This document shows, piece after piece, positions 1-64,000 of a DNA stretch of 64,000 nt. Position 1 is the first letter of the stretch, and the number at the start of each line of letters is the position of its first letter. Below the pieces are notes generated by a model that saw nothing but the letters and a program-made list of their open reading frames with translations, ran no database searches and was not told where the DNA came from. The DNA lies in contig WHVD01000001.1 of the NCBI GenBank assembly GCA_015178975.1, positions 3,038,001 to 3,102,000 on the forward strand, in the 5' to 3' direction. This DNA comes from Hysterangium stoloniferum. Lineage: Eukaryota > Basidiomycota > Agaricomycetes > Hysterangiales > Hysterangiaceae. The position numbers and the translations under genes were made by a program.

Positions 1-191
1 CGACACTCGACTTGTCCTTCGGTTCTGATCGATATCTCACCGAAAGGAACTCCTTAGGATTAGTCTTCACCCATCCGAAATTCAAGGACACCCTATGGAT
101 ATTTGCAAGGGTGCAGCACATAAGCTGAAACCAAGTCCTTCCAATCAGTCCCTGTCGGCCACCAACACTAGTTAGTTTTCAGTTCTTAACA
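1..191 (+). repeat. LTR fragment, 3' end (element A family)
   Basis: This is the last 191 bp of a gypsy LTR in plus orientation. It matches the LTRs at 3072-3810 and 11660-12398 (read in reverse) and the solo LTR at 13710-14443, and ends in the family signature TTCTTAACA. The 5' part lies outside the window, so it cannot be told whether this is a solo LTR or the end of a full element. From 192 to 381 nothing recognisable follows except AT-rich sequence and two decayed 18-bp units just before 382. Confidence 0.85.
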
Positions 192-381
192 CCGTGTGTC
201 ACAATGGTGCGACCGCTTTCAATGGCAGTGGCGGCGGTGTGATTACATAATCATTCTCGCACTGTGCCTGCACTGCTACATGTAGATATAGTTAGAATAA
301 ATTAAATTCAAAAATAAATGGCAAAAATATATATTATATATATTGCCCTGACATTTCCATTCTAATGTGACTTTCTGTTCT

Positions 382-1725
382 AACAGTTTCCCTTTTAAAA
401 CAATGGGCCTCAGAAATACTTCAGAGTTGTCGATGTGGGGGGGTTTGGGGGGGCTTTGCCCCCCAACAAGCCGGAGCCTGAAGTGAGCAGTGGGGAGGTT
501 GCAAAGCAACACCCCACAGCATAGCAAGGGTTCCCAGGCTTGTCATCAAAGAAAGTAAAGTTGCTTGGTGGGTGGTGGGCATTTTTAGGTGCTGCAGGTG
601 TCCCAATGTGTGAGGGTGCAGAGTGCCCGAACAGTCTATGTGGGAGTGTTTGACTAAGCTGATGCCCAAAGGTCCTTATTACTCAGCACGGGAGCAAATG
701 CAGAGGCTTTTTGGCATTCGCAGGAGCATTTCTGCATTCATGGGAGTATTTTGTGACACATGGAAGCATTTTGTGACACATGGAAGTATTTTGTGACACA
801 CGGAAGTATTTATACAAGCACGGGAGTATTTTGTCATGCGTGCAGAGGTATTTTTACATGCGTGGGAATATTGTTACACGCGTGGGTGTATTTTATCACG
901 TGCACGGAGGTATTTTCCAATGCCATGGGAGTATTGTTACAGGTGCGGGAGTGTTTTGTCACGTGCATGGAAGTATTGTTACATGCGCGGGAGTATTTTG
1001 TGATGCCGCGGGAGTATTTGTCACATTTGTGGAACCATTTCACAGGGCCTAATGAAGACATTTCCCACAACTCGCCAAGTCACATTTCCTGCACCCTTTA
1101 CATAAGCATTTCCCACAACGTTTCCAGGGGAATTCCCGCACCCCTCACGGGGGCATTTTCGTGGAACTATTTCCCACACCCCTGGAAGCCATTTTCCCGG
1201 AGAAGGATGCTAAATCCCCAGAGGAGGTCTACATGGTTTTCCGGGGTAATTAAAATAAAATACAATAAATCAAAATAACATAGGATAAATCAAGATAAAA
1301 TACAAATAAAATATTTAAAAATAAAATAAAATAGGATAAATTGAAATAAATACAAAAAATGAAAGTAAAATGCTTAAAAATTGAATAAAATAGAGTAAAC
1401 TAAAGCAAAATGTAATAAATCAAAATAGAAAACAATAAATCAGGATAAAATAAAATAAATCAAAATCAAATACAATAAATCAAAATAAAATGTTTAAAAA
1501 TAGAATAAAACAGAATAAACCAAAGTAAAAGGTATTAAATCAGAATAAAATACAAGGAGTCAAAATAAAATACAATAAAATAAAATAAAATAAAATAAAA
1601 TAAAATAAAATAAAATAAAATAAAATAAAATAAAATAAAATAAAATAAAATACAATACAATAAATAACACTGAATCCAAATGAAGTACAATAAATTAAAT
1701 TAAAATACCATTTGTCACCTTTGTT
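382..1725 (+). repeat. Composite hairpin / A-rich repeat, copy 1
   Basis: A modular dispersed repeat seen three times (also 12882-13480 and 21008-21730). Its parts in order are: a head with a G-run/C-run hairpin at 448-464 and a second hairpin at 498-510; a conserved stretch to about 640; degenerate units of about 20-24 bp built on ATGGAAGTATTTTGTGAC at about 700-1060; a C-rich block near 1120-1210; and an A-rich tail (AATAAAATACAATAAATC-like) from about 1250, including a pure TAAAA run. Copies 1 and 3 share the whole order. No protein was recognised. The A-rich end would suit a retroposon, but no target duplication was identified. Class unknown. Confidence 0.6.
1572..1652. repeat. TAAAA microsatellite
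   Basis: About 16 tandem TAAAA pentamers within the A-rich tail of composite repeat copy 1. The flanks are imperfect versions of the same A-rich motif. Confidence 0.9.
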
Positions 1726-1795
1726 TCCATTTGTCACTGTTGTTTTCTTTTGTAATGGTTTTTACATATATTTGTTACCTTTGTAACTGTTTCTG

Positions 1796-1918
1796 TTCTC
1801 TGAACAGTTTCCATTCTCTGAACAGTTTCCATTCTCTGAACAGTTTCCATTCTCTGAACAGTTTCCATTCTCTGAACAGTTTCCATTCTCTGAACAGTTT
1901 CCATTCTCTGAACAGTTT
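1796..1918. repeat. 18-bp minisatellite A (7 copies)
   Basis: Tandem unit TTTCCATTCTCTGAACAG, seven near-identical copies. It is the first of five adjacent 18-bp arrays whose units share the half TTTCC(A/G)TTCT and differ in the other half. Confidence 0.95.
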
Positions 1919-1983
1919 TCCTTCCTTTAAAAACTTTCTGGGCTTTTTGTCACAATTGTTTTCTTTTGACACGATTGTTTCCT

Positions 1984-2440
1984 TCTGTTGTAATGGGTGT
2001 TTCCATTGTAATGGGTGTTTCCTTCTGTTGTAATGGGTGTTTCCATTGTAATGGGTGTTTCCATTGTAATGGGTGTTTCCATTGTAATGGGTGTTTCCAT
2101 TGTAACAGGTGTTTCCATTGTAAAGGGTGTTTCCATTGTAACAGGTGTTTCCATTGTAACGGGTGTTTCCATTGTAACGGGTGTTTCCATTGTAACGGGT
2201 GTTTCCATTGTAACGGGTGTCTCCATTGTAACGGGTGTTTCCATTGTAACGGGTGTTTCCATTGTAACGGGTGTTTCCATTGTAACGGGTGTTTCCATTG
2301 TAACGGGTGTTTCCATTGTAACGGGTGTTTCCATTGTAACGGGTGTTTCCGTTGTAATGGGTGTTTCCTTTGTTAATGGGTGTTTCCTTTGTTAATGGGT
2401 GTTTCCTTTGTAATGGGTGTTTCCATTGTAATGTTTGTTA
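1984..2440. repeat. 18-bp minisatellite B (about 24 copies)
   Basis: Tandem unit TTTCCATTGTAACGGGTG with AATGGG and AACAGG variants. Both edges carry longer, slightly shifted units (with CCTTCTGTTGTAATGG or CCTTTGTTAATGG). The array stays open in several frames on both strands because 18 is a multiple of three. Codon-like openness is therefore no evidence of coding. Confidence 0.95.
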
Positions 2441-2534
2441 CCTTGTGTTTCCCTTTCTCACAATTGTTTCCTTTCATTTCCTGTTGTAACCATCGTTTTC
2501 TTTGTAACACTTCGCATCCCCTGAACACTTTCTG

Positions 2535-2960
2535 TTCTAAGGTGACTTTCCTTTCTAAGGTGACCTTCCATTCTAATGTCACTTCCCTTTCTAATGTCAC
2601 TTCCCTTTCTAATGTCACTTCCCTTTCTAATGTCACTTCCCTTTCTAATGTCACTTCCCTTTCTAATGTCACTTCCCTTTCTAATGTCACTTCCCTTTCT
2701 AATGTCACTTCCCTTTCTAATGTCACTTCCCTTTCTAATGTCACTTCCCTTTCTAATGTCACTTCCCTTTCTAATGTCACTTCCCTTTCTAATGTCACTT
2801 CCCTTTCTAATGTCACTTCCCTTTCTAATGTCACTTCCCTTTCTAATGTCACTTCCCTTTCTAATGTCACTTCCCTTTCTAATGTCACTTCCCTTTCTAA
2901 TGTCACTTCCCTTTCTAATGTCACTTCCCTTTCTAAAGTCACTTCCCTTCTAAGGTCACT
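2535..2960. repeat. 18-bp minisatellite C (about 22 copies)
   Basis: Highly homogeneous tandem unit TTCCCTTTCTAATGTCAC. The perfection of the central roughly 20 copies suggests recent expansion or homogenisation. Edge units (TAAGGTGACTTTCC, TAAAGTCAC) link it to the neighbouring arrays. Confidence 0.95.
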
Positions 2961-2969
2961 TCCTTTCTT

Positions 2970-3071
2970 TCCATTCTGCAAACACTTTCCGTTCTGCAAA
3001 CACTTTCCGTTCTGCAAACACTTTCCGTTCTGCAAACACTTTCCATTCTGATGTCACTTTCCATTCTGACG
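2970..3071. repeat. 18-bp minisatellite D (4 copies) and array edge
   Basis: Four copies of TTTCCGTTCTGCAAACAC followed by TTTCCATTCTGATGTCAC and TTTCCATTCTGACG. The last unit is cut by the insertion of element A at 3072. The interrupted array resumes at 12399. Confidence 0.9.
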
Positions 3072-3810
3072 TGTTAAGAACTGAAAACTGACTAATGTCG
3101 GTGGCCGACAGGGACCGATCGGAAGGACTTGGCTTCAGCTTATGTGCTGCACCCTCACAAATATCCGTAGGGTGTCCTTAGATTTTGGACGGGCGAAGAC
3201 TAATCCTAAAGAGTTCCCTTCGGCGAGATACCGATCGGGACTGAAGGAAAAGTCGAGTGTCGGGCCAAGGGGTTGGGACCAGGAGTGGGTGAGTGCACAC
3301 GAAGGCGGATGAGGGGATTCTTAGTATGAGACTGTTACAGATGTATGAGGGTATTCTGAGTCGATATTCCGATTGCCTAGTAACTACAACTACAGTGGGT
3401 TCATATACAAGTAACAGGCATCTAGAAAATACTAACAGGGGGAAAGGCAGAAAACGGTATTAACAATAAGCTTGACTAGGAACAGGAGGTTTATGATTAG
3501 TTTGGAGGCCGATGATAACCGAGAATGGGATTACGGTAAAAGGAAATAGTTCAAGAACTACAAATATAGATAGACATATGTAAAACATAGGATAGAACAG
3601 ATCAACCTAATAAAAGGGGATGTATCAAAAGTTTAACCAGATAGTACAAGTATAGTTTGACGTGGGCGTAAACGGAGTTTGATCACCACGAAAGCATACG
3701 TCAGCTTCAGGGGCCGATCGTCTCCAATATGGTGACTTGAATAGTGAATTGGATCGTCAATAAGTGGCGATAACCTCGGTGACCGATAGGGTTGTGACAC
3801 GGTCGTAACA
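3072..3810 (-). repeat. 3' LTR of element A
   Basis: 739-bp LTR, nearly identical to 11660-12398. It begins TGTTAAGAACTG on the plus strand and ends GGTCGTAACA. On the element strand this reads TGTTACGACC...CAGTTCTTAACA. Confidence 0.95.
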
Positions 3811-3826
3811 GTATCTCCCCTTTTGG
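3811..3826 (-). promoter_or_regulatory. Polypurine tract of element A
   Basis: On the element (minus) strand AAAAGGGGAGATAC directly precedes the 3' LTR. This is the purine-rich primer site for second-strand synthesis expected at this position in LTR retrotransposons. Confidence 0.75.
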
Positions 3827-3985
3827 CCGAAATCCCAAGGAGGCCAAAAATCTAGATCCCGTACATAAAAAACTTGTCGGGTATGGTTGGGTGTGTCAAA
3901 ACATCATGTGACTCGGCAAAATTTTACATATAAGAATTCGAGGGGTGTCCGCGCTAGATTCTTCACTTCTTTTCCCTTGACCACC

Positions 3986-4976
3986 ATGACCATAGGGTCG
4001 GGGTCGAAACCATTCCCGGTTAGGTTGACTGTCACTCCCATGTCGGGGCCGAGTGGGCCACCTAGCGCGCAGGAACGTTGTTGTTTACTTGAGCAGAAGA
4101 GAAAAGCGCATGAAGAGGAGGAGCGGAAGGAGAAGGAGGAGTTGGCGGCCATCGAGGCTGAGGAGAAGAAACAGGCGGCGGAAGAGGCCACGTGCAAGCA
4201 CTGGGATGCAGTGGTTGCAAAGAAAAAGCAGCAGGAGGCCGATCGGGCACGAGAGGAGGCGGCAAAGAAGAAGTGGGAGGGGAAGGTAAGTCAGCTCCGG
4301 TTTCTTTTGCGAACCCTGCTGACTTATATATTTTTTTTCAGCACAAGGCTGCAACGCCTTCGGAGTCCAATGATGAGGAGGAAGAGGAGGACGAGGAGGA
4401 TGCACTGGGGCCGTCAAGCCCCAAGGTGGGTTCGGTTTCCTAAATAAAAACTCTTCTAATAATTTTTTTTTTTAGAAACAAAAGCAGGCCCCAAAGGTGG
4501 GGCCCGAAAATGACCCTAAGTGCAACCAGTGCACAAAACGGGGTCGAACTTGCCATCCTCAGGCCAATGGTCGGGGCCACACTTGTCAAGAGTGTGCCAA
4601 TCAGAAGCTTGGATGTGTCTTCCCGGGGGCTGATGGATCGTTTCAGGAGCGACAGGCCGATGCTCTGGAAGAGAAAAACCGCCTTATGTGGACTTATTTC
4701 TCGGAAATGACTCGGTTCCGATTCGAGACTCTGCGACAACAAGGGCTCATGACTGAGCAGTTACGGCTTTTGGGTGTTGGGCTGGAGAAGCAGACCAGCG
4801 TTATCGAGTCCCTTGGGGGTCAGCTTGAGCAGTACTTAGAAGTCTCAAGTTGCGATGGAGTTGGGCACGAGATTGGGGTGTCGGAAAAGGTTGGTGGAGC
4901 CGTATCGGTGGCTGTTGGTGCGGGGGGAGGTTCGGAAGCTGGAGAGGAAGGGGAAGTTGTAGAAGAAGAAACTTAG
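3986..4976 (+). CDS. Antisense three-exon gene in element A: coiled-coil / Zn2Cys6-like protein
   Basis: Predicted exons 3986-4285, 4342-4425 and 4476-4976 (294 aa). The introns, 4286-4341 (GTAAGT...TTTTCAG) and 4426-4475 (GTGGGT...TTTTAG), are both phase 0, and the frame is open throughout. The start at 3986 lies in the favourable context CACCATGA; an upstream in-frame ATG exists at 3887. Residues about 45-100 are Glu/Lys/Arg-rich and likely coiled coil, and residues 110-120 are acidic. Cysteines 144, 147, 154, 165, 168 and 175 give C-x2-C-x6-C-x10-C-x2-C-x6-C, the spacing of the fungal Zn2Cys6 DNA-binding domain, with a basic KRGR between the second and third. A heptad-like helical stretch follows and the tail is acidic. 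The gene lies between the pol stop (5073) and the 3' LTR, opposite to gag-pol and tail-to-tail with pol. A TATA-like ATAAAAAA lies near 3865. The DNA-binding role is inferred from the motif; the target is unknown. Confidence 0.72.
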
Positions 4977-5072
4977 ATAATAGAAATATCTCGGTTTTCT
5001 TAAAAAACAAACAAACCATAGCGTGAAAACATAAGGCATAGTCGGGAAAAGGTCGGATACTGCGTGATAGGC

Positions 5073-6945
5073 TTATAAAGAATTTAGAGGACCGGGTTTA
5101 TTCGGATAAGCTTGGTGAAACCCTAAGACGATTTCCGAGGCATTACCGAGCTCTGTAGCTAGGATCCATGAAGTTTCTTCATCTGTACCTTCATAGCCAG
5201 CCCATTTAACCAAATAAAGTAATTTGCATGAGCGTCGGCGATTATCGATTTTTGAGTCTAGGATCACTGATATCTCGAATTCGGGTTCTCCATCAATGAT
5301 CACGGGTGGAGGTGGTGGTTGTATGTGATCCGGTATACTGTTAGCAACACAAGGTTCTAACATAGATACATGAAATACTGGGTGCACTGCACGCATGTTA
5401 TCGGGGAGCCGAAGTGTCCATGAAAGTGTGCCGGCTTGTGCTATAACTTCAAAAGGACCTAAATATTTTTCAGAGAGCTTCTTAGAAGGTCTAGTAGTTC
5501 GGAAAAACTCGGCTTTAATGAATACTCGGTCTCCGATCTTGAAATCAGGAGGTGGAAGTCAGTTCTTATCCGCAGACCGTTGGTATTGTTCTTGAGCCAT
5601 TGCGATAGTTTTATGAAGTTCTTGATGTAGCTCGTCAAGGTTTATAACAAAGTCTTGAGCACGGGTGGATGCGAGATCACGTTCTGGGTGGATTGCGATG
5701 TTGGGGTTGTAGCCTTTATTTGCGAAGAAAGGCAAAATGCCAGTAGTGGCATTCAGTGCGTTGTTATATGCAAATTCGGCTAGCGGTAGTAGTGATTTCC
5801 AATTGTCTTGTTGATAGTTGCAATAGACACGGATGTACTGTTCCAAAGTTTGATTCATGTATTCGGTTTGGCCGTCACCTTCTGGGTGATATCCCGAAGT
5901 GAAATGTAATTTCATGTCTAGTGCTTTTCCGAGTGACCTAAAAAAGTGAGAGACAAACTCAGATCCGTGATCGGATGTGACATGCGATGGAACACCATGC
6001 TTGGAAAATACATGGGTGATCAATAATTCGGCTAACTGTACAGATATTATCGTGTCATATGTTGGAATGAAAATACTTTGCTTTGAGAGCTGATCTACAA
6101 CAACTAGGATTGCTGTGTGACCTTCAGATGCCGGTAGGTGCTCGATGAAATCCATAGAAATTGAGTTCCAAGGTTTTTCCAGTATCGGTAATTGTTTGAG
6201 TAGGCCATATGGTTTGTGTCGCTGTGATTTAGAGCATAAACACGTAGTACAAGATTTACAATAGTGCTTAACAAAATCTTGGATGCCGGGCCATGTATAT
6301 TCTCTTCTAATGAGTGAGAGAGTCTTATTGAGGCCGAAATGTCCCAAGATTGGGTGATCGTGTTTATGTTGTAGGATTCGAAGCCGAAGTGTGTCGGAAT
6401 CTGGTACATAAATGTGATTGTCAATTTTAATGAAACCTTGTGAGTCTAATGACCATCGGGGTTGATCGGGGTCAGATGGGTTATCGAGGTGTGCTTTGGT
6501 GACTGGGTCTAATAAAATTGCCAATAGTATGTCTTGATGTAACTTTTCGGTATCCATAAGGATAACACTTCGCAAGACTGGATGAATGAGGTAAGTGGCT
6601 CGGATAGACGCGGACAGTTGTTCCGATGAAAACATAGGCTTGAAATTATGTGGATTAACTGTGGCGTAGTCGCTACTCCCCTCTTTAGGGTAGACATCCC
6701 ATCATCTAGTCATAGCATCGTGTTTTCCACCAAGGCGGCCGGGACGGAAGCGAATTACCATGTTGAAAGCAGAGAGGTATTTGGACCATCGAGCTTGTCG
6801 ACGGGTGAGAAGTTTTGTGGTTGAAAAGTAAACTAAATTTTTGTGGTCGGTAATAACATCTATCGGGTGGGCCGATCCCTCCAAATAATGTTGCCATGTC
6901 TTGAAAGCTTTGAATATTGCAAGTAGTTCCTTATCGTGAACATCA
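5073..6945 (-). pseudogene. pol: pol of element A, 3' part: end of RNase H, integrase, chromodomain
   Basis: Continues the pol reading frame beyond the Tc1 insertion. 6702-6945 encodes the end of RNase H ([25 protein letters not shown]). A TGA then follows Thr-Arg at the RNase H-integrase junction (about 6703), just before WDVYPKEG. 5559-6635 encodes the integrase: zinc-binding H-H-C-C region (HFGLNKT...YCKSCTTC) and the D,D-35-E core (SMDFIEHLP, SDHGSEFVSHF, HPEGDGQTEYMNQTLEQYI). After another stop, 5073-5396 encodes the GPY-like end (HPVFHVSML) and a chromodomain (LYLVKWAGY...EETSWI), which marks the chromovirus clade and suggests targeting to modified histones. It is broken by in-frame stops. 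Confidence 0.85.
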
Positions 6946-6947
6946 TA

Positions 6948-8542
6948 CAGTGACCCAAAAAAGCATCCAGATGTTTGGTGAAATTGGAAAGATGGGTTTG
7001 CAGCTCCAGAAATAAAATAGATAACATTCTGAATAAATCAGAGGTAAGAGGTATACATCTGACCTACATGATGACATAAGCATGACATCATAGCTTTCCT
7101 TATCAGGGAAGTAGGAAATGAACAATGGACATGGTACATCCAGACATTCTTTTTGCTCTGTCAACTGATATATGAAACTCAACTAAGGTTCATATAACTG
7201 TGGGAATTTCTGGTTAGGTTCAACAATGTCATGTGACCACATGTTTAAATAACACATTTACATGAACCTTTGCCTCAATTCACCCCCCCACCACATGATG
7301 AAGAAGCACTCTACTGAAACAAGGCTCTCTGTCATTTCTCTTCTCCAGGAGGGTCACTCCTGCAGAACAATTGCTTCTAAACTTCATATTGGGCACTCTA
7401 CAGTATCAGAAATTCTCTCCCAACTCCCTGGTCCACTTCCAACACCTTCCAGAGGTTGTCCTCCCAAACTCTCCTCCAGGGATCATCACCACCTGGCTCA
7501 TTCTATCACCTCTGGACAGGTTGATAATGCCTCCCAAGCCAAGTCCCACCTCTCCCTCAATGTCTGCACACAGACAATTAGAAATGCATTGAAGAAAGAG
7601 AATTTGAAGGCTGTGGTGAAGGCCAAAAGACCTCTTCTTGCCTGTCGACACATCAAGGCTCGATATGAGTTTGCTATCAAGTACCAGCATTGGACTGAGG
7701 AGGACTGGTTTAGGGTTATCTTCTCAGATAAGACCAAAATCAATCGTTTGGGCTCTGATGGGAGGTTGTGGGTATGGAAAGGACCAGGTTCTGCACTCAC
7801 TCATCAGCATATCAATGGAACTATCAAATTTGGAGGGGTGAGTCTAATGATTTGGGGATGTATGACAGCACATGGTGTCGGGTACATGTGAAAGATAGAT
7901 GGGAGGATGGATGGGGAGATGTACAAGGACATATTGGAGGACTATATCTTCAAAACAGTGGAGTATTATGGGATGGACAGGGAAAGGTTTGTCTTCCAGC
8001 AGGACAATGACCCTAAACACACTTGCAAGTTGGCCAAGGATTGGTTCAAGGACCATCAGGTGGAGGTTTTAGACTGGCCTGCACAGTCTCCAGACCTGAA
8101 TCCAATAGAACACTTATGGTGGGAGTTGAAGAGAAGGCTTGGAACATACCCTGAGGCACCCAAGAGCATATTGGAGCTCTGGGAGAGAGTGGAGGTGGAA
8201 TGGGAGGGTATTCCAAGGGAGAAATGCCTTGAATTGATCAAGAGCATGCCTAGAAGGGTTGCTGCAGTACTAAAGGCCAAGGGGGGGTACACTAAATACT
8301 GAAACTGGTAAAAACTAGTAATTAATTACAAGAGCAAAAAAAGTGTCCAGATGCACCATGTCCATTATTAATTTCCTACTTTCCTGATAAGGAAAGCCAT
8401 AATGTCATGCTTATGTCATCATGTAGGTCAGATGTATACCTCTTACCTCTGATTTATTCAGAATTTTATCTATTTTATTTCTGGAGCTGTAAACCTATCT
8501 TTCCAATTTCACCAAACATCTGGACACTTTTTTGGGTCACTG
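6948..8542 (+). mobile_element. Tc1/mariner transposon in element A RNase H
   Basis: 1,595 bp, starting CAGTGACCC and ending GGGTCACTG, flanked by the TA duplication (6946-6947 and 8543-8544). The terminal inverted repeats are long, 211 bp each (6948-7158 and 8332-8542). The inner edge of each repeat carries a tip-like motif in inverted orientation, suggesting paired transposase-binding sites. The insertion cuts the RNase H sequence between APELNY and HDKELL; element B keeps the empty site near 48233. Transposase is on the plus strand. Confidence 0.93.
7262..8302 (+). pseudogene. Tc1-type DD34E transposase with one in-frame stop
   Basis: 346 codons on the plus strand, centred between the inverted repeats. 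The N-terminus has helix-turn-helix DNA-binding segments (TRLSVISLLQEG, TIASKLHIGHSTVSEIL). The catalytic triad is present: Asp in IFSDKTK, Asp in QQDNDPKH and Glu in SPDLNPIEHLW, with exactly 34 residues between the last two. The only visible lesion is a TGA at 7889-7891 just after HGVGYM; the frame continues unchanged to 8302. Start codons at 7262 and 7295 are both possible. It would catalyse cut-and-paste transposition into TA. One substitution from an open frame suggests recent activity in the genome, possibly in sister copies. Confidence 0.9.
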
Positions 8543-8544
8543 TA

Positions 8545-10470
8545 GTTGAGTTCGGGTGCCGAAAACGTGCGAGACAGAAAAGCTACTGGGTGTACTTCAC
8601 CATCGGTGTCCAGAATGGACAATATCGCAGCAAGCGCATAGTCCAAGGCATCAGTTTCAACAATGAGTTGAACGTCGGGCTTCCAGTGTGACAGAATAGG
8701 GGCAGATGTAAACGCACTTTTCAATTCTTGGAATGCCGATCGGCATTCTTCGGAGAAATTCCACGGGGTGTCTTTACGAGTAAGACGAGTGAGCTGAACA
8801 GTAATTTTTGAATAGTTGTGAATGAAACGAGGATAAAAATTGGTGAAGCCTAAAAAGGACTGAATGTCCTTTACCTTTCGGGGTTCCGGCCAATCTTGAA
8901 TGACTTGAATTTTAGTGTCATCCATGCGGAGACCGTCAGGTCCCATCATAAAACCTAAATATTTGACTGTGTCGACATCAAAAGAACATTTTTTACCATT
9001 CGCAAAAAGACCATGTTTTCGGAGTCTTCGGAGAACTTCACGAACGTGTTCGTTATGAAGTGTAGGATCTTCGGAGAATATGAGGATGTCGTCTAAGTAC
9101 ACAATGACGAAAACGTCAAGGAGGTCAGAAAAGACGACATTGATAAAACATTGAAAGACCGACGGAGCATTGGTGAGGCCGAAAGGCATTACTAACCATT
9201 TGAAAGAGCCATAGTGGGTGCGAAAAGCCATTTTCCATTTGTTGCCTTCGGCAATCCAAACCAAATGATAGGCATGCTTGAGATCTATCTTTGTATAGAT
9301 TTGGGCCTTTCGAGGGGCATCGAGTAAATCGGAGATTAGTGGTAACGGGTACTTATCTTTTCGAGTGATCACATTTAGTCCTTGAAAGTCAACACAAAGC
9401 CAAAGGGAACCGTCTTTTTTCCAAATGAATAGGACAGGGGCTCCATAAGGAGACTTTGAGGGTCGGATAAAACCTATAGCCAGATGTTCGTCCAAGAAAT
9501 CTCAGATAGCTGATAGTTCGGACTGTGAGAGAGGATAAACTGGGCCTAGGGGCAGATGTGAACCTTCTTCAATGTCAATTTTCAAATCGTAAGGCCTGTG
9601 AGGGGCAAGTCGATCGGCTTTTTGTTGACTGAAGACATCTGCAAATTCATGGTATTTTTCTGGAACACCTTCCAAATCTGCGATCGGTTCAGTCACCGGG
9701 GTTGCAAAACGACCGGTGACTTCATCAACTTTAAGATTTCCTGTAAATGCTCGGGAGCCGTCCAATTTGATGGCTCTCATAAAGGCTGCGGCGTTTATTA
9801 GAGAGACGGGAGGTGCTGTAGAGGCCATATTTGCCAAAACAGGCAGAAACAGACCAGTCGTATCGGGTGCCGATGGGGTTCGGAAATGGATACTGCCCAA
9901 TACCCAATCAATCAATGGATTGTAGTGGGTGAGCCAGTTATGTCCTAGAACCACGGAGCAGCTCGGGTCCAACTGTGTTACAAAAAACATAACCGTCTGA
10001 AAGGTTCCACATGGGAACCGAAGTCGGAGTTCTCAGGCTTGCGAGATTACGGAGTTAGAGGTACCATCACAAAGTCCGAGCGGAATCGGATCCATTGCAT
10101 AGGTTTTTAACTGATTTTTTTGGGAAAAACTTGTATCTATAAAACAATGGGTTGAACCTGAATCTATGAGAGCTCGAAAAGTGAGACTCCCGAGAGGTTC
10201 CGAAGTAAGATTTATGAACAAGGAATTAGGATCATACAGGGCGGATGTGTTAAGATGACAATTTTCCGGTGTGCGAGGAGATTCAACGCAACTCTCCAAT
10301 CGCACGGAATCCAGAGAGTTGCTTAATCTTTTTTCAACTCGGCAGCCGGCTTGGCCGGTTGGGAGGTCGTGGCCATATTGGCCGATCGGGCTTTGGTGGC
10401 TTTTGGGCATGCAGCAACTCGGTGTCCGGGATCTGCGCACAACAAGCAAAGGTTGTTGTCCATTCGGCAT
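8545..10470 (-). pseudogene. pol: pol of element A, 5' part: protease, reverse transcriptase, RNase H
   Basis: Pol is in the -1 frame relative to gag and overlaps the gag end. The aspartic protease shows ALIDSGSTHCFID near 10170. The reverse transcriptase (about 9500-8900) has KYPLPLISDLLDAP, DLKHAYHLV, MPFGLTNAPSVFQ and an intact YLDD catalytic box at 9088-9099. RNase H starts with VETDALDYALAAIL. Premature stops occur near 10033 (TGC to TGA relative to element B) and 9499 (CGA to TGA). The frame is then cut by the Tc1 element at 8544. The product would be the polyprotein that copies element RNA into DNA in cytoplasmic particles; this copy cannot make it without suppression. Confidence 0.88.
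10323..10340 (-). promoter_or_regulatory. -1 ribosomal frameshift site, gag/pol overlap (element A)
   Basis: On the element strand gag ends TTG AAA AAA GAT TAA. Slipping back one base on the A run (10329-10334) joins gag directly to the pol frame (RLSNSLDS). The same A6-7 run one codon before the gag stop occurs in elements B, D and F. This supports a selected -1 frameshift. Function is inferred. Confidence 0.65.
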
Positions 10471-11621
10471 TGCTTTTCCTGTGGTAGGAGCTTGCCATCG
10501 GAGCCGAGTTTGCCAGTTAAGTCAGGTTTGTCTTTGTCTTGAGACTTATTCGACTGTTTGCCCTTGCCTTTTTTGTCGTTAGACCCTTTGTTTTCGGACT
10601 TCTTATCAGAGGTCAAGTTGCCACTGTTGTTGGTGTTTTGATTACCAGACTTGTTGGCATTCTTATTGTCCGATGATTTCTTGTCCGAGGGGTTTTCGTG
10701 ACTAATTTCCAAATGTCGTTCCCAGTATTGGGCATCTGCGTTTTGAGCTTTCAGATGCATGAGAGGGAGGGTCTTCGGTTTGCCGGTCTCTCCTTTGGAA
10801 ACTTCATCTTTGAGGCGAGACGGGAGGCTGGAGTAAAACTGGTAACGAAGGGCCGAATCGCCCCAGTCGCAACACGCAGTGAGGTTGTTGAACTGGACAA
10901 TGTAATCGGTGATGTGCTGGGTGTCTTTCATTTTGAGATTAGAAAGCGCAGTTTCAGCATCACCGGTTTGGTCATAGGGACTGAAGTTGGTTTTGAGTTC
11001 CTCAACAAAGGCATCCCAATCGTGAAGCCAATCAGGGTCTTCGGAGGTGAGGCCAGAGAATGTGGGTTCAAACCAGGCTGCTGTGGAATCCTTGAGGTAA
11101 GAGAGTGCGAAGTTTACCTTTCGGTCATCCATTGCAAATGCAGCTGGGTGGTCCCGAAAGTTGAATCGACATTGTATAAGAAATGTCGGTAATTTCTTCG
11201 GGTTTGAGCCAGTGAATGGCTCGGGTTTGTTGACTCAGGTTTGCCCAGGTTCCTTTTCCTTGATATTGCTTCTACGGAATTCATTAAGGGATCCTAGAGT
11301 ACCTGAGAACAATTCCCATGTCTCTTCAGGGTCGAGAGCCGGTTTCTTTTTCATGGACTTCTTGGAACCACTAGCCTGAGGTTGGTCGCCATCCTCGGGT
11401 TTGTGTTCCGGAACTGGTTGATTGTTAATCTCTTCAGTTGCTTCGGGTTCGGTTGCTTCAGTTACTTCTTCAGCATCGCCAGTAATCTCCACAAAGCGAG
11501 ATTCTTCGGAGGTTTCTGGTAGTGGGGTTCTCTGAGAAGCTCGGGCTGTATACAGGAAAGGAGACTTGAGAGTGGAAGATTCTGCTTCGCCACTTGGCTT
11601 GGCATTTATTCTCGGAGGCAT
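10323..11621 (-). pseudogene. gag: gag of element A
   Basis: Starts MPPRINAKPSG at 11621, 38 bp inside the 5' LTR. The N-terminal third is Glu/Pro-rich. The capsid-like region (LSYLKDSTAAWFEP, WDAFVEELKTNF, DYIVQFNNLTA) matches retrotransposon Gag family proteins. A Lys/Asn/Ser-rich linker and a CCHC zinc knuckle (CLLCADPGHRVAAC, about 10410-10450) follow. The frame is broken by one TGA at 11235-11237, where element B has an Arg CGA; otherwise it is open to the stop at 10323. It would form the virus-like particle and bind element RNA. Confidence 0.9.
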
Positions 11622-11659
11622 GATTAAACGGAAAATGCAAGTGTGAAATCAGAATATAC

Positions 11660-12398
11660 TGTTAAGAACTGAAAACTGACTAATGTCGGTGGCCGACAGG
11701 GACCGATCGGAAGGACTTGGCTTCAGCTTATGTGCTGCGCCCTCACAAATATCCGTAGGGTGTCCTTAGATTTCGGACGGGCAAAGACTAATCATAAAGA
11801 GTTCCTTTCGGTGAGATACTGATTGGGACCAAAGGACAAGTCGAGTGTCGGGCCAAGGGGTCGGGGCCGGGAGTGGGTGAGTGCATGCGAAGGTGGATGA
11901 GGGGATTCTTAGTATGAGACTGTTACAGACGTATGAGGGTATTCTGAGTCAATATTCCGATTGCCTAGTAACTACAACTACAGTGGGTTCATATACAAGT
12001 AACAGGCATCTAGAAAATACTAACGGGGGGAAAGACAGAAAACGGTATTAACAATAAGCTTGACTAGGAACGGGAGGTTTATGATTAGTTCGGAGGCCGA
12101 TGATAACCGAGAATGGGATTATGGTAAAAGGAAATAGTTCAAGAACTACAAATATAGATAGACATATGTGAAACATAGGATAGAACAGATCAACCTAATA
12201 AAAGGGGACGTATCAAAAGTTTAACCAGATAGTACAAATATAGTTTGACGTGGGCGTAAATGGAGTTTGATCACCACGAAAGCATACATCAGCTTCGGGG
12301 GCCAATGGTCTCCGATATGGTGACTTGAATAGTGACTTGGATCATCGATAAGTGGCAATAACCTTGGTGACTGATAGGGTTGTGACACGGTCATAACA
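11660..12398 (-). repeat. 5' LTR of element A
   Basis: 739 bp, same termini as the partner at 3072-3810, with a modest number of substitutions between the two, many of them CG/TG or CG/CA. The flank 12399-12403 is TGACG, the target duplication. Confidence 0.95.
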
Positions 12399-12880
12399 TG
12401 ACGTCACTTTCCATTCTGAAGTCACTTTCCGTTCTGACGTCACTTTCCGTTCTGACGTCACGTTCTGACGTCACTTTCCGTTCTGACGTCACTTTCCGTT
12501 CTGACGTCACTTTCCGTTCTGACGTCACTTTCCGTTCTGACGTCACTTTCCGTTCTGACGTCACTTTCCGTTCTGACGTCACTTTCCGTTCTGACGTCAC
12601 TTTCCGTTCTGACGTCACTTTCCGTTCTGACGTCACTTTCCGTTCTGACGTCACTTTCCGTTCTGACGTCACTTTCCGTTCTGACGTCACTTTCCGTTCT
12701 GACGTCACTTTCCGTTCTGACGTCACTTTCCGTTCTGACGTCACTTTCCGTTCTGACGTCACTTTCCGTTCTGACGTCACTTTCCGTTCTGACGTCACTT
12801 TCCGTTCTGACGTCACTTTCCGTTCTGACGTCACTTTCCGTTCTGACGTCACTTTCCGTTCTGACGTCACTTTCCGTTCT
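12399..12880. repeat. 18-bp minisatellite E with TGACGTCA palindromes (about 26 copies)
   Basis: Tandem unit TTTCCGTTCTGACGTCAC, almost perfect, with one shortened unit at about 12455-12470. Every unit contains the palindrome TGACGTCA, the consensus cAMP-response/ATF bZIP site, giving roughly 25 sites at 18-bp spacing. It is the continuation of arrays A-D, separated from them by element A. Confidence 0.95.
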
Positions 12881-12881
12881 G

Positions 12882-13480
12882 ACAGTTTCTCTTTTAAAAC
12901 AATGGACCTCAGAAGTACTTAAGAGTTGTGGATGTGGGGGGGTTTGGGGGGGTTCACCCCCCAACAAGCTGGAGCCCGCAGCGAGCAGTGGGGCAGGTCA
13001 CGGAGTGACCATCCTGCAGCATAGCAAGGGTTCCCAGGCTTGTCAAATAAAGTAAAGTTGCTTGGTGGGTGGTGGGCACGTTTAGGCACTGCAGGTGTGC
13101 TAATGAGTGAGGGCATGGAGCGCCCTAATTTTTCCCCAATTTGTGAGGGCACATTAGCACCCAAATGTTAGTCAGCATGGGAGCAAATCCAGACACTTTT
13201 TGGCATTTGCGGGAACATTTTAGCACCGTGGGAGTATTTGTGCCACCATGGGAGCTTTTCCATGACATTTGTGACACACCCAGAACTATTTTGTGATGCA
13301 TGGGAACATTTTTGGCCATAGCTGCGGGAAGCCTGGAAGCCCACTGTAAAGCTTTGAGGCTGCCACACTTTCTCCCTTCCCCTCTCCCTCCCCTGGCTTT
13401 GTCCTCTTTAAATTGTGAGGGGATCCTCTCTGGAATATTTCTCAAGGTACCTGGGCCCATACCAAGGTGTGTTGAGGGCT
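12882..13480 (+). repeat. Composite hairpin / A-rich repeat, copy 2
   Basis: Begins directly at the end of minisatellite E. The head hairpins are at 12946-12962 and 12996-13010 and match copies 1 and 3 with paired substitutions. Degenerate GGGAGTATTTGTG-like units follow at 13170-13320. The A-rich tail seen in copies 1 and 3 is not evident here, and the sequence changes to the Helitron leader near 13480. Confidence 0.6.
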
Positions 13481-13709
13481 CTATTTAATTGTATTTAATT
13501 TCACTTTTTTAATAATTAAATATATTATTCTGCAGTTAGAGTCTGGCTATCCACTGGCCCTGGACCCCCCATATTGATCATTTATCATCTCTGAAGCCTT
13601 CTTCAACTCCTCAGGCAATATAAAAGGTGTGGTAAGCTCCTACCTATTATTAATTAATTTTCACTTTTTTTAATGATTAAATAATTTATTTGCAGTCAAA
13701 TTACCCTTT

Positions 13710-14443
13710 TGTTGCGACCGTGTCACAACCCGATGGTCCCCAAGGTTATCGCCACCTAATGACATTTCAAGTTATCATTCAAGTCATCACATCAGAAACC
13801 ATTGGTCTCCCAATGCTGATGTATGCTTTCACGGTGATCAAACTCCATTTACGCCCCCATCAAAATATACTTGTACTATCTGGTTAAACTCTGATATGTC
13901 CCTTTTTATTATGATGATCTGTTCTACTCTATGTTTCACATATGTCTATATATACTTGTAACCCTTGGACTATTTCCTTTTTTGTAATCCTGCTCTCGGG
14001 TATTTCACGGCCTCCAAACTAATCGTAACCTTCCTGTTCCTAGTCAAGCTTATTTGTCAATACCATTTTCCGCTCTTCTCCTAGTTAGTATTTTCTAGAT
14101 GCCGGATACTTGTATATGAACCTGCTGTAGTTGTAGTTACTAGGCAATCAGATTATCGACTCAGAATACCCTCTTACACCTCTAGAAGTCTCGTACTAAG
14201 TATCCTGCTATCTGCCTTCGCGTGTGCTCGCCCACTCTCAGTTCCCGACCCCTTGGCCCAACTTATCCTTCAGTTCTGGTTGGCAGTCTGCCGAGAGGTA
14301 CTCGTTGGGACTAGTCTTTGCCCATCTGAAATTTAAGGACACCCGATGGATAGTTGTGAGGGTGCAGCACATAAGCTGAAGCCAAGTCCTTCCGATCAGT
14401 CCCCATCAGCCTACCGACACTAGTCAGTTTTCAGTTCTTAACA
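13710..14443 (+). repeat. Solo LTR (element A family), target duplication CCTTT
   Basis: 734 bp, TGTTGCGACC...TTCTTAACA. The flanks 13705-13709 and 14444-14448 are both CCTTT. With no internal element sequence on either side it is a solo LTR, the product of LTR-LTR recombination, inside the Helitron leader. Confidence 0.93.
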
Positions 14444-15084
14444 CCTTTCCTGGGTGTTCTTCTCATTGGAATACACAGTCTGAAGGCTACCCTATAATAC
14501 CAGGTATGTTTTGGACTTTCTCATGCTGTTTTAATTTATTTATGCATTATCTCTCAACTTTTTGGGCTATTTTAGACCCATTTGTCTGATTTCCTTTTCC
14601 CTGGGACTCTCCACTGCTTTTTTGACTCCTCTCTGTGAGTATAAGTAGAATATTGAAGGTGAGTCCCATCCCTGTAATTAACCTTACCTTTTTTGGCTCA
14701 AATATTCTTCTTACAGTGAAATTGACCCTCTATTTGTGCTATTTTGCCTTGATTGCTGTTTCTATTGTTACTGGAAGATATAACATATCCAGGTTAGTAT
14801 TGGTACCTTCCCTCATCCTGTTAAAAACTATTTATGCATTATGTTTTGTGTTTTGGGGCTTTTTAGACCCATTTGTCCAAATTCCTTTTCCCTGGCACTC
14901 TCTACTGCTTTTGTGACTCGCTCCCTCTAAGTATAAGTGGAGTATTGAAAGTGAGTCCTTTCCCTGTAATTGTCTTTGGCTTATTGTAGCCTAATTCACT
15001 ACAACTTCCTGCCCCTCCTCTCTTCCCCCTCTCTTGCAGGGTTTCTCTCTCTGCTGCTGCTGCTGCTGTGATTGCTATATTATT

Positions 15085-18000
15085 ATGGATCGAACACCTG
15101 AGCATAATTGGGAGGAGGAGTGAAGGCAGCATAGGGCACAATTGCAAATGTCATCTCCATCTGATCATCATCGGCATTTAGCTGTGAATTCTAATATACC
15201 ACCCCCTGCTCAACCATTCCGAGATCTTCATCTTCCTGTTGGTAGAGGTCAATCTGATAATCCATTTTTGGTTGCTCAGCCAGGTGGCTCTACTGCAGGT
15301 GGCTCTGTGGCTCTGCTGCAAGTGGCTCTGCTGCAAGTGGCTCTGCTGCAAGTGGCTCTGCTGCAAGTGGCTCTGCTGCAAGTGGCTCTGCTGCAAGTGG
15401 CTCTGCTGCAAGTGGCTCTGCTGCAAGTGGCTCTGCTGCAAGTGGCTCTGCTGCAAGTGGCTCTGCTGCAAGTGGCTCTGCTGCAAGTGGCTCTGCTGCA
15501 AGTGGCTCTGCTGCAAGTGGCTCTGCTGCAAGTGGCTCTGCTGCAAGTGGCTCTGCTGCAAGGGGCTCTGCTGCAAGGGCTCTGCTGCAAGTGGCTCTGC
15601 TGCAAGTGGCTCTGCTGCAAGTGGCTCTGCTGCAAGTGGCTCTGCTGCAAGTGGCTCTTCTGCAAGTGGCTCTGCTGCAAGGGGCTCTGCTGCAAGGGGC
15701 TCTGCTGCAAGTGGCTCTGCTATAGTTGGCTCTGCTGCAGTGGCTCTCTTACATAGGCAGTATGCAGATTTGCCACCATTACAACCTCTTGGGTGGGGTC
15801 GTAGACGAGGAAATCCAGCTGCTCAATTGCAGAGACCAATTTTGCAGTTAGCACCACATATACAGCAGGGTCTTCAACCAGCAAATGCACCTGTTCAGCC
15901 AGGCACCAGGTCATGCACAAGGCAATGTAGCTGCTCAACTGCAGCAACCAATTTTGCAGTTAGCACCACATGTACAACAGGGTGCACCTGCAGATGAAGC
16001 TGGCTAGCCTGAAGTTGGCTCTGCTACAGTAGCTGCTCTGTATGCCCAGTATGCTGTTTTACCACCATTAGACCAACCTGCTCAACTGCAGCCACCAATT
16101 TTACAGTCAGCACCACATCCACAGCATGGTCATCAACCAGGAAATGTACCTGCACCAGTATAGCAAAGTCATCCATCTGCACTACTGCAACATAGTCATG
16201 CTTTGATTAATGCAGTTCCACAACTCCAGGCACAGGTACCCATTTTGCAATTAGCACCACCACAGCATCATCATCCATCTGGAAATCTGGCTCCACAACA
16301 ACCACCACCACCTATTTTGCAGTGGGCACCACCACAGCTTCACCATCCACCTGGAAATCCAGCCCCACAACTGCACTATGGTCATTTACCTATTAATGCC
16401 ATTCCACAACTCCAGGCACAGGCACCCATTTTGCAATTAGCACTACCACAGGATCATCATCCACCTGGAAATCCAGCTCCACAACAACAACAACCACCTA
16501 TTTTGCAGTGGGCACCACCACAGCTTCACCATCCACCTGGAAATCCAGCTCAACAACATCAACAACACCTACAGTTAGCTCCACCTCCAGCTATTCCTGC
16601 ACCTCCAGCCATTCCCCCACCTCCAGCCATTCTACAGTCTGCAGCCATGCCTCCACCTCTACCTCCTGTTGCACAATTACCCATTGGACAGCAGCCAGTT
16701 GTTGAAGCTAGGTTTCCAAAAGATGACTTGGGTCCTATGAACATACAGTGTCCAGACTGTGGAGCCTTTCACTGGATGGATGAGCATCTGGCAAATAGCT
16801 CTAAGACACATCCAAAATTTGGCAAGTGTTGCAAGCAAGGAAAGGTGGCTCTTCCAATACTTGAGCCAGTTCCTCACACTTTAAGGTCTCTCCTTGAGGA
16901 TAATACAGACAATGGCAAGGAATTTCGGAAGAATATTCGGGCATATAATAATGCATTTGCATTTACATCACTCGGTGTCAATTTGGATGAGTCTGTCTTG
17001 CAAGGTGGTGGTGGACCATATGTCTTCAAGATTCATGGTGAATTGTATCATGATGCCTTGATTCCTTACACAGAAGGTGTATCACGTAGTTATGCTCAGC
17101 TTTACATCCATGATCCTGCATTGGCAGAGGAGGATGGACTGCAACAGGCATTGCAACAGAGGCAGAATCACAGGGCCAATCAAAACCTAAACAACCAAAC
17201 CTTTTCTGACCTCCAGGATAGGATGGAGCAATATAATCCCTTTATAGAACTCTATCGCCAGGCACATGAGTGATTGAGGACACAGGCAGAGACTCCAAGG
17301 TTATATGTCAGGCTGAGCTACAAAGCTTTTAATGATCCCAGACGGTACAACCTTCCAACTGGTGATGAACTTGCAGTCATTCTCCCTGGAGATGGTGATA
17401 CAGGTCATGGTGACCCAAGGGATATTATTGTTCAGAGGAGAGGGGGCCAGTTCCATCATGTGCATGATGCACAAACCATTTATACACCCATTCATTATGT
17501 CATGCTCTTTCCCAGGGGTGAGCATGGTTGGTCATGGGACATTCCCTATGCAAATCAAAATTGGCAGACCCAGCCTGGACAGCATGATGAAGAAGGTGAA
17601 GAGGAAGATAAAAGTGGGAAAGTGACCCAATGTGAATATTATGCCTATCGCCTATTTCCCAGAGCATATGAAGCCATGACCCTTTTTTATGCACAAAAGC
17701 TATTCCAGCAGTATATTGTCAATGCTTGGGCAGTAATAGAGCAGCACAGATTGAGATTTCTCAGGGATAATCAACCAAGGCTACGTGCAGAACTCTACAA
17801 CCAGGTGGTTGATGCATTTACAAATCAGGATGTCAACATGGATGCCAATAGTATTGGCCAAAGGGTCATACTCCCTTCTACATTTACTGGCAGTTCAAGA
17901 GATATGAGACAAAGTCTACAAAATTCATTTGCAATTGTGTGCAAGTAGGGCAATGCCAGCTGCTTCATCACCATGACAGCCAATCCAAAGTGGAAGGAGG

Positions 18001-20926
18001 TGACTGATGAATTGCTTCCTGGACAGACTGCAGCTGATCGGCCTGATTTGGTCTCCCATGTCTTTGCTGCCAAGAAGGCTAAGTTGCTCAAGATGATCAC
18101 AGAAGATCACATCTTTGGTAGAACAGTAGCCCATATCCATGTTATTGAATTCCAAAAGCATGGTCTTCCACACATGCACTGTCTCATATGGTTTGATGAC
18201 CAGAATAAACCAAGGACACCAGAAGATGTCGACTCATTTGTTTCTGCATGTTTTCCAGATTCTGAAACACATCCCAGACTATTTAATTTAGTAGGACAGC
18301 TCATGACCCATGGTCCCTGTGGATCTGAACATCCAAATGCTGCCTGTATGGTAGATAAGAAGTGCAGTAAATACTATCCAAAGGATTGGTGTGAAGCCAC
18401 CATTGTAAATCAGGAAGGCTATCCAACATACTGTCATCCCAACAATGGAAGGGTTTATGAAACTCCCAAGTTTACATATGACAACAGACATGTTGTCCCT
18501 TACTCCCCTATTTTGATTCTCACCTTTGAATGCCACATCAATGTAGAGTTGACCTTTACCAATAGGTCAATGAAGTATATGCATAAATACTGTTACAAGG
18601 GCCATGATCGTACAACTATGGAATTTGGAACAACACCAGATGAGATTCAACAGTACCTTGATGCATGTTATGTCAGCACACATGAATTTGTCTGGCGATT
18701 AATGTGCAATGAACTCCATACCCAGGTTCCTGCAGTGATGGCACTTGGTGTCCATCTCCCTGGGGAAAACACTGTACTTTTTGATGGCAAGGTCCTGCTG
18801 AGGCTTTACAAAGGGCAGAGCATTCAGGGACAACTCTCATGGCTTATTTTGAAGCTAATGCCAAGGGTCTCATTGGTTATAATGGACAGCATGCCCAGGA
18901 CACATTTTATATGGACTTTCCTGAGTATTTCACATATGTACCCAAGAATAAATCATGGAAGCCACGTCAAAGTGGGTTTTCCATAGGGTGCATTCATTTT
19001 GTTAACATTGCCAGTGGGGAAAGATCCCACCTCCATACATTGCTCACTGTTGTCAAAGGTGCCACCTCATTTGAACAGCTCAGGACCTTTCAGGGTGAGA
19101 CCTATCCTACATTTCAACAAGCCTGTGTAGCACGTGGTTTGCTTTAAGATGACCATCAGTGGCACATGTACCTCACAGAAGCCAGTCACATAGACTCTGG
19201 GTTTCAACTTCACAGATTGTTTGCTATCATTTTGACCATGTCCTCCCCTGCACAACCCCAGGAACTCTGGAATGACTTCAAAGTATTTCTTTGTGATGAT
19301 TTGGAGTTCATACTTTGGCAAATACATGGCATTGATGATCCATCACCAAACCAAGTTTATGACTTTGGTCTCTATGAAATTGATAGGATCCTACGCTATT
19401 CTGGAAAGTCCCTCTCACACTATCCAACCATGCCAAACTGCACTGATGATTGGGATGGGATTGTTGGCAACCGTCTCATTAAGGAGCAAAAGAATTATAA
19501 TGTGGAACATGAGCTTGCCAGTGCCCAAGCCAATCTTGAAAAGTACAATCCTGAACAACTTGCTGCCTTTGAGACTATCATGAAGGCAGTGGATGAGCAG
19601 CAGGAGGGCAAATTGTTTTTTGTGAATGGTCCAGGTGGCACTGGCAAGTCCTTTGTATGGAATACTTTGGCACATGCATATAGGGCCAAGGGCTACATTG
19701 TGCTTTGTGTGGCATCTTCTGGACTTGCATCAATGATTCTCAAGGGTGGTTGCACTTCTCACAGTACATTTTCAATCCCTGTTCCCTGTGAGAAGGATGC
19801 TCTATGTCATATCAAAAAGGGTTCAGAAAAAGCAGAGCTCATGAAGAATGTTCAACTGATTATCTGGGATGAAGTTCCAATGCAGTCACATTTCACATGT
19901 GAAGCAGTTGACAGAACCCTGAGGGATTTATTAAACAAGGAGGATCTTCCCTTTGGAGGGATTCCTGTTGCCTGGGAAGGTGACTTTCAGCAGACTTTGC
20001 CTGTTGTACCAAAGGGTTCAAAAGAACAGATCATTGGACAATGTATCCAGAAATCAGAACTGTGGAAGTATATCAAGGTACTGTTCTTGAAAAAGAATAT
20101 GCGGGTGGACCAGGATGATCCAGACAGTCAACAGTTTGCTCAGTGGCTCTTGGATATAGGCCATGGAAAGGATTTACCTTTGGATCATACAATGGATATC
20201 CCTCCTCATATGATCTGTGGTCCAGAAATATCTAATCTAATTGCAGAGATATATCCAGACATCCATGTGGATAGAGACCAAAGAGATTGGCAAGATGAAG
20301 ACTTCTTAGACCAGGCAATTCTGTGTCCAAGGAATTCAGAAGCAGATGAGATTAATTCAGAACTTCTGAATAAATTCCCTGGAGAGAGTCACGTGTACCA
20401 TAGTGCTGATACTGCAGAGGGAGATAGTGAGACAGAGATGTATCCTGTAGAGGATTTGAACAGCTTGAATTTTGGTGGAATCTTACCGAGTTGACTTGAG
20501 GTGAAGCCAGGAGTACCTTTGATGCTGTTACGGAACACAGATCCACAGAGGGGGCTTTTCAATGGGATACGATTGCAACTGGTGAAGATGGAAAATCATT
20601 TGCTTCAAGTGCAGATTCTAACTGGACCATGTACTGGGAAACTGGCATTTCTTTCATGGATCAAAATAATTACAAATGATGATCAACTGCCATTTAAACT
20701 GCATCGTATTCAGTTTCCAGTGCCGTTGGCATTTGCAATGACGATTAACAAGTCACAGGGACAGTCTTTGAAAGTGGTAGGAATATATTTGAGAATGGCA
20801 GTGTTTGGACATGGGCAATTGTATGTGGGACTTTCAAGGGGAAGAAGTTGGAATAGGATAAAAATATTATTAAAGGAGACAAAGAGAACAGCAAATATAG
20901 TGTACAAAGATGTATTATTAGATTGA
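15085..20926 (+). pseudogene. Helitron RepHel replicase/helicase
   Basis: Probable start MDRTPEHNWEEE at 15085 after a TTGCAG acceptor. The domains in order are: a low-complexity GSAAS and Pro/Gln-rich region (15285-16690); a Cys/His zinc-binding motif (CPDCGAFHW...KFGKCC, 16750-16845); an HUH rolling-circle nuclease with HGLPHMHCLIW (about 18160-18195) and the paired tyrosines of KYMHKYCYKGHD (about 18575-18610); and a PIF1-like SF1B helicase with Walker A GPGGTGKSF (about 19630), IIWDEVPMQ (about 19863) and MTINKSQGQS near 20740. Lesions include TGA 15121, frameshifts in the 15-bp array, TAGs near 16008 and 16162, TGA 17271, TAG near 17946, a 1-nt loss near 18790, TAA near 19145 and TGA 20492. 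It is therefore inactive. Intact homologues nick and unwind DNA for rolling-circle transposition. Confidence 0.9.
15285..15745 (+). repeat. 15-bp minisatellite inside Helitron gene
   Basis: About 29 copies of CTGCAAGTGGCTCTG. In the Helitron reading frame each unit encodes Gly-Ser-Ala-Ala-Ser. A few units lost one or more bases (15570-15580), shifting frame. Confidence 0.93.
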
Positions 20927-21007
20927 AGTTTTAATGTATTTTGATTGATTGTTTCTAACCTTTCTAACTGGTAACAGTGATTGTGATATGTAAATACTTA
21001 GAAGTGC

Positions 21008-21730
21008 TCAGAAATACATAAGAGTCATGGACGCGGGGGGGTTTGGGGGGCTTTGCCCCCCAACAAGCCAGAGCCCACAGCGAGCAGTGGGGCAGGTCAT
21101 GAAGTGACCACCCTGCAGTGTAGCAAGGGTTCCCAGGCTTGCCCAATAAGTGAAAGGAGCATGGTGGGTCTGTGGGTGTTTTTAGGTGCTGTGTGAGGGT
21201 GTGGAGTGCCCGAATTCCCTTAGAAGGCAGGTAAAAGGTACCATCAGCTTAGTCATGTCCTTAGTCAGCGTGGAATCAATCTAGGGCACTTGTGAGAGCT
21301 TTTTTGATGCTACAGGACCATTTCTGCAACCATGGGAGTATTTTTGGCACCGTGGGAGTAATTTGTGACACATGTGGAGGTATTTTTACATGCATGGGAA
21401 TATTTCATCACATGTGTGGAACTATTTTGTGACACATGGAAGTATTGTTACTGCAGGAGAACTTTGTGACATGCATGAGTCTTTTCTGGATGCATGGAAG
21501 CATTTCCTGCACCCCTCATGGAAACATTTCACATGAGCTGTCCAGGGGAATTTCCCACACCCCCCTCACGAAAGTGTTTCATGTGGCATTCATGGAGGTA
21601 TTTTGATGCCATTTCCCAGAGTATTCTACAAGGCTTTCTGGGAAAATCTTAATAAAATCATAATAATTCAAATAAAATCCAGTAAATCAAAATAAAATAA
21701 ACCAAAATCAAAATCAATGAATCCAAAAAC
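21008..21730 (+). repeat. Composite hairpin / A-rich repeat, copy 3
   Basis: Lies just downstream of the Helitron gene, in the same orientation as copy 2 upstream of it. Head hairpins are at 21045-21061 and 21095-21109. Degenerate ATGGAAGTATT units run 21290-21480, a C-rich block 21490-21620, and the A-rich tail (AATAAAATC, AAATCAAAATAAAATA) 21640-21720. The order is the same as in copy 1. Nothing is recognisable from 21731 to about 21960. Confidence 0.6.
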
Positions 21731-21984
21731 AATATGGTCTACAGACAAGTGGTACTTGACTTCAACATATAATATGTTGCACCCTGCACAAAACTGTTCA
21801 GATCCAGTACTTCAAAACAAGCAACAAAGTATGTAGCAGGATGTATGTATAATGACACTTACCTATTAATTGAGGTCCAAGGCTAAGGTTGCAAAAGGAG
21901 TAAGTCTCAGTCTGGCCAGATACTAGCAAAAAGATTAAACACTATGAACAATACTTTAAAACAGATGAAGGTATTATTCCATCA

Positions 21985-24358
21985 GTGGCTTCCAATCCAA
22001 AAAAAGAGTAAGCAACCTACCCTCTGTACTCTGTGTGGGTTGAGGGTTGCATTACCTCTCCATGCATTCTTAAGTTCACCCATCTTAATGCATTTGCTCT
22101 TTTGAACTGACTCATTATTTGTAAAATTCACTTGTGATATGATTCCACACTCTGTTTTTTCCATGCTTCTGGATTCTGGCTCGACCTATTGTTTTGTAGA
22201 TATTGGATTCACTTGAATCCACTTGTTGTCAACCTATTCAATAAGCCTGGTTGGACTCTGACTTTTCAATGGAACAAGCAATTGGATTGTCACCTAAACT
22301 TGCAACCTACCTATCCAGTTCCTGTGTGGAAGTTGCATGGTCATCCAAGGACATAACTGGCTTACCTAACACAATGTGTTGATTGACTGGGTATCAGGCA
22401 GTATTACTTTCTGGATGCCCACAGCACCCAATATAACTGTATCATCCCCAGCCATTTCAGCACCTGTGGCTCTATGGCATCCCTGGCTTTCCCAGACCCC
22501 AAAATTGGATGGATCCCAGGCATTCACAATCAATTTAAAAGTTGATGAAGCAACTGGACATTTGGTGACTCTGGAATCCAAGCACATTGCCAAACTAGAA
22601 GGTGTCCTGGAGAAATATCATGACTTCACAGATGTTTTTAGTAAGCAAAAGGCTGACTGGCATCTGCCACACAGACAGTATGACTTAAAAAAAAATCAAC
22701 CTTCATATTTACCTGCTGTCCTCCACAGAACTTTCCACAATCAGGGATTTCCTGGATGAGCATTTTTCCATAAGTTTCATCTGGCCATCAAAGTTTCCTT
22801 TTGGAGCACCTGTTCTTTTTGTCAGGAAAAAGGATGGATCCCTTAGACTATGCATTGATTTTGATGGGCTCAATGCTGTCACTTGGAAAGATAAGTATCT
22901 ACTTGTGCTTATTTCTGATCTACTTGTGCTTATTTCTGATCTACTTGATGCTCCATGGAGCATCCAGATCTACACCAAGATAAACCTCAAACATGCCTAC
23001 CACTTGGTCCAGATTGCAAAGGGAGACAAGTGGAAAACCACATTCCAAACCCATTACAGAGCTTTTGAATGGCTGGTAATGCCCTTTGGGCTAACCAATG
23101 CTCCATCTGTTTTTCAATGTTTTATTAATGATATTTTCTCTGACATGCTTGATGTATGCATCATTGTTTATTTGGATGACATTATTATCTACTCTGAGGA
23201 TCCCATGGTACACAATCAACAGGTCCATGAGGTTCTCTGGAGACTCAGCAATATGGTCTATTTGGAAATGGGAAAAAATGTACTTTTGACATGGACCCCA
23301 TGGAATACTTGGGCTCAATTATGGGACCTGATGGACTCTGGATGGATGAAGCCAAAGTACAAGTCATCAAATATTGGCCTGAACCCTGAAAAATTAAAGA
23401 TATACAATCCTTCCTCAGGTTTGCCAATTTTTACCAACAGTTTATCTGCAAATATTCTGAGATCACAGTTCCCCTTACTTGTCTTACTCATAAGGATGCT
23501 CCATGGAATTTTAATCATAAGTGTCATGCAGCTTTCAATCTTTTAAAAGATTCTTTTTCTTCAGCTCCCATTCATTGAAATGGACACCTCAGAATATGTG
23601 TTAGGAGCCATTCTGTCTATCCAGGACTCTGATGGAGAAATTCACCCAGTCACTTTTCTCTCCTGGACTTTTACTGGACCAGAGCTCAATTACAAAATCC
23701 ATGACAAAGAACTTCTTGCCATTTTTGAAGCCTTCAAAGTGTGGAGACACTACTTGGAGGGCATGGGAATTCTGGTTGATATTGTAATAGATCACAAAGA
23801 CCTGGAATATTTTTCAACCACAAAACCTTTGACCTGCCAGCAAACCTGGTGGTCTGAATACCTATCTGCTTTTAATATGATCATCCATTTTTGATCTGGC
23901 TACCTTGGCAGAAAACCCAACATGTTGAATAGATGATGGGATGTCTATCCCAAAGAGGGGAGTAATGACTATACCATGGTAAACCTGCACAACTTGAAAC
24001 CCATATTCATGAACTTGCAGCTTACTGCATCAGTCTGTGCTACTTACCTCATTCATCTAGTCATGCATGGAATTATCATTATGGATATTGAGAAATTACA
24101 TCAAGATATTCTATCGGCAATTCTGCTAGACCTGGTAACCAAGGCACATCTTGACAACCCCATGGATCCCAGTCAACCCTGGCGGTCTCAAGATGAACAT
24201 GGTTTCATTAGACTTGACAATCACATATATGTACCAGACTCCAATGGCCTCCACCTCAGAATCCTTCAGTACATACAAACATGATCACCCACTCTCAGGA
24301 CATTTTGGGCTCACAAGACTCTGTCAATGCTATGTATACAGAGAATATACTTGGCCTG
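21985..24358 (+). pseudogene. pol: gag end and pol of element F
   Basis: Starts with the gag C-terminus (Pro-Lys-Lys-Glu, stop at 22009) and the A7 frameshift run at 21999-22005. Protease LLDSGSTYCFVD lies near 22170. The RT has DLLDAPWSIQIYTK, NLKHAYHLVQIAKG, MPFGLTNAPSVFQ and YLDD. RNase H shows MDTSEYVLGAIL. The TGA at the RNase H-integrase junction (about 23932) lies in the same AGA-TGA-TGG context as in elements A, B and D. The integrase is cut after REYTWP. Very many stops and frameshifts and loss of most CpG indicate old age. Confidence 0.85.
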
Positions 24359-24836
24359 TGTCACGAATCGAATTTTACTCAATAAAGTCGAATAAACAAT
24401 CGAAGAATATTCAACAATATTGAATAAAGCTGCCTCATTCAATGAAGTATTAATTTGTCCTGTTGATAAAGCATGAGGCAAAGATAGGACACAGAGGCTC
24501 ACGAATAAATAAGTCAAAGAAAGGCTCAGAAAAGTTCGACGATTATGTAATACAGTAATAATATAATATAATACAGGTTTTCTGACTGACTTCCTTCATT
24601 CCTATCATTCCCCTTATATACTATATATCATTTACCTATGATGATAATATGATATCAAAGTGAAATCATCAATGACATCAACCTGAGACAAGTCGAAGAT
24701 ATTCGAGATTGTCGAAGAGATTGTCGAAGAATAGTCGAATCGGAAGTCGAATCGGAAGTCAAGTCGGAAAGTCGAAGGAATGTCGAAGAAATATAATATT
24801 GAATATTATCAGAATTTGAGTTTGTACTTCGTGACA
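24359..24836 (+). repeat. 478-bp solo LTR, target duplication GCCTG
   Basis: Bounded by the inverted ends TGTCACGAA and TTCGTGACA and flanked on both sides by GCCTG (24354-24358 and 24837-24841). It is unlike the other LTRs in the window. The 3' third carries at least eight GTCGAA/GTCGGA motifs. It retains CpG, so it is younger than element F. Orientation is arbitrary. Confidence 0.85.
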
Positions 24837-25058
24837 GCCTGGATCTTCCCTCTTCCTCTTATCCTCTGCCTCTTTCTCCATGGCCACTGCCACCTGGTAT
24901 TCCCTCTCCAGCTCCTCCTCCTCTTCCTGAGCCTTTTTCTCAGCTTCCTCATGTTGGTGATGCTGCTGTAGTAATTGAGCAGCTGGGAGTGGAGCCTGAT
25001 ATGAGGATCCCATGGATAACCCAGTGGTTGGCTTGTGTGGCATCAGTTTTGGTCCCAT
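24837..25058 (-). pseudogene. Antisense Glu/Lys-rich ORF of element F
   Basis: Starts MGPKLMPHKPTTG at 25058 and reads 74 codons until cut by the solo LTR at 24836. Residues about 30-70 are rich in Gln, Glu, Lys and Arg (HEEAEKKAQEEEEELER) and predicted coiled coil. Position and direction match the antisense gene of element A: between pol and the 3' LTR, opposite to pol. The N-terminal half resembles that protein in composition. The part that would hold a zinc cluster is deleted. Homology to the element A gene is likely but not proven. Confidence 0.5.
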
Positions 25059-25231
25059 TGTATCGATATGGGGGTATGGAAGAAGAATTTTATTATTTTC
25101 AATTTTTTATATGTATAGGCTCCTCATGTTTGAACCTTACCATCCAGATCACCTGGCATTTTGACACATCTGTGTAACCAATAAACTTTAAACAGGGCCT
25201 CCATGGGACTTCGGCCTTAAAGAAAGGGTAC

Positions 25232-25769
25232 TGTTATGACCAGAAAGCCCACTGGGACCTGGACCCAATCCTATATACACCTGACTCTCTGTATTGTACA
25301 AATGATGGACTGGACCCCACTCAGACATTCTGGACCCCCTTGTTCCCACTCTGTCTTTGCCTGTTTGTCATCTGTTTCAGTTTACCCCTTGTTCCCTATT
25401 GGTTTTGACATCTGGTTTATTGTATTATTGTACTCCTGTTATGTCTTTTTGTATTTCTGAATTAGTAGTACAATAACCTACTAGTCCATATAGCTAAGTA
25501 GTTATTTGTACTTACAATCTGATCAGAAAATTGACTTACATAGTTTCTACTTGTCTTTTGCCCCTTGCATATTCTCAGAACCCACAGGTTTCCCATCTGC
25601 CTCTGTTCGAAGTTGGACATCACAATCTGCAAGGGTGCAGCACGTAAGCTGAAGCCATATCCTTCCCAGAACTTCTGCAGGTTTCCCCTGGAGACCCACC
25701 CATGAGCCCCATGCTTAACAGGGAGCAAGAAGTCAGGTTCCAGGCAGGATCTGGGAACAGGTCTTAACA
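25232..25769 (+). repeat. 3' LTR of element F
   Basis: 538 bp, TGTTATGACCAG...GGTCTTAACA, preceded by a purine tract (AAAGAAAGGGTAC). It resembles the LTRs at 57760-58567 and 33270-34127 in its start, the TAAGCTGAAGCC block and its end. Confidence 0.8.
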
Positions 25770-26082
25770 CCATTCACTTTCTACACTTTAACAGGTCCTT
25801 GAACATAGTCCATGTTGAGTGCTGCATCAAGTAATGACAATCTCTTAGAATTCCTGAATGACAGGAGATGAGGCTCATGAGCAGACAAGGAGTGGACCAA
25901 AGAAGTATATGGGTGCTTTATTATATTCGACCAGTTACTCAACAGACAAAAGTGCGACATGTTACACACAAGTTGTATAATCATTGAAGTACAATCAAAA
26001 TAAATGATACTTCCTCGGAACAGGTCGGAGGCAATAGTATTCAGGTGGGGTCCTATACAACTGGCTCTATCTATCAATTTGT

Positions 26083-27314
26083 CTAATCCCAATCAACTAT
26101 ATTTCCTTCGACTAAGTTTCTGAAAATAGTTCTCAAGAAAGAATGAGCAGATGCTGCGGCCCGCTTCATTTGGAGATCTGTCTTATCTGCCAGGTCAAAA
26201 TCAATCAGACGCCAGTTGTGCTGGTAACCGTGGTAGGGGCAGACTAGTTTCTCTGAAGTGCCAGATGCTTCAAGAATATTACGCCAATGGACATCTACGG
26301 CCCGAATCCCTAGCATGCCTAAGTCCTCGTGAAGGTCATAGACGTCCTGCCTGAGCCGAATAAGATGGTTGATACGGTATCCAAATAATTGTAAAACGTA
26401 CTCTATGCCTTCAAGGGTAACACCTACGGGAAGATGATCACCAAGTTGCTCAAGTACAAGGACAGAAATCAAGTGGTGTTTTCGAACAAATGTAAGATGG
26501 GCAGCAGGATCTGGGGTAAAAAATGCGGCGCGCCTCGTGCTCTGATCCTCTGCTTGATCCTCATATTCTTGCCAAGAGGAGACGACTTCCTCTTCCCCGA
26601 TTGCAGCATCTTCTCGTGATGGGATAAAAAATGGGGCGCGCCTCCTGCTCCGATCCTCTGCTTGATCCTCATATTCTTGCCAAGAGGAGACGACTTCCTC
26701 TTCCCCGATTGCAGCATCTTCTCGTGACCAGACTGAGTCTCTTAAAGAACACCTTTCCTCCTCGTCAGCTTCTTCCGCGCTCTCTTCAGAAATTTTACGC
26801 CAATTGGAAACCTCGCATTCTTCGGTCAATTCAACTTGGAAGAAGCCGTAGCAGCGTCCGATAGAGACACCCTGAAGATGTTCCATCTCTTCGTAAAACC
26901 AAGCTTCGCGAGCCAACTTTGCGGAACGATACCTGTCAGATACTTTGATCACCAGAGGTGGGATATGGGGCCTCTCCTCTGGAGATATAATATCTACAGA
27001 ATAAACTGTCCCAACACGTCCTTGTCCCAGTTGCTCTTTCACAATGACGTGGAGAGTTCCATTACCAGGTGCTGGCAACTTGGATGGAGGACGGACCCAA
27101 AACCCATCGGGTCGAACTCTAGGAGACGTGTCGTACAAAAGGTTGGCGGGGATTGATACGCCTCTTTTACAGGTCAGCATAACGTTCTGGTCGTTTTTCT
27201 TGAGTAAACCTTCAATTTCTATGGACGAAAAGGCATTTTGTGGCTACATACGGCTTAGATATAACGTGAACTCGGTCTATAATAGACACTCACCATCAAA
27301 CTGGTGGGTGGCAT
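26083..27314 (-). CDS. Kinase-like protein with internal 36-residue duplication
   Basis: Two exons: 27294-27314 (MPPTSLM) and 26083-27243, with a 50-nt intron (GTGAGT...TATGTAG, phase 0), giving 393 aa. A start at 27180 without the first exon is possible. The glycine loop is LGQGRVGTVY (residues 79-88), the ATP lysine VIKVS (about 107), the catalytic loop VDVHWRNIL (Asp324, Asn329), and the metal motif reads DFD (355-357) instead of DFG. HRD is replaced by AVD. Residues 180-215 and 216-251 are a near-perfect acidic tandem repeat (26513-26620 and 26621-26728 in DNA). Short kinase-like proteins of this sort form large families in Agaricomycetes; substrate unknown. The altered motifs make catalysis uncertain. 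The 25770-26082 flank is probably 3' UTR and intergenic. Confidence 0.75.
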
Positions 27315-28949
27315 GGCGGTAAGGAGTGTCGGTGGTCTTGATTGGTGGCTGTGGTGTTGTGGTTTTTCGACTTCCTCGGACATTCCCGCAAATAAATTGG
27401 TCGCGGAAGTTTTTTTCGTCGGACACTTCCAAAAGCGGCTTTGAGCGTCTTTGTGTCTACTGTTACGCAACTACATAGAATCAACAAACCACTTGCACTC
27501 AAATTACTCATCCTCTACGCTTGAAAGTCTACCTTTGGAATCATCTGTCAGCTCTTGTGTCGTATATGCAACCTCAGCTGCAAATCTGTGTACTGAGTAT
27601 GCCTATGCGGAGTGTGAACTCTCGTCCGAGTCAAGCTCCTCCACATTGACGTTTCTCAGCATCAGGAAAGTGAAATAAGGCGCCTAAGGACTCGATAATG
27701 CACAAGTTGAATAGGGAAATTAGGGAGCAGAGGCTTTTACTATATGGTTCACCTAGGCCGGCTGGCAGCGATATCGCCGACAGCAGCCTATACGTATTTA
27801 TTAAAGACATCATCCCGTTGCAATGATGTAAGAAGAGTGTATTCTTTATCCAACTGAAGTCGACTGCCCTCACTCGTAATTGCATTGGGTTTCACTTTTA
27901 CAACTGTCATTCCCGATCCGAAGACGACCAATAGCCGATTGAGCAAGCTGGTAAAGCATGCGAGGATTATCTAGGTACGTTGTACTGTGATCTGAAGATT
28001 ATTCATTGCCCTTATGAAGTTCGTTAAACCAGTATGGGTTTTGCACACCATGTTAAGTCTTCCATTGTTGACTACGATATTCTGCTGACTTTTCACCCCA
28101 AGATTCAATGCTATCGTTATGATTTGGGATACATCGCTCTTATTCTGGTTCTCATTCCATCCATCAAGCAACCTCAGGATGAAACATTGTTTGTACCGGT
28201 GAAGGAAATTGTGGGGATCAGATGATGTGTGTAGAAGAGTGTAGGGCTGCCACTGCTGGGACATGAAAGCTGTCTATGGTATACAACATCCCTGCCAACG
28301 AACTCTTCCTGGGTGTCATTGACCTTGCATGGTTTCTGGATGATCGACGCCGCACTTCAGTTGGTCTCGACTCAATAGTCATTGTGTGGTGTGGCCTTTC
28401 GCTTTGTAGGTTCTTTCATATGACTGACATCGTCTCTAATTTGTGTTCAGAACAGTTAATTCGGCTCGAGTCCCATCAAGGCTTCGCTAAGGGGATCCAG
28501 TTGGAGAATTCCTTGCCATTCAAGTGGGAGAAGTTCATCATTCTATGATGTGCCTTAGACTGACTTTGTTATTGTTGATTAATAGACATACCCGTCAGTA
28601 CCCGGGGTAACATTCTGTGACCAGATGGTGCTCAACCCATGCGTCCATGGGCATGGGTTTAGTAACGATACAAGTTGACAGTTGTGCACCGGTGAGCACC
28701 TGTGGGTATACCCGTACCATCGCGTAAACTGTTACCGTTACTCTCTTCATTCTCTATGCCTCTATGCCTCCCCCAAAGTATAAGGAGCCGTTGATGGTTT
28801 CATTTGTAGCCATTTTTATTTTCAAATAATTTAAGATGATTTGACGAGATTTGGTTTAAATCTTTGTTATAACAGTAGTATCAAGTATGATGAAAATTAT
28901 CACAAAATAATCATTCATGTAGTTGGATAGAGCTGACACGACATCTAAA
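27315..28949. other. Region without a recognisable gene
   Basis: Several short open frames on both strands (for example minus 27971-28264, plus 28276-28548) have no recognised family and no convincing splice continuity. Base composition is unlike the flanking retroelements and CpG is retained, so it may contain a degraded or fast-evolving host gene. At 28590-28750 lies a GGTAAC/GTTACC-bearing stretch around CCCGTCAGTACCCGGGG of unknown nature. Confidence 0.4.
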
Positions 28950-29860
28950 AGCTAACAGTAGGTGCTCCATTTACCTTAGTGATGAGGGAACCCTGTTGCA
29001 ATTCAACACTGAGACCTATGTCATACAAGGAATGACTGTACCAATTCTCCTGGGTGAAGACTTCCATATCAATTATGAAATTGGAATGTTATGAGATCAA
29101 CCAGTTGGATCCAGACTGATTTTCCCAGGGAGACTAGGTTTCATTCCCATGAGCTCACTGAAGAAATGGGCACCCCTAACCTTTTTAATTAGTAAAGCCC
29201 CCTTTGAGGAGGAGTGCACGACTTTGACCAAGTTAACCTCCAAACTGGATAGGAGTGTGCACTGAAATGGTTGCATGGGCACTGGAGGATTGTACGATTG
29301 AACTGGAATCCATTATATTGATACCTATTTACACCAGAGATTTGGAGGGTGAAGAATGGATAGTGGAAGGTATAATTCTACAGAACAATGACAGGATGGT
29401 GCTTGCAGCCCCTACTATGGCCATTTCTAAAGGGAAGGCTGCAATACTCCTAGACAACCTGGTCTTGGTTCCACAAATGATCAGGAAAGGAGAAACTATT
29501 GGTTTAATCCATGATTTTAACAAGTGTGCACAAAAACTGAGATCACCCACTGAAAAGGAGACAATGTAATCAGCCAGTATGAAAATTGCTTACTTCATTG
29601 AAAGCCTTTCTAAAATGGAAGAGGAATGAGCTCTCAACTCCAGACTATCTATGGCTCCCTTAAAAGGCAAAGGTGTTGACAACTTCATCCTGGCAGGTCC
29701 GAAAACTATGGAAGTTCCTTCCACAGAGAAGCTCTTCTGAAGATCTAAAACAACTAATCAATTTAGGACCAGATATCCCTCCCAATATTATGCCCCACCT
29801 TAGCTCAACACTGACCAAACAAATTCAAGAATTCAGGGCCAATGGAAGACTAGGACAGGT

Positions 29861-30683
29861 CTACCCTATACACACCCACACCCTTTATGCACCAGTTATC
29901 AGTTTACCGGAATACCCACCAGAACCTAGACATCAGACCTGTCCATGCCTGACCATTGTTATCTCATGTACCAGTCACTGGAATACCCACCTGGACCCCA
30001 CACATGTCATCCCTGTCTATCCCCGACCTTGTCCTACACATCAGTCACTGGACTCTGCTCAGAAAACCTGTCAGCTCTCTAACTGAGCCCCATTCCTGTT
30101 ATGGTCAAATGACCTGTCATGTTTTGGACTCCACTCCTGCCCCATTCCCATTATGGTCTAACAACCTGTCACGTTTTGGACTCCACTCTGCTCCATTCCG
30201 TTCCTAACACCAAATTTGGTGTTTACTTATCTCATTTCATGATTACTAGTTTGGATTTCATTTACTGGATTTGGTATGACATACATTCCACAGTCTATAT
30301 AGTCTGGTAGATGTTGTACATACAATCCAGTCAGAAAATCAGCTTAGATTCCCCCCAGTAATCTCATTACATTTTCCGCTCTATTCCTCCCCCCGAAATA
30401 CATCACTATTTACTTTGTTGGAGCCCATGGGCTCTGACCTATCTATCACTTGACCTCCAACCCATCACTGCCTGACCCCTCACCCTCTGCAGACTTCCTG
30501 AGAGCCTCTGACCTCTCAACCCACCAACTACCCCTGGACTCCCCAGGATTCCTGTCTGCCTGTCTGAAATTGGACAACATGATCTCGCAAGGGTGCAGCC
30601 TATAAGCTGAAGCCAAGTCCTACCAGCTTTCCCACGGGTTTCTCTGGAAACCCTCTGATAAGCTCTACGTGCACTCCGTAACA
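29861..30683 (+). repeat. 5'-truncated LTR in element C (element D family)
   Basis: Matches the reverse of 33270-34127 and 57760-58567 and ends CTCCGTAACA at 30683. About 40 bp of the 5' end, including TGTTATGACC, are missing, so no target duplication can be scored. It sits in the RLGQV/DSK codons of the pol linker. Confidence 0.75.
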
Positions 30684-30968
30684 GATAGCAAGGTTGCATT
30701 CCATTGAAAGGCAAAGCACAACCAGTGTCAGTGCCAATGTCACCAACAGGAAGGTTATAGATGAACACCTGGTTCCAGCAAGGAGTCATTGAACCATCAA
30801 AGAGCCCATGGGGAGTGCCAGCCTTTGTGGTATATTGCAACAATAAACCCTGAGTGGTTATCAACTACTAAAAGCTGAATAGTCTCACCATCCTGGATGA
30901 GTTTCCTCTACCACAACAGTTGGAAATTATGCAAGTGCTCTCTGGATCCAATGTTTTATCTTCCTTCA

Positions 30969-32462
30969 TGTTACGACCATGTTGTAACTGTGTGTTACGA
31001 CCGTGTCGCAACCCTATCGGCCCCGAGATTATCGCCACTTGTCAATGTTTCAAGTCATCCTCTCGGAAACCATCAGCCCCGAAGCTGACGAATGTTTCGC
31101 GAAGATCAAACTCCATTTACGCCCACATCAAATAACTCGTATTGTCTGGTCAAACTTTGATACGTCCCCTTTATTATGTTGATCCGTTCAATCTTATGTT
31201 TCGCATATGTCTATCTATATTTGTAGTCCTCGAACCATTTCCTTTTATCGTAATCCCGCTCTCGGTTATCATCGGCCTCCGAACTAATCATAAACTTCCC
31301 GTTCCTAGTCAAGCTTATTGTTAATACCGTTTTCCGCCCTTCTCCCCATTAGTATTTTCTAGACGCCTGTTACTTGTATATGAACCCGCTGTAGTTGTAG
31401 TTACTAGGCAATCAGAATATCGACTCAGAATACCCTCATACGTCTGTAGCAGTCTCATACTAGAAGAACCCCCTTCCGCCTTCGCGTGCGCTCGCCCACT
31501 CTCGGCCCGATCCCTTGGCCCGACACTTGACCTGTCCTTCGGTTCCGATCGGTATCTCACCGAAAGGTCCTTCTTAGGATATAGTCTTCGCCTGTCCGAA
31601 ATTTAAGGACAACCTACGGATATTTGCGAGGGCGCAGCACATAAGCTGAAGCCAAGTCCTTCCGATCGGTCCCCATCGGCCACCGACATTAGTCAGTTTC
31701 CAGTTCTTAACACTGTGTCGCAATCCGACAGTCCCCAAGAATACTACCATCTATCGATGTTCCAAGTTATTGATCAAGTCATCATTTTGGCAACCTTCGG
31801 AACACTGACACTGATGTATACCTTCACGGCGATCAAACCCCATTTATGCCCCTGTCAAAATATACTTGTACCATCTGGTTATGCTTTGATACATCCCTTT
31901 TCATTATGATGATCCATTTTACTCTATGTTTCACATATGCCCGTATATACTTGTAGCCCATGGACTATTCCCTTTTCTCATAATCCTGCTCTCAGCTAAA
32001 TCTCAGCTTCCGATCTTATTGTAACCTTCCAGTTTCTAGTCAAGTCTATTTGTCAAATAGTGTTTCCACTCTTCCCTTAGTTAGTAGTTTCTAGATGCCG
32101 ATAACTCATATATAGACCCGCTGTAATGTAACTACTAGACAATCAGAATATCAACTTAGATCGACTTAGATTCCCTTCTAATTTCCAACTCCATCCGATT
32201 TACGATTCAACCTACATTTACGACTTCAACCTCTAATCTCCGACTCTCAGTCTCTGACTCTCCGACCCAACCCTTGACTTATCCTTCAGTTTCCGATCAG
32301 TAGTTCACCAAGAGGTTTACTTGACAGGACTAGTTTCTGCCCATCCAAAATTTAAGGACACCTGATGGTAACTTGCGAGGGTGCAGCACATAAGCTGAAG
32401 CCAAGTCCTTCTGATCGGTCCCCATCGGCCAACCGACATCCATCAGTTTTCAGTTCTTAACA
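30969..32462 (+). repeat. Solo LTR (outer), target duplication CTTCA
   Basis: An element-A-family LTR starting TGTTACGACC at 30969 and ending TTCTTAACA at 32462. The flanks 30964-30968 and 32463-32467 are both CTTCA. It is interrupted after 24 bp by a second LTR (30993-31712); its own length is about 769 bp. Confidence 0.9.
30993..31712 (+). repeat. Solo LTR (inner, nested), target duplication CTGTG
   Basis: 720 bp, TGTTACGACCGTG...TTCTTAACA. The flanks 30988-30992 and 31713-31717 are both CTGTG. It is inserted into a related LTR, so it is younger; it also keeps more CpG than its host LTR. Confidence 0.93.
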
Positions 32463-32850
32463 CTTCAATGCAGTAGTGGGGTTCACTCAACTTGAAATGC
32501 TGGAGGAGGACAAGCCCAAGATGGCCTTTAGATCCTATAGAGGACTGTGGCAACTCAGAAGGATGCCATTTGGACTAAGGAATAGCCCCTCCATTTTTCA
32601 GTGAGTCATGCAGACTGCATTGGCTCCTTACATGTGAATCTTCTGTCTGGTTTACATAGATGACATTGTGATCTTCTCCAAATAATGGGAGGAACATCTT
32701 ACCCACTTAGACCAAGTATAACAAGCCATATCTGCAGTGGGGATCATGCTCTCCCCCAAGCAATGTCACATTGGCTATAATTTGATTCTTTTACTCAGAC
32801 ATAAGGTATGTATATGTCAACTGGGATTCTCAACCCACCAGGAAAAGGTG

Positions 32851-33007
32851 TTAGATTTAGTGACTCAGCACAGTAGCTACAGTTGTGTACCATTGTGGGT
32901 CCATAGTGCACACTGGTGAAATTTGCATTTGCTTGTTCATGTCTGTGTCTGTGTCTGAGCTCTAACACTTCTTGTGTTTCACATCCACCTCCCTTATTCA
33001 TTCTAAT
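32851..33007. mobile_element. 157-bp insertion with 8-bp direct repeats AAAAGGTG
   Basis: It interrupts the RT tether of element C between codons that are adjacent in element E. It is flanked by AAAAGGTG at 32843-32850 and 33008-33015. The ends show a short inverted TTAGA. An 8-bp duplication suits a hAT-type MITE, but the terminal repeats are weak. It also contains GTGTTAGA...TCTAACAC. Confidence 0.55.
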
Positions 33008-33269
33008 AAAAGGTGCACACTATATTGGAATTAGCACCTCTGACCAAGGTGTCTGAGTTACAACATTTCCTAGGAATGGTTCTATACTTTTCAGCTTACA
33101 TAACATTCTACATATTTATGGATGGTTTCTTCTCTTTTCACATTACTCAAGAAGGGAACATACATATTGGGTATGGTATTTCAAACAGGAATGAGCCTTC
33201 ATTGACATTAAAATGGCACTGAGCTCTGCCCCAGTCTTGGGGCACCCCATTAATGGGATGCCTTATTGT

Positions 33270-34127
33270 TGTTAAGAGTCATGCACGGAGCTTATCAGAG
33301 GGTTTCCAGAGAAACCTGTGGGAAAGCCGGTAGGATTTGGCTTCAGCTTATAGGCTGCACCCTCATGAGATCATGTCATCCAATTTCAGATGGGTGGATG
33401 GGAGTCCTGGGGAGTCTGGGGATAGTTGATAGGTCAGGGATTGGGGAGATCGACAGCAGGAACCCACGCAGTCACTGATTGGTCAGGGAAGGTTGAGTGA
33501 TGATAAGTTGGAGGTTGAGTGATAGGAGAGTCGGAGCCCGTGGGCCCAATGAGGTTGAAGCGGTATTTTCAAAGAGGAGTTTTAGAGCAGAAAAGGTATT
33601 AGATTACTGGGGGAAATCTAAGCCGATTTTCTGACTGGATTGTATGTACAACTTCTGCCAGACTATATTGACTGTGGAATGTATAACATACCAAATCCAG
33701 TAATAATGAAATCTAAACTAGCAAACATGAAATGAGATAAGTAAACACCAAGTCTGGTGTTAGGAACAGAATGGAATGGAGCAGAGTCCAAAATGTGACA
33801 GGTCATTAGACCATAAATGGGAATGAGGCGGGAGTGGAGTCCGAAATGTGACAGGTCATTTAGCCATAATGGGAATGGGGCTCAGTTAGAGCTGTCAGGT
33901 TTTCTGAGTGGAGTCCAGTGACTGGTGTGTGGGACAGGGTCAGAGATAGACAAGAGCAGGTTCCAGTGGGTATTCCGGTGACTGATACATGAAGATGAAG
34001 GTTGAGCATGGACAGATCTGACATCCAGAGTCTGGCAGGTATTCTGGTAAACTGATAATTGGTGAATATAGGGTGTGGGTGCATATAAGTTAGTGCCCGG
34101 AGTCCGGCAGGAATTCTGGTCATAACA
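33270..34127 (-). repeat. Solo LTR (element D family), target duplication ATTGT
   Basis: 858 bp, TGTTAAGAGTC...CTGGTCATAACA on the plus strand. The flanks 33265-33269 and 34128-34132 are both ATTGT. Inserted in element C just upstream of RNase H. Confidence 0.93.
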
Positions 34128-35189
34128 ATTGTTTACATACAGTATATACAGATGCTCCAGACTTTGCCTTGGGATGCTGCCTCCAACAAGTACAGAAAAT
34201 GACCTTATGGGACTTGAAGGACATGAAGATCTACACTCAAGCTAAATCTGCATTTGACCAAGTGAAAGATGTGCCAGTATTTGTCACCTGCTACAAAACC
34301 AAGTGGCTTGAAATTACATGGATGGACTCTTGGGCCCATGAGTTTGACAGCACCTGTATTACAGTGGAACACATTATTGTTTATTGGGAATGCACTATCA
34401 AGAAAGTGTAGTGCAACTATAGCTATGGAAAGAGAAGCATTGGCAGCTAAAGAAGGGCTAGTACACTTCCAACCTTTCCTAGAAGGAGAACATGTACTCC
34501 TCATTATGGACCATGTGGCTCTACAATGGGCCAGGTCATATGAAAAACACCAATTATTGACTAGTCACATGGGGGGGCAGTGTACACTGCTTACCCTGGC
34601 CTTGAAAATTTAAATTGAGCTGACTGAGTCCCCAGTAATGTCAATACACTATCTAGGCTCCCACAAACACCTGATTCAGTGACTCCACTTAGAGACAAAC
34701 TATCCATGATCATGCTGAGCTTGCTCAATAAAAGAGGTAAGGAGAAACTGTCGGAGATAGACCAGCTGAAAGGGCAGTTTTCACTACACTACAAGAACTA
34801 GTAGAACCAGTGAGTATGGGAAAGGAAGTCTTAAAGCAGAATGGGACTCCACAGGTGTGATAATGTAGATGAGCTAGAGTTCATTTCACTCCACCCCCAG
34901 CTGCTCATAGACATTGATGAGGAGGGAATTTCAAACAGGATATTAGAAAGACCGAGCTTTCAGAAGTTACTATGTGGCAGACTTGACTTCCCCAAATGTA
35001 GTGGCCATCCCTTTGCATTACTTCATTGGCAAAGGAGGATTACTATATTTCTGATATTTGGACTAGAAAAGTTGAATCTGCATCCCAAACAACATGATGG
35101 CCATCATCTTGAAGTTGATACACAATAATCTGTTTGAAGGAGCACATACTGGTTGGCACAGGTTGTTCCTACCCATGAAGAGCAATGCC

Positions 35190-36090
35190 TAGAATTGTCG
35201 TCATGGATTCTGAGATTTCCAACAAGCTCATAATGTCCATTATGTAGTCCAGTGCCTTAGATTGCGAGCCGTCATATTCTGGGAGATCTGACCATTTGAT
35301 TTTGAGATTGTTGGTGTTCAAAGTCAACTTCCCGGTTTCGGTCTCAGGAGCGGCACTCCTGTGTTCTTATTAGTACCTGCTTGGGTACATGATGGCGTGA
35401 ATCCTTGTCCTTAGAATGGGAAGAAATGAGGTTTTGCCAGCCCCACCATGACTGTGAAACCCCTGTGCAGTATATTCAAAGAAGAGTTAAGCTCTACAGA
35501 TTTCTATACGGATTCTACCAAGAAAAGGAAGAGGAGACTCACCGGTTAATACTTACCCTGCCCACGGAATGGTTATACTTAATACAAGGGCAAGCCATTG
35601 ATGACATCATGAGCCTCCAAGCACATGCCAATAACTTACAGGAAGCTCTAATTAATGCCTGGAATCAAACACATAGAGATAGATTTCGCCCCATTAGACC
35701 TCCGGTCATGGTTGTGGAAAAAAACAAATTAGAATTGGAGGCCCTGGAGCATACCCCAACTTCCCCCGATTCCATCCACCCCCATCAGGTCCTCACCAGT
35801 GAAGTAGACGACAAGGGCATGATGAAGACTCCCTGAGCAGGAAGGACCGATCCTATGTGAGGGAAACGACACGGGAAGCTCTTCTTTGAGAGGAGTGAAA
35901 AAAGGAGTAGCACTAGACCCCCCAAGGAATGTTGGATTTGTGGGAGTGCAGAACACTTCAAAATTGACTGTCCTCACTCAGGTAAAATGGCTCACTATGT
36001 CTCGTTGAATCTATGCTCCAGGCAGAATCCTTCAGAGGAGGTGGAGGAGCAAAGACTATATGAGGCAGTTTATGGACTAAGTACAGGAAT
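35190..36090 (+). pseudogene. gag: gag of element E
   Basis: The capsid-like region at 35405-35836 (CETPVQYIQRRVKLYRFL, DDIMSLQAHANNLQEAL) is followed by a CCHC zinc knuckle CWICGSAEHFKIDC at 35930-35971. Frameshifts occur near 35405 and stops near 35836. The N-terminus is truncated. Confidence 0.7.
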
Positions 36091-38941
36091 GTGAGTATAC
36101 ATATAATGTCGAAAGTGAATCAATTTTCATTCCTACTTATACTGCTACCCCTGAAGATCACGAAAGAATTGAGAGGCCATCCGGAGATGAGGAACCTCGG
36201 TGTGGGGAAGTATACATTTCTATATCTCATGAGGATTTCGTTGAAAGGGGAGATTGTTTGGAAGCGCACTGTCAGCACCGCGAAGGTCTGTCAGGGCTTA
36301 AGAATTCCTCAAACAACATACTGCCATTGATTGAAGAAATCGTGGATGAGGAAATGTCTATCGATCGGGTTGTCTGCCTTAATGAGCAACATCTAATAGA
36401 GGACATAAGAAACGATATGGAGGAGGAAACGTTTCCTTTCGACCCCGGACTTCCTCCTGACCTCTTGATCAGTGACGAATCAGACTCTGAGAGGGAAACA
36501 GACATGACCGTCTCGAACAGATGACTCTGTCAGAACGCTGAACTAGCCCTTAGAAAAGAGGTGAAACGACCTAGAATACAATATCCCCGATCCAGTAAGC
36601 TAATGAAAGAAGACGCCTCAATCATATACCGAAAGAGGGAGCCACTGGGAGGATATTCTAGTGTTGGCATTTCAGCACTATATATACTCGGAGGAGTAGG
36701 GGATCCCGATTGGGAAGAACCAATCAAAATTAGACTGGATACTGGAGCCGATTTGTCCCTCATGTCAGAGGAATTCTACTGAGAACTGAAGGATCAACCT
36801 AAGCTGAAGCAAGGACTTAAGCTGCGATTAATACAGCTTACCGGGAGTGCCTGAGTACTGGGTTATATTAACATTCCTGTCTACCTTAGGGACAATAAAG
36901 GAACCCTGCTGTGATTTAATGCAGAAACCTACGTAGTATGAGGGATGACCGTACCTATCCTCTTAGGAGAAGACTTCCATATCAACTATGAGATAGGAAC
37001 ATTGTGAGATCAACCCCTGGGATCAAGACTGATCCTCCCTGGGAGAGCAGGATTCATTCCTGCCAGCTCCTCCAATGAACCAGTCCCATTGACCTTTTCA
37101 GTCAACAAGATCTCTCTGGAAGATGAACTAATCACGCCGACTAATCTGACGTCCAAACCCGACAAGGGCATGCGCACTGAGAGAGTCACGAGAGCCCTAG
37201 AAGATTGCATGATAGAGCCCGAGGCGGTTAGGTTAATACCCATCTTTACCAGAGACCTAGAGGACGGGGAATGGATCGTGGAGGGCATAGTTTTACAGAA
37301 CAAAGATAGGACTATCCTCGTTGCCCCCACGACTGCTATCTCTAAAGAAAAGGGTGTGGTGCCACTGGCTAATCTGACCTTAATCCCTCAAACTATCAGA
37401 AGAGGAGAGATCGTAGGTCTAATTCACAATGCCCAAGCCTGGGCCCAAAAGCCTCGATCCCGAGTAGAAGAGGAATCAATGCGAGTTGCAAGCTCGAAGA
37501 TCGCCCACTTCATAGAAAGCATCTCCAAGCTGGAAGCAGATAACACCTCCAGTCCCCAACCATCTATAGTATCCTCAGGGAACGAAATGGTAGATGACTT
37601 TGCTCCCACAGGCCCAAAGACTTCGGAAGTTCCTTCCTTGGAGAAGCTCTCCTCAGAGGATCTGCATAAATTGGTCAATTTGGACCTGATGTCCCTCCTG
37701 ATGTTATGCCGCACCTTAGCTCAATATTGACTAAGAATGTGCAAGCGTTTGGAGTTGACAGAAGACTGGGCCAGGTAGACAGCAAGGCCACTATCCCACT
37801 GAAAACTGATGCGCAACCAGTGTCTGTACTGATGTTTCCAATTTCCCCTGCCAACAGGAAGGTTATAGATGAGCAAATGGACACCTGGTTCCAACAAGGA
37901 GTCATCGAGCCTTCAAAAAGCCCTTGGGGAGTGCCTGCCTTTGTAGTCTATCATAATAATAAGCCTCGCGTGGTCATTGATTATCGAAAATTGAACAGCC
38001 TTACTATCCCAGACGAGTTCCCCTTGCCCTGACAATCAGAAATTATGCAAGTGCTCTCGGGATCCAACGTTTTATCCTCGTTCGATGCCCTAGCTCATTT
38101 TACCCAACTAGAAATGCTGGAGGAAGACCGACACAAAATGGCCTTTCGATCACATCGAGGACTATGGCAATTTAGAAGGATGCCTTTCGGATTGAGGAAT
38201 GGACCTTCCATTTTCCAGCAAGTCATGCAAAACACGCTGGCACCCTATCTGTGGATATTCTGTCTAGTCTACATAGACAATATAGTAATCTTTTCTAAGA
38301 CCTGGGAGGATCATATCGAACACCTAGATCGAGTATTACAAGCAATAATTTCAGCTGGCATCACTCTTTCTCCCAAAAAATGCTATGTAGGCTACAACTC
38401 TATTCTCCTTCTTGGACACAAGGTGTCACGGTTTGGTTTTTCGACCCACCAAGAGAAAGTACAAGCCATATTGGAACTAGCAACCCCAACTAAGGTGTCT
38501 GAGCTTCAACGTTTTCTGGGTATGGTATTGTACTTCTCAGCTTACATACCCTTCTATGCATGGACTGTATCCCCGCTCTTCTTGCTACTCAAAAAGGGCA
38601 CACAATGGTCTTGGGGAGTAGACCAGGAATGAGCCTTTAATGATGTCAAGGCAGCCCTGAGCTCTTCTCCAGTTCTAGCACATCCTGCAATCGGAATGCC
38701 CTATCGTCTCTACATGGACCCCTCTGACTTCGCCCTAGGCTGCTGTCTGCAGCAAGTGCAAAAAATGACTCTACAGGATCTAAAGAACACGAAGATCTAT
38801 ACCCAAGTGAAATCAGCATTCGAGCAGTCAAAACCAGTGCCAATGTTCATCACCCATTTTAAGACCAAGGTTCCCGAGATCACTTGGACGGACTCCTGGG
38901 CGAAAACATTTGAGGATACTTGCATTACAGTAGGGCACATT

Positions 38942-40352
38942 GTAAGTTCATTACTAGGAAAAGGAATAACCTGCATGCAACGGTCAAGTCTTTATGACAG
39001 TCACTAACACAGTCGTTCTTGAAACCAGTCTATAACTAAACACACTCGGAGTGAGAGGGTAGAGATCGGACCCTGGATGATGTAATCGAAGATGAATACA
39101 AAGGCTGACGTAAGCCCAATGTCGTAGAATGTAAAACTTCAACAATAAGAGACACTATAGTATCCCTTACTGGCCGTAGGAGTGAGACTGAGAGTAAGAC
39201 TTAAGAGATTGTCCTTAAGAATGAGCTTCAAAATGAGATACATACAACAAAATTGCTTGTTCAATAATGGGCAAAAGAGAGGCCCTTATATACATGAGAG
39301 AGCACAGGTCAAAACAAACATCTACAAATGATGAGACAATAACAATGTGATATGGTGTGAGTCATCACTGAGTCATCACAATAAGAATGTTAGTAAAGCT
39401 GCAAACAATAAAAGGGGGAGGCTGTGCTGAACAATAAGAGAATGACAAACAAAAGATGAGATCAGACATGTGATATGTATAAATGGGGAAACACAATAGA
39501 ACAATAGGGGAAGTGAGTCAGACAATAGGAATGATGGAGTAATAGAAATGATGGCTGATGAAACATCAATGATATGAGTCAGAAACACTCAAGAATCCCA
39601 TGATAATGCATCACCCTCAAATGCTATGCTTGATTTCAAAATCTTGACAATATTACCAATCGACGAACCGAGATTGGATGTGTTCTGTTCCTAGTTTTGC
39701 AGTATAAGGAGGGAACGCAATCAATCACCATTTTAGAACCAGGTGGTGAGTAGGCTCCACAACCATGCAAGGAACACAAATCGACGACAACCTCGATGAG
39801 GCTCTACTTGACTTCCCTCTGGAACTGGGGTCATGAATAACTTGGGTCCTCTGTGATCTCCTATTAGAGTGAACGTTGCCATGTAACAGATTCCCGATGA
39901 TGGTGGGGAACAGTCCTGCTGGAACACTCGATCAAATCGATAATGGGGGATTTCGGAGGAGCCATCATAGTGTTGTATATGAATGAAGGCAGGATTGTCT
40001 GGAGCATATGGGAGTCGAATACCTTGTTGACGGAGGAAACGATGGTATTCCTTGGAGGAGCATGAGTGGGCTGGTAGGGGCTTGGGAATGATGTCTGAGG
40101 ATGAGGAGAAGTGAGATGTTATTGGCTGGAGTTCTATTTGGGAGTGAAGAGTCGGTTTTGAGTAGGAACTGAGGGTTACTTTGGAGGACGATGCAGTGTT
40201 GAACATGATGGAGTTTTGGTCGTCTGTTTGATGAAACTGATTTGGCTGTGTAGAAGTCGTCTTGAGTGCCAAAGTATATATAAGAATTTGTGCTTGTGAC
40301 GTGACTTGAAACTATTGCCATATAGGTTACTTTCCGATTGAACTCTCTACAG
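38942..40352 (-). mobile_element. 1.41-kb insertion in element E RNase H
   Basis: Splits codons contiguous in element C. It is flanked by CATT on both sides (38938-38941 and 40353-40356). On the plus strand it starts GTAAGTTC and ends CTCTCTACAG, like an intron, but removing it leaves a 4-bp duplication that shifts the frame, so it is better seen as a transposon. It carries an unrelated minus-strand ORF (39733-40272) and an AT-rich left half without recognised content. Class unknown. Confidence 0.6.
39733..40272 (-). CDS. Hypothetical 179-aa protein in the insertion
   Basis: Open frame starting MALKTTSTQPNQFHQ at 40272, with TATATA about 10 bp upstream on the minus strand. The N-terminal half is Ser/Thr/Gln-rich and probably disordered. 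The C-terminal half contains EYHRFLRQQGIRLPYAPDNP and a GSSEIPHYRFDRVFQQD segment and looks folded. No family was recognised. It is cargo of the insertion rather than part of element E. Whether it is expressed is unknown, and further exons downstream are possible. Confidence 0.4.
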   Translation of the reverse strand: MALKTTSTQPNQFHQTDDQNSIMFNTASSSKVTLSSYSKPTLHSQIELQPITSHFSSSSDIIPKPLPAHSCSSKEYHRFLRQQGIRLPYAPDNPAFIHIQHYDGSSEIPHYRFDRVFQQDCSPPSSGICYMATFTLIGDHRGPKLFMTPVPEGSQVEPHRGCRRFVFLAWLWSLLTTWF

Positions 40353-42420
40353 CATTATCGCTTACTGGAGTCGTACTCTCAAGAAACCAGAATGCAACTA
40401 TTCAGCCACAGAGTGGGAAGCATTAGCTGCTAAAGAAGGCCTGGTTCATTTTCAACCATTCGTGGAAGGGGAGCACGTACTCCTCATCACAGACCACACT
40501 GCTCTACAATGGGTCAGGTCATACGAGAACACCAATCGACGACTAGCCGCATGGGGGGCAGTGTATGCAGCGTACCCTGGCCTCGAAATACTACATCGCG
40601 CTGGACGAGTACACAGTAACGTCGATCCCCTATCTAGACTACCACGAGTACCCCACTCAGTAAGTCCAGCTGGAGATGATATCCCAACAATTGTGTCAAG
40701 CTCGCTCAGCAAGGGAACTGAGGAGAAACCACAAGAGGATAATCCCGTGAGGAGAGCCGTCTTTGCCACACAATGAGAACTTGTAGAACCCATCAGAACC
40801 CCAGAGGACACCCCACAAACTGAATGGGATTTGTATAACCTCCCCAGAGATGATGAAGTGGACGAATCGCTATTCTGTTCATTAAACCCTCAGCTGCTCG
40901 TAAGCATCAATGAAAGATTTCTGGAAGAGGTCTCGGAAGGGTATCAGAAGGACCCCACCTTCAGAAGCTACTATGTCAAGGAACTGAAATCCCCAAACAC
41001 TGTAGCTACCCCTTCACATTTCTTCATCGGAGAAAAGGGACTGTTGTATTTTCGTGATTCAGACTGGAAAGTCGGATCTGTGTTCCTAACAATATGACAA
41101 CCACAATTCTAAAGCTGATACATGATAATCCCTTCGAAGGAGCTCATGCAGGAGGGCGTAGACTATTCCTGCTCATGAAAGACCGCTTCTTCTGGCCTAG
41201 AATGTTACAGGATTGTGCAGCGTATGCTCGTAGTTGTGACACCTGTCAGAAGACGAAAATCGATCACTCCGCTCCACAGGGAGCAGCTGACGTACCTTCT
41301 AAGCCATTCGAAGTAGTCTCCATGGATCTCATAACCAGATTACCAACTTCCAGCAGCAACTCTTACTCGGCCATTTTCATGGTGGTTGACAAGCTGACAC
41401 GCTTCGTTATCTGTGAATGCACTTTCTCTAACTTGTCCGCCAAAGGATTCGCACAGATCTTCGTAAACCGAGTGGCATCTCCTTTTGGACTACCCTCCAG
41501 GATTATCTGTGATAGAGACAAAAGGTGGACCTGTAGGTTCTGGAGGGAGGTTTGCAAGATATATGGAACCGTCTAGCTGTCTCTTCTTCTCACCACCTTC
41601 AGACGGACGGGCAGACAGAAAATATGAACGCCACCCTTGAACAAATACTGAGGGCTTACTGCTCATCAGCCAAGGAAGAATGGTCAAAATGGATTGGGAT
41701 AGTAGCCAACACTTACAACTCCACCGTTCATAGTTCGACTAACTACGCTCCCGCCTTCCTCTTAATGGGGTACCTACCAAGGGGAATGTCCAGGGTACTA
41801 GGAGGAGATGATCCTATAGTCCCCAGGGAACTGTCTGAAAGTCCTATGGTGGACTCATGGATCGTGGAATTGGAAAGTCACAGACAAATGGCGAGGGACT
41901 CAATCGCTCGAGCACAAGAAACCCAAGCTCGATCTTACAACAAGCATCGAAAACCAGTCAAGGAAATCTCGGAGGGGGATCTAGTATTAGTCAACCCCCA
42001 TTCCTTAGAATTGGTAGAAATTAAGGGTAGTGGAAGGAAACTAATCCAAAGATGCATCGGACCATTTCAGGTCCTGGAAAAAATTAATCCCCAGGTCTTT
42101 AGACTCAAAATACCCCCAGAGTACCAAATGCACCTTGTCATCAATCGAGCCCACCTTAAGAAATATCACTCGTCCCCGGAAGTGTTTGGCCCTAGGGAAC
42201 TACTCAAGAACCCCAGAGAGTTAAGTTCAAATGAGGAAGAATATGAAGTTGAAGCCATTACTGGTCACATAAAACTTTGAAATCGTCTGCTTTTTCGAAT
42301 CAGGTGGAAAGGCTATGGACCTGAGGAGGACTCCTGGCTAAACAGCACTGACCTCCGAAATGCCCCAGCTCTACTCAGAGCGTACAAGATGCTACATCAG
42401 ATTTGATGACGGGTATATGC

Positions 42421-42923
42421 AGTCTCACCAAGAACCTGGAACCACTTCCCTTCTGAGAATACAGTCTATTTTCTTTACTCTACTCGACAATCAACTTTTA
42501 TTTTAACTTTTATTTCCTTTTTCCAAAAATTCAACTTTGGTCACCTCGCCTTCACTCCACGACCACCAACCTCTAGTCTATTGCCTCCTCACCTCGTGCC
42601 AGTAACCGAGTGGAGTCCTAATCCCTAAGGATACGAAAGACATAAAGTCGCTTAAGAATCTCCAACCTCTCTTTACCTTCAACCACTACCACCACACAAC
42701 ACCCGTACTATCCACAATCATAACATGTCCCAACCACCTCTCTCAAAGTCCAAATTCTCAAAGTTCAAAAGGATCCCATGAACACCCGCAACCAAGCATC
42801 TCTGGCATCCTGCCACCACCTCCTCGGGATCGCCTTGCACTGAAATAGTTGAGTGCCCTTTCTCTTACCACAAGGCCTCCACCTCTAATTCCTCAAGCTA
42901 TTCCTCAATACACTGGGGATCAA
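42421..42923 (+). other. Post-pol spacer of element E
   Basis: About 500 bp after the chromodomain with stops in all frames. It is CT-rich with CCACC and CTC runs. Near 42780-42920 it grades into a degenerate copy of the 155-bp repeat that follows. Confidence 0.6.
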
Positions 42924-43215
42924 CAGAGACTACCTTGAGAACCATTCACGATTCTTAAGGGTCGCCTCACACCGAAATGGTCGAGACACCCACTCCTTGT
43001 AACCAGGCCCCTCCCTCCAGATATTGGAACCTAAAGGACATCCCTTGGGACGGACCCTCCACTTGAGCCTGGGATCAACAGAGACTACCTTGAGGGTCAT
43101 CCACGATTCTCAAGGGCCACCTCGCACCGCAATGGTCGAGACACCCACTCCTTGTAACCAGGCCCCTCCCTCCAGATGTTGGGACCTGAAGGACATCCCT
43201 TGGGACGGACCCCCC
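42924..43215 (+). repeat. 155-bp tandem duplication before accessory ORF
   Basis: Two tandem copies containing GAGACTACCTTGAG, GGTCGAGACACCCACTCC and GACATCCCTTGGGACGGACC, about 90% alike by eye, with a weaker third copy upstream. The accessory ORF starts within the second half. Confidence 0.8.
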
Positions 43216-44325
43216 GTTCAAACCTCCCCATCCCCTCCACCCGAGGAAGTAGCCCGGAAACATCATGAAAAGGAGGAGCATCACACCTGGAACCAACAGG
43301 AGCTCAGGGAACTTAAAAGAAAGAGGAGAGAGAAGTTCGTACAAGATCGGATAGCCAGGGGAGGAATGGAAGGAGTACCCTCAAAAGCCCAAAGGAGAGA
43401 GAGCAGGATTCGGGAGGGCTACACCCCTATCACACCAATTCTCCCTCCCCTGGGGAAGAAATGGGCGGATTTCGTAGAGACCGAGGAGAGTGATAATGGA
43501 ACCCCCTGCATACATGCCACTGGAGCTAAAAGCTGGAAAGGGAAGGATGGTACTACCTTTTACGATTGGGAACTGGTCAGACGGATTAAACTCCGAAGTA
43601 TCAAGCTGACTCGAGGAGATGACAAGGAACCACCCTCAGGGACCAATCCTCCTCAGGGACCAGCACAGAAAAGGTTTTGGGTCAGCCCCACCAACTCTTT
43701 TTCAGACTCGGAGGATAGTGACACCACCTATCCACAATACAGGGTGAAGTATCTGGGGGAGGACTTGTCTGAAGGGTTCTTACTACCAAAGCCCATACAC
43801 TTTGTCTCTAGCGATCCAAATCAAAGAAGGGAACTTAAACCAACTGTCAGCTTATGGCGTGGGTATCGACCAAACAAGACCTTGACCACCATCGCCATGG
43901 AAAACCCTGTCCAACCCTCTCCCACACCTCCCCCTCTATCTGTTTCCACCCCAGAGTTACAGGAACATGCACCACCACAGCTACGAAATTCCTTGGACCA
44001 CCCCCCGAACCTTCAGCTTTCTATGCCTGCCACTACCTGCGAGCTGTCAACAGCTCCACACCAATCGGAACAGGCCTGCGACGTTGTAATGCTCGACCCT
44101 CCAATTGTCGAGCCACCCTCCACATCTATTCCCTCGAGAAAAAAGGCCCACGGGACACAAAGAGTCTCCCATTCAATCGAACCGGAGGTCCAGGAAACAG
44201 TGATAAGCAGGAACGAGGCTGACGGCAATGTTTGGGTGCGAATAGCAATTAACTACCACTCAGCACAGTTCACCATCAGCAGGGTCCTGAGTCAGCTACT
44301 GCCACGCTACAGCCACCCTTGCTAG
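43024..44325 (+). CDS. Accessory ORF downstream of pol in element E
   Basis: 433 codons in the same direction as pol, between the chromodomain and the 3' LTR, where known gypsy elements normally have nothing or an env-like gene. A Lys/Arg/Glu-rich helical stretch lies near residues 85-130 (ELRELKRKRREKFVQDR), followed by a possibly folded middle (KWADFVETEES, FYDWELVRRIKLRSIKL) and a Pro/Ser-rich end. No signal peptide or membrane span is seen, so an envelope role is not supported. A same-sense open frame at 44319-44639 (ETMVDFYLLINDAAEVEKL) and readable sequence to about 44800 (RMRQKAYSHWVSMVH) may be the broken C-terminus. Function unknown. Confidence 0.5.
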   Translation: MEPKGHPLGRTLHLSLGSTETTLRVIHDSQGPPRTAMVETPTPCNQAPPSRCWDLKDIPWDGPPVQTSPSPPPEEVARKHHEKEEHHTWNQQELRELKRKRREKFVQDRIARGGMEGVPSKAQRRESRIREGYTPITPILPPLGKKWADFVETEESDNGTPCIHATGAKSWKGKDGTTFYDWELVRRIKLRSIKLTRGDDKEPPSGTNPPQGPAQKRFWVSPTNSFSDSEDSDTTYPQYRVKYLGEDLSEGFLLPKPIHFVSSDPNQRRELKPTVSLWRGYRPNKTLTTIAMENPVQPSPTPPPLSVSTPELQEHAPPQLRNSLDHPPNLQLSMPATTCELSTAPHQSEQACDVVMLDPPIVEPPSTSIPSRKKAHGTQRVSHSIEPEVQETVISRNEADGNVWVRIAINYHSAQFTISRVLSQLLPRYSHPC

Positions 44326-44870
44326 AGGGGAAAGTAAGCGACTGCAGAGGACTCGCATCACTGGAAGAGACCATGGTCGACTTTTACCTGCTTATAAATG
44401 ATGCGGCAGAGGTGGAGAAGCTGCAAAGCATTGTTTCAGGAATCAAGCTGTCACCATTCAGACAGCTGTCGGTGAACTTCCCTTGCACCCCTCCCGAAAC
44501 TTCAATCTCTACCCCCCTTACCGACCTTGTCGATCTACTTGAGGAGTTACTTCCTGCTAGTGATGACCGGATAAACCCTGATTGTGTGACCACAGACAGT
44601 ACCACTCCCCAGCAGATGGCACCTCATCTCCTTTCGTGACTGGACCTCGACCCAGCTGACAGGATTCGCCTCATCATCAGGATGCGACAAAAAGCCTACA
44701 GCCACTGGGTATCCATGGTGCACAAAGCGGGACAACTGTCTCCCAACTCTCACAACCCGAAGCTCTGTGAGATTGTAGGTGTGAAGAGTGGTATAAGTTC
44801 TGACCATTCTATATACGAAGAAATGAGTAGAATGGAAGAATATTGACCTATTTGGTGCAATATAAGAGAA
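44319..44870 (+). pseudogene. Probable C-terminal part of the accessory ORF
   Basis: Open frame 44319-44639, then after one TGA a further readable stretch (LDLDPADRIRLIIRMRQKAYSHW). The helical, Leu-rich content continues without overlap from the upstream ORF, suggesting a frameshift near 44320 in a longer protein. Confidence 0.4.
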
Positions 44871-45215
44871 AGTGAGAGAGAGAGAGAGCACGAGATGATG
44901 CAGTAGTCAAAGAGTGCGATGGATCGAGTGGAGGCCTCGACTGTTACAGTTCGAGGCCAGAAGTGTTAGATAGTTCAGATATTGCTACCTATGTAGTAGC
45001 TGACATGTTACCCTGATCACCACTCGTAGTAGACCTAGTTTATGTCTTATGAGTGGTGGTTCTTGGGTAAAAGTGTGTCTGAGTTTCATTTGGTGCCGAG
45101 TGCACCCACAAGTATACACAATGCTTCGAACTAATGAAATATGCAATATTCAAATAATATAAAAGATAGAAAAATATGAATAGAATGTGTAAAATATAAA
45201 TAAAATAAAAGGAGT

Positions 45216-45243
45216 GTTTTACCACAATGAAACTGTGGTAAAA
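45216..45243. other. Perfect 10-bp hairpin before the element E polypurine tract
   Basis: TTTTACCACA and TGTGGTAAAA flank a 7-nt loop (ATGAAAC), about 155 bp upstream of the polypurine tract. It lies in the otherwise AT-rich non-coding stretch 44880-45397. Role unknown; it could be an RNA-processing or packaging structure. Confidence 0.6.
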
Positions 45244-45397
45244 GCATACTCCTCACAGTAGGTCCCCTCCATAACAAGCGGGAGGAATGGGGTCAAGTGA
45301 TACTACAGCTAGGGGGTTCCGACAAGGAAGCATGGGGAGGAGTCCCCAGTAGACTACAAGACTTTGCATGATATGGTCCTCCGAACTGGGGGGGCAC

Positions 45398-46271
45398 TGT
45401 GAAGGATAGGTCACATAGGAGGTGCGACTAAAGGCTCTAAGCCTCTTCCCTTAGCCGCTTTATAATTCCTTTATTTCCTTTATTTTTTATATTTTTTATT
45501 CCCTTTCTATCACTCATAAATACTGGTCATACCCCCTTTTATTAGTTTGAGAGTCCATTGTTAAGTTTTCAGTGGCGCTGTTCTTAGACCATATAACTTT
45601 CTGTTTGTCTGAGTAGGTAACAGTTAACTCGTTGTAAACGGATGAGTACTATAATACAAGTCTCATCCATATATACCCTAGTAACCTGCTTACTAATAGC
45701 CCTGAGTCCTTGCCGCTCGTTTACCAAATTCCCAAAAGTTAACATCCATGTATGCTTGTGGGCGCTCTCACCCACAAGAAGTATGTGCATGTCACAGTAG
45801 TAGTCACACGCGAGAAACTTAGACACTTTTCAACCCCAACAACCATCACCTGCACATGCAAGTACTGGTTCAGGGTCTTGTCTAAAACAAACCTTCACTC
45901 TATCTCTCTTCATAGATCTACAGTAACTATACTTTGCACTGAAACAGTCGAAGTCAGTTACTACTATTCGACTTGACTTCAAGCTCTTGCTTTGCACGGT
46001 AAGAATACCCATTGTGGCTCACTTTCTTAGGATATTCTCTCTCTCTCGCAATATATAATTTCTCTTAACTACTTGGCCATCGGCCCAACTAGCTATACAG
46101 TCAGATCATACCGAAAGGTCGATCCACCCTTGTAATTATCTACCGATCGCACCTTAAAGGTCAATTGTAATCTATATCTCGACTACCTAAAACTACTAGT
46201 CAATTGTATTTTGTACTATTGCTAGTCGATAACCATCGCACATTAAGTGGTAAACTACTCAACCCTTTACA
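45398..46271 (+). repeat. 3' LTR of element E
   Basis: 874 bp, TGTGAAGG...CCTTTACA, directly after the G-rich polypurine tract. A TATA-like CATATATACCC lies near 45670 and is preceded by a conserved ACGGATGAGTACT block that recurs at 60760. The right end touches element B integrase at 46272. Confidence 0.75.
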
Positions 46272-46274
46272 CTG

Positions 46275-49200
46275 ATCTTGAAATCAGGAGGCAGAAGTCG
46301 ATTCTTATCCGCAGACCGTTGGTATCATTCTTGGGCCATTGTGATAGTTTTACGAAGTTCTTGATGTAGCTCTTCAAGGTTTGTAACAAAGTCTTGAGTG
46401 TGGGTGGATGCGAGATTGTGTTCCAGGTGGATCGCAATATTGGGGTTGTAGCCTTTGTTTGGGAAGAAAGGCGAAATGCCAGTAGTGGCATTCGGTGCGT
46501 TGTTATATGCGAATTCGGCTAGTGGTAGTAGTGATTTCCAATTATCTTGTTGATAGTTACAATAGACACAGATGTACTGTTCCAAGGTTTGATTCATGCA
46601 TTTGGTTTGGCTGTCACCTTCCAGGTGATAGCCCAAAGTGAAGTGTAATTTCATGTCTAGTGCTTTTCTGAGTGACCTAAAAAAGTGAGAGACAAACTCG
46701 GATCCGTGATCGGATGTGACATGCGATGGAACACCATGCTTGGAAAATACATGGGTGACGAATAATTTGGCTAACTGTACAGATGTTATCATGTCATATG
46801 TTGGAATGAAGATACTTTGCTTAGTGAGCCAATCCACAACAACTAGGATTGCTGTATGACCTTCAGATGCTGGTAGGTGCTCGATGAAATCCATAGAAAT
46901 CGAGTTCCAGGGTTTTTCTGGTATTGGTAACTGTTTGAGTAGGCCATATAGTTTATGTCGCTGTGATTTAGAGTGTAGACACGTTGTACAAGATTTGCAA
47001 TAGTGCTTAATGAAATCTCAGATGCCGGGCCCTATATATTCTCTTCTAATGAGTGATAGAGTCTTATTGAGGCCGAAATGTCCCAAGATCAGGTGATCGT
47101 GCTTATGTTGTAAGATTCACAGCCGAAGGGTGTCGGAATCTGGTACATAGATGCGGTTGTCAAGTCTAATGAAACCTTGTGAGTCTAATGACCATCAGGG
47201 TTGATCAGGGTTGGATGGGTTATCAAGGTGTGCTTTGGTGACTGGGTCTGATGGAATTGCCGATAATATATCTTGATGTAATTTCTCGGTATCCATAAGA
47301 ATAACACTCCGCAAGACTGGATGAATGAGGTAAGTGGCTCAGTGTTACGACCCGTTCCCGGATGTTTCAATATCCAACTTCTGATCTCCGACTACAGAAC
47401 ATCATAGTTACCGTATCATCTGTATCCTCCCTTGTTCCACATTTGGTAATTTGTCCGTCGACAAGTATTCACTCGTTTGTTTGTTATATTCCCATTTCAG
47501 AATATTGTCTCCCTAATATGTCTTATTGTATTTCCGTTTTAAGAACACTTCCGTTTCCGTCTTATTATGGTCTTAGTTTGTAGTACAATAATGAGAAGAC
47601 TTATATTAGTTTCTGCAAATTTGTACTTTACCTTAGATCTGATATCGACTTAGTTTCTTATTCCTCCTCCTGTCTTTCTGTACACTCTATATTCGGAACT
47701 CTTTGGAACTCTTAATATCTGTATCTTCCATCGTAAATCTCACCTTTGAAATTAAGGACTTCGAGCGTTTGCGTAGAGGCGCAGCACATAAGCTGAAGCC
47801 AACGTCCTGACCCTACCGGACAGTTCCCGAGTTCCCGGTGACTTCCCGATAGTTCCGGAATAAGTTCCCGACACGGCACTTAACACTCAGATAGATGCGG
47901 ACAGTTGTTCCGATGAAAACATAGGCTTGAAATTATGTGGATTAACTGTGGTGTAGTCACTACTCCCCTCTTTAGGATAGACGTCCCATCATCTAGTCAT
48001 AGCATCGGGTTTTCCACCAAGGCGGCTGGGACGGAAGCTGATTACCATATTGAAAGCAGAGAGGTATTTGGACCATTGGGCTTGCTGATGGGTGAGGAGT
48101 TTTGTGGTTGAAAAGTAAACCAAATTCTTGTGGTTGGTAATAACATCTATCAGGTGAGCCGATCCCTCCAAATAATGTCGCCAAATTTTGAAAGCTTCGA
48201 ATATCACAAGTAGTTCTTTATCGTGAACATCATAGTTGAGTTTGGGTGCCGAAAATGTGCGAGACAAAAAAGCTACTGGGTGTACTTCACCATCAGTGTC
48301 CAGAATGGACAATATTGCAGCAAGCGCATAATCCGAGGCATCAGTTTCCACAATAAGTTGAATGTCAGGTTTCCAGTGCGACAAAATAGGGGCAGATGTA
48401 AATGCACTTTTCAAATCTTGGAATGCCATTCGGCATTCTTCGGAGAAATTCCATGGGGCGTCTTTACGAGTAAGACAAGTGAGCAGAATGGTAATTTTTG
48501 AGTAGTTGTGAATGAAACGTCGGTAAAAATTGGCGAAGCCTAAAAAAGATTGAATATCTTTAACCTTTCAGGGTTCCGGCCAATCTTGAATGACTTGAAT
48601 TTTGGAGTTGTCCATGTGGAGACCGTCAGGTCCCATCATGAAACCTAAATATTCAACTGTGTCAACATCAAAAGAACATTTTTTACCATTTGCAAAAAGA
48701 CCATGTTTTTGGAGTCTTCGGAGGACTTCACAAATGTGTTCATCATGAAGTGTGGGATCTTCGGAGAATATGAGAATGTTGTCTAAGTACACAATGATGA
48801 AGACATCAAGGAGATCAGAAAAAACGTCATTGATAAAACGTTGAAAGACCGATGGAGCATTGGTGAGGCTGAAGGGCATCACTAACCATTCGAAGGAGCC
48901 ATAGCGAGTGCGAAAAGCCGTTTTCCATTCATCGCCTTCGGCGATCTGAACCAAATGATAGGCATGTTTGAGATCTATCTTTGTATAGATTCGGGCCTTC
49001 TGAGGGGCATCGAGTAAATCAGAGATTAGTGGTAATGGGTACTTATCTTTTCGAGTGATCGCATTTAGTCCTCGAAAATCAATGCAAAGCTGAAGGGAAC
49101 CGTCTTTTTTCCGAATGAATAGGACAGGGGCTCCATAAGGAGACTTTGAGGGTCGGATAAAACCTATAGCCAAATGTTCATCCAAGAAATCTCGGATAGC

Positions 49201-50060
49201 CGATAATTCGGACTGTGAGAGAGGATAAATTGGGCCTAGGGGCAGATGTAAACCTTCTTCCATATCAATTTTCAAACCATAAGGCCTGTGAGGGGCAAGT
49301 CGATCAGCTTTTTGTTTACTGAAGACATCTGCAAATTCATGGTATTTTTCTGGAACACCTTCTAAATCTGTGATAGGTTCAGTCACCGGGGATGCAAAGT
49401 GGCCGGTGACTTTGTCAACTTTAAGATTGACTGTAAATGCTCGGGAGCTGTCCAACTTGATGGCTCTCATAAAAGCTGCGGCATGTATTAGAGAGATGGG
49501 TGGCAGAGAGCTCAGATTTGCCACGGGGGCTGGAGGTGCCATAGAGGCCATATTTGCCAAAACGGGTGGAAATGGACCAGTCGTATTGGGTGCTGATGGG
49601 GTTTGGAAATGGATACTGCCCAATACCCAATCAATCAATGGATTGTAGCGGGTGAGCCAGTTATGTCCTAGAACCACGGAGCAGCTCGGGTCCAACTGTA
49701 TTACAAAAAACGTAACTGTCTGAAAGGTTCCACATGAGAACCAAAGTCAGAGTTCGCAGGCTTTTGAGATTACAGAGTTTGAGGTACCATCAAAGAGTCA
49801 GAGCGGAATTGGATCTATTGCATATGTTTTTAACTGATTTTTTAGGGAAAAACTTGTATCTATAAAACAATGGGTTGAACCTGAATCTATGAGAGCTTGA
49901 AAAGAGAGACTCCCGAGGGGTTCCGAAGTAAGATTTATGAACAAGGAATCAGGATCATACAGAGTGGATGCATTAAGATGGCAATTTTCCAGTGTGTGGG
50001 GAGATTCAATGCAACTCTCCAACTGCACGGAATCCAGAGAGTTGCTTAATCTTTTTTTGA
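46275..50060 (-). pseudogene. pol: pol of element B
   Basis: Protease ALIDSGSTHCFID (about 49875). The RT at 48568-49695 has a catalytic box altered to YLDN (48778-48789), a G-to-A change in a CpG. RNase H at 47989-48429 is uninterrupted (VETDASDYALAAIL...[10 protein letters not shown]), showing the empty Tc1 site. The TGA at the RNase H-integrase junction is shared with A, D and F. Integrase is split by the solo LTR at 47343-47885; its core (SMDFIEHLP, SDHGSEFVSHF) is at 46325-46894. Several further stops fit CGA to TGA. Confidence 0.88.
47343..47885 (+). repeat. Solo LTR (second family), target duplication CTCAG
   Basis: 543 bp, TGTTACGACCCG...GCACTTAACA, flanked by CTCAG at 47338-47342 and 47886-47890. 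It is related to 53429-54011 and distinct in its middle from the element A LTRs, but shares the TAAGCTGAAGCC block. Confidence 0.92.
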
Positions 50061-51351
50061 CTCAGCAGCCAGCTTAGCTGGTTGTGAGGTTGTGGCCATA
50101 TTGGCTGATCGGGCTTTTGTGGCCTTCGGGCATGCGGCAACTCGGTGTCCGGGATCTGCACACAACAAACAAAGGTTGTTGTCCATTTGGCATTGCTTTT
50201 CCTGTGGTAGGAGTTTGCCATCAGAGCCGGGTTTGCCAGTTAAGTCGGGTTTGTCTTTGTCTTGAGACTTATTTGACTGTTTGCCCTTGCCTTTTTTGTT
50301 GTTAGAACCCTTGTTTTCGGATTTCTTATCGGAATTCAAGTTGCTACTATTGCTGGTGTTTTGATTACCAGACTTGTTGGCATTCTTATTGTCTGATGAT
50401 TTTTTATCCAATGGGTTTTCGCGACTAATTTCCAAATGTCGTTCCCAGTATCAGGCATCTGCGTTTTGGGCCTTTAGATGCATGAGGGGGTGAGTCTTCA
50501 GTTGGCTGGTCTCTCCTTTAGAAACTTCGTCTTTGAGGCGAAATGGGAGGCCGGAGTAAAACTGGTAACAGAGGGCCGAATCGTTCCAGTCGCAATGCGC
50601 AGTGAGGTTGTTGAAGTGGACGATGTAGTCGGTGATGTGCTGGGTGTCTTTCATTTTGAGGTTAGAAAGCACGGTTTCAGCATTGCCGGTCTGGTCGTAG
50701 AGACCGAAGTTTGTTTCGAGTTCCTCAACAAAGGCATCCCAGTCATGAAGCCAATTGGGATCCTCAGATGTGAGGCCAGAGAATGCAGGTTTAAACCAGG
50801 CTGCTGTGGAATCCTTAAGGTATGAAAGTGCAAGGTTTACCTTTTGGTCATCCATTGCGAATGCAGCTGGGCGGTCCCAAAAGTTGAATCGACATTGCAT
50901 ATGAAATGTCGGCAATTTCTTCGGGTTTGAGCCAGTAAACAGTTTGGGTTTGTTGACTCGGGTTTGCCCAGGTTCTTTTTCCTTGGTATTGTTTTTAAGG
51001 AATTCGTTAAGGGATCCTAGGGTACCTGAAAACAATTCCCATGTCTTGTCGGGATCGAAATCCGGTTTTTGTTTTGTGGACTTCTTAGAACCACTGGCCT
51101 GAGGTACAGGTTGGTCACCATCCTCGGGTTCAGGTTCCGGAGCCGATTGATTGTCATCCCTTTCGGGTGCTTCAGGTTTGGTTGCTTCAGTAACTTCTTC
51201 AGCATCACCAGTAATATCCACAAAGTGGGATTCTTCGGAGGTTTCTGGTTGCGGGGTTCTCAGAGTAGCTCATGCTGTATACAAGAAAGGAGACTTGAGA
51301 TTGGAAGATTCTGCTTCACCACTTGGCTTGGCATCTTTTTTTCTCAGAGGC
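50046..51351 (-). pseudogene. gag: gag of element B
   Basis: Starts MPLRKKDAKPSGEAES at 51351. Capsid-like region 50451-51221 and CCHC knuckle CLLCADPGHRVAAC near 50140. In-frame TGAs lie near 51270 (CGA in element A) and at about 50452 (Asp-Ala-stop-Tyr-Trp). The gag end carries the in-frame slippery heptamer A-AAA-AAA (50052-50058), then GAT TAA. Reading continues into pol by a -1 shift. Confidence 0.88.
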
Positions 51352-51390
51352 ATGATTAACGGAAAATGCGAGTGTGAAATGAGAATATAC

Positions 51391-52110
51391 TGCTAAGAAC
51401 TGAAAACTGACTGATGTCAGTTGGCCAATGGGGACCGATTGGAAGGACTTGGCTTCAGCTTATGTGCTGCGCCCTCACAATTATCTGTTGGGTGTCCTTA
51501 GATTTCAGGCAGATGAAGACTGGTCCTCACGAATACCTCTCGGCGAGTGGCCAATCGGAAATGAAGGATAAGTTGAGTGTCAGGCCAAGGGGTCGGGGAC
51601 TGAGGGTGGGCAAGCGCATGCAAAGGTGGATGGCGGGATACTTAGTATGGTGTATTCTGAGTTGATATTCTGATTGCCTAGTAACTACAAATACAGCGAG
51701 TTCATATACAAGTATTCGGCATCTAGAATTACTAACTAGGAGAAGAGCAGAAAATGGTATTGACAAATAAACTTGACTAGGAACGGGAAGGTTGTGATTA
51801 GTTCAGAGGCCGGGGAATAACCGAGAACGGAATTACAAGAAAAGGAAATAGTCCAAGGGTTACATGTATATATAGACATATGTGAAACATAGAGTAAAAC
51901 GGATCATCATAATGAAAAGGGACGTATCAGAGTTAAACCAGATAGTACGAGTATATTTGACGGGGGCGTAAACAGAGTTTGATTGCCACGAAAGCATATG
52001 TCAGCATCGGGAAGCTGACAGCTTCCGATGTGGGGACTTGAGTGATGACTTGAATTGTTGATAGGTGGCAATAACCTCGGGGACCGTCGGGTTGCAACAC
52101 AGTTGTAGCA
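51391..52110 (-). repeat. 5' LTR of element B
   Basis: 720 bp with mutated ends (TGCTAAG...TTGTAGCA on the plus strand). It matches the element A LTRs along its length. Confidence 0.9.
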
Positions 52111-53174
52111 CTCAGTTGGAAGTTACATGGGATGGAACTCTGTGCTTGGAAAATATGTGGATAATAAAAAGTTCCGCTAACTGCACGGACGTAATTGTAT
52201 CATAAGTAGGGATGGATATACCTTGTTTTGAGAATCTGTCAACAACAACTAGAATGGCAAAAAAGCCTTCAGAATCCAGTAGGTGTTCAATGAAATCCAT
52301 AGAGATAGAATTCCATGGGTGTTCCGGTACTGGGAGTTGTTTCAAAAGGCCGTATGGCTTGTGTCACTGAGATTTCAAGTGGGGACAAGTAGTGCAAGAT
52401 TTACAATAGTGCTTAACGAATCCACAGAGTCTGGGCCAAGTATATTCTCTTCTTATTAATGATAGAGTTTTGTTGTACCCAAAATGTCCTGAAAGTGGAT
52501 GATCATGTTTGTACTGAAGGATCCTGAGGCAGAGGCCGTCGGAGTCCGGTACATAGATCCAATAGTCAAGTCTAATGAAACCATGCTGATCAAGAGACCA
52601 CCGGGGTTGATCAGGGTCCATGGGATTGCCAAGGTGAGCTTTAGTAATGGGGTCTAGTGGAATTGCTGATAGAATATCTTGATGTAACTTCTCAATATCC
52701 ATAATGATAATTCCACAGAAAATGGGATGGATGAGGAAAGTTATGCAGACTGATGTGGTAAGTTGCTGATTCGTGAAAATAGGTTTCAGGTTGTGCAGGT
52801 TTACCGTGGCATAGTCATTGCTCCCCTCTTTAGAATAGATGTCCCATCATCTAGTTAAAGCGTCGGGTTTGCTGCCGAGATGGCCAGGTCGAAAATGGAT
52901 AATCATATTGAAGGTGGATAGATATTCAGACCAGTGGGCCTGCTGATGGGTCAAACGTTTCATGGGAGAAAAGTATTCCAGGTTGTTGTGATCTGTTACA
53001 ACGTCAATTGGAGTTCCCGAGCCTTCCAAGTAGTGTCGCCATGCTTAGAAAGCTGAAAAAATTGCCAGGAGTTCCTTATCATGAACATCATAGTTGAGCT
53101 CTGCTCCAGTAAAAGTCTGGGACAGAAAAGCCACAGGGTGAACTTCTCCATCGGAGTCCTGGATAGATAGAATG

Positions 53175-54503
53175 TGTTACGACCGTGTCGCAACCCTATC
53201 AGTCCCCGAGGGTATCGCCACCTATCGACGATTCAAGTCATTGTTCAAGTTACCACATCGGAAACCATCGGCCTCCCGAAGCTGACGTATGCTTTTGCGG
53301 TGATCAAACCCCATTTACACCCACATCAAAATATACTCAAACTATCTGGTTGAACTCTGATATGTCCCTTTCATTATGTTGATCCACTCTAACCTATGTT
53401 TCACATATGTCTATATATACTTGTAACCTGTTACGACCCGTTCCCGGATGTTTCAATATCCGACTTCCGGTCTCCCATTCCCGACTTCCGATCCCCGACT
53501 TCCGACTTTGACCTCCGACTACGGAACATCATAGTTACCGTATCATCCGCGTTCTTCGTTTGTTCCGCATTTGGTAATTTGTCCGTTGACAAGTATTCAC
53601 TCGTTTGTTGTTGTATTCCCGTCTTGGAATATTGTCTTCCTAATATGTCTTATTGTATTTCCGTTTTAAGAACACTTCCGTTTCCATCTTATTATGGTCT
53701 CAGTTTGTAGTACAATAACGAGTAGACTTATATTAGTTTCCGCGAATTTGTACTTTACTTTAGATCTGATATCGACTTAGTTTCTTATTCCTCCTCCCGT
53801 CTTTCTGTACGCTCGATATTCAGAACTCTTCGGAACTCTGAATATCCATATCTTCCGTCGTTAGTTCACTTCCGAAATTAAGGACATTGAGCGTTTGCGT
53901 AGAGGCGCAGCACATAAGCTGAAGCCAACGTCCTGACCCTATCGACGAGTTTCCAACTTCCCGGTGACTTCCCGATAGTTCCGGAATAAGTTCCCGACAC
54001 GGCACTTAACATAGCCCTCGAACTATTTCCTTTTACCGTAATTCCGCTCTCAGTTATCATCGGCCTCCGAACTAATCATAAACTTCCCGTTCCTAGTCAA
54101 GTTTATTTGTCAATACCATGTTCTGCTCTTCTCCTAGTTAGTATTTCCTAGACACCTGTTACTTGTATATGAACCCACTGTAGTTGTAGTTACTAGGCAA
54201 TCAGAATATCGACTGAGAATACCCTCTTACACCTCCAGAAGTCTTATACTAAGATTTCCGTCTTCCACCTTTGCGTGCACTCGCCTCCCTTCAGTCCCCA
54301 ACCCCACGACCGACACTCAACTCATCCCTCGATTCCGATCGGTAGTTTCGCCGAGAGGTATTTGTTGGGACTAGTCTTCGCCCACCCGAAATCTAAGGAC
54401 ACCTGACGGACAACTGCAAGGGTGCAGCGCATAAGCTGAAGCCAAGTCCTTCTGATCAGTTCCCGTCAGTCCACCGACATTAGTCAGTTTCCAGTTCTTA
54501 ACA
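53175..54503 (+). repeat. Solo LTR (outer, element A family), target duplication GAATG
   Basis: TGTTACGACCGTG...TTCTTAACA, flanked by GAATG at 53170-53174 and 54504-54508. Interrupted by a second LTR at 53429-54011; own length about 741 bp. Confidence 0.93.
53429..54011 (+). repeat. Solo LTR (inner, second family) nested in another LTR
   Basis: 583 bp, TGTTACGACCCG...GCACTTAACA, relative of 47343-47885. The flanks are TAACC (53424-53428) and TAGCC (54012-54016), a target duplication with one mismatch. Confidence 0.88.
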
Positions 54504-55769
54504 GAATGGCTCCAAGTGCATAGTCCGAGGCATCTGTTTCAACGATAAGCGGGAAGTCTGGTTTCCAATGTGACAGAATAGGAGCTGAAGAAAAAGAATT
54601 TTTTAAAAGATTGAAAGCTTTTTGACACTTATCGTTAAAATTCCATGGAGTATCCTTACACGTAAGATGGGTAAGGGGTACCGTGATGTCAGAATACCCA
54701 TGGATAAACCATTGGTAAAAATTGGCAAAGCCAAGGAAGGATTGTATATCTTTAACTTTTCGGGGTTCAGGCCGATCTTTGATGACTTGCACTTTAGTTT
54801 CATCCATACGGAGTCCGTGGGGTCCCATTATGAAGCCCAGGTATTCCACGGAGTCCATGTCAAAAGTATATTTTTTACCATTCACGAATAAACCATGTTG
54901 TCTGAGTCTCCAGAGAACTTCACGGACTTGTTTGTCATGTTCCACAGGATTCTCGGAGTAGATAAGAATGTCATCCAAGTAGGCAATAATGCATACATTG
55001 AGCATGTCAGAGAAAATATTGTTGATAAAGTGCTGAAAAACAGACGGAGCATTGGCGAGTCCAAAGGGCATCACCAACCACTCAAAGGCCCCATAGTGGG
55101 TTCTAAAAGTGGTTTTCCATTCATCACCTGCAGCGATCTGGACCAAATGATAGGCGTGTTTGAGATCTATTTTGGTGTAAATCTGGGCATTCTGCGGAGC
55201 ATCGAGCAGATCAGATATAAGTGGAAGTGGATACTTATCCTTTTTCGTGACAGCATTGAGTCCTCTAAAACCAACACATAGTCTAAGGGATCCATCCTTT
55301 TTTCTGACAAACAGAACAGGTGCTCCAAAAGGAGACTTTGAGGGTCAGATAAAGCCTATGGACAAATGTTCATCCAGGAAATTGCAGATTGTGGAAAGTT
55401 CTGTGGACAAGAGCAGGTAAATATATCCTAGGGGTAGCTGGGCTCCATCTTCGAGATTGATTTTTAAGTTGTATTCTCTGTGAGGCGGAAGCCGGTCAGC
55501 TTTTCACTTGCTAAAAACATCTGCGAAGTCATGATATTTCTCCAGGATACCTTCTAGGTCAGTGGCTTGCTCAGATTCAGATACTGGGGTTGAAAAATGT
55601 CCAGTTGCTTCATCAATTTTTAAGTTGATAGTGAACACCTGGGACCTGTCCATTTTTGTAGCCCTAATAAAAGCTGCAGCATTAATCAGAGAAATAGATG
55701 GAGGTGCCATGGGTTCCAGGGAAGCCATGGGTGCCGTAGGGATCACAGGAGTCCTTGAGACTGTAGGTG

Positions 55770-55960
55770 CCGGGAAGGCCATGGGTGCCCGGAAGGCCAT
55801 GGGTGCCCGGAAGGCCATGGGTGCCAGGAAGGCCATGGGTGCCAGGAAGGCCATGGGTGCCAGGAAGGCCATGGGTGCCAGGAAGGCCATGGGTGCTGGG
55901 AAGGCCATGGGTGCCGGGAAGGCCATGGGTGCCGGGAAGGCCATAGGTGCCGTGGAGGCC
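55770..55960 (-). repeat. 18-bp coding minisatellite in element D
   Basis: About 11 copies of GCCATGGGTGCCGGGAAG (plus strand), encoding MAF-(P/L/R)-AP on the element strand, between protease and RT. Elements A and B have a short, non-repetitive alanine/proline linker here. The array therefore arose in the D lineage. Confidence 0.9.
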
Positions 55961-56438
55961 ATGTCGGGCACAGTTTCCTCAGCTGCCACAGGAGTCCGGA
56001 ATGTTATACTGTTAGCTATCCAGTCAATCAATGGATTGTAATGGGTAAGCCAGTTGTGTCCTAGGACCACTGAGCAACTTGAGTCTAACTGGGTCACATA
56101 GAAAGTGACCAATTGAGATGTTCCACATGGGAAACAGATGGATAAATCACAAGCTTGGGTAACAACCAAATTACTTGTGCCATTGAAGAGGTGGAGACTG
56201 ATGGGATTTATCAGATAAGTTGACAAAAAGTTTTTTTGCATGAATTTTGTATCTAAAAAACAATGAGTCAAGCCAGAATCTATAAGAGCTGAAAAAACGA
56301 ATTTTGGAATCATATTAGACATAAGGTTAACAAAAAATGAATCAGAATGTGAAAGAGCAGATGCATTGAGGCGGGTAAACTCTTGAATGTGTGGAGAGGC
56401 AACACAACCCCCAACCCACACGGTGTCCGTGGGGTTGC

Positions 56439-56688
56439 TTACTCTTTTTTCAAGTCGGAAGCCAGTTTGTCCTTTGACAGGGTTTCCGTGGAGGTCTTGG
56501 CTGTTCGACCCTTTGCAGAGTTTGCTTTTGCCAGTGGACATTCTGGGACACGATGACTGGGTTTTCCGCACAAGAGACAGAGGTTATTGTCCATACGACG
56601 TTGTCTTTCCTGTGGGGTCAATTTGCCATCGGGTCCAAGTTTGCCTATGAGGTCGGGTTTTCTGGCTTGCTTGCCGGACTGTTGACCC

Positions 56689-56729
<41 letters not shown>

Positions 56730-57722
56730 AGAAGACTTTTTATCATTCTTCTTGTCAGATTGTGTGGATTTCTGGTTGCTGGTTGACGAGTTGTTGTTGT
56801 TGGTTTTATTGGCCATGGACTTGTTCACTTTGTCCACGGAGGTCTCGTGGGCAACTTCTGCACGATGTTCCCAATAACGTGCATCTGCATTTTGAGCTTT
56901 GAGGCATACACGGGACAGGGGTTTTGGCTTGCCATCTTCTCCTTTCACGACTTCGTCTTTAAGGTGGGACGGCAGACCGGCATAGAATTGGTGGCAGAGA
57001 GTGGGAGTGCCCCACTGACAACGAGCTGCAAGATTATTGAATTGGACGATGTAGTCCGTGATGTGTTGTGTGTCCTTCATACAAAGATTTGTGAGGCTGT
57101 TCTCGGCTTCTCCAGTTGGGTCATACGGGCCAAAGTTGGTTTCAAGCTCCTCAACAAAAGCATCCCAATCTTTGAGCCAAAGCAGCTCTTCCTCGGAAAG
57201 TCCACTAAAAGCCAGTTCAAACCATTTCAACGCAGATCCCAACAAGTATGAAAGTGCGTAGTTGACTTTTCGGGAGTCCGTGGAGAATGCAGCGGATCAA
57301 TCGCGGAAATTGAAGTGACATTGCATGAGGAAAGTAGAGAGTTTGTTTGGGTTGGAACCCATGAAGGGTTCTGGAGCATTGACTTTTGACCATGGGGGTT
57401 CTGGATCTTTCTTTTTGCCTTCTCCGAGCATATGATTCATCAACCTTTCTAAAGTGATTGCTAAATACTCAGAGGTGGGATCCAAAAGAGGTAGTCGATC
57501 GCTGGACAGAGGATTTTCAACACCTTTGCCCTTGTTGGGGGCCACAGATTCGTCCTCGAGCTCAGATTCGTCCTGGTTTTCTGGGACTTCTTCAATACAG
57601 GCTTCTTCCATGGCTTCCAACTGGTTCACAAGCATCTGGCTGGTATACAAAGTTAACGGGGAATGAAGAGTCGATGGTCCAGGTAATGATGCCTGTGCGT
57701 GCGCTTTTCTTCTTGGTGGCAT
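56439..57722 (-). pseudogene. gag: gag of element D
   Basis: Starts MPPRRKAHAQASLPG at 57722. An acidic N-terminal part is followed by a capsid-like region (SYLLGSALKWFEL, WDAFVEELETNF, DYIVQFNNLAAR). A 13-Asn tract is encoded by a TTG/AAC trinucleotide repeat (56688-56728). The CCHC knuckle is CLLCGKPSHRVPEC, and the end Asp-Leu-Lys-Lys-Glu contains the A6 frameshift run (56445-56450). One TGA near 57296 (Arg-Asp-stop-Ser) breaks an otherwise open frame. Confidence 0.9.
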
Positions 57723-57759
57723 ATTAAAAACAATCTGCGAGCCTTAGTCAGAAAATACT

Positions 57760-58567
57760 GTTAGGGTATGTACACGGCGGGTTTCCGGAGAAACCCACGG
57801 AATATCCAGTAGGACTTGGCTTCAGCTTATAGGCTGCACCCTCGTGAGATCATGTTGTCCAATTTCAGACAGGTGGACAGGAATCCCAGGGAGTCTGGGT
57901 GGGGTTCGTGGGTCAAGGGGTCGTAGGTCAGAGGTCGTGGGTTGAGATAGATAAGAGAGATAGATGTGCCGGAGCCCGTGGGCTCCAACTAGTGTGAGCA
58001 GTGTGATTCAAGTAGGAGTTTAGAGCAGAAAATGTATTAGATTACTGGGAGGAATCTAAGCCGATTTTCTGACTGGATTGTATGTACAACATCTGCCAGA
58101 CTAAATAGACCGTGGAATGAATGACATACCAAATCCAGTAATAATGAAATGAAACTAGCAAAACATAAAACAAGAATAGTAAACACCAAATTTGGTGTTA
58201 GGAATGGGACGGAATGGAGTGGAGTCCGAATTGTGACAAATCATAAACCATAATGGGAAATGGAGTGGGAGCAGAGTCTGAATCGTGACAGGTCATTTGA
58301 CTAAAATGGGAATGGGGCTCTGTTAGAGGGATGACGGGTTTTCCGAGCAGGGTCTGGTGACTGATGCATGGGACAAGGTCGGACATAGACAGGGACGGAG
58401 TCCAGTGAGTATTCCAGTGACTGAAACACAACGTAACGAAGTTGAACGTAGACAAGTCTGATGTATGGAGTCTGGTGGGAATTCCGGTAAACTGACAATT
58501 GGTGCATATAGGGCATGGGTGTGTATAAGTTAGTGCCTGGAGTCCGGCAGGAATTCCAGTCATAACA
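57760..58567 (-). repeat. 5' LTR of element D
   Basis: 808 bp, TGTTAGGGTATG...CAGTCATAACA on the plus strand. Related to 33270-34127, 29861-30683 and 25232-25769. Confidence 0.88.
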
Positions 58568-58650
58568 TTGAGTATGAGTTGTTGGGGACACTAAATGGCA
58601 GGTTACCAAAAAGATGAATACAGCAAGTGGGGACCCAAAATGATGGTTCC

Positions 58651-58966
58651 TGTTAGGGACTCTCTGTACTCAGACTACAGTAGATGCCATGTACCCAAGT
58701 TAATTACAAAGTCAAGGACTTACTGTCCTTAACTCCCTAGATTATATACATGCTTGTGCATCCAGCTAAGACCTAAAGCAGTACTAGGTGTTGTGCACAG
58801 ACCAATCATCAAGCTGCGCACAGACCTTGTAATCTAATATCCAAACACTACTAAAGATATTCATCGATAGCACTATAACCCAAACCTTGGGAAGTCAGAT
58901 AGGATGACAAATATAGATTTATCTGTCTAGGGTTGGCATTAAGACACACCCTGACAGTTCCTAACA
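58651..58966 (+). repeat. LTR-like segment with inverted ends
   Basis: 316 bp starting TGTTAGGGAC and ending GTTCCTAACA. The 5-bp flanks do not match, so it is either one LTR of a larger lost element or chance. The rest of 58568-59055 shows nothing recognisable. Confidence 0.4.
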
Positions 58967-59060
58967 AGAAATAAGAGTGTTAGATACAAGATACAAGAAT
59001 AAGAACTAGGTAATACATAAAAGTAAGTAAAAGGACTCAATAACAGTACTGGTAACTATC

Positions 59061-59373
59061 TGTTGGAAACCACTAAACCAATGTTGGCTTAGTGGTTTCC
59101 AATGTAAAGTAAACTCCAATACTCCAAAGACCCCACTTGGTCATGAGTTCAATCCTTGCCCATACCAATAGTTTGAAGCCCAAAAATAAGTGGCAAAATA
59201 ACTTGTATTTGGCATTAAGAGGGATAAAAATTTACTTAATATCTAGTTGGCCCACACACAATGTTGGCTACCAGCCTTACACAAGTCATAGGGGAGTTAC
59301 TACTGACCTTGGGGTTGGAGTTTACTTTATGTTGGAAACCACTAAGCCAACATTGGCTTAATGGGTTCCAACA
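59061..59373 (+). mobile_element. 313-bp element with tRNA-like A/B boxes and palindromic ends
   Basis: Bounded by TGTTGG...CCAACA and flanked by CTATC on both sides (59056-59060 and 59374-59378). Each end is a roughly 43-bp near-palindrome (TTGGAAACCACTAA...TTGGCTTAGTGGTTTCC and its right-hand counterpart), so the ends are at once direct and inverted repeats. TGGCTTAGTGG (59085-59095) fits the tRNA A box and GAGTTCAATCC (59145-59155) the B box of an RNA polymerase III promoter. The TG...CA ends and the 5-bp duplication are those of an LTR-type integrase; the promoter is that of a SINE. Class uncertain. 59379-59630 holds nothing recognisable. Confidence 0.65.
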
Positions 59374-59701
59374 CTATCTCACCTCGGTATTTGTATGCAG
59401 TATGCCAATTAGCTGAGGTGACACTAACTAGGATTGCTGGTATTGTATCTAGGAACAAAAACAAAATGGTAACAATGAAGTAATTGCATAGAATGTACTA
59501 GAATTGTTTCATAGACAAAAGTATTAATGAAACAAAGGAAATAGGAAGCCTTTTGTTTGCGGTCATGCCTGGTCACCCAAAGGGACTATTGCAAGCTTGC
59601 TAATCCAACACTGGCACCTCGCATTGGTTTCTTAAACGCTAAAGGCTTTATTCTCATATACTACTGTTGACAATACACTTGATTTATAACATGGGACGAT
59701 A

Positions 59702-60676
59702 TTAGGCCAGAAAGTTGCCCACAATGTCCAAGTAACGGACTGTCTCCTCCAAATGAGGCATATGGCTCGAATTGGCGAATTGAACCCACTTGCACTTCGG
59801 GATATTATTAAACAATGGCTGCACAGTTTCATCCTGTGATTCATCGTAATATCCGTTGAGGACCAGGGTGCTAACGTTGATATTATGAAGTCGATCAATG
59901 ATGGACCACGTCTTCAACGTCCCGATGACATGGAATTCGTTTGGACCATTCCTATAATCAATCGTCAGCAAAAATACCTACATGTGCGTGTGAAGAACGT
60001 ACATGGTGTGATACACGGTTGGATCTTTCGCCAGCCATTCGAAAGCTGCGTTAAGCTCGTCTGGCCATGTTTCAAGCCTGCACATATACAACTTATAAAA
60101 GGCCATGGTTGCCGCCTCATACTCCTTACTATCTGTAGTCCCTGCATCCTCATGCCTCGTCAATGTATCCTGGACATCTTGTGGCAGCCCTTTTTTCAAC
60201 TTATTGGCTGCCTGAACAAATAATTCCATCGACGCCGGAGAGTTAGCTAGGATGAGCTTGTTAAGTCCCTTCGGTTGACTGGTTGCGTATCTCGCTCCTA
60301 GCATTCCACCCCACGAATGTCCCAGGATAGCAAAGTCATCTTGGATACCTAAATGCCGAACCAAGTTATCTAATTCATCACAGAACAGCTGATCGGTCCA
60401 GAAGGCGCCATCACCCTTCTTCTCTGGGAGATGCGTCGAGCGTCCACTTCCGATCTGGTCATAAAATACGACAGGTATTTCGTGCGTTGTGGCGAGGGCG
60501 CTGATCGAGAGGAGGTAATCGTGACTGGCACCAGGACCACCGTGAAGAATTACCAAGGGACGTTTTTTGGACCCCACATCGCCAACGACCTTGTACCACG
60601 TCTTGCAAGGCTTGCCTGCAGCTGCAACATGGAATTCAGCCTCACCCTCGGTGACTTTCGGTGCGGGGGAGGTCAT
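59702..60676 (-). CDS. Proline iminopeptidase-like alpha/beta hydrolase (S33)
   Basis: Exons 60003-60676 and 59702-59951 with a 51-nt intron (GTACGT...GATTATAG, phase 2), giving 307 aa, normal for the family. HGGPG (residues 45-49) is the oxyanion-hole motif and GHSWGG (119-124) the nucleophile elbow with Ser121. The likely acid and base are Asp261 (YYDESQD) and His288 (SHMPH). FYDQIGSGRS is also typical. The cap-domain region includes the catalytic-pocket YHTMNGP restored by splicing. No signal peptide, so probably cytosolic. The enzyme would release N-terminal proline or related residues from peptides, or act on amides; the substrate is inferred from the family. It is intact, with codon use and CpG unlike the retroelements around it. 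Confidence 0.9.
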
Positions 60677-60729
60677 GAGTGGTGTTTTTTTAAAATAATC
60701 GGTGCTGTTCTCAAGACCGAATAAGTTTG

Positions 60730-61190
60730 ATAGAGTATGTAGGTGACGGTTAATTCGTTATCAACGGATGAGTACTTTAATACAAATCTCATCCTTATAT
60801 ACCGAGGTGACCGCTTATAAATCTGGACAAACATCCCCGGTGGGCTCCTGCAGTTCGCACCCCTAAAATAAACATTCGGTCTGGGGCCTCCATGCCAAGT
60901 ATATCATGGTTCAGCCATCACTAAGACTTTCGGTTCTACAGCGCGCCCATTATGTTTCGAGTGGCTAACGTTTCCGTCCCCCGTCTTAGGATATTCCGTC
61001 GCGACTTTAAGCTGCAACCCAACCACTGGGTCGATTTTTATCATCAGGGGTCATTTTACTTGTAATATCCCCCCAGTGCCATATACCTAGGTAACTTCTT
61101 ATAAATCCGGGCAAACATCCCCGGGTGATCTCGAGCTCCTTGCAACTCGCAAACCTACATCAGGAAATTGGGAAATCTATACATACCCCT
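60730..61190 (+). repeat. Degenerate LTR remnant (element E family)
   Basis: ACGGATGAGTACT followed by AATACAA(A/G)TCTCATCC and TATATACC matches the element E LTR near 45640-45680. A second related block (TTATAAATCCGGGCAAACATC, 61090-61110) repeats TTATAAATCTGGACAAACATC at 60810. It lies upstream of the iminopeptidase and may overlap its promoter. Confidence 0.55.
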
Positions 61191-61696
61191 AGCTAGCTTG
61201 TATAGTACTATTTACTTAACGGTATTTTTTTAATGTAGAGTTGGTGTATAATAGCTATCTCAGGTGTTTGCTAGCTAGCCTGGCGCTGAGCTAGGTGCTC
61301 TAGGACAACTAGGTTGATGTGTCATTGTTTCCGTTATATCATATTTATAGATTATTTTCTGAACTTAACAAATAGAATTCAATAAAAATAAAAATAAACA
61401 AAGAAATAAATAACATGCTGTAGGCGACTTTCATGCTACACACAATGAGACAACCAGTATAATTGGATGTTAGGAAGACATGTAGTGCTTGTCATTCAGC
61501 AAACTTGAATATCCAGTGAGAAAGAGTACAGCAACTATGCTGGCCATTTCATTACAACAGGGATGGTCGTGCTAAGAATTTATGAAACTGAATGATTGTC
61601 TGCAGAGTGAAAAGGCTGCGAAAATGGTGGATAATAAATTAAATAAAAATACAATGGCAACAGATATACCACAGACCACAGACCAGCCCAACTCAA
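61191..61696. other. AT-rich intergenic region
   Basis: No gene or repeat recognised. It lies between the LTR remnant upstream of the iminopeptidase gene and the 3' end of the BTB gene, and probably includes the latter's 3' UTR. Confidence 0.5.
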
Positions 61697-63893
61697 TTAG
61701 TCTAGAATCTTACTCTTTCTTGCCTTTGCATTAGATTCCGACTTCAATGAACAATACAAAAAATGTCGTCGAGGACCGGAGGCGGCACCGGCAACTCTTA
61801 CGCCGAGCGGCGCAGTATCTGTGCCACTACCGCGAACTCCAAGACTAAACATGCGGTCGAAAACTGCAAGATAAATCAGTGAGCCAAGAAATCGAGTTGC
61901 CAGGTGCATCCGTGGATCTCTGGAAAACTTGGTCAAACTCACGAGTAGCAGTAAAACTCTTAGCCGTAGTTTGGCAGCTCAGATGCGTCAGTGATAATGG
62001 CGGGCTGATACCCTCGAGGGTACGGAGGTATCGGTGTACCATGCTCGGCTGGCAAGGGCCTACAGAGATGAAGAAATTAGACAAAACAAAGCTTAAAACT
62101 CAGAAATTAGCTACCAAATCGGAAGACGGCTTGATACGCCTGTCTCCATTTCTCCTCCAAAAGTCGGGCGCAATTTGTGGGGTCAGGACACGTTGAACAC
62201 TAAAGTAAGAAAAGCATTTCAGATGGGTTTTTTTTTAAAATAAGGGGAATAGAACATACGCATTGATATTCTTTTGCGATGTTCGTCAAACCTAATTTCA
62301 ACACTCGCTCGAGGAACCAGTTTCGCCTTAAATAAATTTAAGATTCAGTCAATACCAGGGTAATGAAAAAAGGAAAATACATGCCGTTTTTCGAGCTTCA
62401 GTAATGTCTCTTGAGACAGTGTCTGAATCTCTGCATCCGACCTTATGACACCTCGTAAGCTTTAATTCATTGCCTAGTGGGAAAAATCGGTACCATCCGC
62501 CAGGATTATCTAACACAAATCTACTGCTTTCCCGATACAGGTCCTCCTCCTCAAAAAGTTCTGCAATTCGCATGGCCTTGATAGGTTTCCCAGCTGCGTG
62601 TGTGAGGAGAAAGTCAAGGCAGGCGCTTTGGAGAGAGGGTACGACGAGTTTGTGGGAAATATTCATGCTAGATGAGAACATGAGAAAATGGATCGAAAAT
62701 GGATAGGGTACGCACAGTCCTTCGACATTATTCCTAAGGGGGGTTAAAATCAAATGATACTACGATGGCCGGGGATACGTACCAGGTAATCGTGCAATCG
62801 AGGCTGAGAGAGAGAATGAATCGAAATGCCACGAAGTAGTAATTTAACATATGCGTACTGTGGATATACATATCGTAGGAAATCATGGAAGGTGCTTGCC
62901 TGTTGACAAAGGTCAGCTCGTGGCTCCAATAAATTAGCGGAATATTACCTTCTCCTCCTTCAATACAATGATTGCCTCGGCTCTCCTCGACTGGATCTTA
63001 ACAGGCTGCAACGATGGCTTGGTTTTATTTAATGTCTCGGAAGCCTTCTCTTTCCGGCTCTGGCCTTGGAGTTTTTCCAAACTTCCCACCCTCGCTCTTC
63101 GCTTCGCTTCTTCGTCATTATTACCGTCACCATTTTCCTTGTCATCATCTTGACCGCAATCAGCCTTCATATCTTCAAATGGATCGTCATCGTCGAAATC
63201 TCCGTCTGAATCCACAGGGGCGGGGGCGAACGTAATCCCTTCGGACGGTTCAAGGATGGTCTTATCACCATCCGGAATAGTGGGGGGTTGAGAAATTGTT
63301 ATTACAGACGACATGGAGAGAGGGCGGTGAGACTCCGAATCGGCGGTTGAAGGAGATCGGCCGGTTTCCGACCAGCTAAGGCGTCATATTTCATATGTGA
63401 GCATCGACTAGTTATCATAAGTTACACACTTTCCACTCAATGCTGCCTCAAAAAAAGGAGATGCAAATAGCAGAATATCCTTGTGCGCCCTGAACGAATA
63501 TGGGGTCAATGGGAGTCCCCATTCTGTTTTGATAGGGCTCACCAGAAAGTTACACTCTCGACTATAATTTTCACCGTTCCGGGCCACTTTGCCCTCCTCG
63601 TGAATGTTTCATCGATCGCAACGTCCTCCAGATCGTCTGCAGATGCGAACTCAAGTTCGGACACATCCGCTGAACCGCACTCTTCGAGCAGCCAGGGTGG
63701 TTCTCCAGAGGAACGGAATACACCTGATGCTGCAGCAGTTTCTACCTCAGGAGACGAGATCCTAATGTAACTTATAAGAGTTGCACAGATCCGCAGGGCA
63801 ATGTGTCACAACTTACGAAGAGGATTGGGCATGACTTGATGAGCGTGAATTTCTGGCGATAAGAATATGAGATGGGTTAGTTGAATTTGACAT
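61697..63893 (-). CDS. BTB/POZ domain protein, 12 exons
   Basis: Proposed exons: 63817-63893, 63543-63761, 63430-63489, 62949-63375, 62859-62899, 62783-62803, 62716-62733, 62381-62667, 62260-62326, 62115-62199, 61943-62059, 61697-61863. All have GT-AG introns of about 50-80 nt, except the short 22-54 nt ones discussed by size here. The start at 63893 gives MSNSTNPSHIL. The BTB core reads FWAHKDILLFASPFFEAALSGN, spliced onto WSETGR and SVITISQPP, then after an acidic insert FHDFLRYVYPHLDCTITW and HKLVVPSLQSACLDFLL. This is the order of fungal BTB proteins (about 528 aa). The C-terminal part has CSTCPDPTNC. BTB domains mediate dimerisation and often cullin-3 binding. With these sites the frame fails by one base between 62381 and 62326, so either one boundary is wrong or the gene has a frameshift. 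Confidence 0.72.
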
Positions 63894-64000
63894 GTAAAGA
63901 GTACTATATATCCTGAAATATACGCTTGATACGGGAGCGCACACTTCAGCCACAGCTGCACGGAACGGTGCACCCGTTGTACGTAATCACGCGATCCGTT
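63894..64000. promoter_or_regulatory. 5' flank of the BTB gene
   Basis: On the minus strand this 107-bp stretch lies immediately upstream of the proposed start. TATATA near 63907-63912 could be a core promoter element, though it is close to the ATG. Nothing else is recognised. Confidence 0.3.

Follow-up and report, generated by a model that had tools for sequence, protein, structure and literature searches.

Grande opened a series of descriptions of antisense accessory genes in LTR retrotransposons, and the function of such genes is treated as open (PMC7264820). In plants, an antisense ORF between pol and the 3' LTR (aORF-3R) is described for Grande (gene23), RIRE2 and Retand (TRP28), and the word 'intron' is absent from the main text of both papers cited here (PMC7264820, PMC11963269). 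Boty/BcGypsy1 of Botrytis cinerea and Sclerotinia sclerotiorum is likewise presented as carrying an additional antisense gene, brtn (PMC7264820, PMC8365987). In HTLV-1, expression is lowered by HBZ, a bZIP-type protein, and in the account that covers the antisense products of HTLV-1 to -4, APH-3 and APH-4 inhibit LTR activity and APH-2 inhibits viral replication (PMC10186651). The VANC proteins of VANDAL transposons are characterized as sequence-specific, TE-encoded anti-silencing factors (PMC5735166, PMC10398659).

Here, we analyzed a gene of comparable layout in an element of the basidiomycete Hysterangium stoloniferum (genome of 111 Mb in 554 contigs), located on the minus strand of a 64,000-nt stretch (positions 3,038,001-3,102,000), hereafter the window. 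In position, orientation and presence in most copies (here, next to 125 of the 150 best pol 3' ends), the gene resembles the plant aORF-3R as described in these sources; unlike them, it belongs to a fungal chromovirus, has two predicted introns in the frame, found no protein match in the searches given below and appears to undergo version exchange. The likeness to brtn, drawn by description only, is that of a fungal LTR element with an additional antisense gene; the host of Boty is an ascomycete, unlike the present one. With HBZ and APH-2/3/4, as they are described, the gene shares the layout of a spliced antisense gene near the 3' LTR, splicing being predicted in our case. An antisense gene in such a position is already known from Grande, Retand, Boty brtn and HBZ; the divergence island and the probable exchange are new here. 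Among the papers listed by our literature search (titles and abstract openings, with few subscription journals), there was no basidiomycete case, no such gene with introns and no cassette exchange.

The element is delimited by the following features:

3067..3071, no strand: target site duplication TGACG, left copy
3072..3810, minus strand: 3' LTR, with U3 at about 3375-3810 provided that sense transcription starts near 3374 as predicted
3814..3824, minus strand: polypurine tract (sense strand AAAAGGGGAGA), adjoining the 3' LTR, named by eye
5073..5396, minus strand: C-terminal end of pol with the chromodomain (Pfam Chromo, 25.9 bits, cut-off 25.1)
5559..6635, minus strand: integrase part of pol (Pfam Integrase_H2C2 and rve)
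11660..12398, minus strand: 5' LTR, 94.6% identical to the 3' LTR
12399..12403, no strand: target site duplication TGACG, right copy

The LTRs, the TGACG duplication, the integrase and the chromodomain that ends pol (just above the cut-off) define the element as a Ty3/gypsy chromovirus, with the pol stop at 5073 on the minus strand. Among the matches listed for the integrase, the sole named organism was Trametes cinnabarina (64%). In those fetched copies in which an LTR pair was found, the two LTRs are 92.7%-99.9% identical, so the family moved recently, with the antisense gene aboard.

Inside pol of the element, an insertion at 6946-8544 contains transposase-like frames and has inverted arms of 214 nt (93%); by eye, it is mariner/Tc1-like. 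A second related element lies in the same orientation at 46274-52110, its internal parts being 88.6-90.4% identical and its LTR 78% identical to those of the first, and it has no match to the 3' part that bears the antisense gene. A piece of LTR is repeated in inverted orientation (window 1-192 vs 3071-3262, 89%), and the two are separated by long tandem-repeat runs, in many of which the unit has 18 bases. Directly after the 5' LTR, 11 bases (ATATTCTGATT, 11647-11657) are complementary to the LTR stretch 3363-3374, about 35 nt downstream of a TATA-like site; complementarity of 9-11 bases occurs in 10 of the 12 copies checked, with 8 bases at another spot for the window copy and none for L039 (where the LTR end is set differently). 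We take this arrangement to resemble the self-priming of Tf1/sushi elements.

The antisense gene and its predicted control region occupy the opposite strand between the 3' LTR and the end of pol:

3811..3985, plus strand: antisense leader and predicted promoter region, between the LTR and the ATG
3929..3934, plus strand: TATA box of the predicted antisense promoter, 57 nt before the ATG
3986..4285, plus strand: exon 1, 100 codons, N-terminal tail and charged coiled-coil-like stretch, ATG in CCACCATGA context
4286..4341, plus strand: predicted intron 1, 56 nt, phase 0, GT..AG (45-56 nt among the copies read)
4342..4425, plus strand: exon 2, 28 codons, acidic stretch
4426..4475, plus strand: predicted intron 2, 50 nt, phase 0, GT..AG (46-62 nt among the copies read)
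4476..4976, plus strand: exon 3, 166 codons and stop, cysteine motif, long helix and acidic tail
4521..4616, plus strand: six-cysteine motif C-x2-C-x6-C-x10-C-x2-C-x6-C, Zn2Cys6-like spacing
4638..4844, plus strand: predicted long helix, exon 3 residues 55-123 (AlphaFold2, one sequence)

The earlier note on this DNA had described three exons with two canonical phase-0 introns in one unbroken frame, placed between the pol stop and the 3' LTR of an element with target duplications, and all of this is borne out: the exons join to 885 nt (294 codons and TAG) with no internal stop, opposite to gag-pol, between the stop at 5073 and the LTR, with TGACG on both sides. Both predicted introns were found in 54 of 54 copies read; every copy has a GT donor at each intron, and the AG acceptor is present in 54 (intron 1) and 53 (intron 2); in most copies, a branch-like CTGAC lies close to the 3' end of intron 1, and an ATG is present at the aligned start in 52 of the 54. 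Of 53 exon indels, 42 have a length divisible by three, vs 49 of 248 in introns (each copy was compared with the window copy, so the counts are non-independent; three copies were omitted). The retention of the introns in all 54 copies fits replication via the sense RNA, as the note had supposed: running against the genomic RNA, the introns would be invisible to its splicing and would thus survive each round of retrotransposition. Another argument of the note, namely that an intact gene beside broken gag and pol is telling, fails. The window copy has 1 stop in gag and 4 in pol on aligned columns (about 1565 codons), from which simple arithmetic gives about 0.9 expected stops in 294 codons and a chance of zero stops near 0.39; the intact gene in this single broken copy is therefore no evidence, and we rejected it as a sign of host use.

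Two oddities were seen among the copies. L012, L013 and L022 have both a frame change and an altered stop of exon 3 in common, which may mean that a defective gene went on being copied or that these three are duplicates. In the diverged copy L053, the start of exon 1 is replaced by a tandem array of EKEEHK codons.

The earlier note compared the layout to that of antisense genes read from the 3' LTR of deltaretroviruses. The alignments point elsewhere: of 52 copies, 49 have a TATA box no more than 90 nt from the ATG, 45 of them at -57 (the three copies without a match include L052, whose locus boundary falls just within the box), and it lies outside the LTR, between the polypurine tract and the ATG. 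An internal antisense promoter is therefore a better prediction than an LTR start, although an additional antisense start may lie inside the 3' LTR. With such a promoter, the element would differ from HTLV, where antisense transcription is described as starting in the 3' LTR; for Grande gene23, the accounts give a promoter upstream of the gene and a nuclear protein, to which the internal promoter predicted here compares.

The gene is a family-wide feature. Searching the genome with the window protein produced 215 matches, and searching with the exon-3 protein of a diverged version of the gene (the far version, represented by L054) produced 151 (best candidates scored in each case); together, these searches identify at least 172 distinct exon-3 places. 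Among the 150 best-scoring pol 3' ends, 125 are accompanied by a listed gene at most 900 nt away on the opposite strand; for the other 25, there is no gene among the matches listed, although some of these pol ends may have one. In the 53 copies looked at, an LTR was found at the expected place and orientation in 48 and the pol end in 49. The spliced frame is open in 8 of the 29 copies L003-L031, which are the top rows of the protein search, and in 15 of the 20 copies L032-L051, which were chosen for a stop-free exon 3; given this choice by rank or by stop-free exon 3, these rates are no estimate for the family.

When substitutions were compared over all pairs of 50 close copies, codon positions 1, 2 and 3 differed by 0.060, 0.074 and 0.164, respectively, and aligned intron columns by 0.123, below the third positions. 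The comparison of dN/dS with that of gag, which the earlier note had put forward, shows similar constraint in the window copy: the values (NG86) against 14 full copies were 0.11-0.17 for the gene, with gag at 0.13-0.23 and pol at 0.12-0.25. When all pairs with dS above 0.08 are taken, however, the median for the gene (0.254, 71 pairs, up to 0.55) was higher than those for gag (0.163, 78 pairs) and pol (0.148, 73 pairs). The gene is constrained, yet less so than gag and pol by the all-pairs median. Between the window copy and L054, dN/dS was 0.15 (dN 0.245, dS 1.62, near saturation). Family-wide presence, kept introns, low dN/dS and the conserved TATA box identify a real accessory protein gene under purifying selection. 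These results bear on the alternative that the antisense RNA itself is the product, acting as dsRNA or by interference with the sense RNA, with the frame being secondary. Any such transcript would overlap the 3' end of the genomic RNA, and regulation of retroelements by antisense RNA is a topic of PMC7264820, but dN/dS of 0.11-0.18, the third-position excess, the in-frame exon indels and the conserved cysteines all signify selection on a protein, and we regard this alternative as very improbable.

The encoded protein combines a charged coiled-coil-like stretch (exon 1), an acidic run (exon 2), and the cysteines and long helix of exon 3. The Zn2Cys6 (GAL4-type) pattern is C-x2-C-x6-C-x5-12-C-x2-C-x6-8-C, and the cysteine spacing of exon 3 fits it; among the 48 copies with an exon 3 that is a multiple of three in length, 46 keep the spacing, and all six cysteines are invariant across a 12-row alignment. 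As in fungal Zn2Cys6 factors, the same spacing is followed by a predicted long helix, but unlike these factors, the protein goes unrecognized by Pfam Zn_clus and is weak in profile comparison. Specifically, the window protein had no match in Pfam at E ≤ 1; Zn_clus (PF00172) reached 4 of 12 copies (best E 0.18), none above the cut-off; a Zn_clus scan of the genome marked 76 places, by eye none at a listed gene place; and hhalign gave a probability of 43.8% over 12 columns (pairwise E 0.00024), a weak result obtained against five domain sequences. Solved structures (PDB) yielded no convincing match, and Foldseek, run with a low-confidence single-sequence model, no match at E ≤ 0.001. The designation Zn2Cys6 in the earlier note thus stands for the spacing and its conservation in other copies, whereas the domain is not confirmed by Pfam, the genome scan, hhalign or Foldseek; the protein can be called Zn2Cys6-like by spacing only. 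In the AlphaFold2 model, the ten-residue blocks from 61 to 120, within the long helix that is possibly a dimerization coiled coil, have pLDDT of 85-96, and short helices (14-21 and 37-43) lie over the two C-x2-C pairs, with pLDDT of the cysteine region near 57.

Our leading, if tentative, reading is that this accessory gene of a chromodomain Ty3/gypsy family encodes a dimeric DNA-binding protein that regulates sense transcription at the family's own LTRs. The antisense mRNA, transcribed from the internal TATA box, would be spliced and then translated; the protein would enter the nucleus, pair through the long helix, bind DNA via a cysteine motif that presumably holds zinc, and act on the LTRs of its own family. 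We favor feedback of the HBZ/APH type, of either sign; HBZ and the APH proteins, as described, serve as an analogy of layout for such feedback, the effect on the LTR being one that we infer. DNA binding, likewise a proposal here, is suspected for Retand TRP28 in the description of that protein. Host chromatin, which the earlier note named next to the element as a possible object of control, would be a further putative target. The distribution of constraint against L054 counts against a DNA-binding regulator: the cysteine region (70% identical) has a dN/dS of 0.20 and is not the most constrained part, which is the exon 1 coil (66% identical, 0.06), followed by the helix (64%, 0.11), whereas the tail is the least conserved (47%, 0.27). 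The same distribution speaks for an accessory protein that is not a transcription regulator but has a structural role or handles nucleic acids, for instance in nuclear entry, in RNA packaging or in choosing the integration site. The coiled coil, the cysteine motif and the basic patch after the acidic stretch would also suit nucleic-acid chaperones, and GENE23 of Grande is given as nuclear with its role unknown (PMC7264820). However, the predicted promoter of its own and the introns would uncouple the gene from the gag-pol mRNA, which is unusual for a particle component, and we consider such a protein unlikely.

Outside this genome, homologue searches returned no homologue with residues 130-250 (24 candidates) or with the exon-3 alignment (7993 candidates scored), and the antisense gene was found neither in viral contigs nor in prokaryote genome contigs. 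As a control, the neighboring integrase finds 2986 relatives in the same protein set, so related elements are present there; the absence of homologues is nonetheless weak, because the short exon frames of a spliced gene may be uncalled in that set. A scan with the integrase gave no match in viral contigs; elsewhere, it found a single distant element (41% identity), whose record is titled as a Bacteroidetes MAG (L059); past its pol, there are minus-strand frames of 154 and 207 codons, with no six-cysteine motif by eye.

Within the family, the gene forms an island of divergence: proteins about 62% identical lie between flanks that are 82-96% identical, which makes exchange of versions by recombination between lineages the most likely explanation, probably through template switching between co-packaged RNAs. 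Far-type genes, defined by 78% or more identity to L054, occupy at least 32 places, eight of which, L054 included, have exon 3 identical to that of L054, and they adjoin 22 of the 150 best pol ends. The clean case of exchange is C40, a broken copy that ends near 5650 and has a far gene. Compared with the window copy, its LTR and leader are 82-92% identical, the gene 59-81%, and the sequence from there into pol 86-96% (chromodomain dS 0.12); the corresponding distances are 1.23 for the gene, 0.175 for the LTR and 0.076 for pol. In C100, divergence begins in U3 and reaches as far as the chromodomain (dS 0.80, dN 0.015), after which identity is 89-98%; one fixed unit of exchange was rejected, as the divergent block of this copy includes part of U3 and the chromodomain. 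The gene, LTR and pol trees of 44 copies (9 of the 53 were dropped for a missing flank) reject each other in AU tests, which used 5000 resamplings and fast-search trees, a number of resamplings that the program warned was too few.

A locally raised mutation rate or relaxed constraint could also produce such an island. All 14 copies compared with the window copy are indeed more divergent in the gene block (9-19% different) than up to the pol end (3-11%), and the all-pairs median dN/dS of the gene is above those of gag and pol. Against this, L039 and L049 differ from the window copy by only 0.057-0.091 in the block, near the 0.040-0.100 seen elsewhere along the element, one and the same far version is flanked by two distinct types of sequence, and the trees conflict; an origin of the island by raised mutation or relaxed constraint is improbable, and exchange by recombination is retained as the explanation.

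The relationship between the gene version and U3 bears on what the protein might do. Where far-type U3 runs past the LTR end, a far gene adjoins 15 of the 18 places listed, with none among the matches listed for the other 3, and 16 of 31 far genes are without far U3 among the matches listed. Strict co-inheritance of U3 and gene version was rejected by C40, where a far gene lies beside a window-like U3, so the two are not strictly linked. This lack of strict linkage weighs against regulation at the LTRs and also against an anti-silencing factor that, like VANC, would bind the noncoding DNA of its own family and relieve host DNA methylation. In favor of such a factor, the copies decay mainly by C-to-T and G-to-A changes at CpG (14.4% of CpG cells vs 3.5-4.0% of other C/G cells), which suggests that the elements are methylated; diverged versions coexist in the genome; and the gene's own predicted promoter could stay active when the LTR is silenced. 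We rank anti-silencing second, as a rather unlikely role, and regulation at the LTRs first.

Two further observations concern CpG sites. In copies of the gene, CpG decay turns arginine codons into W, Q or stop. The LTR has 7 CGG/CCG pairs where 2.3 would be expected (p = 0.024, post hoc), and these lie at decaying CpG sites; as a weak, after-the-fact signal, these pairs are not relied on as LTR binding sites.

A more specific, and doubtful, proposal builds on both the exchange and the putative regulator. The gene would be a swappable specificity cassette, in which old, diverged allotypes of one DNA-binding regulator coexist in the genome and are traded between near-identical backbones by template switching, each lineage controlling or un-silencing different LTRs.

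Taken as a whole, the evidence for a selected protein is strong, and the structure of its gene is only sensible if it is expressed antisense. The case illustrates a way for introns to be maintained in an element whose replication passes through RNA, and the probable natural swaps of versions make the function of the protein testable. If the specificity-cassette proposal is true, these swaps would amount to a self-recognition system inside a retrotransposon family.
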